Virus record (IMG/VR): IMGVR_UViG_3300029448_000001 | Location: 109,967-143,979 of that record | DNA from: a virus | Length of the DNA stretch: 34,013 nucleotides | Direction: 5' to 3' (one strand) | Shown here: positions 1 through 34,013 of the stretch, piece after piece | Layout of the letters: each line of letters starts with the position of its first letter | Position numbering within the stretch: position 1 is the first letter of the stretch | Notes under the pieces: generated by a model | Database searches by the model: none | Told to the model about the DNA's origin: nothing | What the model saw: only the letters and a program-made list of their open reading frames with translations | Position numbers and translations under genes: made by a program

Positions 1-202
1 AAAATATAATACACGCTGGATAACTTATCATACCAATTAAAGCATACCAAGCCATCATTCTTTGATGTCTTTGTTTTCTATTCAATCTTTCAATTTCCTC
101 AATTGCTTCCATGTTAGACAATTCTTCATCAGTAATAATTCCGTCACCGTCTTTGTCGTATTTATTAAAATTTGATTTACTTTCAAATCTTTTCTGTGCC
201 AT
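1..202 (-). CDS. EF-hand small membrane-associated protein (partial, C-terminus off window)
   Basis: Reading leftward from ATG at 202, the frame is open to the window edge (67 codons visible). It begins MAQKRFESKSNF and has a canonical 12-residue EF-hand loop, DKDGDGIITDEE, at about residues 16-27, with Asp at loop positions 1, 3 and 5, Gly at 6, Ile at 8 and Glu at 12. That pattern predicts calcium binding. A charged helix follows, then a hydrophobic stretch (MMAWYALIGMISYP) that looks like the start of a membrane segment. AAAGGA, an RBS, lies in the end of the preceding gene, whose stop is 4 bases upstream. The pair looks like one transcript. The function is unknown; the EF-hand is seen directly and the membrane anchor is inferred because the protein is cut off. 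Confidence 0.75.
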   Translation of the reverse strand, partial: MAQKRFESKSNFNKYDKDGDGIITDEELSNMEAIEEIERLNRKQRHQRMMAWYALIGMISYPACIIF

Positions 203-206
203 TTAT

Positions 207-725
207 TTATCCTTTCATTCCGGGTGCATCTAAAATTAATGTTATTGTAAAATTCATAAACCATATTGTTAGTGATAATGATAAAATTGCTATCAATGAA
301 ATTTTTACTGTTTGAATAAATTTCTTTTTTCTTCTTAATTGGTCATATACTAATTTCTCACGGTCGGCTTTTATTTTTCGCCGCATTCCAATAAATTCAC
401 GATAGCCTTCTAAACCAAGATGATGTAAAGCACCCCATGTAAACATATGCCTAATTTCATCTTCCATTTCTTTAATTTTTCTTTTAGCTACAAAACTATC
501 AAATGCCTCAGCAGTTGCACTTTTACTAAAAGTTATTTTTTCAAATAACCCAGGTTTCTTTGTTTCCCCATTTTGATTTATATGCTCATAAACATCACTT
601 ACATGACCCGCCCATTTAGACAACTCTGTATATATTTCAGAGACTTCTTTTCCCACTTGTACGGCTTTTTTTACGCCATTAAACGTGGCAGAAGCTAAAG
701 CTAAAGCTGTAACTGGATCTATCAC
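207..725 (-). CDS. Conserved phage protein with C-terminal membrane anchor
   Basis: This is a 172-residue protein starting at GTG (725), with AAAGGAG about 8-14 bases upstream. Residues 1-25 are Ala-rich and amphipathic (MIDPVTALALASATFNGVKK). The middle is charged and helical, with basic runs such as RRKIKADREK. Residues about 141-165 are strongly hydrophobic and form a single C-terminal transmembrane segment. Similar MIDPxTALA-type proteins occur in marine T4-like phages as hypotheticals, from memory. It precedes the EF-hand gene on the same strand. The topology (cytoplasmic coiled body plus tail anchor) could suit a lysis or envelope-associated role, but nothing in the sequence fixes a function. 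Confidence 0.7.
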   Translation of the reverse strand: MIDPVTALALASATFNGVKKAVQVGKEVSEIYTELSKWAGHVSDVYEHINQNGETKKPGLFEKITFSKSATAEAFDSFVAKRKIKEMEDEIRHMFTWGALHHLGLEGYREFIGMRRKIKADREKLVYDQLRRKKKFIQTVKISLIAILSLSLTIWFMNFTITLILDAPGMKG

Positions 726-796
726 TACCTGCTCCTTTTATGTAATTGCGAAGCATAGTGTAATATCACTTTTTTGATAAATTCACGAACTCACTA

Positions 797-805
797 CTAT
801 TTATT
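797..805 (-). promoter_or_regulatory. Possible T4-type late promoter box
   Basis: On the minus strand this reads AATAAATAG, close to the T4-type late box TATAAATA, about 75 bases upstream of the GTG at 725. The intergenic stretch 726-850 separates divergent genes, so it must hold a promoter for each side. AT-richness makes a chance match plausible. Confidence 0.3.
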
Positions 806-850
806 TTATTTGTATTGCTAAAATCACTTTAATTGAGTACTATATAAAAT

Positions 851-1084
851 ATGAAGAAGTTAAATAAAGTTGAGATATTAGAATGGAGTTCTACAGGAAT
901 ATTGTTACTAGGAGTCTATCTTACTTCTATAAATATATACCCATTGAATGTATATGTTTCTTTAGTGGGTAATGTAGGCTGGTTGACTGTGGGAGTGATA
1001 TGGAAAAAATGGTCACTATTTACAGTTCAAGCAGTAATATGTGGAATATACGTTTTCGGATATTTGAGTAAATTTTTTACATGA
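851..1084 (+). CDS. Small multi-pass membrane protein
   Basis: A 77-residue protein with a short polar N-terminus (MKKLNKVEILEWSSTG) and two to three hydrophobic segments. The pattern EW-T-I--LGV-LTS-NIYPLNVY--LVGN-GWL is followed by WKKWSLF and a final hydrophobic stretch. It resembles a small membrane family common in marine phages that I believe is catalogued as DUF6552; that name is from memory. It is the first gene of the long plus-strand run and its stop overlaps the region that carries the next gene's RBS. The RBS of this gene itself is weak. No catalytic residues are seen. Confidence 0.7.
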   Translation: MKKLNKVEILEWSSTGILLLGVYLTSINIYPLNVYVSLVGNVGWLTVGVIWKKWSLFTVQAVICGIYVFGYLSKFFT

Positions 1085-1095
1085 GGATAAATAAT

Positions 1096-1362
1096 ATGAA
1101 AAAGATTGATGTACTTTTAGTTGCTTTAGGTATTATGAGTGCAATAAGTGTTGTATATTTGCTACTATCTGTATTGACTATACTAGCATTCAATGTTATA
1201 TTTGTTGAGCAAATGATGATTTTTCCTATACGATTGAATGCAAGTTCTATACTTTCAATCGCATGGTTCTTGTTTTTAATAGGGCAAGTAACAGGAAAAA
1301 ATAACAATTTTTTTGTCAATCAAATTGAAAGACAAAATTTTACTAGAAAAGGAAAGACATGA
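1096..1362 (+). CDS. Small membrane protein, two predicted TM segments
   Basis: An 88-residue protein. I chose ATG 1096 over an upstream ATG at 1081 because GAGGAT at 1083-1088 is correctly spaced for it. Residues about 5-33 (VLLVALGIMSAISVVYLLL and onward) and about 46-70 are hydrophobic, leaving a short basic C-terminal tail (RQNFTRKGKT). The stop overlaps the next start by 4 bases (ATGA), so translation is probably coupled to the exported glycine-zipper protein. The family is unknown. Confidence 0.65.
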   Translation: MKKIDVLLVALGIMSAISVVYLLLSVLTILAFNVIFVEQMMIFPIRLNASSILSIAWFLFLIGQVTGKNNNFFVNQIERQNFTRKGKT

Positions 1363-1859
1363 AAAAACTTTTACTGTTAGTTCTTATTTTACCGATTACA
1401 GCGTTGGCGAATACTATAACAGATACTTACCATGTTCCTGTAATTTCGGTCGAACCTGTTGTTAAAACTGTAAGGTCATATTATCAAGGTGACCGCACTA
1501 CATGTTCAACTAGGGAATATTCTGCACAATCAAAAACTGACCCTATGTTAGTAATATTAGGCACAACTGTAGGAGCAGGAATTGGTAATATGATTTCAAA
1601 AGATAAAGCACTAGGAACAGGAATTGGTGCAGTCATAGGTGCAGGTATAAGCACAAATTCTGGAAATCGCCGTAGTGTCAAACGAGTAGATTTTTGTGAA
1701 AATCGTGTCGTTAAAAATTATGAAGACAAAATCATAGGATATGATGTTACATTTGAAGTAGACGGAAGAATGTTTACGACTAGAATGAAAAACGACCCAG
1801 GAAGTCAACTTCAAATAAAAGAGGTAAAAAGAATATATCCTCTTGAACTAGTTAGATAA
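1359..1859 (+). CDS. Exported glycine-zipper (2TM / 17-kDa antigen-like) protein
   Basis: A 166-residue protein with a clear signal peptide, MKKLLLLVLILPITALA, with likely cleavage after Ala17. There is no lipobox cysteine. Residues 63-99 are a glycine zipper: Gly at 68, 72, 74, 76, 86, 88, 90, 94 and 96 in two short hydrophobic segments around a polar ISKDK turn. The C-terminal part (110-150) has the pattern seen in envelope proteins of the Rick_17kDa_Anti/glycine-zipper 2TM group, including GYDVTF, VDGRMFTTRM and NDPG. Cys49 and Cys113 could form a disulfide in the periplasm. Such proteins insert in or contact the outer membrane. In a phage this could alter the envelope for superinfection exclusion or lysis, which is inference. 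Confidence 0.75.
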   Translation: MKKLLLLVLILPITALANTITDTYHVPVISVEPVVKTVRSYYQGDRTTCSTREYSAQSKTDPMLVILGTTVGAGIGNMISKDKALGTGIGAVIGAGISTNSGNRRSVKRVDFCENRVVKNYEDKIIGYDVTFEVDGRMFTTRMKNDPGSQLQIKEVKRIYPLELVR

Positions 1860-2102
1860 ATGTATTACGTTTACGGTGCTAGTAAAAGTCGTGCAACAAA
1901 CAGGGCCGAGTTTATCTTATATACAACAAAAACTCCATACCGGTTGTTTTTATTAAATAAAGATTATACAATAAAGCAGTTAAGTAAAATGGTTCCCAAT
2001 ACTAAGACTATTCCTCAAGTTTTTAAACAGTCGCAATACGTTGGGGGTTTGAAAGAATTGTACGACCAGTTGTATTCTGATTATAAAGGAGAATTATTAT
2101 GA
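1860..2102 (+). CDS. Glutaredoxin-fold protein lacking the CxxC motif
   Basis: An 80-residue protein, the size of a phage glutaredoxin. The cis-Pro region TIPQVF (50-55) and the glycine pair VGG (61-63) followed by LKELYDQL match the glutathione-binding half of glutaredoxin. Where the redox motif (CPYC) belongs, after VYGASK, the sequence is SRAT (10-13), and the whole protein has no cysteine. It therefore cannot do thiol-disulfide exchange. It could be a decayed NrdC-type glutaredoxin kept for binding a partner. The stop of the previous gene abuts the ATG. The fold assignment rests on the C-terminal motifs only. Confidence 0.6.
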   Translation: MYYVYGASKSRATNRAEFILYTTKTPYRLFLLNKDYTIKQLSKMVPNTKTIPQVFKQSQYVGGLKELYDQLYSDYKGELL

Positions 2103-3208
2103 AATTAGCGAAAATCCGAATTGATGATATGGACCAACACTACCATGGTAAAGAACCTGAGTGGGTTGATGCAGAATCTTTATCTGATGAAGATTTAGAA
2201 AAGCGAACCTCTAAAGCGTTATCTTGGTACGGCACTATTGCAAAACACAGATATAATAAAAAGTTTTTGTTGGAGTTTTGTAAAACAAAAAAGTATTCTA
2301 ATGATGACACAGAACTTTATAGTAGATTGTCTTCTCGGGATATATCAACTTCGGTTTCTTGGTTAGCTAGAATGCAATCTAAGGGTTATGTTTTAAATGA
2401 AGAACAGGCCAAAAAGTTTAATGCTGAGATGCAACAGCTAAAAGAAAAAGCAAGTAATTTTGATGAGGTTAATAAAAACAAAAACGTCATTTCTATTCAA
2501 GATAGAATTGAACAAAAGGCAGACAGAGAAATAGCTGAGATTGAGTATTTGCTTGACCAGTATGTTTTAGTTAATCGAACTTTTAAATTTAACTGGGAAG
2601 CATACTTAAAAAGTAGAGACATTTCCTCAATCATTGCTGAAAAAATTTCAGAGTTTTTTGTCAAGGAAGCAAAAGAAGTGCAGGATATAATTGACGTTTG
2701 GACGACTGATGAATATGTTCGTGAAGAGTGGGGACATTTTACTAAAAGCGAACTTAAAAAGTGGAAGTCTCTTTTAGATGATTTGATTACTCAATCACAC
2801 ATGGCATCACAAGTCAAATCTGTTCGCAAAAGAAAGACAAAACAAAAACCAGCCGTGCAGTTAGTTAAGAACCTAAATTATGCATCAGAGAGTGATGCTT
2901 ACAAAAGTATTTCTCCTACAAAAATAATAGGAGCGATACAATTATGGGTCTATAATGTTAAGACTAAAAAGCTAGGTGTCTATCACGCTGAAGACGTAAG
3001 AGGCCTTTCAGTTAAAGGTAGTACAATACAGAACTTTAATGCAACAACATCGGTTTCTAAGACACTTAGAAAGCCTGACGATACGATTCCAACACTATTA
3101 GATGCTGGTAAAGTTAAGTTGAGAAATATTTTAAGTGAACTGAAAACTAAAGAAAAAGTTCTTACAGGTAGAATTAATTCAGAAACTATTTTATTGAGAG
3201 CGTTATGA
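2099..3208 (+). CDS. Conserved hypothetical upstream of RNase H
   Basis: A 369-residue, mostly helical, charged protein. It overlaps the previous gene by 4 bases and the next by 4, so it is in one transcript with RNase H. Residues about 95-160 are rich in Lys, Glu and Gln and probably coiled. A basic cluster lies near 239-251 (KSVRKRKTKQK). The C-terminal third is a possible small beta domain (IIGAIQLWVYNVKTKKLGVY then EDVRGLSVKGSTI). I think long proteins of this kind sit next to RNase H in other T4-like marine phages, from memory, but I know no function. Its position suggests a role in replication or repair. Confidence 0.7.
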   Translation: MKLAKIRIDDMDQHYHGKEPEWVDAESLSDEDLEKRTSKALSWYGTIAKHRYNKKFLLEFCKTKKYSNDDTELYSRLSSRDISTSVSWLARMQSKGYVLNEEQAKKFNAEMQQLKEKASNFDEVNKNKNVISIQDRIEQKADREIAEIEYLLDQYVLVNRTFKFNWEAYLKSRDISSIIAEKISEFFVKEAKEVQDIIDVWTTDEYVREEWGHFTKSELKKWKSLLDDLITQSHMASQVKSVRKRKTKQKPAVQLVKNLNYASESDAYKSISPTKIIGAIQLWVYNVKTKKLGVYHAEDVRGLSVKGSTIQNFNATTSVSKTLRKPDDTIPTLLDAGKVKLRNILSELKTKEKVLTGRINSETILLRAL

Positions 3209-4068
3209 TTTTAGTAGATTTAAACCAAGTAATGATATCAAATTTGATGACCCAAATTAATGGGTCATCAGACGAGATAAGCGAAAACTTAATAAGGCAT
3301 ATGATTCTTAACTCTTTAAGAATGTATAATAAAAAATTCAAAGAAGAGTATAATGAGATGGTTATTGCCTCAGATGATAAAGCATATTGGAGAAGAGATA
3401 TTTTTCCTTTCTACAAAGCAAATCGAAAAAAAGATAGAGATTCTTCTCCGTATGATTGGAGTTTAATATTTGATACTTTAAATAAAGTTAGAGATGAAAT
3501 TAAAGATAACTTTCCTTATAAAGTTATTAGAGTTAATAGAACCGAAGCTGATGATGTAATAGGAACATTAGTTCATGAGTTTGGTGTTTATATGAATTGT
3601 GATACTACTGAAAAAATATTAATTCTATCAAGCGATAAAGATTTTTTACAGCTACAAAAATTTTCAAATGTAGACCAGTACAATCCTACAGCTAAGAAAT
3701 TTATTCGCACGAATAATCCTTTACAATTTTTAAAAGAACATATTATAAAAGGTGATAGAGGCGACGGAATTCCTAATATATTATCAGGTGATGATTACAT
3801 AGTAAAGTCAATTAGACAAAGACCTGTAACATCAAAGAAACTAAATATTTGGGTTGATAAAGACCCAGAGGAATTGGGTGATGAAGTCATGCTCAAAAAT
3901 TTCAAGAGAAATGAGTCTTTAATTGATTTAAGTAAAATTCCTAATGAATATAGAAGTAAAATTATTAGTGAATTTACATCTACACCTAAAAAAGGTAAAG
4001 ATAAATTATTAAATTATTTTGTGAAGCACAAGATGAAAATGCTAATTGAACATATACAGGAGTTTTAA
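3205..4068 (+). CDS. rnh: T4-type RNase H (FEN/PIN-family 5' nuclease)
   Basis: A 287-residue protein (T4 RNase H is about 305). The acidic residues of the metal centre are in place: Asp5 in ILVDLNQ, Asp57-Asp58 in IASDDKAYWRRD, Glu114/Asp116/Asp117 in RTEADDVIG, Asp144 and Asp146 in SSDKDFLQL, and Asp184/Asp187 in KGDRGDGIPN, the helix-hairpin region. In T4 this enzyme removes RNA primers and adjacent DNA from lagging-strand fragments, working with gp32, and the same job is expected here. It overlaps both neighbours by 1-4 bases. It lies far from the gp33-gp59-gp32 block in this genome. Confidence 0.92.
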   Translation: MILVDLNQVMISNLMTQINGSSDEISENLIRHMILNSLRMYNKKFKEEYNEMVIASDDKAYWRRDIFPFYKANRKKDRDSSPYDWSLIFDTLNKVRDEIKDNFPYKVIRVNRTEADDVIGTLVHEFGVYMNCDTTEKILILSSDKDFLQLQKFSNVDQYNPTAKKFIRTNNPLQFLKEHIIKGDRGDGIPNILSGDDYIVKSIRQRPVTSKKLNIWVDKDPEELGDEVMLKNFKRNESLIDLSKIPNEYRSKIISEFTSTPKKGKDKLLNYFVKHKMKMLIEHIQEF

Positions 4069-4490
4069 TGGACGTATCTAAAATGTCAGTACCAGATTTA
4101 TTTAATCATATATCAGAGTTGCCGGCAGGTAAAAGAGCAGGAGCAGTTAAAGCCATAGCTAATTTACTTCCGTACTTTAAAGATATACTCAAATATAATT
4201 TTAGTGAATCAAAACTAGAATTGCCTGAGGGAGTTCCTCCATATACTAAGCATGAAGAAATGAGAGATGTGGGAGCAAATAGAATTCCTGCGGAGTGGAG
4301 AAAAATGCAGTATTTTATTCCGGGAAATAACTTGCATGTTATAAAAAGGGAAAAGTTGTTCATTGATATATTAGAGTCTTTGTCTCCTGAAGAAGCTGAA
4401 ATCGTTATAAAAATGAAAGATAAAAAGTTAAAAATAAAAGGTATAAATAAGAAAGTAGTTCAGGAAGCATTGCCAGAATTATTTTCTTAA
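4068..4490 (+). CDS. Conserved T4-like phage protein (DUF6433-like)
   Basis: A 140-residue protein whose ATG overlaps the RNase H stop. The order of motifs resembles a cyanophage and marine-phage family I recall as DUF6433: an N-terminal helix pair (LFNHISELPAGKRAGAVKAI), then YFKDILKYNF, a Pro-rich GVPPYTKHEE, then KREKLFIDILESLSPEEAEI and a C-terminal KDKKLKIKGINKKVVQEALP. The function of that family is unknown. Nothing in it looks catalytic. The domain name is from memory and is the least certain part. Confidence 0.65.
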   Translation: MDVSKMSVPDLFNHISELPAGKRAGAVKAIANLLPYFKDILKYNFSESKLELPEGVPPYTKHEEMRDVGANRIPAEWRKMQYFIPGNNLHVIKREKLFIDILESLSPEEAEIVIKMKDKKLKIKGINKKVVQEALPELFS

Positions 4491-4499
4491 GGAGAAACA

Positions 4500-5441
4500 A
4501 TGAAATCTTTTGCAGATTTTTATATAAAAGATCCCGTAATTTTAGAAAAACAAATACTATTAAATAATAGTGCAAAATACAATCAAGTTGTATTTCTTGC
4601 AGGCGGGTCAGGTTCAGGAAAAGGATTTGCTAGAAAATATTTTTTAGAATCATCAAAATTTAAGATACATGATGTAGATGATTTGAAAAAAGCATTTATG
4701 GAATTAGATGCATTAGGTAAATTCACAACAAGCCAACTAATGAAAAAATATGCGGTTGACATCACAAGAAGCCAGAGAGAAATTTTAAACAAAGCACTAA
4801 TCAAACCTAATAGAACATTAAAAGATTTGGTATTGAAAAATCCAGATGATGTAAATGCATTGCATTTAGCAATAAAACTCACAAACTCAAAAAATAAAAT
4901 GTTAGATAATATGTTAGCAACTGCTAAAAAAGGAGTTTTGCCTAATTTGATGTTAGATACCACATTCAAAGATACTGAAGAAATGGAAAGAGTAATTCCT
5001 CAACTTATGGACATAGGTTATAAATCAAGTGACATACACTTAGTTTGGATTTTAACAGATTATAAAATAGCAATACTTAACAACGCTAAGAGAGCCAGAG
5101 TGGTTCCTCAAGATGTATTATTCAATACTCATAAGGGAGCGGCCAGGACTGTTCATAAATTATTAACCCAAGGATTACCAAGGGAAGTAGATGGAAGTGT
5201 TTATGTAATTCTTAACAATAAAGACAATACTGTATTTTATTTAAATCCTGATGGAAAACCATACAAAACAAAAAGTGGGCAGTTTGTCGTAAAGGATTTT
5301 AAATATATCAAAGTTAAAGATAGCGGTAAAAAGGTCAACCTAGAATTAGAAATAAAACAAAAACTTTTATCTTGGATAAAAGAGAACGTCCCAAAAGGCA
5401 CGTTAAATACTAGACAATTAGACAGAATCACAAATATGTAG
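4500..5441 (+). CDS. P-loop NTPase, zeta-toxin/kinase-like
   Basis: A 313-residue protein with a good RBS (AAGGAG at 4489-4494). Its N-terminal region has a Walker A loop GGSGSGKG (35-42) after a hydrophobic beta strand (VVFLA). An Asp pair in HDVDDLKKAF could bind metal or substrate. LPNLMLDTTF (about 150-160) and LVWILTDYKIA are further core strands of a nucleoside-kinase or zeta-toxin-like fold. The C-terminal 80 residues look like a separate beta-rich domain. It may phosphorylate a small molecule or RNA end; the substrate cannot be told. A weak TGTTG/CAACA inverted repeat follows the stop. Confidence 0.7.
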   Translation: MKSFADFYIKDPVILEKQILLNNSAKYNQVVFLAGGSGSGKGFARKYFLESSKFKIHDVDDLKKAFMELDALGKFTTSQLMKKYAVDITRSQREILNKALIKPNRTLKDLVLKNPDDVNALHLAIKLTNSKNKMLDNMLATAKKGVLPNLMLDTTFKDTEEMERVIPQLMDIGYKSSDIHLVWILTDYKIAILNNAKRARVVPQDVLFNTHKGAARTVHKLLTQGLPREVDGSVYVILNNKDNTVFYLNPDGKPYKTKSGQFVVKDFKYIKVKDSGKKVNLELEIKQKLLSWIKENVPKGTLNTRQLDRITNM

Positions 5442-5500
5442 TGTTGCTTTTAAACAACATGCTCCTTGAAGTTTTTTGAAAAAAAGACGATAATAATAGT

Positions 5501-5593
5501 ATGAGTACAATATTTAATACATTATTAAAAATTATGTTTTGGTTATATATCTACACTTTTTGTTTTTGGGTAGCTATAGCTTACATTATATAG
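5501..5593 (+). CDS. 30-residue membrane micropeptide
   Basis: A short frame from ATG 5501 to TAG 5591-5593 encodes MSTIFNTLLKI then a hydrophobic run (MFWLYIYTFCFWVAIAYII). It fills most of the gap between the P-loop gene and the next gene, and its stop lies on the next gene's RBS (AGGAGA at 5592-5597). No strong RBS precedes it. The hydrophobic composition fits a one-pass membrane peptide, but AT-rich DNA yields such frames by chance, so the call is tentative. Confidence 0.4.
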   Translation: MSTIFNTLLKIMFWLYIYTFCFWVAIAYII

Positions 5594-5602
5594 GAGATTA
5601 GA

Positions 5603-5890
5603 GTGTCTACAATAATTTTATTCAGTAAACGTGTATTCCACATTTTGTTGGGCATCACATTCGTTACAGTAGCTTGTGGAGGGTATGTCATAGCTTTTAA
5701 GAAAAAAACTGAACTTGATGAAGTCTTAAATCAAAAATATCAAAATAATTTTGTTCTAAAAAAAGAAGAATTTGTATGCACTAAAGTAGAACAGAAAAGT
5801 GAAAATCTAGATGATGTAACTTGTGTGCAATACACAGATGTAAAATATCATAAAGAAGCCATTGAATTAAACAAATCAATAATCAAATAA
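5603..5890 (+). CDS. Membrane-anchored small protein
   Basis: A 95-residue protein starting at GTG 5603, chosen because AGGAGA lies 5-10 bases upstream. Residues 1-30 hold a single hydrophobic segment (VFHILLGITFVTVACGGYV). The sequence TVAC is lipobox-like but has Thr where Leu is usual, so a plain membrane anchor is more likely. The rest is charged, with Cys59 and Cys74 in FVCTKVEQK and VTCVQYTDV, which could pair by disulfide if the domain is periplasmic. Two bases separate it from the methyltransferase. The function is unknown; a spanin-like envelope role is possible but unsupported. Confidence 0.6.
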   Translation: MSTIILFSKRVFHILLGITFVTVACGGYVIAFKKKTELDEVLNQKYQNNFVLKKEEFVCTKVEQKSENLDDVTCVQYTDVKYHKEAIELNKSIIK

Positions 5891-5892
5891 CT

Positions 5893-6498
5893 ATGCCATA
5901 CGTCAAAGAAACATTTCAAGTATCTACATTAGAAACTGCAAAACATGTAGCATTAACCACTGATACAGATAATCCTAATAAATTTTATGAGGAAACAGAT
6001 TACTTTGTCTCAACCTTACTTAACAATTTTTCAAATTCAAAATGTAGAAAATGGTTAGACTATGGTTGTGGTATGGGTAGAGTTTCTTTAGAGATAATAA
6101 AAAAATACGGAGACCCTGTTGTTGGATATGATACTAGTCAAAGTATGTTATACTGGGCAAATCAGTATATAAAAAGTCAATTTTTTATTCCGTCACTACA
6201 ATTGCCTAAAAATAAATTTGATGTTATTATATGTGCATTCTGTTTGCAACATGTAGAAGATGTAAAACTAGAAGTTGAGAATATTTTTTCATTGCTAGAT
6301 TCTTCTGGTTCTTTTGTTTTATTAAATGAGCAAACAAGATATGTTCCTAATGGATTGACAGATGACAATTTTGTTATTTGGGAAAATGATAAAATAGATG
6401 TTTTTGAAGAAGTTGAAAAAAAATTTGTTTTATACAAAAGTGTTCCATATGTTGAAAAAAGTAATTTAAACATTAACTTTTATAATAGGAGAGATTGA
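5893..6498 (+). CDS. Class I SAM-dependent methyltransferase
   Basis: A 201-residue Rossmann-fold methyltransferase. Motif I is LDYGCGMGR (55-63). The acidic end of strand 2 is VVGYDTSQSML, and the motif IV/post region is FDVIICAFCLQHVED, followed by SGSFVLLNEQTRYV. The N-terminal 45 residues form an alpha-helical cap. The pattern matches the Methyltransf_11/25 group, which acts on small molecules, sugars or peptides. It stands apart from the sugar cassette, among small membrane proteins, so its substrate is unclear. Confidence 0.8.
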   Translation: MPYVKETFQVSTLETAKHVALTTDTDNPNKFYEETDYFVSTLLNNFSNSKCRKWLDYGCGMGRVSLEIIKKYGDPVVGYDTSQSMLYWANQYIKSQFFIPSLQLPKNKFDVIICAFCLQHVEDVKLEVENIFSLLDSSGSFVLLNEQTRYVPNGLTDDNFVIWENDKIDVFEEVEKKFVLYKSVPYVEKSNLNINFYNRRD

Positions 6499-6500
6499 TT

Positions 6501-6707
6501 ATGTTTTTTAGAGCGAAACCTAACATGTTGAATAATGCGGGTATGAAAATTTTTAGAGATGAAGATGACGCCATAAAATATCTGGAGGAGTATACAGGTC
6601 ATGAGATGGCATCTGAGTGTATTAGAAAAACTAAGAAAGGTAAAATCACAAGAAGTTATCATAGTGATTGGTACGTCTTAGGTAAATTAACAAAAATGGA
6701 GGCGTGA
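6501..6707 (+). CDS. Small hypothetical protein
   Basis: A 68-residue protein. ATG 6501 is preferred over a TTG at 6495 because AGGAGAG at 6487-6493 is well placed for it. It begins MFFRAKPNMLNNAGMKIF and includes a helical DEDDAIKYLEEYTGHEMASE and a basic end (KTKKGKITRSYH). No family is recognised. It lies in a tight operon. Confidence 0.6.
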   Translation: MFFRAKPNMLNNAGMKIFRDEDDAIKYLEEYTGHEMASECIRKTKKGKITRSYHSDWYVLGKLTKMEA

Positions 6708-6709
6708 TT

Positions 6710-6904
6710 ATGATGGACATTAGAACGATATCAACATATCTTGATTCTTCTATTAGGCATGGAAGTCCTGTGACAGAGAATTTTATCAGAGAGATAAAGG
6801 AAGTATTCGACCACCAAATTCAAATTGAAGACAATTCTAAAAAAGTTTTTGGACAAATCGTAAATACTCTTGCTGAAGAAAAAGAAAAAGGATTGTGGAA
6901 GTAA
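6710..6904 (+). CDS. Small helical hypothetical protein
   Basis: A 64-residue protein. GGAGG (6698-6702) sits 7 bases before ATG 6710. It is helical and acidic/basic mixed (FIREIKEVFDHQIQIEDN, then NTLAEEKEKGLWK), consistent with a small dimerising or regulatory protein. It overlaps the next gene by 10 bases. No family is recognised. Confidence 0.55.
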   Translation: MMDIRTISTYLDSSIRHGSPVTENFIREIKEVFDHQIQIEDNSKKVFGQIVNTLAEEKEKGLWK

Positions 6905-7116
6905 TAAAAAATTACATAATTTTTTTGGGAGGTCTTGTAGGAGGTATTTTAAGGCATTCGATTTTAGTTATGCTTTGTTCCTATTTAACTGCTCTTTTTA
7001 CAATTACTGTCTTTGGAGAATTTGTCAAAGAAAATTTTAGTGCGTTAGACGAGTTTTTGACATTTTTAGTAATCTTTGCTACAATATATGTATCTTTTTT
7101 ATGGAGTAAAAAATGA
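6895..7116 (+). CDS. Small two-TM membrane protein
   Basis: A 73-residue protein from GTG 6895, with AAAAGGA immediately upstream at rather short spacing. Two hydrophobic segments (about 5-35, including IIFLGGLVGGILRH, and about 52-70, FLTFLVIFATIYVSFLW) flank a short acidic loop (KENFSALDE). The GGLVGG glycines may pack helices. It overlaps the next gene by 4 bases. A holin-like topology is possible, but it is not near the endolysin. Confidence 0.55.
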   Translation: MEVIKNYIIFLGGLVGGILRHSILVMLCSYLTALFTITVFGEFVKENFSALDEFLTFLVIFATIYVSFLWSKK

Positions 7117-7691
7117 ATATATTTTATCTAGACCATGATGTGAAAAAGTGTGCTGAAATGACATGTGATAAACATGTAGTTAAAATGGTTATCGAATATG
7201 CTCAATTGTTATCAACCGCCCATAGAATGCAAGATGGGATTGAGTATACAGACCTTTCTAAAAACGGTAGAAAAATCAAAAGATGGAGGCTTAAAGATGA
7301 AAGAGAAAATATTCTTTATAAAGCAAGTCATATTAACCACCCTAGTGCGGTGTGGGTACGACTATCAACACAGCACTACACTTGGCTACATAATCTTCTT
7401 ACTGCTTGTCTTACCGAGTATACTAATAGATATGGAAAAATACATCTAATTCGTTCTAGCGGTTTAGAGAAAGCGTTAGAGAATCCTCCTAACTCTTCTA
7501 TTGATAAATTATTTTCTCCACCTCCTCCTGCAATGCCTGAAGAGCATAAAGTTCAGAATGACGTAATACAATCTTATAAAAATTACTATATACATGAAAA
7601 GAACTATTTTGCGAAATGGAAAAACGGAAACGCACCTGAATGGTATACAGAAGGTGTTAAACAACTAAATACAGCCAATGCCTACATATAA
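7113..7691 (+). CDS. Conserved phage protein with CDKHVVKM motif
   Basis: A 192-residue protein. The N-terminus (MNIFYLDHDVKKCAEMTCDKHVVKM) and the block SHINHPSAVWVRLSTQHYTWL match a family that recurs in many phages and that I know only as hypothetical. Invariant-looking His, Cys, Asp and Lys residues at 18-25 and the HPSAVWVR block suggest an enzyme active site. A Pro-rich loop (FSPPPPAMPEEHK) lies at about 138-150. The last 14 bases overlap the next gene. The reaction is unknown. Confidence 0.7.
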   Translation: MNIFYLDHDVKKCAEMTCDKHVVKMVIEYAQLLSTAHRMQDGIEYTDLSKNGRKIKRWRLKDERENILYKASHINHPSAVWVRLSTQHYTWLHNLLTACLTEYTNRYGKIHLIRSSGLEKALENPPNSSIDKLFSPPPPAMPEEHKVQNDVIQSYKNYYIHEKNYFAKWKNGNAPEWYTEGVKQLNTANAYI

Positions 7692-7914
7692 TTTTAAAAA
7701 TATCGAAACAAACGAAATCATAGAAAAAGTAATGAAAATTAGTGAGAGGGATAATTTTATCAAAAAAAATCCCTTATATGAACCCGTGATTATAACGGCG
7801 CCAAGTCTAGGTGACCCGATTAGATTAGGTATAAAAAAGCCTGATGCTGGATTCAAAGAAGTACTTCAAAAAGCAAAAGAGGCTCACCCTAAATCGACTA
7901 TCAACACTTGGTAA
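7678..7914 (+). CDS. FmdB-like small protein lacking zinc cysteines
   Basis: A 78-residue protein beginning MPTYNFKNIETNEI, which resembles the start of FmdB-type zinc-ribbon regulators (MPTYEYxC). The CxxC pairs of the ribbon are absent and the protein has no cysteine. The C-terminus (KPDAGFKEVLQKAKEAHPKS then TINTW) is typical of a marine T4-like phage family known to me only as hypothetical. It overlaps the previous gene by 14 bases and precedes phoH. Confidence 0.65.
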   Translation: MPTYNFKNIETNEIIEKVMKISERDNFIKKNPLYEPVIITAPSLGDPIRLGIKKPDAGFKEVLQKAKEAHPKSTINTW

Positions 7915-7941
7915 ACATTAACTTATTTGCAAAGGAGTGAT

Positions 7942-8733
7942 ATGACAACTCATTTTGATACCACTCTTGAGGATTATCCACAGTATGACCACAGATTTTC
8001 AAACGTAATAAAGATGACCAAACGTGAAAGAAGAAAAATACAAAAAGAAAATCAAACAAAAAATCAATTGAAAAATCTTTCGCCTAAACGCACAAATCCT
8101 ATTACATTAAATCAACAGAGGGCATTTGATTACTTTGATAAAAATAAAAATATCTTACTTCATGGTTTAGCAGGAACAGGTAAAACATTTATATCGTTAT
8201 ACCTAGCCCTTGATGAAATATTAAATAGTAATTCTAGAAAAGAAAAAGTAACTATTGTGAGAAGCGTAGTTCCTACAAGAGATATGGGATTTTTACCAGG
8301 AGATAATATAGAGAAGGCTAAAGTTTACGAGCAACCTTATGTTTCTATAATCAATGAATTATTTTATCCTAAACAAGATATTTACGATTTTTTAAAAAAA
8401 CAAGGTGTAATAGAATTTGTAACTACATCTTTCATTAGAGGATTAACTTTGCAAGATACTATTGTAGTGGTTGATGAATGTCAAAATATGTCATATCACG
8501 AATTAGATTCTGTTATTACAAGACTAGGAGAAAACTGTAAAGTTTTATTTTGCGGTGATTTTAGACAAAGTGATTTATATAAACAAAGCGAAAAAGAAGG
8601 ACTTCTTTTATTCATGAAAGTTTTGAATTCTATGCGGTCTTTTAGTTGTGTTGAATTTAATAAAGAAGATATAGTAAGAAGTGAACTTGTAAAAGAATAT
8701 ATACTAAGTAAACTAGAACAGGGAATAATATAA
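7942..8733 (+). CDS. phoH: PhoH-like ATPase
   Basis: A 263-residue protein. ATG 7942 is chosen because AAGGAG (7931-7936) is ideally placed; a TTG at 7927 lies before it. Walker A is GLAGTGKT (75-82), Walker B is VVVDECQN (175-182), and a helicase-like motif III is LFCGDFRQSDL (202-212). RSVVPTRDMGFLPGD (107-121) is the PhoH signature. PhoH proteins are RNA-associated ATPases common in marine phages, where they are often linked with phosphate stress or RNA metabolism, though the phage role is not settled. The first 50 residues are a basic extension. Confidence 0.93.
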   Translation: MTTHFDTTLEDYPQYDHRFSNVIKMTKRERRKIQKENQTKNQLKNLSPKRTNPITLNQQRAFDYFDKNKNILLHGLAGTGKTFISLYLALDEILNSNSRKEKVTIVRSVVPTRDMGFLPGDNIEKAKVYEQPYVSIINELFYPKQDIYDFLKKQGVIEFVTTSFIRGLTLQDTIVVVDECQNMSYHELDSVITRLGENCKVLFCGDFRQSDLYKQSEKEGLLLFMKVLNSMRSFSCVEFNKEDIVRSELVKEYILSKLEQGII

Positions 8734-8736
8734 ATT

Positions 8737-9417
8737 ATGCAAGATTTTTACCATGTAGGAGTTGATTTAAAATATGATGATTTAGAGTCAGAAACTATAA
8801 ATGGCAAAAGGTATTACCTTACTCCTAGTGGTGAAAAATATCCGTCAGTTACCACAGTTACTGGATTGCAAAGTAAGAAGGCAATTATGGATTGGCGTAA
8901 GCGAGTTGGCGAAAAACAAGCAAATAAAATTTCTTCACAAGCATCTGCAAGAGGAACCAAAGTGCATACCCTTTGTGAAAGATATTTGAACAATGAAATA
9001 TATTATAAAGAAGGCTTTACGCCAAATGACCTAGGAATGTTCTATAAAATTAAAACTATATTAGACACAAAAATATCTAATATACATGGACTTGAAATTC
9101 CTCTTTACTCAAATTATTTAAAAGTTGCAGGTAGAGTGGATTGCATTGCAGAATATAATAATAAACTTTCTGTTATTGATTTTAAAACATCAACAAGAGA
9201 AAAGAATGAAAGATATATTCAAAATTATTTTATGCAAACTTCAGCTTACGCTGTAATGTATGAAGAACTTACTAGAATACCAATTACAAATTTGGTTGTA
9301 ATAATTGCTGTACAGGAAGGAAATTCTCAAGTTTTTACTAAAAAGCGAGATGATTATATAGATGATTTTATTTCTTACAGAAATTTGTTTGACGAACTAT
9401 ATACAGAACATATATAA
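8737..9417 (+). CDS. PD-(D/E)XK nuclease (RecB/Cas4-type exonuclease)
   Basis: A 226-residue protein. The active-site order of the PDDEXK_1 fold is visible: RGTKVHTLCE with His77, Glu120 in GLEIPLY, AGRVDCIAEY with Asp135, then VIDFKTS with Asp148 and Lys150, and QTSAYAVMYEE with Gln167 and Tyr171. The QxxxY motif is typical of RecB-like and lambda-exonuclease-like enzymes. There are no 4Fe-4S cysteines, unlike Cas4. It probably degrades or processes DNA ends in recombination or host DNA breakdown. It ends just before the tmRNA acceptor piece, so it may share its transcript. Confidence 0.85.
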   Translation: MQDFYHVGVDLKYDDLESETINGKRYYLTPSGEKYPSVTTVTGLQSKKAIMDWRKRVGEKQANKISSQASARGTKVHTLCERYLNNEIYYKEGFTPNDLGMFYKIKTILDTKISNIHGLEIPLYSNYLKVAGRVDCIAEYNNKLSVIDFKTSTREKNERYIQNYFMQTSAYAVMYEELTRIPITNLVVIIAVQEGNSQVFTKKRDDYIDDFISYRNLFDELYTEHI

Positions 9418-9419
9418 TA

Positions 9420-9515
9420 TAAGAATAATCGTATGAATAGTATTGTAATTATGCTATTTGTTACGTTTTATGAAAGTTGTTTTGGACGTGGGTTCAATTC
9501 CCACCACCTCCACCA
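9420..9515 (+). ncRNA. ssrA: tmRNA acceptor piece (3' half of a two-piece tmRNA)
   Basis: This ends in a tRNA-like 3' half: T stem GUGGG (9488-9492), T loop UUCAAUU, CCCAC (9500-9504), acceptor strand CACCUCC (9505-9511) and an encoded ACCA (9512-9515). CACCUCC pairs perfectly, with one G-U, with GGGGGUG at 9969-9975, over 450 bases downstream. GUUGUUUU (9476-9483) can pair with AGAAUAAU (9989-9996) as helix P2. UUUUGGACGUGGGUUCAA resembles the E. coli tmRNA 3' end. A 7-bp hairpin (9437-9443 with 9451-9457, loop UGUAAUU) lies upstream. The 5' end near 9420 is estimated. In permuted tmRNAs this piece is transcribed before the coding piece, as here. Confidence 0.9.
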
Positions 9516-9527
9516 GTTAGGAAAGAT

Positions 9528-9995
9528 ATGTACGAATATAATTGTAAAATAGTTAGAGTTGTTGATGGCGATACAGTTGATGTTGACATTGATTTAGGAT
9601 TCGGTCTTTGGATTCATAATGAAAGAATACGATTGTATGGTATAGACACTCCTGAGTCTAGAACTAGAGACTTAGTGGAAAAGAAATATGGACTATTTGC
9701 AAAAGAATTTGTACAGTCTCATTTGCCTGTAGGTAGTATCGCAACACTAAGAACGCAAAAAGATAAGGCAGGTAAGTTTGGTCGTGTATTAGGTGAATTT
9801 ATGTTAAGAGAGTCAACGTCAGATTTGACGGGGCTTATCAAAATAGAAACACTTAATCAGTTAATGATTCATTTTCATATTGGTGTTGCATACCATGGGC
9901 AATCTAAAGATTTAATAGAAGATGAGCATAGAAGGAATAGAGATTTAGTTGATTTAAATTGTTTAAATGGGGGTGTACAGGTTTCGACAGAATAA
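9528..9995 (+). CDS. Staphylococcal-nuclease-like nuclease lying between the tmRNA pieces
   Basis: A 155-residue protein. ATG 9528 has AGGAAA at 9519-9524; the frame is open further upstream but that part is tmRNA. All SNase active-site residues are seen: Asp15 in VVDGDTV, Arg35, Asp40 and Glu43 in RIRLYGIDTPE, and Arg86 in KFGRVLGE. There is no signal peptide, so it should act in the cytoplasm, perhaps in host nucleic acid breakdown. The whole gene sits in the intervening segment of the permuted tmRNA. Its last eight codons and stop (9969-9995, residues GGVQVSTE) are exactly the first 27 bases of the tmRNA coding piece, on a codon boundary. Confidence 0.9.
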   Translation: MYEYNCKIVRVVDGDTVDVDIDLGFGLWIHNERIRLYGIDTPESRTRDLVEKKYGLFAKEFVQSHLPVGSIATLRTQKDKAGKFGRVLGEFMLRESTSDLTGLIKIETLNQLMIHFHIGVAYHGQSKDLIEDEHRRNRDLVDLNCLNGGVQVSTE

Positions 9996-10137
9996 TGAGT
10001 AAGAAGAACTTACGATTCGGTAGGCGATGACCGTAAATCAAGCAATTAAAATAGATGCTAATGACGAAGAGTATCTTTTAGCCGCTTAAGGTTAAATGAG
10101 GTTTTGACGATTGAGCCTTATTACCCAATCAATCGTC
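9969..10137 (+). ncRNA. ssrA: tmRNA coding piece (5' half with tag reading frame)
   Basis: It starts with acceptor strand GGGGGUG (9969-9975) and a D-loop-like GGUUUCGAC, as in tmRNA 5' ends (GGAUUCGAC). GUAAG (9999-10003) and CUUAC (10009-10013) form a hairpin. CGGU (10018-10021) with ACCG (10030-10033) and flanking GAUU/AAUC fits pseudoknot 1. AAAAUAG precedes the resume codon GCU 10057-10059. The tag frame to UAA 10087-10089 encodes ANDEEYLLAA, close to E. coli ANDENYALAA and ending in the ClpXP degron-like LAA. A hairpin GACGAUUG/CAAUCGUC (10106-10113 with 10130-10137) follows. No T arm or CCA lies downstream, so the gene is permuted. The 3' end is estimated. Confidence 0.92.
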
Positions 10138-10156
10138 ACTTTAATATGGAGATAGC

Positions 10157-10738
10157 ATGGCAGACGAAACAGGTAAATGTGTATTGAGAAGAATGCATGA
10201 CCACAGATTTGCAACAAGATATTTTGTTGGAGATGGTATAGATATTGGTTCAGGTGAAGATTCCCTAGACAAGTACAAAGAGTTTTTTCCTATGATAAAA
10301 ACAATAAAATCATGGGATTTAGATGATGGCGACGGCCAATTTATGGACGGCGTGAAAGATGAAACATATGACTTTGTTCACTCTAGTCATTGTTTAGAAC
10401 ATTTAAATGATTGTAAAATAGGACTACAGAATTGGATAAGAATTGTAAAAAAGGGTGGGCATTTAGTTTTTGCAATTCCTGATGAAGATTTATATGAGCA
10501 AGGTGTTTTTCCGAGTACGTTCAACGGAGACCACAAATGTACATTTACAATATTAAAAGAAAAGTCTTGGTGTGATAAATCAGTAAATGTTTTTGACTTG
10601 CTTTCAGCACAAAAAAATATTAAAATATGTAAGATAGAGTTATTAGATGCAACATTCAGATATGGTCGTGAGAGATTTGATCAAACATATCATTCTTTTG
10701 GCGACTGTGCAATTGAAATAATTTTACAAAAGGTTTAA
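10157..10738 (+). CDS. SAM-dependent methyltransferase of the glycan cassette
   Basis: A 193-residue class I methyltransferase with GGAG at 10147-10150. Motif I is IDIGSGEDSL, a somewhat degenerate glycine loop. SWDLDDGDGQFM gives the acidic strand-2 end, YDFVHSSHCLEHLND the motif IV region, and VKKGGHLVFAIPDEDLYEQG the following strand and loop. This matches Methyltransf_11-like enzymes that accompany glycosyltransferases in O-antigen and sugar clusters. It is the first gene of the cassette after the tmRNA. It may methylate a sugar or sugar precursor; the substrate is inferred from context only. Confidence 0.8.
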   Translation: MADETGKCVLRRMHDHRFATRYFVGDGIDIGSGEDSLDKYKEFFPMIKTIKSWDLDDGDGQFMDGVKDETYDFVHSSHCLEHLNDCKIGLQNWIRIVKKGGHLVFAIPDEDLYEQGVFPSTFNGDHKCTFTILKEKSWCDKSVNVFDLLSAQKNIKICKIELLDATFRYGRERFDQTYHSFGDCAIEIILQKV

Positions 10739-10739
10739 T

Positions 10740-11402
10740 ATGAAAATTGGTATCGCTAATTCTTATGACTATAGTTATTGTGAATTAGGTAATCACACAT
10801 GGACAGATAATAAAAGAGTATATGCACAAAGACATGGCTATGAGCCACTTTGTAAGATATATGCTAATGATGATATTCCTCATGGGTTTAAAAAACTATT
10901 TTATATCTTAGAAATATTTACTACGCATTCAGACATTGAGTGGGTATGGTTTACAGGTTGTGATTCAATGATAACAAATATGACAATCAAACTTGAAGAT
11001 ATTATTAAAGAACATGCTGATGAAAATACACACTTGATTATATCTAAAGATTATAGAGATATAAATGCCGATAGTTTTTTAATAAAAAATTCAGAAGCAG
11101 GTATAAACTATATTAATTTTATTTGCGACCAACTCGACAAATACAAAAATGATAATTGGGTAGAACAACAAGCAATGATTGACCACGCTACTCAATATTC
11201 CCCTATTATGAGATATGTTCCTCAAAGAACATTTAATTCTTATAATTATGATTTATATCCTGATTGCCCTCCTCCTCACGTTGATAAATTAGGGCATGAT
11301 GGAAATTGGAAGCATGGTGATTTTCTAATTCATTGGCCGGGGTTAAGTTTGCAAAATAGAATATCACTTTACCATCAATACAAAAACTTTATGGTGGAAT
11401 AA
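10740..11402 (+). CDS. GT34-like glycosyltransferase
   Basis: A 220-residue protein similar in layout to the galactosyltransferase GMA12/MNN10 (GT34) group. It starts MKIGIANSYDYSY, then NHTWTDNKRVYAQRHGYEPL, then HGFKKLFYILEIF. WVWFTGCDSMITN (68-80) is the DxD-like metal and sugar-nucleotide site, here reading GCDS instead of DSD. NADSFLIKNSEAG and WVEQQAMID follow in the right order, and HWPGLS near the end carries the late His. It probably transfers a hexose to a glycan. It is shorter than eukaryotic members, which have a membrane anchor. Confidence 0.75.
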   Translation: MKIGIANSYDYSYCELGNHTWTDNKRVYAQRHGYEPLCKIYANDDIPHGFKKLFYILEIFTTHSDIEWVWFTGCDSMITNMTIKLEDIIKEHADENTHLIISKDYRDINADSFLIKNSEAGINYINFICDQLDKYKNDNWVEQQAMIDHATQYSPIMRYVPQRTFNSYNYDLYPDCPPPHVDKLGHDGNWKHGDFLIHWPGLSLQNRISLYHQYKNFMVE

Positions 11403-11468
11403 ATGAAAATTTATCTTTATATATTTTTGATGTCCATAGCACTTGTATTTTTAGTAGCCCTTTGGTAA
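11403..11468 (+). CDS. 21-residue membrane micropeptide in the glycan cassette
   Basis: A frame of 22 codons starts directly after the stop of the previous gene (TAA then ATG) and ends one base before the next ATG. It encodes MKIYLYIFLMSIALVFLV then ALW, a single hydrophobic helix. It occupies the whole gap with no wasted bases, which suggests a real coupled gene, but hydrophobic frames are common in AT-rich DNA. It might anchor or regulate a glycosyltransferase. Confidence 0.45.
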   Translation: MKIYLYIFLMSIALVFLVALW

Positions 11469-11469
11469 A

Positions 11470-12261
11470 ATGAAAAATTTTTCTCATTTTGGAACATTTG
11501 GTGATACAATTTATAGTCTTTGTGTAGTCAAACTTTTAGGTGGCGGTAACATGTACATAAAGTTGGACTACTTAAATTATTTTTGTAGAGAAGTTTTACG
11601 CTGGACTGATGCAGGCCCTGGAGCAGGAAGATATACACAAAAAGATTATGATATGTTAGCACCTTTATTAAAAGCACAAGATTATCTTCATGACGTTGAT
11701 GTTTATAAAGACCAGTCTATTGACGTTGATTTTGAAAATCATTATAGATTTCATTTGATGGGAGATAGATGGAGAGGTAATCAAACAGAATGTTATGCTC
11801 TTACTCAAAACTTAAATATACATGATGAAAAAATCAGCAATGCTTTGATTAGACTTCCATGGTTAAACAATATTGATCCTATCTATCAGCCTGAAAAAAT
11901 TTGTATAAACAGAACCTCTAGGCATCATCATGGAGAAACAGGAGATTCTAAAAAAGTTTATGAGAAGTTTATATCTGATGATTGTTTTTTTGTAGGAACA
12001 GAACAAGAACATACAGATTTCTGTGATGAATTTAAATGTGATGTAAGATATCAAAGAACAAATGATTTATTAGAATTAGCGAGATACATAGAGGGTTGTG
12101 AAATGTTTTTAGGTAATCAAAGTTCTGCTCTAGCAATAGCTATAGGTCTTGGTAAAGATTTAAGATATGAGATAAGAAAAGATTATCAGTCAGAGTATAT
12201 GACAAGTCCACATGGACATGGCGATGTTTGGTTCCCAAGAGATAATATAGGATATTTTTAA
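11470..12261 (+). CDS. GT-B glycosyltransferase-like (heptosyltransferase-type) protein A
   Basis: A 263-residue protein. HFGTFGD (6-12), then IYSLCVVKLLGGGN, is the N-terminal nucleotide-binding style loop seen in ADP-heptose/GT9-like proteins. The C-terminal half has FFVGTEQEHTDFCDEF and LLELARYIEGCEMFLGNQS, the usual donor-site region of GT-B enzymes. The product of 17128-17844 shares both blocks, so the two are paralogues at the two ends of the sugar genes. It likely transfers a sugar to a glycan acceptor. The exact family is inferred from motif pattern only. Confidence 0.65.
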   Translation: MKNFSHFGTFGDTIYSLCVVKLLGGGNMYIKLDYLNYFCREVLRWTDAGPGAGRYTQKDYDMLAPLLKAQDYLHDVDVYKDQSIDVDFENHYRFHLMGDRWRGNQTECYALTQNLNIHDEKISNALIRLPWLNNIDPIYQPEKICINRTSRHHHGETGDSKKVYEKFISDDCFFVGTEQEHTDFCDEFKCDVRYQRTNDLLELARYIEGCEMFLGNQSSALAIAIGLGKDLRYEIRKDYQSEYMTSPHGHGDVWFPRDNIGYF

Positions 12262-13565
12262 TGGATTCAAATTTATTAGATATAGTAAGAAAAAATATAT
12301 TAAAGAAAAATCATGAATGGAAAGCTGGTGAAGATTTAGTTCACTACGCAGGACCATACTTTTTTGAAGATGAGTACATGGCGGCAATTGAATCTTTGTT
12401 AGATGGTTGGCTCGTTATGGGTAAAGCGTGTATAAGATTTGAAAACAAATTCCCAAAACAAATGGGAAGAAAGCACGGTGTTTTAACAAACTCTGGGTCA
12501 AGTTCAAACTTACTAATGATGTCAGCGTTAACATCAAAACGATACACGAACTTTCCAAAAGGCACAAAAGTTCTTATGCCGATTGCAGGTTTTCCGACAA
12601 CACTTAATCCTACAATTCAAGTAGGATTTGAGCCTGTGTTTTTAGATATAGAATTAGATACGTTGAATTTAGATTTGACAAAAGCTGAAGACTTAATTAA
12701 AGAACATGATATCAAAGTCATTACATTTGCTCATGTACTAGGCAATCCTCCGAATATGGACGATGTGATGGCATTAGTAAAGAAATACGACTTAGTTTTG
12801 TTAGAAGATTGTTGTGATGCCTTAGGGTCAACTTATGATGGTAAACCATTAGGAAGTTTTGGCTCTATGGCATCATGTTCATTTTATCCTGCTCATCATA
12901 TGACTATGGGTGAAGGTGGATTTGTAACGTGCGAATCTGAACAATTAGAAATTGTTGTTAGGTCATTTAGAGAATGGGGAAGAGGGTGTTATTGTGTAGG
13001 ACCAAAAGCTAACGTGCTAAAAAATGGAACATGTAAAAAAAGATTTTCAGAATGGATTCCTACAATGACAGGCGAAGTATTTGACCATAAGTATGTTTAT
13101 GATGAAATAGGTTACAATTTAAAACCTATTGATTTGCAGGGTGCAATTGGTCTAGTGCAATTGGAAAGGCTCGGTAAAATTCACGAACTCAGACGAAGAA
13201 ATTATCGGCTTCTTTTCTCAATATACGAAAAGTATGAACAATTTTTCCATTTGCCTAGACCAAGAGCCTTATCAAATCCATCATGGTTTGCTTTCCCTAT
13301 AACGATTCGTGAAGATGCTCCATTTACTAGAACTGATTTAGTAAATTACTTTGAAGACCATAAAATTCAAACAAGACCTTATTTTGCAGGTAATATAATG
13401 CTACAACCTGCATATTCGCATTTAATGAATCCTGAAGATGCTAAAAACAATTTTCCTGTAGCAACGTACACCATGACACATACATACTTTCATGGTACAA
13501 GTCCTGTAATTACACCAGAGCAAATAGAATATATAGGATATGTTTTACAAAAGTTTATGACTTGA
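12261..13565 (+). CDS. RfbH/DdhC-like NDP-4-keto-6-deoxyhexose 3-dehydrase
   Basis: A 434-residue DegT/DnrJ/EryC1-fold protein, the usual RfbH length. Two features separate it from ordinary aminotransferases. The PLP-binding Lys is replaced by His in YPAHHMTMGEGG (His212-213), as in PMP-dependent C3-dehydrases. It also carries the iron-sulfur cysteines GRGCYCVG (243, 245) and Cys258 in NGTCKKRF. Asp183 in LEDCCDALG binds the cofactor pyridine. Known members (E1/DdhC) remove the 3-OH of CDP-4-keto-6-deoxyglucose with help from reductase E3 (DdhD), which is not seen here. It leads directly into the ThDP enzyme gene. Confidence 0.85.
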   Translation: MDSNLLDIVRKNILKKNHEWKAGEDLVHYAGPYFFEDEYMAAIESLLDGWLVMGKACIRFENKFPKQMGRKHGVLTNSGSSSNLLMMSALTSKRYTNFPKGTKVLMPIAGFPTTLNPTIQVGFEPVFLDIELDTLNLDLTKAEDLIKEHDIKVITFAHVLGNPPNMDDVMALVKKYDLVLLEDCCDALGSTYDGKPLGSFGSMASCSFYPAHHMTMGEGGFVTCESEQLEIVVRSFREWGRGCYCVGPKANVLKNGTCKKRFSEWIPTMTGEVFDHKYVYDEIGYNLKPIDLQGAIGLVQLERLGKIHELRRRNYRLLFSIYEKYEQFFHLPRPRALSNPSWFAFPITIREDAPFTRTDLVNYFEDHKIQTRPYFAGNIMLQPAYSHLMNPEDAKNNFPVATYTMTHTYFHGTSPVITPEQIEYIGYVLQKFMT

Positions 13566-13587
13566 TTATTAATAGAAAGGCGGCGAT

Positions 13588-15351
13588 ATGAAAGGTAAAG
13601 AATACATAGCTAAATTTTTAAAAGCTATTAACATAGATAATGTTTTTTTAGTGCAAGGCGGTGCATGTTCTTTTATGGTAGATGCAATTGCAAAAGAAAA
13701 TATAAATTATACATGCTTTCAACATGAACAAGGAGCGGCCATGGCCGCTGATGCTGTTTGGAGAACTACTGATAGAAAAAAAATAGGAGCAACTTTTTGT
13801 ACAAGTGGCCCAGGAGCATCTAATTTAGTAACTGGTATTGCTTGTGGATATTTTGATAGCATACCTAGTTTTCATATTTGTGGGCAAGTCAACGGGAAAG
13901 AAGTAGGGCAGTACAATGGAGCAAAGGTAAGACAAGCTGGCTTTCAACAAATGGATATAGTTAGTATGACTAAAGCGATTACTAATTATGCTGTAGCTGT
14001 TACGAATGGAGAAGAATTAAGACAAGAATTAAAGACATGTTATGAAAAAGCATTTGAGGGTAGAGGCGGTCCTGTTTTAATTGACATTCCTATGGACGTA
14101 CAGACTGATGAAATGGAGAACAGCGAACTTTTATTACCAGAAGTAAGAATGGTAGTATCTTCATCAACTAAAATTGAAGAAATACGAAATAACATATCTG
14201 AATTTTTTAAAGATTCTGAAAGACCTTTAGTAGTTTATGGAGCAGGCGTAGAACTGTCAGGTGTTTCAGAACAACTTAATGAATGGCTAATTGATAATTG
14301 TGTGCCTTTTGTTTCAAGTTGGTCAGCACTTAATTCATTTGAACATTCACTACCTAATTATTATGGACACTTTGGTGTGTATGGCAATCGAGGTGCAAAT
14401 TATATTATTCAAAATGCGAGTAATATTTTGGTCTTAGGGTCAAGACTTGACAACAGGCAACGCTCTGGTAATCCTAAACTATTTGCACCTCACTCTAAGG
14501 TCATGGTTGTTGATATTGATGGAGAAGAATTAGTGAAGTATGATTCGGAATGGAAAAAAGAAATTTTAGATTTAGTCCATCTTCCTAAAGTATTAGAAAA
14601 TTATAAGTTGCCTGAGTATTCTCCAGAGTGGGTAGATTATTTGAAAAATATAAAAGAAGAGTTTTATAATGTCGATATCTCTACTGAACCTAAAAAATAT
14701 AAAAGTTTAAATCCTTATGAAGTTGTGCAGAAGATGAATGAAATTATAGATGATGATGCTATGCTATTTGCTGATGCTGGTGCTAATCATGTATGGGTTT
14801 ATCAAATGTTTAACAGAAGAAAAAATCAACTTCTTACAACATCATCAGGCCATTATGCTATGGGCTACAGTTTGCCTGCATCTATAGGAGCAAAATTAAA
14901 TAATCCTGATAGGCAAGTGATTAGTTTTAATGGTGATGGCGGAATCCAAATGAATATTCAAGAATTACAAACAATGCTTGAGTATGACTTAGGAATTACT
15001 GTTGTTGTATTTAACAATCATGGTTTAGGTATGATAAGACAATTTCAGAATACTTACATGGGGGGCAGACATCATGCTACAGGAAATGGTCAAGGTCCAG
15101 GCAGACCTAATCTTTCGGGTATAGCTACTGCGTATTCTATGGATTATTTAAGAGTTACATCAATTGACCAAGTTAATGAAAATATGTTTAAGCGTGAAAA
15201 TAAAAGATTACTAATCGAATTTGTCATTGATGAAAAAGTTTTAATAGAACCTAAGTTAGAGGGTGGCAGACCAATCAATGACCAGTTTCCGTATGTGAGT
15301 GATGAAGAGTATGCTGAAAATAATAAGTTTGTAAATTATTCTAGAGGTTGA
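13588..15351 (+). CDS. ThDP-dependent acetolactate-synthase/YerE-like enzyme
   Basis: A 587-residue three-domain ThDP enzyme. The N-terminal Pyr domain has QGGACSFMVDAI and the catalytic Glu47 in FQHEQGAAMAAD. The middle domain follows VLIDIPMDVQ. The C-terminal PP domain has NGDGGIQMNIQELQ, with the GDGG...N cofactor and Mg site at 449-456. It matches the acetohydroxyacid synthase family. Next to an RfbH-like dehydrase the closest functional model is YerE, which adds a two-carbon unit from pyruvate to a 3,6-dideoxy-4-keto sugar to build the branched sugar yersiniose. That role is inference from adjacency; a plain acetolactate synthase would be odd in this setting. Confidence 0.85.
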   Translation: MKGKEYIAKFLKAINIDNVFLVQGGACSFMVDAIAKENINYTCFQHEQGAAMAADAVWRTTDRKKIGATFCTSGPGASNLVTGIACGYFDSIPSFHICGQVNGKEVGQYNGAKVRQAGFQQMDIVSMTKAITNYAVAVTNGEELRQELKTCYEKAFEGRGGPVLIDIPMDVQTDEMENSELLLPEVRMVVSSSTKIEEIRNNISEFFKDSERPLVVYGAGVELSGVSEQLNEWLIDNCVPFVSSWSALNSFEHSLPNYYGHFGVYGNRGANYIIQNASNILVLGSRLDNRQRSGNPKLFAPHSKVMVVDIDGEELVKYDSEWKKEILDLVHLPKVLENYKLPEYSPEWVDYLKNIKEEFYNVDISTEPKKYKSLNPYEVVQKMNEIIDDDAMLFADAGANHVWVYQMFNRRKNQLLTTSSGHYAMGYSLPASIGAKLNNPDRQVISFNGDGGIQMNIQELQTMLEYDLGITVVVFNNHGLGMIRQFQNTYMGGRHHATGNGQGPGRPNLSGIATAYSMDYLRVTSIDQVNENMFKRENKRLLIEFVIDEKVLIEPKLEGGRPINDQFPYVSDEEYAENNKFVNYSRG

Positions 15352-15353
15352 TT

Positions 15354-16190
15354 ATGAAAAAAATGTTATTGACAGGTTCTACAGGTTTTGTTGGGAAATT
15401 TTTAAAGAAGAAGATAAAATCTAAACTAGACAAAGAGTATGAATTGTTTTGTCCTAACAGAGATGAATTAGATTTGACATCAACAATGGCTGTAACTTAC
15501 TATGCAATAGAAAAAGGCCCTTTTGATGTAATTATGCATTGTGCATCGGCAGGACGAGAAACTCCTAATATTATCGACAATAACATTTTTAAAGATAATT
15601 TATTAATGTTTTATAACTTAAAAAGAATAGCAACTCCAGAAAAAGGTTATTGTAAGTTTTTTAATTTTGGTAGTGGTGCAGAATTCAGCGTAAGCAGTAC
15701 TGTAGAAAAAGCTGATGATGTTTGGCGTTGGCACCCGCTAGAAAGTTACGGTGCAAGTAAAAATGTAATTTCAAGAGCCGCCGCGTATGGAACTTATGAT
15801 TATGTGTTAAGGCTTTTTTCTACCATAGATAAATCTGAATCTGAAAAAAGACTTCTCAAACAATTTATAGCATCAGTAAAAAATGAAAAAGTTTTTGAGA
15901 TACCTGCTGATAGATATTGCGATTTTTTTAGTTTAAGAGACTTATGGAAAGTAATAAAAGTTTATTTGAAATATCAGATTGTTTGTCAACACCAAACTAA
16001 TTGTGTATATGAAGATAAATTTAGAGTGTCCGATGTTATAAAAATGTTTTGTGAAATTCACAATATTCCTCATACATCATACAAAGTAACTGGCTGTCAC
16101 TTAAATCATTATACAGGAAAATATAACTTACATAAAATGGGAGTTAGATGTGAAGGTTTAGAACCATCTTTAAAGGAATATAAGATTTGA
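15354..16190 (+). CDS. NDP-sugar SDR (reductase/epimerase-like)
   Basis: A 278-residue extended SDR. ATG 15354 is preferred to TTG 15348 because AGAGG (15343-15347) is upstream. TGSTGFVG (7-14) is the NAD(P) loop, DVIMHCASAG the strand-4 region, GSGAEF the Ser region, and Tyr132-x3-Lys136 (ESYGASKN) the catalytic pair. The second half is divergent. In yersiniose or abequose pathways an SDR of this type (YerF, RfbJ) reduces the 4-keto group or side chain, which would fit here. It overlaps the next gene by 4 bases. Confidence 0.75.
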   Translation: MKKMLLTGSTGFVGKFLKKKIKSKLDKEYELFCPNRDELDLTSTMAVTYYAIEKGPFDVIMHCASAGRETPNIIDNNIFKDNLLMFYNLKRIATPEKGYCKFFNFGSGAEFSVSSTVEKADDVWRWHPLESYGASKNVISRAAAYGTYDYVLRLFSTIDKSESEKRLLKQFIASVKNEKVFEIPADRYCDFFSLRDLWKVIKVYLKYQIVCQHQTNCVYEDKFRVSDVIKMFCEIHNIPHTSYKVTGCHLNHYTGKYNLHKMGVRCEGLEPSLKEYKI

Positions 16191-17134
16191 AGAAAGTAGT
16201 TTATGTTACAGGTTGTTTAGGTTTTATTGGGCACCATCTTACTAGAATTTTATTAAGCAATGGATTTTATGTAATAGGTGTAGATAAAATGACCTATGCA
16301 TCTAATGACGATTTTTTAGTTAATCTACAAAGATTAGGAGCAGAACGATTTAAATTTATTAAAAGTGATATTAATGATTTAGATAAACTTTATGATTGCG
16401 ACTATGTTATAAACACAGCCGCCGAAACTCATGTAGATAATAGTATTGTTTCTTCAGAAGTATTTTTAAAATCTAATGTAAATGGTGTTCATCACTTATT
16501 AGAATTGATTAAACAAAAGAATTTATTTAAAATTCCTACACTTCTACATTTTTCAACTGACGAGGTGTATGGTGATATTGAAAAGGGAAATCACTTTGAG
16601 ACTGATTTGCTAAAGCCTAGTAATCCTTACTCAGCATCAAAAGCCGCCGCGGATATGCTGATACTTGCTTGGGCAAGAACCTTCAATATCCCATACATTA
16701 TCGTCAGGCCCACTAATAATTATGGCACAGGTCAGTATGCAGAAAAACTTATTCCAAAAACATGCAAACATCTTTCACTTGATAAGAAGGTAGATGTTCA
16801 TGATAAAGGATTGCCTAAAAGAACTTGGTTACATGTGGAAGATACTTGTAGTGCAATTCTACAAATTATTACGTCTAGAGCAAAAAATCAAATTTATAAT
16901 ATAAATGGAAATCATGAATGTGCAAATCTTGAAGTAATTCGCAAAATTATAACTTGGACCACTGGCGATACAAACATAGAAAAATACTTAGAACATTTTA
17001 CAAGGTCAGGGGGTGACGTAAGATATTCTTTAGATGATTCAAAGTTGAGAAATCTAGGTTGGAAACCTACGGCAGATTTTGATATTGAATTAAAAAAAAT
17101 TATAGACTATCATAAGGACAATTTTATATGGTAA
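16187..17134 (+). CDS. NDP-glucose 4,6-dehydratase-like (RmlB-type) SDR
   Basis: A 315-residue protein starting at TTG 16187, with AAGGA at 16173-16177; no better ATG exists. TGCLGFIGHHL is the NAD loop, VDKMTYASN the RmlB-type adenosine contact, INTAAETHVDNSI the next block, HFSTDEVYGD the Thr-Asp-Glu catalytic set (124-126), and YSASKAAAD the Tyr148/Lys152 pair. NNYGTGQYAEKLIP and RTWLHVEDTC complete the family pattern. It should make an NDP-4-keto-6-deoxyhexose, the substrate the RfbH-like enzyme needs. Whether the nucleotide is dTDP or CDP cannot be told. It overlaps the last glycosyltransferase by 7 bases. Confidence 0.88.
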   Translation: MKKVVYVTGCLGFIGHHLTRILLSNGFYVIGVDKMTYASNDDFLVNLQRLGAERFKFIKSDINDLDKLYDCDYVINTAAETHVDNSIVSSEVFLKSNVNGVHHLLELIKQKNLFKIPTLLHFSTDEVYGDIEKGNHFETDLLKPSNPYSASKAAADMLILAWARTFNIPYIIVRPTNNYGTGQYAEKLIPKTCKHLSLDKKVDVHDKGLPKRTWLHVEDTCSAILQIITSRAKNQIYNINGNHECANLEVIRKIITWTTGDTNIEKYLEHFTRSGGDVRYSLDDSKLRNLGWKPTADFDIELKKIIDYHKDNFIW

Positions 17135-17844
17135 AAACATTTATGCATTCGGGTAAAATGGGTGATATCATTTGGGCTTTGCCTTTTATAAAATATCAAG
17201 GTGGAGGTAAATTATATTTACATCTCAATCAAAAAGACCCAAACAATAATGAAAATAAATTAGGTGAAGATTCAGCGAATAAATTAATAGCATTATTGAA
17301 TACTCAAGATTACGTTGAAGCAGAAGTTTCTTGGACTGGAAAAGAAGAAGTAGATTTTAATTTAGATAAATTTCGTGATGTAATTTATTCTTGTGGCAAA
17401 TCAATTGCAGAAAGTTATTTTGTGGCATTTAATGTAAAAGATGATTACTCAAAATTTTTGAGTCAACCTTGGCTAAAGATTCCTAATCATGAATACCATG
17501 GTAAAGTCATTGTGAGTAGAACTAGAAGATATTTGCCTACTCCTAGAAATCCTTTTTATAATCATTTGGTCAAAAGTGGATTAGATAGTAATGGTGTTTT
17601 TCTGGGCCTCAAAGAAGAACATGAGGTTTTTTGTAGCATGTATGAAAGTAATGTTGATTGGTCAAATACATATACGATACTTGATTTAGCTAAAATCATA
17701 GCAGGAGCATCATTATTTGCAGGAAATGAAAATCTTGTAAACGCTATAAATGAGGGGCTAAAGAAAACTGCCTTCTTAGAGTCGCAAAAAAATGAAGAAA
17801 AGAACAATTGTTTCTTTTTGAGACCTAATTTATTCATTATTTAA
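17128..17844 (+). CDS. GT-B glycosyltransferase-like protein B
   Basis: A 238-residue protein beginning MVKTFMHSGKMGDIIWALP. HSGKMGD (7-13), the following IKYQGGGKLYLHL, and the C-terminal ILDLAKIIAGASLFAGNEN match the product of 11470-12261 block for block. GVFLGLKEEHEVFCSMY is the other shared part. It is the last gene of the cassette and ends before a promoter region. A transfer reaction using the cassette's sugar is likely but not shown by any single residue. Confidence 0.65.
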   Translation: MVKTFMHSGKMGDIIWALPFIKYQGGGKLYLHLNQKDPNNNENKLGEDSANKLIALLNTQDYVEAEVSWTGKEEVDFNLDKFRDVIYSCGKSIAESYFVAFNVKDDYSKFLSQPWLKIPNHEYHGKVIVSRTRRYLPTPRNPFYNHLVKSGLDSNGVFLGLKEEHEVFCSMYESNVDWSNTYTILDLAKIIAGASLFAGNENLVNAINEGLKKTAFLESQKNEEKNNCFFLRPNLFII

Positions 17845-17852
17845 CAATGTAG

Positions 17853-17861
17853 CATAAATAC
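17853..17861 (+). promoter_or_regulatory. Possible T4-type late promoter box CATAAATAC
   Basis: CATAAATAC lies in the gap after the glycan cassette, inside the block TGTAGCATAAATRCAACA that recurs at 32275-32293. It could give late transcription of 17947 onward, in addition to the sigma-70 promoter just downstream. Confidence 0.4.
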
Positions 17862-17874
17862 AACAAAGTATTTG

Positions 17875-17902
17875 TTGATATTCTCTGTGAATTTGCTATA
17901 CT
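17875..17902 (+). promoter_or_regulatory. Sigma-70-type early promoter
   Basis: TTGATA (17875-17880), 16-bp spacer, TATACT (17897-17902) with TG upstream of the -10 (TTTGCTATACT). GAAAGTGTAG follows directly, as at 26995 and on the minus strand at 32240. The leader AACAACACGAAAGAGAG (17922-17938) is also repeated before 27035 and includes the RBS for the gene at 17947. Confidence 0.8.
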
Positions 17903-17946
17903 GAAAGTGTAGTAATTGATTAACAACACGAAAGAGAGAAAAAAAT

Positions 17947-18156
17947 ATGAACTCATCAAAAATACAAAACAATTTGAGTGAAAAAGAAATTGCTTCTTTG
18001 AAAGAGCAAGGCAAATTTACAATTGTTCCTTCACAACCTTTACCTAAAAGCGTGTCGAAAAAAGTAATGTTCTCCACTAAGGGTATTTCAGGTAGGGGTC
18101 ACCAAGCGAGTAAGTTGGCAGTAGGTGGTGTTAAGAGTACGCCTGATGAATTATAA
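17947..18156 (+). CDS. Small hypothetical early protein
   Basis: A 69-residue protein downstream of a strong early promoter. It begins MNSSKIQNNLSEKEIASLKE, then FTIVPSQPLPKSVSKKVMFS and GRGHQASKLAVGG. It is polar, with no membrane segment. Its last 11 bases overlap the alarmone hydrolase start, so the two are coupled. No family is recognised. Confidence 0.65.
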   Translation: MNSSKIQNNLSEKEIASLKEQGKFTIVPSQPLPKSVSKKVMFSTKGISGRGHQASKLAVGGVKSTPDEL

Positions 18157-18655
18157 AAAAGTTCAAAAAGCTGTAACTTTCGCAACAAAGGCTCATAAGG
18201 GACAAGTTAGAAAATATACCCATGAGCCTTATGTTACACACCCGATAGCTGTAATGAATATCGTCAAATCTGTTCCTCATACAACTGAGATGTTGATGGC
18301 GGCCGCTCTTCATGATGTGGTTGAAGACACACCTTTTACTGTTGAGGATATTAGAAAACACTTTGGTAATAAAGTTGCTGTTTTGGTTGAGGCTCTTACT
18401 CATGATAAAAGTGATGAGAGAGGTAAACTTAAAAGAGCAGAAAGAAAAAGATTAGATAGATTGCAAGATGCAGAAAATGATGAAGATGCTCAAACAATTA
18501 GGGCGGCAGATATGTTGCACAATGCTCCTTCTATGAAGAAGTATGACCCTAAATTCTGGGAAAAAGTAAAACTTGAAATGGCTGAAACAATTAAAGTTTT
18601 AACAAAAGCTGATAATACTTTGTTAAGAAAATTGAAGAAAGTTGTATTAACATAA
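18146..18655 (+). CDS. SpoT/MESH1-like (p)ppGpp hydrolase
   Basis: A 169-residue single-domain HD protein; ATG 18146 gives MNYKKVQKAVTFATKAHKGQ. The hydrolase motifs are complete: PYVTHPIAV with His32, ALHDVVEDTPFT with His56-Asp57 and Glu60-Asp61, and TIRAADMLHN with Asp122, equal to KLADRLHN of SpoT. There is no synthetase, TGS or ACT domain, so it matches small alarmone hydrolases (MESH1 type), which bind Mn and remove the 3'-pyrophosphate of ppGpp. It would dampen the host stringent response during infection. It lies just before a late promoter and the endolysin. Confidence 0.85.
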   Translation: MNYKKVQKAVTFATKAHKGQVRKYTHEPYVTHPIAVMNIVKSVPHTTEMLMAAALHDVVEDTPFTVEDIRKHFGNKVAVLVEALTHDKSDERGKLKRAERKRLDRLQDAENDEDAQTIRAADMLHNAPSMKKYDPKFWEKVKLEMAETIKVLTKADNTLLRKLKKVVLT

Positions 18656-18659
18656 ATAG
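18651..18659 (+). promoter_or_regulatory. T4-type late promoter upstream of endolysin
   Basis: CATAAATAG lies 31 bases before the ATG of the endolysin gene, the same box as at 31119-31127 (minus) before the tape-measure-like gene. Late timing is what a lysis gene needs, and gp33, the late co-activator, is encoded nearby. Confidence 0.6.
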
Positions 18660-18689
18660 TGAATGTAGTTTTTAGGTAGGAGAGATTCT

Positions 18690-19190
18690 ATGAGAAACAA
18701 AACAAAAGAAATTATCTGGACTATTTTTTTGTTTTTTGCATTGCTTTATACGGGTGTAGTTGAAGCAAAAAAATTCTATAAACAAGACGTTGAATGGTTA
18801 GCGTTAAACATTTATCATGAAGCTAGAAATGAACCTGTTGCAGGACAATTAGCTGTTGCTCATGTAACCATCAATCGAATTGAGAGTAAACATTATCCTA
18901 ATACAATGGAAAAAGTAGTTACTCAACAATGGAAAGGCATTTGTCAATTTTCATGGTTCTGTGATGGCAAATCAGATGTACCCAAGAATAAAGAAGTCTA
19001 TGATAAAATTTATAAACTTGCGGAAAACATTTTATTAAGATACAATAGACAAGATGCATTTGATATAACAAACGGTTCAACACACTACCATGCTGTCTAT
19101 GTTGACCCTAAATGGTCGAAAGCAGATAGAATGATTAGAACAGCAAGAATAGGTTTACATATTTTTTATCGTTATGAAAAATTAACTTAG
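18690..19190 (+). CDS. SleB-type cell wall hydrolase (endolysin)
   Basis: A 166-residue protein with RBS AGGAGAG at 18678-18684. Residues 8-26 are hydrophobic and end in VVEAKK, so it has a cleavable signal peptide or a signal-arrest-release anchor and reaches the periplasm without a large holin. The Hydrolase_2/SleB core is clear: LNIYHEARNEPVAGQLAVA with catalytic Glu44, then NRIESKHYPNTMEKVV and CQFSWFCDG, then a final region with THYHAVYVDPKW. It cleaves peptidoglycan at lysis. A late promoter lies upstream and two micropeptide genes downstream. Confidence 0.9.
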   Translation: MRNKTKEIIWTIFLFFALLYTGVVEAKKFYKQDVEWLALNIYHEARNEPVAGQLAVAHVTINRIESKHYPNTMEKVVTQQWKGICQFSWFCDGKSDVPKNKEVYDKIYKLAENILLRYNRQDAFDITNGSTHYHAVYVDPKWSKADRMIRTARIGLHIFYRYEKLT

Positions 19191-19203
19191 AATAGGAGAA
19201 GTG

Positions 19204-19302
19204 ATGTACCAAAAAATTTGTTTAACAATTAGTGCATTTTCAGTTACCTGTGTTGCAATCAACACATCACTAATAATGCTCAGAACTTATGGGGTGCTAT
19301 GA
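19204..19302 (+). CDS. 32-residue membrane micropeptide 1 (lysis-linked)
   Basis: ATG 19204 follows an RBS-like TAGGAG (19193-19198). The 32 residues begin MYQKICLTISAFSVTC and end LIMLRTYGVL: one hydrophobic helix with a basic end. Its stop overlaps the ATG of a second frame of exactly the same length whose product is clearly related (KIC at 4-6, T-LIML, then RTYG or KTYG). Conservation between the two copies argues that both are translated. The position right behind the endolysin suggests a holin or holin regulator. Confidence 0.65.
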   Translation: MYQKICLTISAFSVTCVAINTSLIMLRTYGVL

Positions 19303-19397
19303 GAGATAAAATTTGTCAAATCATACACACAGTTGCCATTTCAACTATTGCAACAAGTACAACTTTAATAATGTTAAAAACATATGGAATATTTTGA
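19299..19397 (+). CDS. 32-residue membrane micropeptide 2 (tandem paralogue)
   Basis: It starts at the ATGA overlap with micropeptide 1 and has the same length. It begins MRDKICQIIHTVAIST and ends LIMLKTYGIF. Identical or similar positions to copy 1 include KIC (4-6), T21, LIML (23-26) and TYG (28-30). Its TGA overlaps the TTG start of the next gene. Two small related membrane peptides could form a holin/antiholin pair; this is inference. Confidence 0.65.
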   Translation: MRDKICQIIHTVAISTIATSTTLIMLKTYGIF

Positions 19398-19642
19398 AAA
19401 CTAAAATACACGTTAATCAACACATAATTAAATCGAATCGTAAGAAAGGTCTGGAAGAGCCTGTATTTACTGTGAAACAAGGAAGTAAAAATCGTTATGC
19501 GAAGAGAGTTAGTATAGATGGGCCTAGTGAATTGGTATACTCGCCAGATAAACCTTTGTCATGTGGAGCCCATGTATGGATAGAAACAAACTCTACCGTA
19601 AGATTGCAGGACGAGAAGTCATTCGCAGACTTAAAGAGGTAA
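19394..19642 (+). CDS. Conserved small phage protein (VNQH...KPLSCGA family)
   Basis: An 82-residue protein from TTG 19394 (TTGA overlap with the previous stop). It begins MKTKIHVNQHIIKSNRKKG, continues EEPVFTVKQGSKNRYAKRV, then GPSELVYSPDKPLSCGAHVW. I recall this pattern as a hypothetical family widespread in T4-like marine phages. It looks like a small beta-rich domain. The frame is open upstream to 19313, but that part is the micropeptide gene. Its end overlaps the next gene by 67 bases. Confidence 0.65.
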   Translation: MKTKIHVNQHIIKSNRKKGLEEPVFTVKQGSKNRYAKRVSIDGPSELVYSPDKPLSCGAHVWIETNSTVRLQDEKSFADLKR

Positions 19643-19920
19643 AACGTGAATATAAAATTGATAGTGATTTAGGTAAAAATTATGAATCACAAATAGCAGG
19701 AGCAATTGATAACTTGAAATTTGAAAACACATTTGTTATGGCAAAAATAGAAAAAACAGAACTCATAGTTCGCATTTTATCTTTTTCTGAAAAGGTTAAA
19801 TTTTCTGAAAAAGAAAATTGGTTTCTTTTAAACATGCAACCTAATCGAAAAATGGGAGATTTAAGATGGGTTTCTACAAATACTAGATTTACATGGATAA
19901 GGGAATTTTTATGGCTGTAA
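19576..19920 (+). CDS. Hypothetical protein overlapping its neighbour
   Basis: A 114-residue protein. ATG 19576 has GGAG at 19565-19568. It begins MDRNKLYRKIAGREVIRRLK, a basic helix, and later has NYESQIAGAIDNLKFENTF and a C-terminal hydrophobic/aromatic part (RWVSTNTRFTWIREFLWL). The 67-base overlap with the preceding gene is unusual, so the first 22 residues are uncertain. No family is recognised. Confidence 0.5.
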   Translation: MDRNKLYRKIAGREVIRRLKEVKREYKIDSDLGKNYESQIAGAIDNLKFENTFVMAKIEKTELIVRILSFSEKVKFSEKENWFLLNMQPNRKMGDLRWVSTNTRFTWIREFLWL

Positions 19921-20069
19921 AAAATGATAATAAGAGTGAGCATTTTTATACCCCAAAAGAAACGCCTGAAAGGTTTAAAGAAAAAGATAAAGACGTAATT
20001 CAAGTAGAATTTGTGGACTTTGAAGGTAAGAGAGTCGTAAGAACATATGAAAAAAAGGTGAACAAATGA
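19911..20069 (+). CDS. 52-residue hypothetical upstream of gp33
   Basis: A frame from ATG 19911, with AAGGGA about 7 bases upstream, to TGA 20067-20069. It begins MAVKNDNKSEHFYTPKETPE and is highly charged, with a short beta-like end (VIQVEFVDFEGKRVVRTY). It overlaps the previous gene by 10 bases and the gp33 start by 4 (ATGA), so it fits the operon exactly. The function is unknown. Confidence 0.65.
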   Translation: MAVKNDNKSEHFYTPKETPERFKEKDKDVIQVEFVDFEGKRVVRTYEKKVNK

Positions 20070-20302
20070 GTTTAAATATTTTAACGCAAAAAGAATTTGA
20101 ACAGGCTGTAAGAGAGATTTACAGAGATAAACAACCAATTACTATGCTAGATTCTATTCTTTTGTTCTGTGAGCAAAAAGGTATTGAGGTAGAAACTGCG
20201 GCATCTTTGATTCCATCAAAAATGAAATCATTATTAGAAACAGAAGCAATTAAGAATAGATTGATTACCAATAATAAAGCTAAACTACCTATAAAATTAT
20301 GA
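20066..20302 (+). CDS. 33: gp33-like late transcription co-activator
   Basis: A 78-residue protein. TMLDSILLFCEQKGIEVETA (27-46), followed by ASLIPSKMKSLLETEAIKNR, matches the core of T4-like gp33 in marine phages (MDAVLxFCExxxxEVEAxxxLIxxxLKEKI-x-EA). In T4, gp33 bridges RNA polymerase and the sliding clamp to activate late promoters. The order gp33, gp59, gp32 is the T4 order, which strengthens the call. The CATAAATA boxes in this window would be its targets. Confidence 0.75.
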   Translation: MSLNILTQKEFEQAVREIYRDKQPITMLDSILLFCEQKGIEVETAASLIPSKMKSLLETEAIKNRLITNNKAKLPIKL

Positions 20303-20739
20303 AAAAATACAGCATACCAAAAGAACAAAGACCTAAATGTATAGTTCCTGGTTGTGAAAGAAAAGGTCAACATACAGGAACATATTTACCTAATGGTTTT
20401 CCTAGATTTCGTTCAAAGTGTGATTATCACCACAAGCAAAGATACACAATTGGTGAATGGAAATGGAAACAGCACCGAAAAGATTTTTGCGAAAACGTAG
20501 ATGGTAGATTAGGATTTACTTGCAACTATCCAATACAGGATATATGTCAGTTACAAACCGACCATATAGATGGTAACGCAAAAAATAATAGTGCCTTGAA
20601 CCTACAAACCCTTTGTGCTAACTGTCATGCATACAAGACTTTTGTAAATGGTGAACATTCAAATCATAATAAGACTCACAATAAATCCTTAGAAGAACAG
20701 AGAAAGGAACTTTCAACTTTAGAAGGATTTTTAGTATGA
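20299..20739 (+). CDS. HNH endonuclease
   Basis: A 146-residue protein between gp33 and gp59. The HNH core is TDHIDGNAKNNSALNLQTLC then ANCH: Asp88-His89, Asn101 and His110, with zinc cysteines at 106 and 109 and partners upstream (Cys64, Cys75 or Cys83). A second zinc site is likely near the N-terminus (CIVPGC at 14-19, Cys41, HH44-45). It overlaps both neighbours by 4 bases, so it is translated as part of the operon and is not a loosely inserted gene. It may be a homing-type nuclease or a DNA-processing enzyme. Confidence 0.8.
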   Translation: MKKYSIPKEQRPKCIVPGCERKGQHTGTYLPNGFPRFRSKCDYHHKQRYTIGEWKWKQHRKDFCENVDGRLGFTCNYPIQDICQLQTDHIDGNAKNNSALNLQTLCANCHAYKTFVNGEHSNHNKTHNKSLEEQRKELSTLEGFLV

Positions 20740-21335
20740 ATGCTTTTGATACCTATAAAACTTACATGGGAATCAGAAACCATTTCCTAATGAAAAGCTA
20801 TGATTACTTTAAGTATAATGGAAAAACTAGGGCAAACTATGATTCGTTTCTAAGAAGAAAAGACAAGATACAGTTTGCTAAATTAGGAAAAGCGAAAGGT
20901 AAAGTATTGATTGAATACCTTGTTTCTAATTTTGTAGTAAATTCTAAGATAGGTTGGATAGGAGAATTGTTATCTGAGCAGTCAGAAAAAACTTATACTG
21001 ATTGGAAAAGAAAAATTGAATCTCTTTCATATTTGATTGATGATGAGACAAGTTTTATGGAAGATTGGACAGAGAAAGATTTTAACGATTATTTCATAGT
21101 CAATACTAAAAGCGATACTCACCCGCCAATCATTGTATCTTTTCTAAGAAAAGATGTTTCATTAGAAACTTTAGTTTGTATCAACTCATTGTTATCATTT
21201 TTTAAACAGTATGACAAAGTATTTACAGACCCAATTTATCAAGAGGTTAGAGACTTGTGCAAAAAGTATGAGCCTTTTTTAAAGATTGAAAAGAATAAAA
21301 TATCAAAAATAATTCAAAAAAAGTTAAAAAAATGA
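20736..21335 (+). CDS. 59: gp59-like helicase loader
   Basis: A 199-residue protein (T4 gp59 is 217). The helical order matches gp59: YKTYMGIRNHFLMKSYDYFKY near the N-terminus, SFLRRKDKIQFAKLGKAKGK, then VSNFVVNSKIGWIGELLSEQ, and later PPIIVSFLRKDVSLETLVCI. In T4, gp59 loads the gp41 helicase onto gp32-coated forks. It lies immediately before gp32. It ends in Lys-rich residues. There is a gap of 105 bases before gp32. Confidence 0.85.
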   Translation: MNAFDTYKTYMGIRNHFLMKSYDYFKYNGKTRANYDSFLRRKDKIQFAKLGKAKGKVLIEYLVSNFVVNSKIGWIGELLSEQSEKTYTDWKRKIESLSYLIDDETSFMEDWTEKDFNDYFIVNTKSDTHPPIIVSFLRKDVSLETLVCINSLLSFFKQYDKVFTDPIYQEVRDLCKKYEPFLKIEKNKISKIIQKKLKK

Positions 21336-21440
21336 CAATCTTGCCTATACATATAAGAGTTGATTATTATATAATAACCAATAAGCAGTAAACATACGAT
21401 ACATATTTAAACATACTAACTAATACGAGGTAAAAAAATC

Positions 21441-22337
21441 ATGGCTAATTCATTTGCCGACTTGAAAAAGTCAAGAAATGCCGATAGGCAAAAACTTACA
21501 AGCAAACTCAATGCAGTTGCAAATCCCGAAAAGAAAAGTTACATAGACGAGAGGTTCTGGAAACCAGAGGTTGATAAAGCAGGTAATGGTCTTGCAGTTA
21601 TTAGATTTTTACCAGCATCAGAAGGTGAAGACATGCCTTGGGTTCAAGTCTTTTCTCATTCTTTTCAAGGCCCAGGTGGCTGGTATATTGAGAATTCTCT
21701 TACAACACTAAATCAAAAAGACCCTGTAGGTGAATATAATTCAGTACTATGGAACTCTGGTGTTGAAGCAAATAAAGAGATTGCTCGTAAGCAAAAAAGA
21801 AAGCTAACATACATTTCTAACATTCTAGTAGTGAAAGACCCAAGTAATCCTGAGAATGAAGGAAAAGTGTTTCTTTATAAGTACGGAAAGAAAATCTTTG
21901 ATAAATTAAATGACATGATGAATCCTGAGTTTGAGGACGAGGCATCTGTCAATCCATTTGATTTATGGGAAGGTGCAAACTTCAAACTTAAAATTCGTAA
22001 TGTTGAAGGTTACAGAAATTATGATAAATCTGAGTTTGATGCACAAGCACCTTTGTTTAAAGATGACGAGAAACTAGAGAAGACTTGGAAAAGTCAATTT
22101 GGTTTAACTGAATTTGTATCTTCTGGGAACTTTAAGACTTATGATGTACTCAAAGCAAGACTTGATAAAGTTTTAGGAATGCAAGATACAAGCGAAGAAG
22201 TTGTGGCATCATCACCGCAACCTGTAGCACCTGCTAGTGCAACACCTCCTGTTTCTGAATCTGTAGAAGATAAACTCGCAGATGATGATGATGAGGGAAT
22301 GAGTTACTTTGAAAAACTAGCATCTGATGATAAGTAG
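21441..22337 (+). CDS. 32: gp32-like single-stranded DNA-binding protein
   Basis: A 298-residue protein (T4 gp32 is 301), with RBS ACGAGG at 21424-21429. The core is diagnostic: FSHSFQGPGGWYIENSLTTL, YISNILVVKDPSNPENEGKV, then FLYKYGKKIFDKL and LWEGANFKLKIRNVEGYRNY. The basic N-terminus (ANSFADLKKSRNADRQKL) is the self-association region and the acidic tail (LADDDDEGMSYFEKLASDDK) recruits partners. The T4 zinc-binding cysteines are missing; the protein has no Cys. Residues 256-274 are a Pro/Ala/Ser linker. The 105-base leader 21336-21440 is AT-rich and may hold a promoter, but I see no clear box. A terminator follows. Confidence 0.95.
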   Translation: MANSFADLKKSRNADRQKLTSKLNAVANPEKKSYIDERFWKPEVDKAGNGLAVIRFLPASEGEDMPWVQVFSHSFQGPGGWYIENSLTTLNQKDPVGEYNSVLWNSGVEANKEIARKQKRKLTYISNILVVKDPSNPENEGKVFLYKYGKKIFDKLNDMMNPEFEDEASVNPFDLWEGANFKLKIRNVEGYRNYDKSEFDAQAPLFKDDEKLEKTWKSQFGLTEFVSSGNFKTYDVLKARLDKVLGMQDTSEEVVASSPQPVAPASATPPVSESVEDKLADDDDEGMSYFEKLASDDK

Positions 22338-22359
22338 TATTTTTCTCCTTGTTGTGTTG

Positions 22360-22388
22360 ATGGGGTGCCGAAAGGTGCCCCATTTTTT
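22360..22388 (+). terminator. Rho-independent terminator after gp32
   Basis: ATGGGGTGCC (22360-22369), GAAA loop, GGTGCCCCAT (22374-22383) form a 10-bp stem with two G-U pairs, followed by a T run (22383-22388). The preceding TTTTCTCCTTGTTGTGTTG recurs in shortened form before the terminator at 27688. Confidence 0.9.
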
Positions 22389-22403
22389 ACCAAGGATTTT
22401 TGT

Positions 22404-23207
22404 ATGATTGATAAATTACTTGAGAAGTCCATAGATGAAAGTTCAAATGATAATGAAGTTGCAGTTTTATTATCTGGAGGTGTAGATAGCATTTCAGTTG
22501 CCTTTGCCGCACACAGACTTGGAAAAAAAGTTTCAGGTTATACATTTCATATTGAAGACAATCCTTCATATGACTCTAAAAAAGCAATTGAGATATGTAA
22601 TATTATGAATTGGAAATGTGTTGATACAGAAGTTCCTATTGACAATTTGAGAGGTGATTTCTTTACCCTTCTTAAAGAAATTAAGTGTGTAAAAAAAACT
22701 CATTTTGAGTGTTGTTTTCCGTTTCTTTATGTTTACCCTAACGTAAAAGAGCGTGAAGTGTTAGCAGGTCTTGGTGCTGATGGTTATTATGGAGTAAGCA
22801 AAAAAGCCTGTATACATTTTAAAACACCAAAAGAAAAATTTGACGAATATCGTGATGAACATTACTTACCTGAGAATCTTGGTGGAAAGATATGGCATAC
22901 AAGATTAGCAGAAAAGTTCGGTAAGAAATACCTTACACCATATGTTCATAGCGATATTCGTGATTTCTTTTATCAGTTTGATTGGTTTCAAATCAATCAG
23001 CCATTTCAAAAACATCATGTAGTCAATTCATTTCCTGAATTTAAAAAAATAGGTAAATTTAAAAAGCACATTAATTTACAACTCTGTGCTGGAATTGATA
23101 AAGCGTTTGAAAACTTACTAAACGATTCTGAGGTTAATTTTCGTAAAAGAAATAGAATTATGGATATTTGTAGAGATTGGCAAACAAGTCGTTTGACATT
23201 TGAATAA
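22404..23207 (+). CDS. PP-loop ATP pyrophosphatase, asparagine-synthase-C-like ligase
   Basis: A 267-residue protein. ATG 22404 has AAGGAT at 22392-22397. VAVLLSGGVDSISVAFAA contains the PP-loop SGGVDS (24-29). VLAGLGADGYYG (119-130) matches the LSGxGADExFGG block of asparagine synthetase. FHIEDNPSYDSKKAIEICN is the AMP-binding region. The glutamine amidotransferase half of AsnB is absent, so nitrogen must come from ammonia, another amine or another protein. Such enzymes activate a carboxylate as acyl-AMP. It lies upstream of the cytosine methyltransferase and CmoA-like genes, so the carboxylate could be carboxymethylcytosine in DNA. That substrate is inference. Confidence 0.75.
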   Translation: MIDKLLEKSIDESSNDNEVAVLLSGGVDSISVAFAAHRLGKKVSGYTFHIEDNPSYDSKKAIEICNIMNWKCVDTEVPIDNLRGDFFTLLKEIKCVKKTHFECCFPFLYVYPNVKEREVLAGLGADGYYGVSKKACIHFKTPKEKFDEYRDEHYLPENLGGKIWHTRLAEKFGKKYLTPYVHSDIRDFFYQFDWFQINQPFQKHHVVNSFPEFKKIGKFKKHINLQLCAGIDKAFENLLNDSEVNFRKRNRIMDICRDWQTSRLTFE

Positions 23208-23221
23208 TAAAGGTGCATAAT
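23193..23221 (+). promoter_or_regulatory. Possible promoter for the methyltransferase gene
   Basis: TTGACA (23193-23198), 17-bp spacer, CATAAT (23216-23221). The expected start point is about 23228, the base before the ATG, so this transcript would be leaderless. No well-spaced RBS precedes the gene (AAAGG at 23209-23213 is 15 bases away). It overlaps the end of the ligase gene. Confidence 0.45.
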
Positions 23222-23228
23222 AGATATT

Positions 23229-24470
23229 ATGACAAAATACAACCATTATACAGTTAAAGATGTAAAAAAATCCTCTGCTAGAGAATTGTTTACTGTTGTA
23301 AGCACTTTTGCAGGTGGTGGCGGTAGTTCTACAGGTTATCGTCTTGCAGGCGGTAAAGTTATCGCTATCAATGAGTTTGTTCAAGAAGCAATAAACACTT
23401 ATTCTCAAAACTTTCCCGATACAAAAATTATTCCTGGTGATATTAAAAAATTATCTGGTAAAGATTTTTTGAGTATTGCAGATTTATCTAAAGGTGAATT
23501 AGATATACTTGATGGTTCACCTCCATGTTCAGCATTTTCACTTGCAGGTAAAAGAGAAAAGAATTGGAAAGGTGCTACTAAACATGTTACAGAAAGTTAT
23601 TTTGATTTTGAAACAGGTGAAGTAGTTTCTAATTCTGAAACTGTGGTAAAAGATGGTGTTAAAAGTTATTCAGACGACCAAGTAGTAGAAGCGATTGAAG
23701 ATTTATTTCTTGAATATATTCGCATAGCAAAAGAGATACAGCCTAAAATTATCATTGCTGAAAATGTAAAAGGTATTACGATAGGTGAAGCAAGAAAAAA
23801 ACTAATCGAATTTCAGAATGAGTTTGAGAAAATAGAGCCTGGGTATGTGGTTACTCATCACGTTTTAAATGCCGCCAACTATGGCGTACCACAAGCTAGA
23901 GAGAGATTGTTTTTTGTTTGCATTCGACAAGATGTTGCTGATACGGTTGGAATTAATTTTCTCAATGCGGCATCAATGACATTACCAGAAACAATAACCT
24001 CAAAACACATTGGTATAAAAGATGCAATAGAAAATGTGCAGAATAATTTAAAAGAAGAAGAAGAGTTACTTGAGTTTGTTCAAGGGTCTTTTCAAAAAAA
24101 GTTTATTGAACTTCTACCATTTAACCCAGACAAACATTTAAAACCATCAGACAAAAGATTTCGTGATAAGAATCCAAAAGGCTCTTGTTTCAATATGATT
24201 AGACCTGCACCACATTTACCTTCTCCCACACTTACACAAGCAGGTCAACAAAAAGGTGTGAGTGGTGTATTTCATTATGAGAAGGATAGAAAGTTGACAA
24301 TCGAAGAATTAAAAATTTTAATGAGCATACCAGATGATTATATTCTTACAGGCACATTTGATCAGAAAGCAGAAAGACTTGGTCGTATGGTAGCACCGAA
24401 GATGATGGCCGCACTTGCAACAAATGTATATGAAAAAATATTGAAACCATATAAGGAATCTGTGAAATGA
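23229..24470 (+). CDS. Cytosine-C5 DNA methyltransferase family, motif X Asn replaced by Arg (possible DNA carboxymethyltransferase)
   Basis: A 413-residue Dcm-type enzyme. Motif I is STFAGGGGSSTGYRLAGG, motif IV GSPPCSAFS with catalytic Cys100, motif VI AENVKGI (Glu178, Asn179), motif VIII QARERLFFV, motif IX near PSPTLT. A target-recognition region lies at about 240-325. Motif X reads RLGRMVAPKMMAAL, where the usual form is Q-x-GN-A/S-V-P/A-P, so the conserved Asn is Arg386. That Asn is close to the SAM methyl. As I recall, changing it to Lys in M.MpeI let the enzyme use carboxy-SAM and make 5-carboxymethylcytosine. The next gene, overlapping by 4 bases, is CmoA-like. Confidence 0.92.
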   Translation: MTKYNHYTVKDVKKSSARELFTVVSTFAGGGGSSTGYRLAGGKVIAINEFVQEAINTYSQNFPDTKIIPGDIKKLSGKDFLSIADLSKGELDILDGSPPCSAFSLAGKREKNWKGATKHVTESYFDFETGEVVSNSETVVKDGVKSYSDDQVVEAIEDLFLEYIRIAKEIQPKIIIAENVKGITIGEARKKLIEFQNEFEKIEPGYVVTHHVLNAANYGVPQARERLFFVCIRQDVADTVGINFLNAASMTLPETITSKHIGIKDAIENVQNNLKEEEELLEFVQGSFQKKFIELLPFNPDKHLKPSDKRFRDKNPKGSCFNMIRPAPHLPSPTLTQAGQQKGVSGVFHYEKDRKLTIEELKILMSIPDDYILTGTFDQKAERLGRMVAPKMMAALATNVYEKILKPYKESVK

Positions 24471-25147
24471 CAAAATTTACTTTTGCTCAAAGAGAAGAAG
24501 GTTTTGATAATCACATTGAACATTCAATTCGTGGTTATACAAATCTTTGGAATGATATTTTAAAATATTCTGAATACTTTGTGGAAGACCATTCTTCAGT
24601 TATTGATGTAGGTTGCAGTACAGGTAAATTATTAAAAGCCATGATTAAACAGAATAAGTTTGCCCCAAAGGCAAATTACTTTGGTATAGAAATAGAAGAA
24701 GATTTTTATAAAGACTATGATAAAGATGAGAGTGAAAATTCTAATCTTAAATATTTTAAAGGTGATGCTCTTGACTTTGATTTTAAAGAAGCATCACTGG
24801 TTACATCTATATTCACACTTCAGTTTATTCCAGAACATTTGCGTAGAGAGATAGTAACAAAAATTTATAAAGGTCTAAGAACAGGCGGTGCGTTTATATT
24901 CGCAGAAAAGACAGTATCGGCTGACCCTAGAATACAAGAAATAAGAACCTTTACATACTATGATTACAAGCGAGAGCATTTTACCGCAGACGATATTCTA
25001 GATAAAGAGCGACAATTAAGACATATGATGAAATTAAAAACTCGTAGTGAACTCATCAGTTTATGTGCTGTTTCTGGGTTTGGAATGGAAAATATTGATA
25101 CTTTCTGGCAAAATCATGGGTTTACAGGGTTTATTGCTATAAAATAG
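24467..25147 (+). CDS. CmoA-like carboxy-S-adenosylmethionine synthase
   Basis: A 226-residue protein (E. coli CmoA is 247). The family pattern is clear along its length: FDNHIEHSIRGYTNLWNDI, motif I VIDVGCSTG (45-53) with the GCS of CmoA, ASLVTSIFTLQFIPEHLRRE, KIYKGLRTGGAFIFAEKTVS, then TYYDYKREHFTADDILDKER. CmoA combines SAM with prephenate to make carboxy-SAM. In bacteria that cofactor serves CmoB in tRNA wobble modification, but no cmoB is seen here. An Arg near 182 may correspond to the carboxylate-binding Arg199 of E. coli, shifted by one residue in my manual alignment. It overlaps the DNA methyltransferase gene by 4 bases. Confidence 0.85.
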   Translation: MTKFTFAQREEGFDNHIEHSIRGYTNLWNDILKYSEYFVEDHSSVIDVGCSTGKLLKAMIKQNKFAPKANYFGIEIEEDFYKDYDKDESENSNLKYFKGDALDFDFKEASLVTSIFTLQFIPEHLRREIVTKIYKGLRTGGAFIFAEKTVSADPRIQEIRTFTYYDYKREHFTADDILDKERQLRHMMKLKTRSELISLCAVSGFGMENIDTFWQNHGFTGFIAIK

Positions 25148-25175
25148 TTGACATTTCTTGCAGTTTTGATATACT
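25148..25175 (+). promoter_or_regulatory. Sigma-70-type early promoter
   Basis: TTGACA (25148-25153), 16-bp spacer, TATACT (25170-25175), then GAAAGTATAT. It belongs to the same set as 17875, 26973 and the minus-strand promoter at 32235, which share the TATACTGAAAGT core. It drives the gene at 25213. Confidence 0.85.
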
Positions 25176-25212
25176 GAAAGTATATTAATTGACTATGAGG
25201 AGTAAAGATATT

Positions 25213-25530
25213 ATGATTACACTACAAGAAGCAATCGAAACTCTAAAAGATAAAATTGCTGATGACTACACTCGCGGTGGTTTTAATAAATCAAAAGAAC
25301 AATTTCGTGATGAACTTACAGTCAACGAAGGTTCAAGTTACATTAAGATACTTTATAATAACGGCGTTTGGGGTTTTATTGTCAAGACTGAGAGCGACCG
25401 CAAGTTTCTTAAAGGTGATATTCTCAAAGCCGCTGGTTATCGAAAGCCTGCACGAAACAGGGCCCGTGGTAATATTCTTAATGGCGACTTTTCATGGGTT
25501 AGATGGACAGGGCCTGCTTACTTGAACTAG
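25213..25530 (+). CDS. Hypothetical early protein
   Basis: A 105-residue protein. ATG 25213 has GAGGAG at 25197-25202. It begins MITLQEAIETLKDKIADDY, then KSKEQFRDELTVNEGSSYIK, a small beta segment (ILYNNGVWGFIVKTESDRKF), and a basic region (AAGYRKPARNRARGN). It ends GDFSWVRWTGPAYLN. No family is recognised. The stop codon lies inside a perfect hairpin. Confidence 0.65.
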   Translation: MITLQEAIETLKDKIADDYTRGGFNKSKEQFRDELTVNEGSSYIKILYNNGVWGFIVKTESDRKFLKGDILKAAGYRKPARNRARGNILNGDFSWVRWTGPAYLN

Positions 25531-25538
25531 TAAGCAGG
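25513..25538 (+). repeat. Perfect inverted repeat across a stop codon
   Basis: CCTGCTTACT (25513-25522), 6-base loop, AGTAAGCAGG (25529-25538): a perfect 10-bp stem. The TAG of the upstream gene (25528-25530) is inside it. Only a weak T-rich stretch follows (TTACTAATTT), so it may be a partial terminator, an mRNA-end stabiliser or a processing site between two genes. Confidence 0.6.
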
Positions 25539-25565
25539 TTACTAATTTAACAACACGGAGATAAT

Positions 25566-25982
25566 ATGAAAATGAAAAACCTACTTTTAACAGACCAAGA
25601 CATAGACTTTATAGTCCATATAGGTCATATGGCATGGGGTGCTTGGTTACAAGGCGATGATGATGATGTTCATTTTGTTTTACAAGGTTCTGAAGATTTA
25701 TCTGGAACTACTAAGAGCATAGCAAAACAAAATGATGTAGACATAGACTTGCTCAAGAAACTGAAAAAGCAGAAGAAACTTTTCTCTTTTACAGATGACT
25801 GTATGTTACACATAGATGTTCCGGGAAAAGTGGCAAGTCAAATATGGACAGATGATTTCTTCAACGATATGGTTCCAGATGATTTTGACAGCCATGCGTT
25901 TCTTCAGCATAGTCGGACAGTATTTGAACTGGAAGACAAAAACCTTCCAGTACTCAAGCGAGACCAAGTTGCAAACAGTTAA
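25566..25982 (+). CDS. Hypothetical acidic protein
   Basis: A 138-residue protein. The leader AACAACACGGAG (25549-25560) contains the RBS and matches the leaders at 17922 and 27015. It begins MKMKNLLLTDQDIDFIVHIG, is acidic (GDDDDVH), has a central basic helix (LLKKLKKQKKLF), and an acidic C-terminal half. No catalytic motif is seen. It overlaps the next gene by 14 bases. Confidence 0.65.
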   Translation: MKMKNLLLTDQDIDFIVHIGHMAWGAWLQGDDDDVHFVLQGSEDLSGTTKSIAKQNDVDIDLLKKLKKQKKLFSFTDDCMLHIDVPGKVASQIWTDDFFNDMVPDDFDSHAFLQHSRTVFELEDKNLPVLKRDQVANS

Positions 25983-26256
25983 AGAAAAAATTCGTCAGCG
26001 TAGGTCACAAATGCTAGTACATTCTTGTTTGTACTACAAAATGGATAAACCTATTGTTGATGATGATACTTGGCAAAAATGGGCAAATGAGTTAGCTGAG
26101 TTGCAAAAAGAAAATCCTGATGATTGCAAAATTAATTTTTATGATAAAGAGTTTAAAGACTGGACAGGCGATACAGGATTTCACTTGCCTTTGTATGACA
26201 GAAAAGTTATAATGAAAGCACAACAGATTTTGAACATACACAATGAGAGGAAATAA
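25969..26256 (+). CDS. Protein resembling domain Ia of NAD-dependent DNA ligase
   Basis: About 95 residues from TTG 25969; ATG 26011 is an alternative start and RBS signals are weak for both. VHSCLYYKMDKPIVDDDTWQ, then KWANELAELQKENPDD, resembles the NMN-binding domain Ia of LigA (YYVLDxPxISDAEYDxLxxELxxLExxHP). No adenylation, OB or zinc domain follows, so it cannot be a ligase on its own. It could be a stand-alone nucleotide-binding module. The frame extends upstream to 25816 inside the previous gene, which is probably not translated. Confidence 0.55.
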   Translation: MQTVKEKIRQRRSQMLVHSCLYYKMDKPIVDDDTWQKWANELAELQKENPDDCKINFYDKEFKDWTGDTGFHLPLYDRKVIMKAQQILNIHNERK

Positions 26257-26259
26257 ATT

Positions 26260-26670
26260 ATGGGTACACGGTCAGCAATCGCAATCAGAGAAAAGAATGG
26301 CACTTTTACTGCAATTTATTGTCACTACGATGGTTGTCCAGTATTAGGTCATGGCAAAACTCTTCTACAGTTTTACAATACTGAGGTAGATGTAAATAAT
26401 CTCATAGCAATCGACAAAGGCATAAAGTCTCTAAAGACATCTATATTTGAGACAAAGAAAGATGTTTTCCCTGAGATACCAGCGGCACTACTCAAAGATG
26501 AAGAGAGTTTACGTTACTGGGCTTTTACTCAAGAAGATGCAGATTACATTTATATTTGGGATAATGGTTGGCGATTCATTGAGCGTGACCATGGTGCAGG
26601 TGAGATGGACCGTCTTGTAGACCTCAGATATTATATAAACGAATACACTAATCAAAAGGCTTTCATATGA
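26260..26670 (+). CDS. Conserved phage protein, MGTRSxIxI family
   Basis: A 136-residue protein with GAGGAAA at 26245-26251. It begins MGTRSAIAIREKNGTFTAIY, then CHYDGCPVLGHGKTLLQFY, the signature of a hypothetical family frequent in phages and some plasmids. Later parts include RYWAFTQEDADYIYIWDNGW. An N-terminal beta-sheet domain is likely. No function is known to me. It overlaps the next gene by 4 bases. Confidence 0.7.
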   Translation: MGTRSAIAIREKNGTFTAIYCHYDGCPVLGHGKTLLQFYNTEVDVNNLIAIDKGIKSLKTSIFETKKDVFPEIPAALLKDEESLRYWAFTQEDADYIYIWDNGWRFIERDHGAGEMDRLVDLRYYINEYTNQKAFI

Positions 26671-26969
26671 GTATGTTTTATACAGGGCATAGATGGTCGA
26701 AAAGCACCAGAAAAATGCTAAAGAAAAACAAAGTTAAAAAGGTGAAGCTGATAGGTAATACTACACCAGCAGAGATTGTTACCTCATGTCCTCCTAGAGA
26801 GACTTACAGACCTCCGTCACTTAATTCTGGTGATTATGTAGCAGTTAAAAAAGATACGCAATACTACACAGGCACAGCTATCAAAGGAATAGGCACGTTG
26901 CATAAAAGCAATGCTGTTCCCGTATTTACTGATGATGAAGCTAAAGACCAAGCTAATATGCGTAGATAA
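26667..26969 (+). CDS. Conserved small phage protein
   Basis: A 100-residue protein. The C-terminal half, DYVAVKKDTQYYTGTAIKGI then GTLHKSNAVPVFTDDEAKD, matches a pattern I recall in many phages (VKK-x-YTG-x-GIxxxHKSNxVPxF, then DAxDxxxMRR); the function is unknown. The N-terminal part is basic (WSKSTRKMLKKNKVKKVK). ATG 26673 is an alternative start. It ends just before an early promoter. Confidence 0.7.
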   Translation: MSMFYTGHRWSKSTRKMLKKNKVKKVKLIGNTTPAEIVTSCPPRETYRPPSLNSGDYVAVKKDTQYYTGTAIKGIGTLHKSNAVPVFTDDEAKDQANMRR

Positions 26970-26972
26970 TCC

Positions 26973-27000
26973 TTGACTTTTCTGTTGAATTTGCTATACT
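26973..27000 (+). promoter_or_regulatory. Sigma-70-type early promoter
   Basis: TTGACT (26973-26978), 16-bp spacer, TATACT (26995-27000), then GAAAGTGTAG. TTTGC precedes the -10 as at 17897. The leader AACAACACGAAAGAGAG (27015-27031) is identical to that at 17922-17938 and supplies the RBS of the gene at 27035. Confidence 0.88.
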
Positions 27001-27034
27001 GAAAGTGTAGTTAAAACAACACGAAAGAGAGAAA

Positions 27035-27343
27035 ATGATAAAAAAACCACTAACTGAGAAACAACAAAAAGCGTATGATAAAATCGTTGAAAAAGCCAAG
27101 CGATACCCAGAGAAGTTTAAAGACGGTGAACAAGGCTGTACTTTCAATCATAGCGTTTTAAATAGTTGGCGAGATAAGCCAACAGCCTACGGAATTCCAA
27201 TGCGTACTCTAGAGTCTCTTGAGAAAAAAGGCTACGTTAAGTTGTTCAAAAATGAATCTAGAGATACTGGAGTTTTTAATCCTGTAGCAGATAGTTGGGG
27301 ATATAGTTCTTATTCTGTTGAGACAACAGCAACATTAGTATAG
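27035..27343 (+). CDS. Hypothetical early protein, possible winged-helix
   Basis: A 102-residue protein beginning MIKKPLTEKQQKAYDKIVEK. FNHSVLNSWRDKPTAYGIPM, then RTLESLEKKGYVKLFKNES, could be a helix-turn-helix plus wing, which would suit an early transcription regulator, but this is a guess from pattern. The C-terminus is rich in Ser, Tyr and Thr. It is the first gene of its own promoter unit. Confidence 0.6.
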   Translation: MIKKPLTEKQQKAYDKIVEKAKRYPEKFKDGEQGCTFNHSVLNSWRDKPTAYGIPMRTLESLEKKGYVKLFKNESRDTGVFNPVADSWGYSSYSVETTATLV

Positions 27344-27353
27344 GGAGAAAAAA

Positions 27354-27659
27354 ATGAAAGAACTGATTTTATTTCACAATGAAACAGGTAGTGCCTATAA
27401 ATTAGTTGATGATACCTTATTTTCAGCACCGCTATTTGTGAACGGAAAAGTTGATAACGAGAGTTGGTGTGAAGTTGATATAGGAGTTATAGCAACGAAT
27501 CCAATTTATCAAGTGATTCATGAGAAGTTGCAAAAGCAGTATGAAAAAATTCTTCTTTGGGAATGGGACGATTTTGTGAAAAAGTCTTCTCCAGAGAAAT
27601 CAGAACCTTGTTATGAGATGCAGTTAGACCCAGACGATTATCCAGAACTTAGCTACTAA
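27354..27659 (+). CDS. Hypothetical early protein
   Basis: A 101-residue acidic protein with RBS AGGGAG (27342-27347). It begins MKELILFHNETGSAYKLVDD and has a helix ATNPIYQVIHEKLQKQYEKI and an acidic end (CYEMQLDPDDYPELSY). No family is recognised. It is the last gene before the terminator that separates the early plus-strand block from the minus-strand structural genes. Confidence 0.6.
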   Translation: MKELILFHNETGSAYKLVDDTLFSAPLFVNGKVDNESWCEVDIGVIATNPIYQVIHEKLQKQYEKILLWEWDDFVKKSSPEKSEPCYEMQLDPDDYPELSY

Positions 27660-27687
27660 TATAAGTTTCTCCTTGTGTTGTACCTTA

Positions 27688-27715
27688 GGGCACCTTTCGG
27701 GGTGCCCATTTTTTT
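27688..27715 (+). terminator. Rho-independent terminator between convergent blocks
   Basis: GGGCACC (27688-27694), loop TTTCGG, GGTGCCC (27701-27707), then a T run (27709-27715). It is preceded by TTTCTCCTTGTGTTG, like the terminator at 22360. On the other strand no T run follows the stem, so it works for plus-strand transcripts only. It overlaps the end of the tape-measure-like gene. Confidence 0.9.
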
Positions 27716-30700
27716 ATGTGTTTGTATCTGTAAATCGAATTTGGTCGTAAGATGATATATTATTATTGATAATCGTTACTGGTTGATTTGTGTTTGTTGA
27801 ATTGTCAGTAACAACACTTACAGGCGGTTCTTCAGTTGGCGATAAAAATGATTGGTCGCCAACAGGGGCACTATCAATTACAAGAGGATTTGTTTTTGTA
27901 TGCTCCAGAATATCTTTTATATCAATCGCACTTGCAGGTGTAGCCCTACTTCCGTATTTACCATCTTTAATACTAAAAGCACCTTCAACATTTTGAATTA
28001 TATTGCCTTGTGCATCAACACCAATTGCTGTGTTATCATAAACCTTACTGGTACTTGTCATACCATATCCTATACTCTTAGATGTGGTAGTGAATGGAGC
28101 TTCAACATACTTATTATCCTGTAGAGAGAAAATCATTCGATTGCCAGTTGCTCCAGCCTTTGGTGCATTTTCACGCAATCTTTCAGCCATTTTAAACATT
28201 GCATTATCGTCAGCTTTTGTATTGCCGTAAATCCCTTTAGAGAGATTAGGGTTAAGACGAGTAGTACCAGTAGTAAGATTTGCAGTAAGACCAGTTGTCA
28301 ACATTTCTGTATCTACATTACGAAAATTTTCTTGAATTGCTTTTTCTATTTTACTTTGCTCATTTTCTGTTCTTCCACTCTTATATGCTTTCTTTACAAA
28401 TGCCACAACCTTAGATGCATAATAAGGAAGACTCTTATCTATGATTCTGTCAGTAACACCGTATTCTAATTTACTTTCAACAGGAGAAGCGAGAGAGCCT
28501 TGAATCAGACGCCTTTCCCCTTTATAATTAGGCTCATTTAGAAACTTGATTTGAACAGAACCCATTTTCTTAAAAGTAATCTCATCAACCATAACGTATA
28601 TGTGAGTACCAATAGATGCTTGTCCTGTAGTAGCTTCAATTGTCTTTGCCGCATTGAAAGCCGCTATTGTTAGTCTACGAGAGAGGTCCGAAACTTTTTG
28701 CACCATATCTGGCTTATACAAATTCATACGATTATGTGTAAAGACTTCTTGAGCCGCATCTGGATTATTATTACCTTCTAAAACTATAGCATAGTCACTT
28801 CTTATATGAGGCTTAGGTTTTTTCTCCTTGCCAAACAAACCACCAACAAAGTTACCTATAACAGTACCAATTACAGCACCTACAGGATTACCTCCACTTA
28901 CTACTAAACCAATCTTAGTCCCCATAGCAGAGAATGCCGCAGATTTTACATCACCTTGAGCAAGTTTAATGATTGCATCAGCGTAGGGAGCCACTTTACC
29001 AGCAGTTACTCCTACATTATAAGAAGTAGAAGCACCAACAAATGAAGAACCACCTTGAATACCAGTTGAAAATCCTTTACCGAAATTCCCAAAAGAACCC
29101 AAAAATGAACTTCCAGCTGAACTATTGAATATCTTAGGCATGACGTATTTGTTAAAAGCAAGTTGACCACCAATCTGTGCGGCAGCCCTCAAGGCAGGGT
29201 CTTTTATTCCTTTTGTAGCATAATTAATAGCATAAGCACTACCAATTTGAGAAGCGGCATTCAAAAACATATTACCAGTATCGAACATGCCAGGTATAGT
29301 AAATCCTCCACCTCCTCCTCCTCCTCCACCCATACGACTGAGTATAGAAGATATAGATGTAAAGATATTACTACCTAAATTACGAAGACCATCAAGTAGA
29401 GCGAATGTTCCTCTTTGTTGCGTTTCAACAATGTCTTTTGTGTTGCTTTGTGACGTATTTTCAATACCCTTTAAACCAGTCAGTTGATCCTCTTGGACTA
29501 AGTCCCTCTCCTTCTCTTGAACTCGTTGGCGTGCCTGCCGTGTTTTATCGAGAGGACCGCCGAATCCCGTTGTGGCCAGCTTTAAGTTGCCCAAACCTAA
29601 TCCGTCATCGGCCCCAGAGGCAGAACTAAGAGCAGACATTACTGAACCTCCCATGTCTCTGCCATTAACCACCTTGACCAGGGCGGCCCCATTTACGGTT
29701 TTCACGGATTCAAGGCCGCCAATCTTCTGTACGCTGGTATTAGTAGTCTTATCCTCACCAAATAAATCAACACCAAGTATATTTTTAGAGATATCGCCTA
29801 TAAAGGAGCCACCTGCATCAGCTAAAAAGTTGACCGCCCCCTCTGTTCCACCAAAACCAAGTGATTGTGAAAGGGATTCAAGGCCAGTAGGTATGCCAGT
29901 CATCTTGAAAATGACCTGTTCCTTAGCTAATTTCTTATTACCCTTTGCATAGTTGCCAATAACCTGTGAGAGTAACGTCCGATTTTCCTGTTGAGACCCT
30001 CCGAAAGCTCCAAATACTGAATCCGCTGTCTTTTCTGTGAATGCTTGTAAGTATACTTGCCCTAACTTATTAAATTCACGCTCATACCTACGTCCATATT
30101 TCTTACCGAATATTTTTTGGGCCAGTTCGGAGGAGCCTTCGCCCAAGTCAAGTATCTCACCAAGCTGTTGCCCGGCAAATCCTCTTCTTTCGGCTTGCCT
30201 TTGTGTTACTTTTCTTCGGCCGCCATAGAAGTCCGACACCTTATCCGAGAGTATACCTTTAATTACACCCTCCGTAATTTTGTCCAGGTTGGTGGCGGCC
30301 TGTGCCTCGGCGGACCTAACGTATTCCGCGGTAGTCATTTCCTCCGGGCGTTTCCGTTTTACTCGGCGGATGGCCAATCTCTGGGCGGTGGCCAGTTGTC
30401 TTTGGTTAACGGCAATGCTGGCATTAGTGTTGCGTATGTCTGAGAGCAATTTGGCCGTGTTTAGATTTTGCTGGTGGGCCGTAATATCGGCTACTAGTTG
30501 TGGTTTACCTCGGTTTATATCGGCTCCACTTACCTGCGGGGTTCCCAAATTACGCATTGACGTATTAAATGTTCTGCGATTCGCTAAATTCTTTCTTAGC
30601 ATACCCGAAGAAAGTCCAAGCCCTACAATTGCAGTACCTCCGATAAACTTTAATATCTTTCCTACAATTCCTGCTGTGCCTTTTATACCTTTTTCAATCA

Positions 30701-31082
30701 ATCCATCATCATCATCTTTTCTATCTTCAGACAGTTCTCTATCTTGCTTCATCATTTTTTTCAGACTGTCATTAATATTCTTTAGCTGTGACACTTGTTG
30801 ATTAGAAATGTTGAGAAATTGATTCGTTACTTTGTCATTTGCTTTTTTATCTCTCGAACTTTGTCTTCTATTCATTTCAGATTCTTTTTTCATCTGCTTT
30901 ACAAAGTCTAAGCCTTTACCTACTCCTGAAGAAAGACCTCCATACATAGATTGAATGCCTGAAGTTTTTGCTGAGAACATATCTGACATAGAACTTGCGA
31001 CACCTTTGGCTCCTCTTGATATTCCCTTAGCGGCACTTCCTGCTATCATTCGTGCGGCTACTCCTAGTATTGGTCCTGCCAT
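27714..31082 (-). CDS. Large virion structural protein, probable tail tape measure or baseplate-hub-linked
   Basis: A 1122-residue protein with an Ala/Gly-rich N-terminus (MAGPILGVAARMIAGSAAKG), charged helical parts (NRRQSSRDKKANDKVTNQFL), several Gly/Ala hydrophobic stretches (VIGTVIGNFVGGLFG), a run of nine Gly at 585-593 and a Thr/Asn-rich C-terminus. This pattern, its length and its place near gp26 and a tail-tube gene fit a tape-measure-like tail protein; no T4 gp29 motif is recognised, so the exact role is open. Residues about 180-538 are encoded by markedly GC-richer DNA. It has its own late promoter and RBS (GAGGGAGAAG upstream of ATG). Confidence 0.7.
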   Translation of the reverse strand: MAGPILGVAARMIAGSAAKGISRGAKGVASSMSDMFSAKTSGIQSMYGGLSSGVGKGLDFVKQMKKESEMNRRQSSRDKKANDKVTNQFLNISNQQVSQLKNINDSLKKMMKQDRELSEDRKDDDDGLIEKGIKGTAGIVGKILKFIGGTAIVGLGLSSGMLRKNLANRRTFNTSMRNLGTPQVSGADINRGKPQLVADITAHQQNLNTAKLLSDIRNTNASIAVNQRQLATAQRLAIRRVKRKRPEEMTTAEYVRSAEAQAATNLDKITEGVIKGILSDKVSDFYGGRRKVTQRQAERRGFAGQQLGEILDLGEGSSELAQKIFGKKYGRRYEREFNKLGQVYLQAFTEKTADSVFGAFGGSQQENRTLLSQVIGNYAKGNKKLAKEQVIFKMTGIPTGLESLSQSLGFGGTEGAVNFLADAGGSFIGDISKNILGVDLFGEDKTTNTSVQKIGGLESVKTVNGAALVKVVNGRDMGGSVMSALSSASGADDGLGLGNLKLATTGFGGPLDKTRQARQRVQEKERDLVQEDQLTGLKGIENTSQSNTKDIVETQQRGTFALLDGLRNLGSNIFTSISSILSRMGGGGGGGGGFTIPGMFDTGNMFLNAASQIGSAYAINYATKGIKDPALRAAAQIGGQLAFNKYVMPKIFNSSAGSSFLGSFGNFGKGFSTGIQGGSSFVGASTSYNVGVTAGKVAPYADAIIKLAQGDVKSAAFSAMGTKIGLVVSGGNPVGAVIGTVIGNFVGGLFGKEKKPKPHIRSDYAIVLEGNNNPDAAQEVFTHNRMNLYKPDMVQKVSDLSRRLTIAAFNAAKTIEATTGQASIGTHIYVMVDEITFKKMGSVQIKFLNEPNYKGERRLIQGSLASPVESKLEYGVTDRIIDKSLPYYASKVVAFVKKAYKSGRTENEQSKIEKAIQENFRNVDTEMLTTGLTANLTTGTTRLNPNLSKGIYGNTKADDNAMFKMAERLRENAPKAGATGNRMIFSLQDNKYVEAPFTTTSKSIGYGMTSTSKVYDNTAIGVDAQGNIIQNVEGAFSIKDGKYGSRATPASAIDIKDILEHTKTNPLVIDSAPVGDQSFLSPTEEPPVSVVTDNSTNTNQPVTIINNNISSYDQIRFTDTNT
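29470..30540 (-). other. GC-rich foreign-looking segment inside the tape-measure-like gene
   Basis: Many 60-base rows here have 45-62% G+C (29521-29580 is 62%, 30301-30360 is 57%, 30361-30420 is 58%) against about 35% on both sides (28501-28560 and 30541-30600 are both 35%). The frame is uninterrupted. Arg and Ala codons such as CGC, CGG and GCC are frequent here and scarce in neighbouring genes. There is a dip near 29880-29960. Confidence 0.7.
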
Positions 31083-31118
31083 CGTACTTCTCCCTCTCTC
31101 GTTGTATTGTGCATTTCT

Positions 31119-31127
31119 CTATTTATG
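31119..31127 (-). promoter_or_regulatory. T4-type late promoter of the tape-measure-like gene
   Basis: On the minus strand CATAAATAG lies 37 bases before the ATG at 31082, the same box as before the endolysin (18651). It follows the terminator of the upstream unit. Confidence 0.65.
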
Positions 31128-31135
31128 CTTTTTAA

Positions 31136-31166
31136 ATAAAAAAAAGCACTCTATTTACAGAGTGCT
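31136..31166 (-). terminator. Rho-independent terminator of the minus-strand early unit
   Basis: On the minus strand, AAGCACTCT, loop GTAAAT, AGAGTGCTT forms a perfect 9-bp stem (31143-31151 with 31158-31166), followed by a T run that continues through 31138. It ends transcripts of 31190-32184 before the late promoter of the tape-measure-like gene. Confidence 0.9.
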
Positions 31167-31189
31167 TACGATTAAAGAGGGAAAAGGTT

Positions 31190-31750
31190 TTATAAAATTT
31201 CTGTCAGTTTTTCTGAGTAAATATCTCCAGTTTTGATTTGTACTCCTAGACTTCCAACTTGGTCTCCGATTCCATAACTCTCTAGAACATCTGCTACTGC
31301 TTTTTTCAAATCGTCATTCATGTCAGTAAACACATACTCGTTTTTAAGAGTGTTTATTGTAGGAAGTTCTAGATGAATTTCTGCTTGAAGAAATGTGTCA
31401 TAGAATTTGTTTGTCCACTCTTCAAGTAGTGGTAAAATATAATTCGTATAAAAACTATACTCTGCATCAGGCATATCATCACTCAATGAAATCACATCTT
31501 TCCACATAACATTTACTGGCATCATGCGATAGATGTATGTCAATTCATTTTCAGCGTAAACAATTTCAGCTACACAGACTCTATCATCAATGAATCTATA
31601 TGCTTTATTGCGTACATGGTCTTGAACAACAATTGTCGTTTTGTCGCCAAAGTAATTGGAGCCTATCATTGTGAGAGTTTTGCCTTCTACCTCTCTGCTA
31701 GTTTTTACACGCTCGACACTAATGTTATTTTCTAAATCTTTGAGTCTCAT
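31190..31750 (-). CDS. Hypothetical protein of the minus-strand early island
   Basis: A 186-residue protein beginning MRLKDLENNISVERVKTSRE. It continues with a beta-rich region (TIVVQDHVRNKAYRFIDDRV, then VAEIVYAENELTYIYRMMPV) and a helical C-terminus (ILPLLEEWTNKFYDTFLQAE, then DDLKKAVADVLESYGIGDQV). Its ATG overlaps the previous stop by 4 bases (ATGA). It is transcribed from a sigma-70-type promoter and ends in a terminator, so it is not part of the late structural unit. No family is recognised. Confidence 0.65.
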   Translation of the reverse strand: MRLKDLENNISVERVKTSREVEGKTLTMIGSNYFGDKTTIVVQDHVRNKAYRFIDDRVCVAEIVYAENELTYIYRMMPVNVMWKDVISLSDDMPDAEYSFYTNYILPLLEEWTNKFYDTFLQAEIHLELPTINTLKNEYVFTDMNDDLKKAVADVLESYGIGDQVGSLGVQIKTGDIYSEKLTEIL

Positions 31751-32184
31751 GCCGCAACTCCTTTCTCGGTCAATGCTGAAACTTTATCTACCAACTGATT
31801 CCACTCTGCTAGTATTTTTACTCTAGCATTGTAAGAGTCGGTCACGTTAAGAGGTTGACCTGCATAGTTTTTCATAGGCACGTTTAAACCCCTGTCTACT
31901 AACTCAGCGAAAGTACTCACTCGTAAATTGAGTAGTACTGAATCTGGTGTTGCTGGAACATTGTCACAAGCAGGCGAACTACGAACACCATTATACTTCA
32001 CCTCAAATAGCGTAGTGTAGTAATACTTGTAACCTCGTATGATACCGAAGTACCTTTGTTTGTCGATTGAACAAACATTTGCAATCTCAAAGAATTTTGA
32101 TATTTTCATCTTTGAAAGTTTTGAAGATATGTTTGAAACATATTCTTCTTGGTCATCTGCTTTACACAGTCTAAAACTTGACAT
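31747..32184 (-). CDS. Hypothetical protein, first gene of the minus-strand early island
   Basis: A 145-residue protein. ATG 32184 is chosen because AAGGAG is well spaced upstream; the frame is open to 32208. It begins MSSFRLCKADDQEEYVSNIS and continues SKLSKMKISKFFEIANVCSI and RYFGIIRGYKYYYTTLFEVK. Charged and aromatic residues alternate, suggesting a small alpha/beta domain. It has an early promoter 50 bases upstream. No family is recognised. Confidence 0.65.
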   Translation of the reverse strand: MSSFRLCKADDQEEYVSNISSKLSKMKISKFFEIANVCSIDKQRYFGIIRGYKYYYTTLFEVKYNGVRSSPACDNVPATPDSVLLNLRVSTFAELVDRGLNVPMKNYAGQPLNVTDSYNARVKILAEWNQLVDKVSALTEKGVAA

Positions 32185-32234
32185 ATATTCTCCTTGTAAG
32201 AAAGTCAAAATTGTTAATCAATTACTACACTTTC

Positions 32235-32262
32235 AGTATAGCAAGATGACAAAAAAAGTCAA
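32235..32262 (-). promoter_or_regulatory. Sigma-70-type early promoter (minus strand)
   Basis: On the minus strand: TTGACT (32262-32257), 16-bp spacer, TATACT (32240-32235), then GAAAGTGTAGTAATTGATTA, which repeats the sequence that follows the promoter at 17875. It drives 32184 to 31190. Confidence 0.88.
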
Positions 32263-32304
32263 AGGATTTCTCGCTTGTAGCATAAATGCAACACAAAATA
32301 TTTC

Positions 32305-32332
32305 TTGACTTTCTCATTGAGTTTGTTACAAT
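32305..32332 (+). promoter_or_regulatory. Sigma-70-type early promoter (plus strand, divergent)
   Basis: TTGACT (32305-32310), 16-bp spacer, TACAAT (32327-32332), then GAGATGTG. Upstream is TGTAGCATAAATGCAACA, matching the block at 17849. The two divergent promoters' -35 boxes are 42 bases apart. Confidence 0.8.
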
Positions 32333-32369
32333 GAGATGTGAAGTTTAATTTTTTTTATGAGGAGAATAT

Positions 32370-32732
32370 ATGTCTTGTGATGAAAACACTATGATTTACG
32401 AATCTCTACATGATGAGGTTCTTGAGATGTCATTTAACGATATGATGTCGGTAGTGAATCCCGTATACGATTATCATCAATCTACACATATGATTGACGA
32501 GGGAATGCCTAGATTTGCTCTTGGTGGTGCAGGTGAGTACGCTAAACGAGTTCTTGGAGCGGACTTTGATACAATGATGGAAGTTCCTGTAAAACACTTT
32601 GAAGAGTTTTTAAAATTAGGTTTGAAAAATTACGACCTTAAAGATAGAATGATGAGCCGTTTTTACGAACTCATCTCTCTCGCTGTTGAGAACAAGTTTG
32701 AAAATTTAGGCGAGCCAATCCGAGAAGTTTAA
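32370..32732 (+). CDS. Hypothetical early protein inside the structural region
   Basis: A 120-residue plus-strand protein with GAGGAG at 32360-32365 and its own promoter, among minus-strand genes. It begins MSCDENTMIYESLHDEVLEM and has HQSTHMIDEGMPRFALGGAG, EYAKRVLGADFDTMMEVPVK and a helical end (RMMSRFYELISLAVENKFEN). Its stop overlaps the stop of the converging gene at 32729. No family is recognised. Confidence 0.65.
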   Translation: MSCDENTMIYESLHDEVLEMSFNDMMSVVNPVYDYHQSTHMIDEGMPRFALGGAGEYAKRVLGADFDTMMEVPVKHFEEFLKLGLKNYDLKDRMMSRFYELISLAVENKFENLGEPIREV

Positions 32733-32941
32733 ATTCTCGGTAGGTTCTTTCGTTTTTGTTTTGCTTGAGCCTCTTGTGTTCTAATTCTTTCGTTCTCTTT
32801 CTCTAGATGTTGTGTGAGAAGGAGGACGTATATGTCTCTTTCAAAAGGCATCATATCTTCAATTTCTGACAAACTGTATTTGTGATGATGGATCAATGCA
32901 AAATTAGTTTTGTAATAATTAGCTAATGTTTCATTGCCCAT
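32729..32941 (-). CDS. Small gp26-linked protein, possible tail assembly partner
   Basis: A 70-residue protein whose ATG begins at the last base of the gp26 stop (TGATG), so it is coupled to gp26 and lies in its -1 frame. It begins MGNETLANYYKTNFALIHHH and continues KYSLSEIEDMMPFERDIYVL, then a charged tail (EKENERIRTQEAQAKQKRKN). Similar short proteins follow gp26 in marine T4-like phages, as I recall. The size, place and MPFERDIY-type motif resemble the second part of tail assembly chaperones that precede tape-measure genes. The function is inferred. Confidence 0.65.
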   Translation of the reverse strand: MGNETLANYYKTNFALIHHHKYSLSEIEDMMPFERDIYVLLLTQHLEKENERIRTQEAQAKQKRKNLPRI

Positions 32942-33666
32942 CAAAATGCGAAAAAATTTCCGATGCCCTCCAAAACAATTTCATCTTCTTCACCGCACTT
33001 CGGGCATTTCCATTTGACTACATGTTTTAGCTTAGGCATTGAATCGAAGAATGCGGCAACATTTTGAAATTGGTCTTGTGTCAATCCTTCAAAGAATGTT
33101 ATCAAATCCTCTTTGCTATAATCTTTCCCTTTAAAGATTTGTTCTTTGTCGTAGATATAATCTACACAATTTACAACGGCTTCTGTTGCTATTTCAATTT
33201 CACTTTTCTTTTCAAGGTCATCTAAAAGATTAGAATCAATCTGAGGATAATTCATCTTCACTCCTAGATTTCGGTCTTTATCAATTAAAAAATTATCTTT
33301 ATGGCCTTCTGTTTCAATTATCTTTACATCAAGTAAATTTAATTTTTTCTTTGTTACATGTTCGCATGTAGAACCATTTTGATGAGATAGATTTAATTCT
33401 ATTTCCTCACCAATTGATTTCGCACGAAGGTTTAAGAAAAAATATTCTATGTCAAAAGAAGGCAATTCATTAAAAGCTAATTTAGTGATTGCAGTATGAC
33501 TACAAACTTTTTTAATCGCTGTCATAATTTCTTTAGCGTTTCCACTTTCTACTGCCATCATTAATATCTTTTGTTCTTTTACAAGAAAGGGGCGAAACTT
33601 AACCTCTTCTTTTGTAGATGGTAATGTGAGTGAAAAAACTGGTGTTTCAATTGTAGGTAATTTCAT
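32941..33666 (-). CDS. 26: gp26-like baseplate protein (T4_baseplate family)
   Basis: A 241-residue protein with AAAGGA upstream. The start, MKLPTIETPVFSLTLPSTKE, then FRPFLVKEQKILMMAVESGN, and LPSFDIEYFFLNLRAKSIGE are the family signature of T4 gp26 (PF12322), a baseplate hub or wedge assembly protein. A zinc-ribbon-like pair, WKCPKCGEEDE, lies near the C-terminus. It is followed by the small protein in the -1 frame, with an AAATTTT heptamer at 32953-32959 just before the stop. It follows the tail-tube-like gene. Confidence 0.88.
   Translation of the reverse strand: MKLPTIETPVFSLTLPSTKEEVKFRPFLVKEQKILMMAVESGNAKEIMTAIKKVCSHTAITKLAFNELPSFDIEYFFLNLRAKSIGEEIELNLSHQNGSTCEHVTKKKLNLLDVKIIETEGHKDNFLIDKDRNLGVKMNYPQIDSNLLDDLEKKSEIEIATEAVVNCVDYIYDKEQIFKGKDYSKEDLITFFEGLTQDQFQNVAAFFDSMPKLKHVVKWKCPKCGEEDEIVLEGIGNFFAF
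32953..32959 (-). other. Candidate -1 frameshift heptamer at the end of gp26
   Basis: On the minus strand, in the gp26 frame, the bases read GGA AAT TTT TTC, which contains A_AAT_TTT, a heptamer of the X_XXY_YYZ slippery form. A -1 shift gives TTT CGC ATT TTG ATG GGC, so translation runs without a stop straight into the next gene. No strong downstream stem-loop was found by eye. Confidence 0.4.
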
Positions 33667-33684
33667 AATGTCCTTTCATACTTT

Positions 33685-34013
33685 CTAATCTAAAAATTGT
33701 ACTTCTCCAACTTCAACTCTTCCTTCTGGTACGATTGCATCATAGTATCTATATGCAAAAGTTACCCCAAATCTTTGATATGTATTTTGAGATTCCCAAG
33801 AGACGGAAAGAGGAGTAATGCTTTCAGGAAAAACGTCATAGTATTTTTCTGCGTAAATAACATTGGTAAAACTTGAATCAAATTGCGAGACTGTTAAATC
33901 ACAGCCTTCAGCAAAATTTGTATAAAATTCTATAAGTCCTCTGTCTTCTGCATCTCTATTAGGGTGTCCTATAATTATGTTTTGCCACTCTTCAAAAAAA
34001 TCTCTTTCAATAA
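33685..34013 (-). CDS. gp19-family tail tube / gp54-like protein (partial, N-terminus off window)
   Basis: The last 109 codons of a minus-strand gene whose start lies beyond the window. ERDFFEEWQNIIIGHP, then YAEKYYDVFPESITPLSVSW, ESQNTYQRFGVTFAYRYYDA match the second half of the T4 gp19-type fold (PF06841), shared by the tail tube protein gp19 and the baseplate tube initiator gp54. Which of the two it is cannot be told. It lies 18 bases upstream of gp26, in the structural gene order expected of T4-like phages. Confidence 0.75.
   Translation of the reverse strand, partial: IERDFFEEWQNIIIGHPNRDAEDRGLIEFYTNFAEGCDLTVSQFDSSFTNVIYAEKYYDVFPESITPLSVSWESQNTYQRFGVTFAYRYYDAIVPEGRVEVGEVQFLD

Follow-up and report, generated by a model that had tools for sequence, protein, structure and literature searches.

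A nuclease gene in the spacer of a two-piece phage tmRNA and similar spacer genes among related phages

The stretch of DNA analyzed here (the window) comprises the 34,013 nt at the 3' end of the 143,979-base virus record IMGVR_UViG_3300029448_000001 (positions 109,967-143,979) and encodes a circularly permuted, two-piece tmRNA wrapped around most of a nuclease gene (Table 1). A two-piece phage tmRNA had been proposed from the letters alone, and a covariance-model search with the corresponding Rfam model (RF04321, tmRNA_permuted) bears this out: a single match at 9456-10089 covers both the acceptor and coding pieces with 71.8 bits (E 4e-12, cut-off 47), and RF04321 is the sole family matched when the window is compared with all Rfam families by cmscan. 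The standard-form model RF00023 yields two half matches, both below its cut-off (36.4 and 35.8 bits), and ARAGORN reports no tmRNA in the window. The proposed 7-bp acceptor stem between the pieces is likewise present (7/7 pairs, one of them G-U), as is the tag ANDEEYLLAA, for which both the sequence and the RF04321 alignment give an Ala resume codon, a small hydrophobic C-terminus and a stop. Helix P2 is predicted as well, but with 9 pairs instead of the proposed 8, and 38% of shuffled sequences pair equally well. As P2 alone does not exceed shuffled sequence, it was dropped as independent evidence and the covariance model bears the tmRNA claim.

Table 1. Features at the tmRNA locus of the window
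Feature	Position	Strand	Basis or remark
PD-(D/E)XK exonuclease, conserved upstream neighbor of the tmRNA locus	8737..9417	+	PF12705, phrog_298, synteny
Promoter-like TTGACG-18-TATAAT, candidate only	9389..9418	+	11/12 consensus matches; just 5' of the acceptor piece
Acceptor piece	9420..9515	+	RF04321, sequence; 5' end guessed, model match begins at 9456
P2 3' strand	9476-9484	+	predicted pairing with 9988-9996
T arm	9488-9504	+	sequence
Acceptor 3' strand CACCTCC	9505-9511	+	sequence
ACCA, end of acceptor piece	9512-9515	+	sequence
Spacer (IVS), 453 nt	9516..9968	+	lies between the encoded CCA and the first acceptor-stem base of the coding piece
Shine-Dalgarno (SD) AGGAAAG of the nuclease gene	9519..9525	+	sequence
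SNase-like nuclease ORF, 155 aa	9528..9995	+	PF00565, phrog_452, AlphaFold/Foldseek
Coding piece	9969..10137	+	RF04321 to 10089; 3' end inferred
Acceptor 5' strand GGGGGTG, then GGTTTCGAC	9969-9975	+	sequence
P2 5' strand	9988-9996	+	predicted pairing
Tag frame GCT..TAA, ANDEEYLLAA	10057..10089	+	sequence, RF04321 alignment
Coding-piece 3' hairpin	to ~10137	+	3' end inferred

The surroundings of this locus are those of a T4-like virus, judging from its PhoH, gp32 and PD-(D/E)XK genes and their synteny. Promoter-like sites such as the candidate in Table 1 are not in excess in the region (4 found versus 4.8 expected from shuffles). Positions 10740-17134, 3' of the tmRNA, hold a run of genes resembling sugar-nucleotide or surface-sugar enzymes, with aminotransferase-like, thiamine-dependent enzyme-like and NAD-dependent epimerase-like ORFs among them, all named from their translations alone. 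The two-piece form had also been read as a pointer to the host, which proved to be a weak marker. The phage Melnitz infects OM43, while the available part of PMC9004378 describes its tmRNA as being of alphaproteobacterial type; in our searches it matches RF01849, and other phages in the set match the beta-type or cyano-type tmRNA models of Rfam. As this mismatch illustrates, the type of a phage tmRNA may differ from that of the host, and the host inference was therefore abandoned.

The nested gene encodes a putative SNase-type nuclease, which occurs in a single copy in the virus record. Its product matches PF00565 (33.7 bits, cut-off 21) and phrog_452, and its AlphaFold model (pLDDT 83.9) resembles staphylococcal nuclease 2eym in a Foldseek comparison (E 2e-7, TM by target 0.66); a sequence search of the PDB with the same protein gave no match. 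Residues R35, D40, E43 and R86 as well as G14-D15 are invariant in 25 relatives, and we take R35, E43 and R86 to correspond to the catalytic Arg/Glu/Arg of S. aureus nuclease. The sequence-only reading had described the gene as complete within the spacer. Its ATG (9528) does lie there, but its stop codon (9993-9995) falls on nucleotides 25-27 of the coding piece and is part of P2, leaving 147 codons in the spacer and the final 8 amino acids plus the stop in the tmRNA itself. Codon 147 ends exactly at 9968 and no stop occurs up to that point; thus, RNase P cleavage at 9968/9969 would yield a nonstop mRNA of exactly 147 codons. In the structural model the last helix extends to residue 146, and the chain is disordered from residue 147 onward; the domain itself thus fits within the spacer.

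The nearest relatives of this nuclease (L003-L005) do not reside in a tmRNA at all. Compared with L003, the window shares 86% identity over exactly 441 nt, from the ATG to the cleavage site, versus 27% in the 60 nt upstream and 32% in the 60 nt downstream. The window gene looks intact, and the substitution pattern between these two genes (dN 0.07, dS 0.61, dN/dS ~0.11) shows purifying selection. With 453 nt, the window spacer is far longer than those of 32 other permuted genes (7-170 nt, found among 120 loci retrieved solely by their acceptor pattern), consistent with the initial remark that known spacers are short; long ones are rare, but the available text of PMC11915505 does describe them.

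The same order of acceptor piece, SNase gene and coding piece recurs in L041, L043, L045, L046, L051 and L052, which carry a second SNase lineage (SNase-B) and stem from contigs of five other metagenomes (3300025120, 3300025137, 3300001589, 3300025168 and 3300030108). RF04321 matched in all five of the SNase-B loci scanned, with 94.9-114.1 bits (L046 was left out). Their spacers measure 454-455 nt, and the stop codon TAA is placed 1-2 nt 5' of GGGGGTG. Between L043 and L045, the SNase genes differ with a dN of 0.088 and a dS of 1.0. In an SNase tree of 54 rows, the window type and SNase-B fall into separate well-supported clades, with SNase-B intermixed with relatives lacking a tmRNA; in three of its close kin (L030, L036 and L048), the SNase gene sits between the exonuclease and gp33 without tmRNA halves. 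A single capture followed by gene replacement was considered, but two captures are favored because the SNase clades are separate and a starred branch lies between the exonuclease of the window and that of an SNase-B phage. The leader RTTAGGAAAR-ATG is common to the window SNase and SNase-B, and this similarity leaves the single-capture reading open.

Three further loci combine an SNase gene with parts of a tmRNA. L028 has the SNase gene and the coding half but no acceptor half, L216 the acceptor half and the SNase gene but no coding half; both come from the same metagenome, 3300030103, and are probably reciprocal assembly chimeras formed within the SNase gene. The idea that the coding half in L028 acts together with an acceptor piece supplied by the host was rejected, since L216 is the reciprocal of L028. 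In L376 (3424-3967), a 123-nt match to a standard-form tmRNA, far below the usual length, is followed directly by an SNase-like ORF, a third pairing of such a gene with a tmRNA.

Whereas the gene in the spacer could at first be regarded as a single oddity, it belongs to a recurrent pattern among related phages. A scan for an acceptor followed by AGGA and ATG returned 59 stretches, and pooling of all loci gathered by then gave 66 distinct permuted spacers by pattern, a set partly selected for SD and ATG. Thirty-two of these 66 have an SD-like motif and an ATG no more than 40 nt from the spacer start; the ORF of 29 of the 32 either ends at most 12 nt short of the coding piece or passes into it. 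Fifteen of the 29 ORFs stop 1-2 nt before the coding piece, all four SNase-B spacers included, 3 stop 12 nt before it and 11 enter it, with 9 of the 11, among them the window, in frame at the junction. Nonstop tagging is thus not the prevailing arrangement, since cleavage would leave the stop in place in the first 15. Shuffled spacers are spanned by chance at a rate of 0-0.05 when at least 138 nt long and 0.10-0.42 when short, and individual short cases therefore prove little. Among loci fetched without regard to ORFs, AGGA plus ATG occurs in 3 of 38 distinct spacers, and all 3 are spanned. Rfam searches of 13 loci from the AGGA scan found a permuted tmRNA in 12, L376 being of standard form. 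A parallel scan for GGAG-type SD motifs parsed 58 loci (40 standard, 12 neither and 6 permuted) and found no convincing spanning ORF in the 6 permuted genes, which have 4 distinct spacers. Spacers of the L346/L359 type, in which the ATG opens an ORF of just 5 codons, were counted as failures; by eye, a TTG start would give a short ORF running to the usual TGA. One scan of bacterial contigs for a cellular spacer gene of this pattern gave 3 matches, all to standard-form genes (RF00023), and hence no such gene.

By eye, the cargo falls into approximately 14 unrelated-looking families, several of which resemble single membrane-helix peptides, and searches of the spacer peptides against Pfam and PHROGs found no convincing match. 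Substitution patterns indicate that several of these genes are under purifying selection: a 41-aa family has a dN of 0.010 and a dS of 0.16 (L367 versus L372), and dN is lower than dS in 10 of 10 pairs among the five members of a family with 98-nt spacers, whereas a 23-aa pair differs by just 3 changes and so says little about selection. Separately, four permuted spacers (L103 3924-4025, L104 4008-4148, L196 6527-6697 on the plus strand, and L088 on the minus strand) share the peptide DWYYTxNEWSRLGxxGPLPxERN in a frame entering the coding piece. Two of the four lack an ATG, and a strong end helix is missing from all of them; L103 and L104 differ in this peptide with a dN of 0.10 and a dS of 1.26, a bias not seen in the other frames.

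Most cargo is found at one T4-like locus with the order PhoH-exonuclease-tmRNA-gp33-gp59-gp32. Of the 29 loci tested, which bear cargo or belong to the same class, 18 have an exonuclease gene at most 3 kb upstream; among the others, a weak distant exonuclease match is all that occurs in 1, gp33/gp59/gp32 occur downstream without the exonuclease in 3, and both are lacking in 7. An exonuclease tree was built from 34 of 44 loci, the 10 left out including two SNase-B and two tmRNA-less loci. In this tree near relatives differ in spacer content, and the non-coding state requires 7 changes. The closest comparison is provided by L155 and L115, whose tmRNA halves agree at 118 of 120 bases in the coding piece and at 83 of 89 in the acceptor piece; the spacer of L155 encodes a 41-aa gene, while that of L115 consists of 59 non-coding nt, which suggests a cargo swap.

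A second recurrent feature is a predicted helix between the two ends of the spacer. Among 31 cargo spacers, the ends pair with a mean of -8.0 kcal/mol versus -4.5 kcal/mol when ends are swapped between spacers (0/2000 permutations), and 16 family representatives give -7.9 versus -4.5 kcal/mol, with 0 of 10,000 permutations as low. The positions flanking AGGA are occupied by A-T, T-A, G-C or C-G pairs in different phages, and the SD itself is predicted to lie within the helix formed with the spacer 3' end in 30 of the 31, the window being the exception. AGGA has a mean predicted openness (n=31) of 0.03 in the precursor and 0.08 in the free spacer, and this value rises to 0.73 when the last 20 nt of the spacer are omitted versus 0.06 when 20 middle nt are omitted. 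In nearly all relatives, the folding predictions thus show a covarying helix that hides the cargo SD. The ends of 27 non-coding spacers pair in the same manner (-10.7 versus -4.4 kcal/mol swapped); therefore, the first role of the helix is probably to join the two ends for processing. In the window, the spacer ends reach only -0.4 kcal/mol, i.e. the SD-hiding helix is absent, and the SD has a predicted openness of 0.57 in the precursor and 0.78 in the free spacer. For this reason, a regulatory reading suits the relatives better than the window.

Based upon these features, we interpret the locus as a circularly permuted phage tmRNA, the spacer of which serves as a cargo slot for protein genes, the cargo here being an SNase-type nuclease, and we would place the probability of this reading at roughly 0.7. 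As far as sequence evidence reaches, its established elements are the presence of both tmRNA halves, the intact nuclease gene with its signature of purifying selection, the exact fit of a homologous gene from its ATG to the cleavage site, the recurrence of the arrangement with other cargo in relatives and, in nearly all of these, the covarying helix predicted to cover the cargo SD. Several inferences can be made regarding its operation. A single transcript would contain the acceptor piece, the nuclease message and the coding piece. The precursors of two-piece tmRNAs are thought to be cleaved by RNase P and tRNase Z, according to the available part of PMC3985003, and by extrapolation from known two-piece tmRNAs, excision of the window spacer is to be expected. 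RNase P cleavage at 9968/9969 together with 3' maturation at the CCA (9515) would then create two tmRNA pieces that stay paired, and processing would release the 453-nt spacer as nuclease mRNA. Presumably, both products, tmRNA and nuclease, are made.

Translation of the cargo and folding or cutting of the tmRNA are likely to be mutually exclusive. The cargo could be translated from the nascent transcript while the 3' end of the spacer is not yet made; once it is made, the helix would close, cargo translation would end and the tmRNA would mature. A cut spacer would have its stop codon at the very end or none, and if none, the tmRNA should act on it. The nuclease message of the window, once cut, would itself be such a tagging target, in which case stable nuclease should derive mainly from uncut transcripts. 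A ribosome terminating on the uncut window transcript would sit on P2, where the nuclease stop lies, and given the missing helix and the open SD, nuclease synthesis and tmRNA maturation should compete. It is also possible, if rather doubtful, that the cargo forms an exchangeable cassette with a built-in switch, in which the paired ends close the tmRNA precursor and hide the SD, and nonstop cargo is tagged by its own tmRNA in a self-limiting loop. Translation of a given transcript would then be confined to the time before its 3' end is synthesized, or would follow trimming; failing that, the transcript would become tmRNA.

The most serious competitor, which we consider plausible at somewhat below even odds, is that genome compaction explains the arrangement, the spacer being simply a handy spot for a small gene, with both products made and no link between nuclease translation and tmRNA maturation. 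The lack of an SD-hiding helix in the window agrees with this view, as do the mutually unrelated cargo families, most of them without any match, and SD hiding may be a by-product of a helix that the non-coding spacers share. However, simple compaction sits less easily with the placement of the SD itself in a predicted helix in all but one of the cargo spacers and with stops 1-2 nt before the coding piece, or frames entering it, in 26 of 29 cases. An unlikely alternative holds that the nuclease has displaced tmRNA function in the window, where the halves would be decaying and only the nuclease would matter. The window does have the lowest RF04321 score among the complete permuted genes run in cmscan (71.8 versus 94.9-147.5 bits), it has lost the spacer helix and is missed by ARAGORN, and kin of SNase-B keep the SNase gene at this locus without tmRNA halves. 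Against decay, the acceptor stem and T arm are intact, as are the CCA, the Ala resume codon and the tag with its stop. It is highly improbable that the nuclease is a selfish homing-type invader comparable to the homing endonucleases in tmRNA group I introns, even though two SNase lineages occupy tmRNA spacers in distant phage backbones, as cmscan detected neither a group I intron nor any further RNA family there, the insertion is delimited by the sites of tmRNA processing, and most cargo consists of short proteins without nuclease similarity. Least credible of all is an artifact of assembly in which tmRNA halves were fused with a nuclease gene foreign to them, since despite the probable chimeras L028 and L216, the full arrangement occurs in mutually diverged contigs of five other metagenomes.

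When compared with known systems, the window shares with permuted two-piece tmRNAs (RF04321; alpha, beta and cyano) the order acceptor-spacer-coding, the inter-piece acceptor stem and the tag frame, and differs in that its spacer is occupied by a protein gene, the frame of which terminates in the coding piece. Two-piece tmRNAs of marine phages, namely the OM43 phage Melnitz and pelagimyophages, have already been published (PMC9004378), and their locus is arranged as here, with the exonuclease upstream and gp33 and gp59 downstream; the available part of that paper is silent on spacer genes. In the Melnitz isolate (L244 1565-1706), annotated as SsrA only, we find a 142-nt spacer with an SD, a TAAACACTT/AAGTGTTTA helix and a 54-codon ORF in frame into the coding piece (shuffle chance 0.04). 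A glutamine riboswitch match lies just downstream. Among other cultured phages, Moby (71 nt), Bhz51 (56 nt) and DLP_6 (31 nt) have no convincing spacer gene, Rb1 and SM1 have longer spacers than these three, and S-CAM1 has almost none. The hypothetical CDS gp271 annotated inside the tmRNA coding piece of the Stenotrophomonas phage Moby (L389 1359-1472) is probably a false gene call.

Unusual spacers and tmRNA-embedded genes have been described elsewhere as well. According to the available text of the tmRNA database paper (PMC11915505), the spacer of one permuted gene, 1152 bp long, contains a repeat, and that of another contains a tRNA-Ala gene; these spacers are likewise very long or hold another gene, but theirs is an RNA gene or repeat and that of the window a protein gene. 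The same text describes tmRNA group I introns carrying LAGLIDADG homing endonucleases, in which a protein gene also lies within a tmRNA gene; however, these introns are self-splicing and located in the T loop, whereas the window has no intron and its gene lies between two mature ends. A functional parallel is E. coli arfA, which according to the available part of PMC3989581 becomes a nonstop mRNA after RNase III cleavage and is repressed by tmRNA. In both cases the stop would be removed by processing and the product tagged, which for the window is predicted only if cleavage occurs; arfA is an unlinked gene cut by RNase III, while the window would depend upon RNase P and its message is part of the tmRNA precursor. 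Two tmRNA-like genes without a tag frame (L114 4080-4146, 67 nt, and L208 13740-13814 on the minus strand, 75 nt), both above the RF00023 cut-off, resemble the tRNA-like-only tmRNA of phage DS6A as described in the available part of PMC4131195. Our search, mainly of non-subscription literature outside bioRxiv preprints, found no report of a protein gene in a tmRNA spacer, nor is one mentioned in the available portions of PMC9004378, PMC11915505, PMC4131195, PMC10504331, PMC3985003 and PMC3989581. Two-piece phage tmRNAs, long spacers and a tRNA gene in a spacer are known, and the protein genes would be the new element.

The arrangement bears on the purpose of phage tmRNAs; many of these phages keep a tmRNA at one locus, to which some add genes. 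The cargo adds families of unannotated, predicted small phage proteins, encoded at loci that ARAGORN can miss. A spacer that would otherwise be discarded would thereby gain a function, and a ribosome-rescue RNA that encloses a message within its own precursor would directly link RNA processing to nonstop translation.

Follow-up and report, generated by a model that had tools for sequence, protein, structure and literature searches.

A CmoA-CmoX-CmoY cassette, probably for cytosine hypermodification, in a T4-like aquatic phage

The three adjacent genes at 22404-25147 of the window (the whole stretch of 34,013 nucleotides analysed here) are a further member of the CmoA-CmoX-CmoY system, this time in a T4-like aquatic phage. 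We estimate at about 90% the probability that the cassette carries out phage DNA hypermodification of this type, with glycine as the probable amine and a DNA resistant to host restriction as the outcome. The pathway had been derived from the sequence alone in the initial annotation, which had no means of telling if it had been described before. It had: it was published for Synechococcus phage S-B43 (accession MN018232; Yang et al., Nat Commun, 7 December 2025; PMC12783734), and the derivation matches the published biochemistry.

In S-B43, CmoA makes carboxy-SAM (Cx-SAM) with a kcat of 2.33 per s. CmoX, a homologue of C5-methyltransferases, produces 5-carboxymethylcytosine at GC motifs, and Cx-SAM is the only donor accepted by the wild-type enzyme. 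Its structure (8YF3) places Arg350 on the carboxymethyl group, at the position of Asn304 in M.HhaI. CmoY, a homologue of asparagine synthetase, ligates glycine to 5-carboxymethylcytosine with ATP, and 5-glycylcarboxymethylcytosine is present in native S-B43 DNA (PMC12783734). Thousands of homologues from viral databases are reported in the same paper (PMC12783734), so a member in the record of the window is to be expected.

The window forms the final 34 kb of a virus record of 144 kb. Its T4-like genes encode the gp32 single-strand binding protein, a helicase loader, a late-promoter regulator, PhoH and a baseplate hub. The gp32 gene (21441-22337), immediately before the ligase gene, encodes a protein ~57% identical to gp32 of Pelagibacter phage HTVC008M and of marine cyanophages. 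The cassette follows as three intact open reading frames, all on the + strand. cmoY (22404-23207) encodes a predicted stand-alone AsnB-type (PP-loop) ATP-dependent amide ligase of 267 aa without glutaminase domain, assigned from S-B43 CmoY homology, PF00733 and the predicted fold. cmoX (23229-24470) encodes a predicted DNA cytosine-C5 carboxymethyltransferase of 413 aa, assigned from S-B43 CmoX homology, its diagnostic residues and its best PDB match. cmoA (24467-25147) encodes a predicted phage-type carboxy-SAM synthase of 226 aa, assigned from S-B43 CmoA homology and a TIGR00740 match; its start overlaps the stop of cmoX by 4 bases (ATGA, 24467-24470). For cmoY a GTG at 22365 could serve as a longer start, but the conserved N-terminus MI- starts at the ATG in 22404. 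The coordinates, the order and the 4-base overlap given by the initial annotation are all exact by the open reading frames, and the families it recognised (AsnB-like ligase, cytosine-C5 methyltransferase, CmoA-like protein) are confirmed by PF00733, PF00145 and TIGR00740 as well as by S-B43 homology.

All three proteins resemble those of S-B43, also a phage of the T4-like (Kyanoviridae) type, over nearly their full length with 46-51% identity, a similarity that chance could by no means produce. CmoX shares with its S-B43 counterpart the diagnostic Arg, the SPPC motif and the cofactor residues, and the ligase lacks a glutaminase domain in both phages. The systems differ in gene order, Y-X-A in the window versus A-Y-X in S-B43, and in CmoX, which in the window belongs to a sister clade, has a divergent target-recognition region and a loop after SPPC longer by about 20-25 residues. 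A ParB-like partner gene is reported for many contigs (PMC12783734); none was found in the 144 kb record.

The window methyltransferase matches DNA_methylase (PF00145) with an E of 1e-51, and its NCBIfam name is also cytosine-C5 methylase. It is 45.9% identical to S-B43 CmoX (E 9e-90, tblastn; 51.5% over aligned columns) and its best PDB match is 8yf3 (E 1.4e-103). R386, in the motif GRMV, aligns to the carboxylate-binding R350 of S-B43 CmoX. The SPPC motif is formed by S97-P98-P99-C100, the nucleophile C100 being C98 of S-B43, and the residues that contact the adenosine of Cx-SAM (F25, E47, F48 and D69 in S-B43) are all conserved, as F27, E49, F50 and D71. In the alignment to S-B43 the motifs ENV and RxR are also present; these and the catalytic Cys are shared with M.HhaI and ordinary cytosine-C5 methyltransferases. 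The window CmoX differs from M.HhaI by the replacement of Asn304 with Arg386 and is 27% identical to it. Of the reference rows in the alignments, that of E. coli CmoA is consistent with the 4gek alignment, and in that of M.HhaI the positions of Cys81 and Asn304 are those given in PMC12783734.

Among 114 CmoX-family rows from viral loci with Arg at the R350 position, 107 have CmoA in the same locus; the seven without CmoA in the examined stretch lie mostly near contig ends. This Arg is also found in the jumbo phages AD1, SNUABM_21 and PaBG, all of them with CmoA and CmoY. The C5 methyltransferases of six phages without their own CmoA display L (Melnitz), M, N, N and N at this position, and Arg in one case, Moraxella phage Mcat8. 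Thus the residue largely tracks CmoA across distant lineages. The Mcat8 enzyme (locus L176, 387-1457) is CmoX-like, with SPPC and the diagnostic Arg, and no CmoA of its own was found for this phage. Its host may supply Cx-SAM: Moraxella is a gammaproteobacterium and might contribute a CmoA of its own.

An exception to this association is seen in two staphylococcal phages, vB-SscS-F1 and SPbeta-like (L005, 3263-5781; L182, 5974-7673), where CmoA lies close to, and in one cluster with, a C5 methyltransferase that has Gly at position 350 and GSPC for SPPC. These enzymes may bind Cx-SAM in another manner, and both loci would escape the published search filter.

CmoA of the window is 48.5% identical to S-B43 CmoA over 99% (E 4e-59, tblastn). 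It matches TIGR00740 with an E of 4.6e-27 and 95.2 bits, under the curated cut-off of 193.3; because the validated S-B43 CmoA (115.6 bits) likewise misses this cut-off, we class the window protein as phage type and not as the bacterial equivalog. No relative of this phage type was found in bacterial genomes with the patterns used. The window protein belongs to the fold family of E. coli CmoA (PDB 4gek, 4iwn), an enzyme of the tRNA cmo5U pathway, and keeps its Tyr39, Asp62, Gly64, Ser66 and Glu164. It differs by its low identity (~28%), by having no CmoB partner in the record and by a Glu in place of Arg199, the residue which in E. coli salt-bridges the Cx-SAM carboxylate (PMC3663124). Arg199 aligns to Glu181 of the window CmoA, with R182 adjoining; of 92 phage CmoA, 90 have Glu at this place, the validated S-B43 enzyme among them. 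Two residues that hardly vary among the phage CmoA, Arg22 and Arg185, are, from the alignment, candidates to replace Arg199 in its role. We also considered the small methyltransferase at 5893-6498 as a second CmoA and rejected it, its best NCBIfam matches being of the BioC/UbiE type, with CmoA not among them.

The initial annotation had proposed a search for the same triad in other phage genomes. We gathered 80 viral loci using the window CmoX as query: CmoA is found in 74 of these CmoX-related loci and the full triad in 63. The gene orders are YXA (39 loci), XYA (14), YXXA (6) and XAY (4), and nine loci carry XA without CmoY. Synechococcus phage S-CRM01 (HQ615693) resembles the window in its adjacent CmoA and CmoX and in the Arg at the diagnostic position, and differs in that neither CmoY nor any other PF00733 protein was found in its whole record. 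The same search gave no match to CmoY or any Asn_synthase protein in the 144 kb record of L070 and the 131 kb record of L071, both with CmoX and CmoA; control records were positive. Phages of this kind may stop at carboxymethylcytosine or use another enzyme.

Two further genes were noted. In L070 (7992-10450) a 180-residue gene of unknown function is flanked by CmoX and CmoA, and in Dickeya phage AD1 (L004, 2938-3993) a DUF1611-domain gene, possibly a further partner, lies between CmoA and CmoY. Many CmoY loci show no CmoX or CmoA in the stretch of DNA retrieved, and a solo CmoY acting with a different carboxylate donor was therefore considered. This idea was rejected: among nine larger records, three have CmoX-CmoA at another place, one of these being the largest (157 kb). 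The other six are fragments of 29-70 kb, and we claim no new system.

Two readings of the cassette would deny it the carboxymethylation of DNA. The methyltransferase could be an ordinary 5-methylcytosine methylase, with CmoA and the ligase serving something else, as its Pfam and NCBIfam names would allow; the Mcat8 relative, with the diagnostic Arg and without its own CmoA, points the same way. We consider this very improbable, because Arg replaces Asn at the M.HhaI N304 position, the wild-type S-B43 CmoX that carries this Arg takes only Cx-SAM (PMC12783734), and the three genes stay together in loci of several gene orders. As to Mcat8, its host could supply CmoA. CmoA could also serve the wobble-uridine (cmo5U) modification of host tRNA, as in E. 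coli; its homology and the label of PHROG 4752, tRNA methyltransferase, are in favour of this role. Against it, cmoA overlaps the gene of the DNA enzyme by 4 bases, no tRNA genes were found within the window, and a search of the 144 kb record with TIGR00452 detected no CmoB, control genomes being positive, with the reservation that the record may be incomplete and that the host may have its own CmoB. The initial annotation had likewise seen no cmoB, and this holds across the record. The tRNA role appears to us slightly less probable still than the ordinary methylase.

A third alternative keeps the same pathway and changes only its last product, the amide being formed with another amino acid, another amine or free ammonia. 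The window ligase matches Asn_synthase (PF00733, E 1.6e-8) and carries the PP-loop motif SGGVDS, of which S24, G26, D28 and S29 are invariant in 34 aligned sequences. An AlphaFold2 model built on the alignment of these 34 viral sequences, which leaves out rows from annotated database records, has a mean pLDDT of 91.4. Structural comparison relates it to beta-lactam synthetase (1mc1, E 9.8e-11) and to asparagine synthetase B of E. coli (1ct9, E 1e-8). With these two enzymes CmoY shares the synthetase-domain fold and the PP-loop; it differs from them by the lack of an N-terminal glutaminase-type domain and by its identity of 14-18%. The missing domain argues against free ammonia drawn from glutamine. 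In the published ligase network some clusters have different active-site residues and one has a glutaminase domain (PMC12783734), and the window CmoY is unlike S-B43 CmoY (SpCmoY) at about half of its residues, so that an amine other than glycine deserves consideration. The match to SpCmoY nevertheless covers 98% of the length with 48.5% identity (E 7e-78, tblastn), far inside the network threshold of roughly 30% identity and E 1e-56, and within the SpCmoY cluster the residues binding the carboxylate of an alpha-amino acid are retained (PMC12783734). We therefore regard the amine as probably glycine on the strength of this homology, and a different amine as unlikely.

The preferred reading is thus the complete CmoA-CmoX-CmoY pathway, for which we infer every chemical step in the window phage from homology with the S-B43 enzymes. 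CmoA would convert SAM and prephenate to carboxy-SAM. CmoX would flip the target cytosine out, Cys100 would attack C6 and the carboxymethyl group of carboxy-SAM would be transferred to C5, Arg386 holding the carboxylate of the donor. With ATP, CmoY would then adenylate the carboxylate of 5-carboxymethylcytosine and couple it to an amine; as in S-B43, this is probably the amino group of glycine. DNA modified in this way would withstand the restriction enzymes of the host. The initial annotation had proposed the same sequence, carboxy-SAM made by CmoA, carboxymethylation of cytosine at C5 and an ATP-dependent amide formed by the ligase; it is supported by the biochemistry of the homologous S-B43 enzymes (PMC12783734) and by the diagnostic Arg of the window CmoX. 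This lends independent support to the idea that carboxymethylcytosine occurs widely, as a natural DNA base, among aquatic T4-like phages.

Against the preferred reading stand the Glu at the Arg199 position of CmoA, which the validated S-B43 enzyme shares, the divergent target-recognition region of CmoX and the strong avoidance of GCGC in the window (1 seen vs ~24 expected). GCGC contains the GpC motif of S-B43 CmoX, so that modification at GpC should protect it; its scarcity looks like a case of restriction-site avoidance. The dinucleotide bias of GpC itself was tried as a sign of modification and set aside as uninformative (odds of 1.08 in the window, no depletion).

The motif recognised in the window phage may differ from that of S-B43, since the target-recognition region (approximately residues 255-340 of the window CmoX) is only 35% identical between the two enzymes, compared with 60% in the core. 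In the tree the two CmoX fall in two clades separated by a fork with support 100/98, the placement of long-branched rows being uncertain. Two loci, L080 and L086, carry a window-type and an S-B43-type CmoX in tandem, with 61-62% identity in the core and 28-32% in the target-recognition region. Tandem pairs are also found in L045, L046, L105, L109, L111, L117 and L053, and the diagnostic Arg is present in the full-length copies of all these pairs. The presence of two intact copies side by side suggests, from sequence, that they have different targets; GpC should therefore not be assumed for the window phage. We give rather less than even odds to the tentative proposal that the window CmoX stands for a second subfamily of carboxymethyltransferases, whose target motif is not the GpC of S-B43. 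If true, a single CmoA would serve the carboxymethylation of two different cytosine contexts in the phages of L080 and L086. Enzymes whose sequence specificity probably differs would be of use for installing carboxyl handles in DNA.

Other features of the window were observed in passing. GATC is nearly absent (7 seen vs ~100 expected in 1-34013), which looks like restriction-site avoidance. A sugar cassette at 10157-17841 encodes a glycosyltransferase, two nucleotide-sugar epimerases, a TPP enzyme resembling acetolactate synthase and a dehydrase of the RfbH type that scores above its NCBIfam cut-off; as a gene set it resembles that of branched-chain (yersiniose-type) sugar synthesis. Finally, the gene at 4500-5441 encodes a 313-residue protein that matches the Zeta_toxin kinase family (PF06414, E 2e-11).
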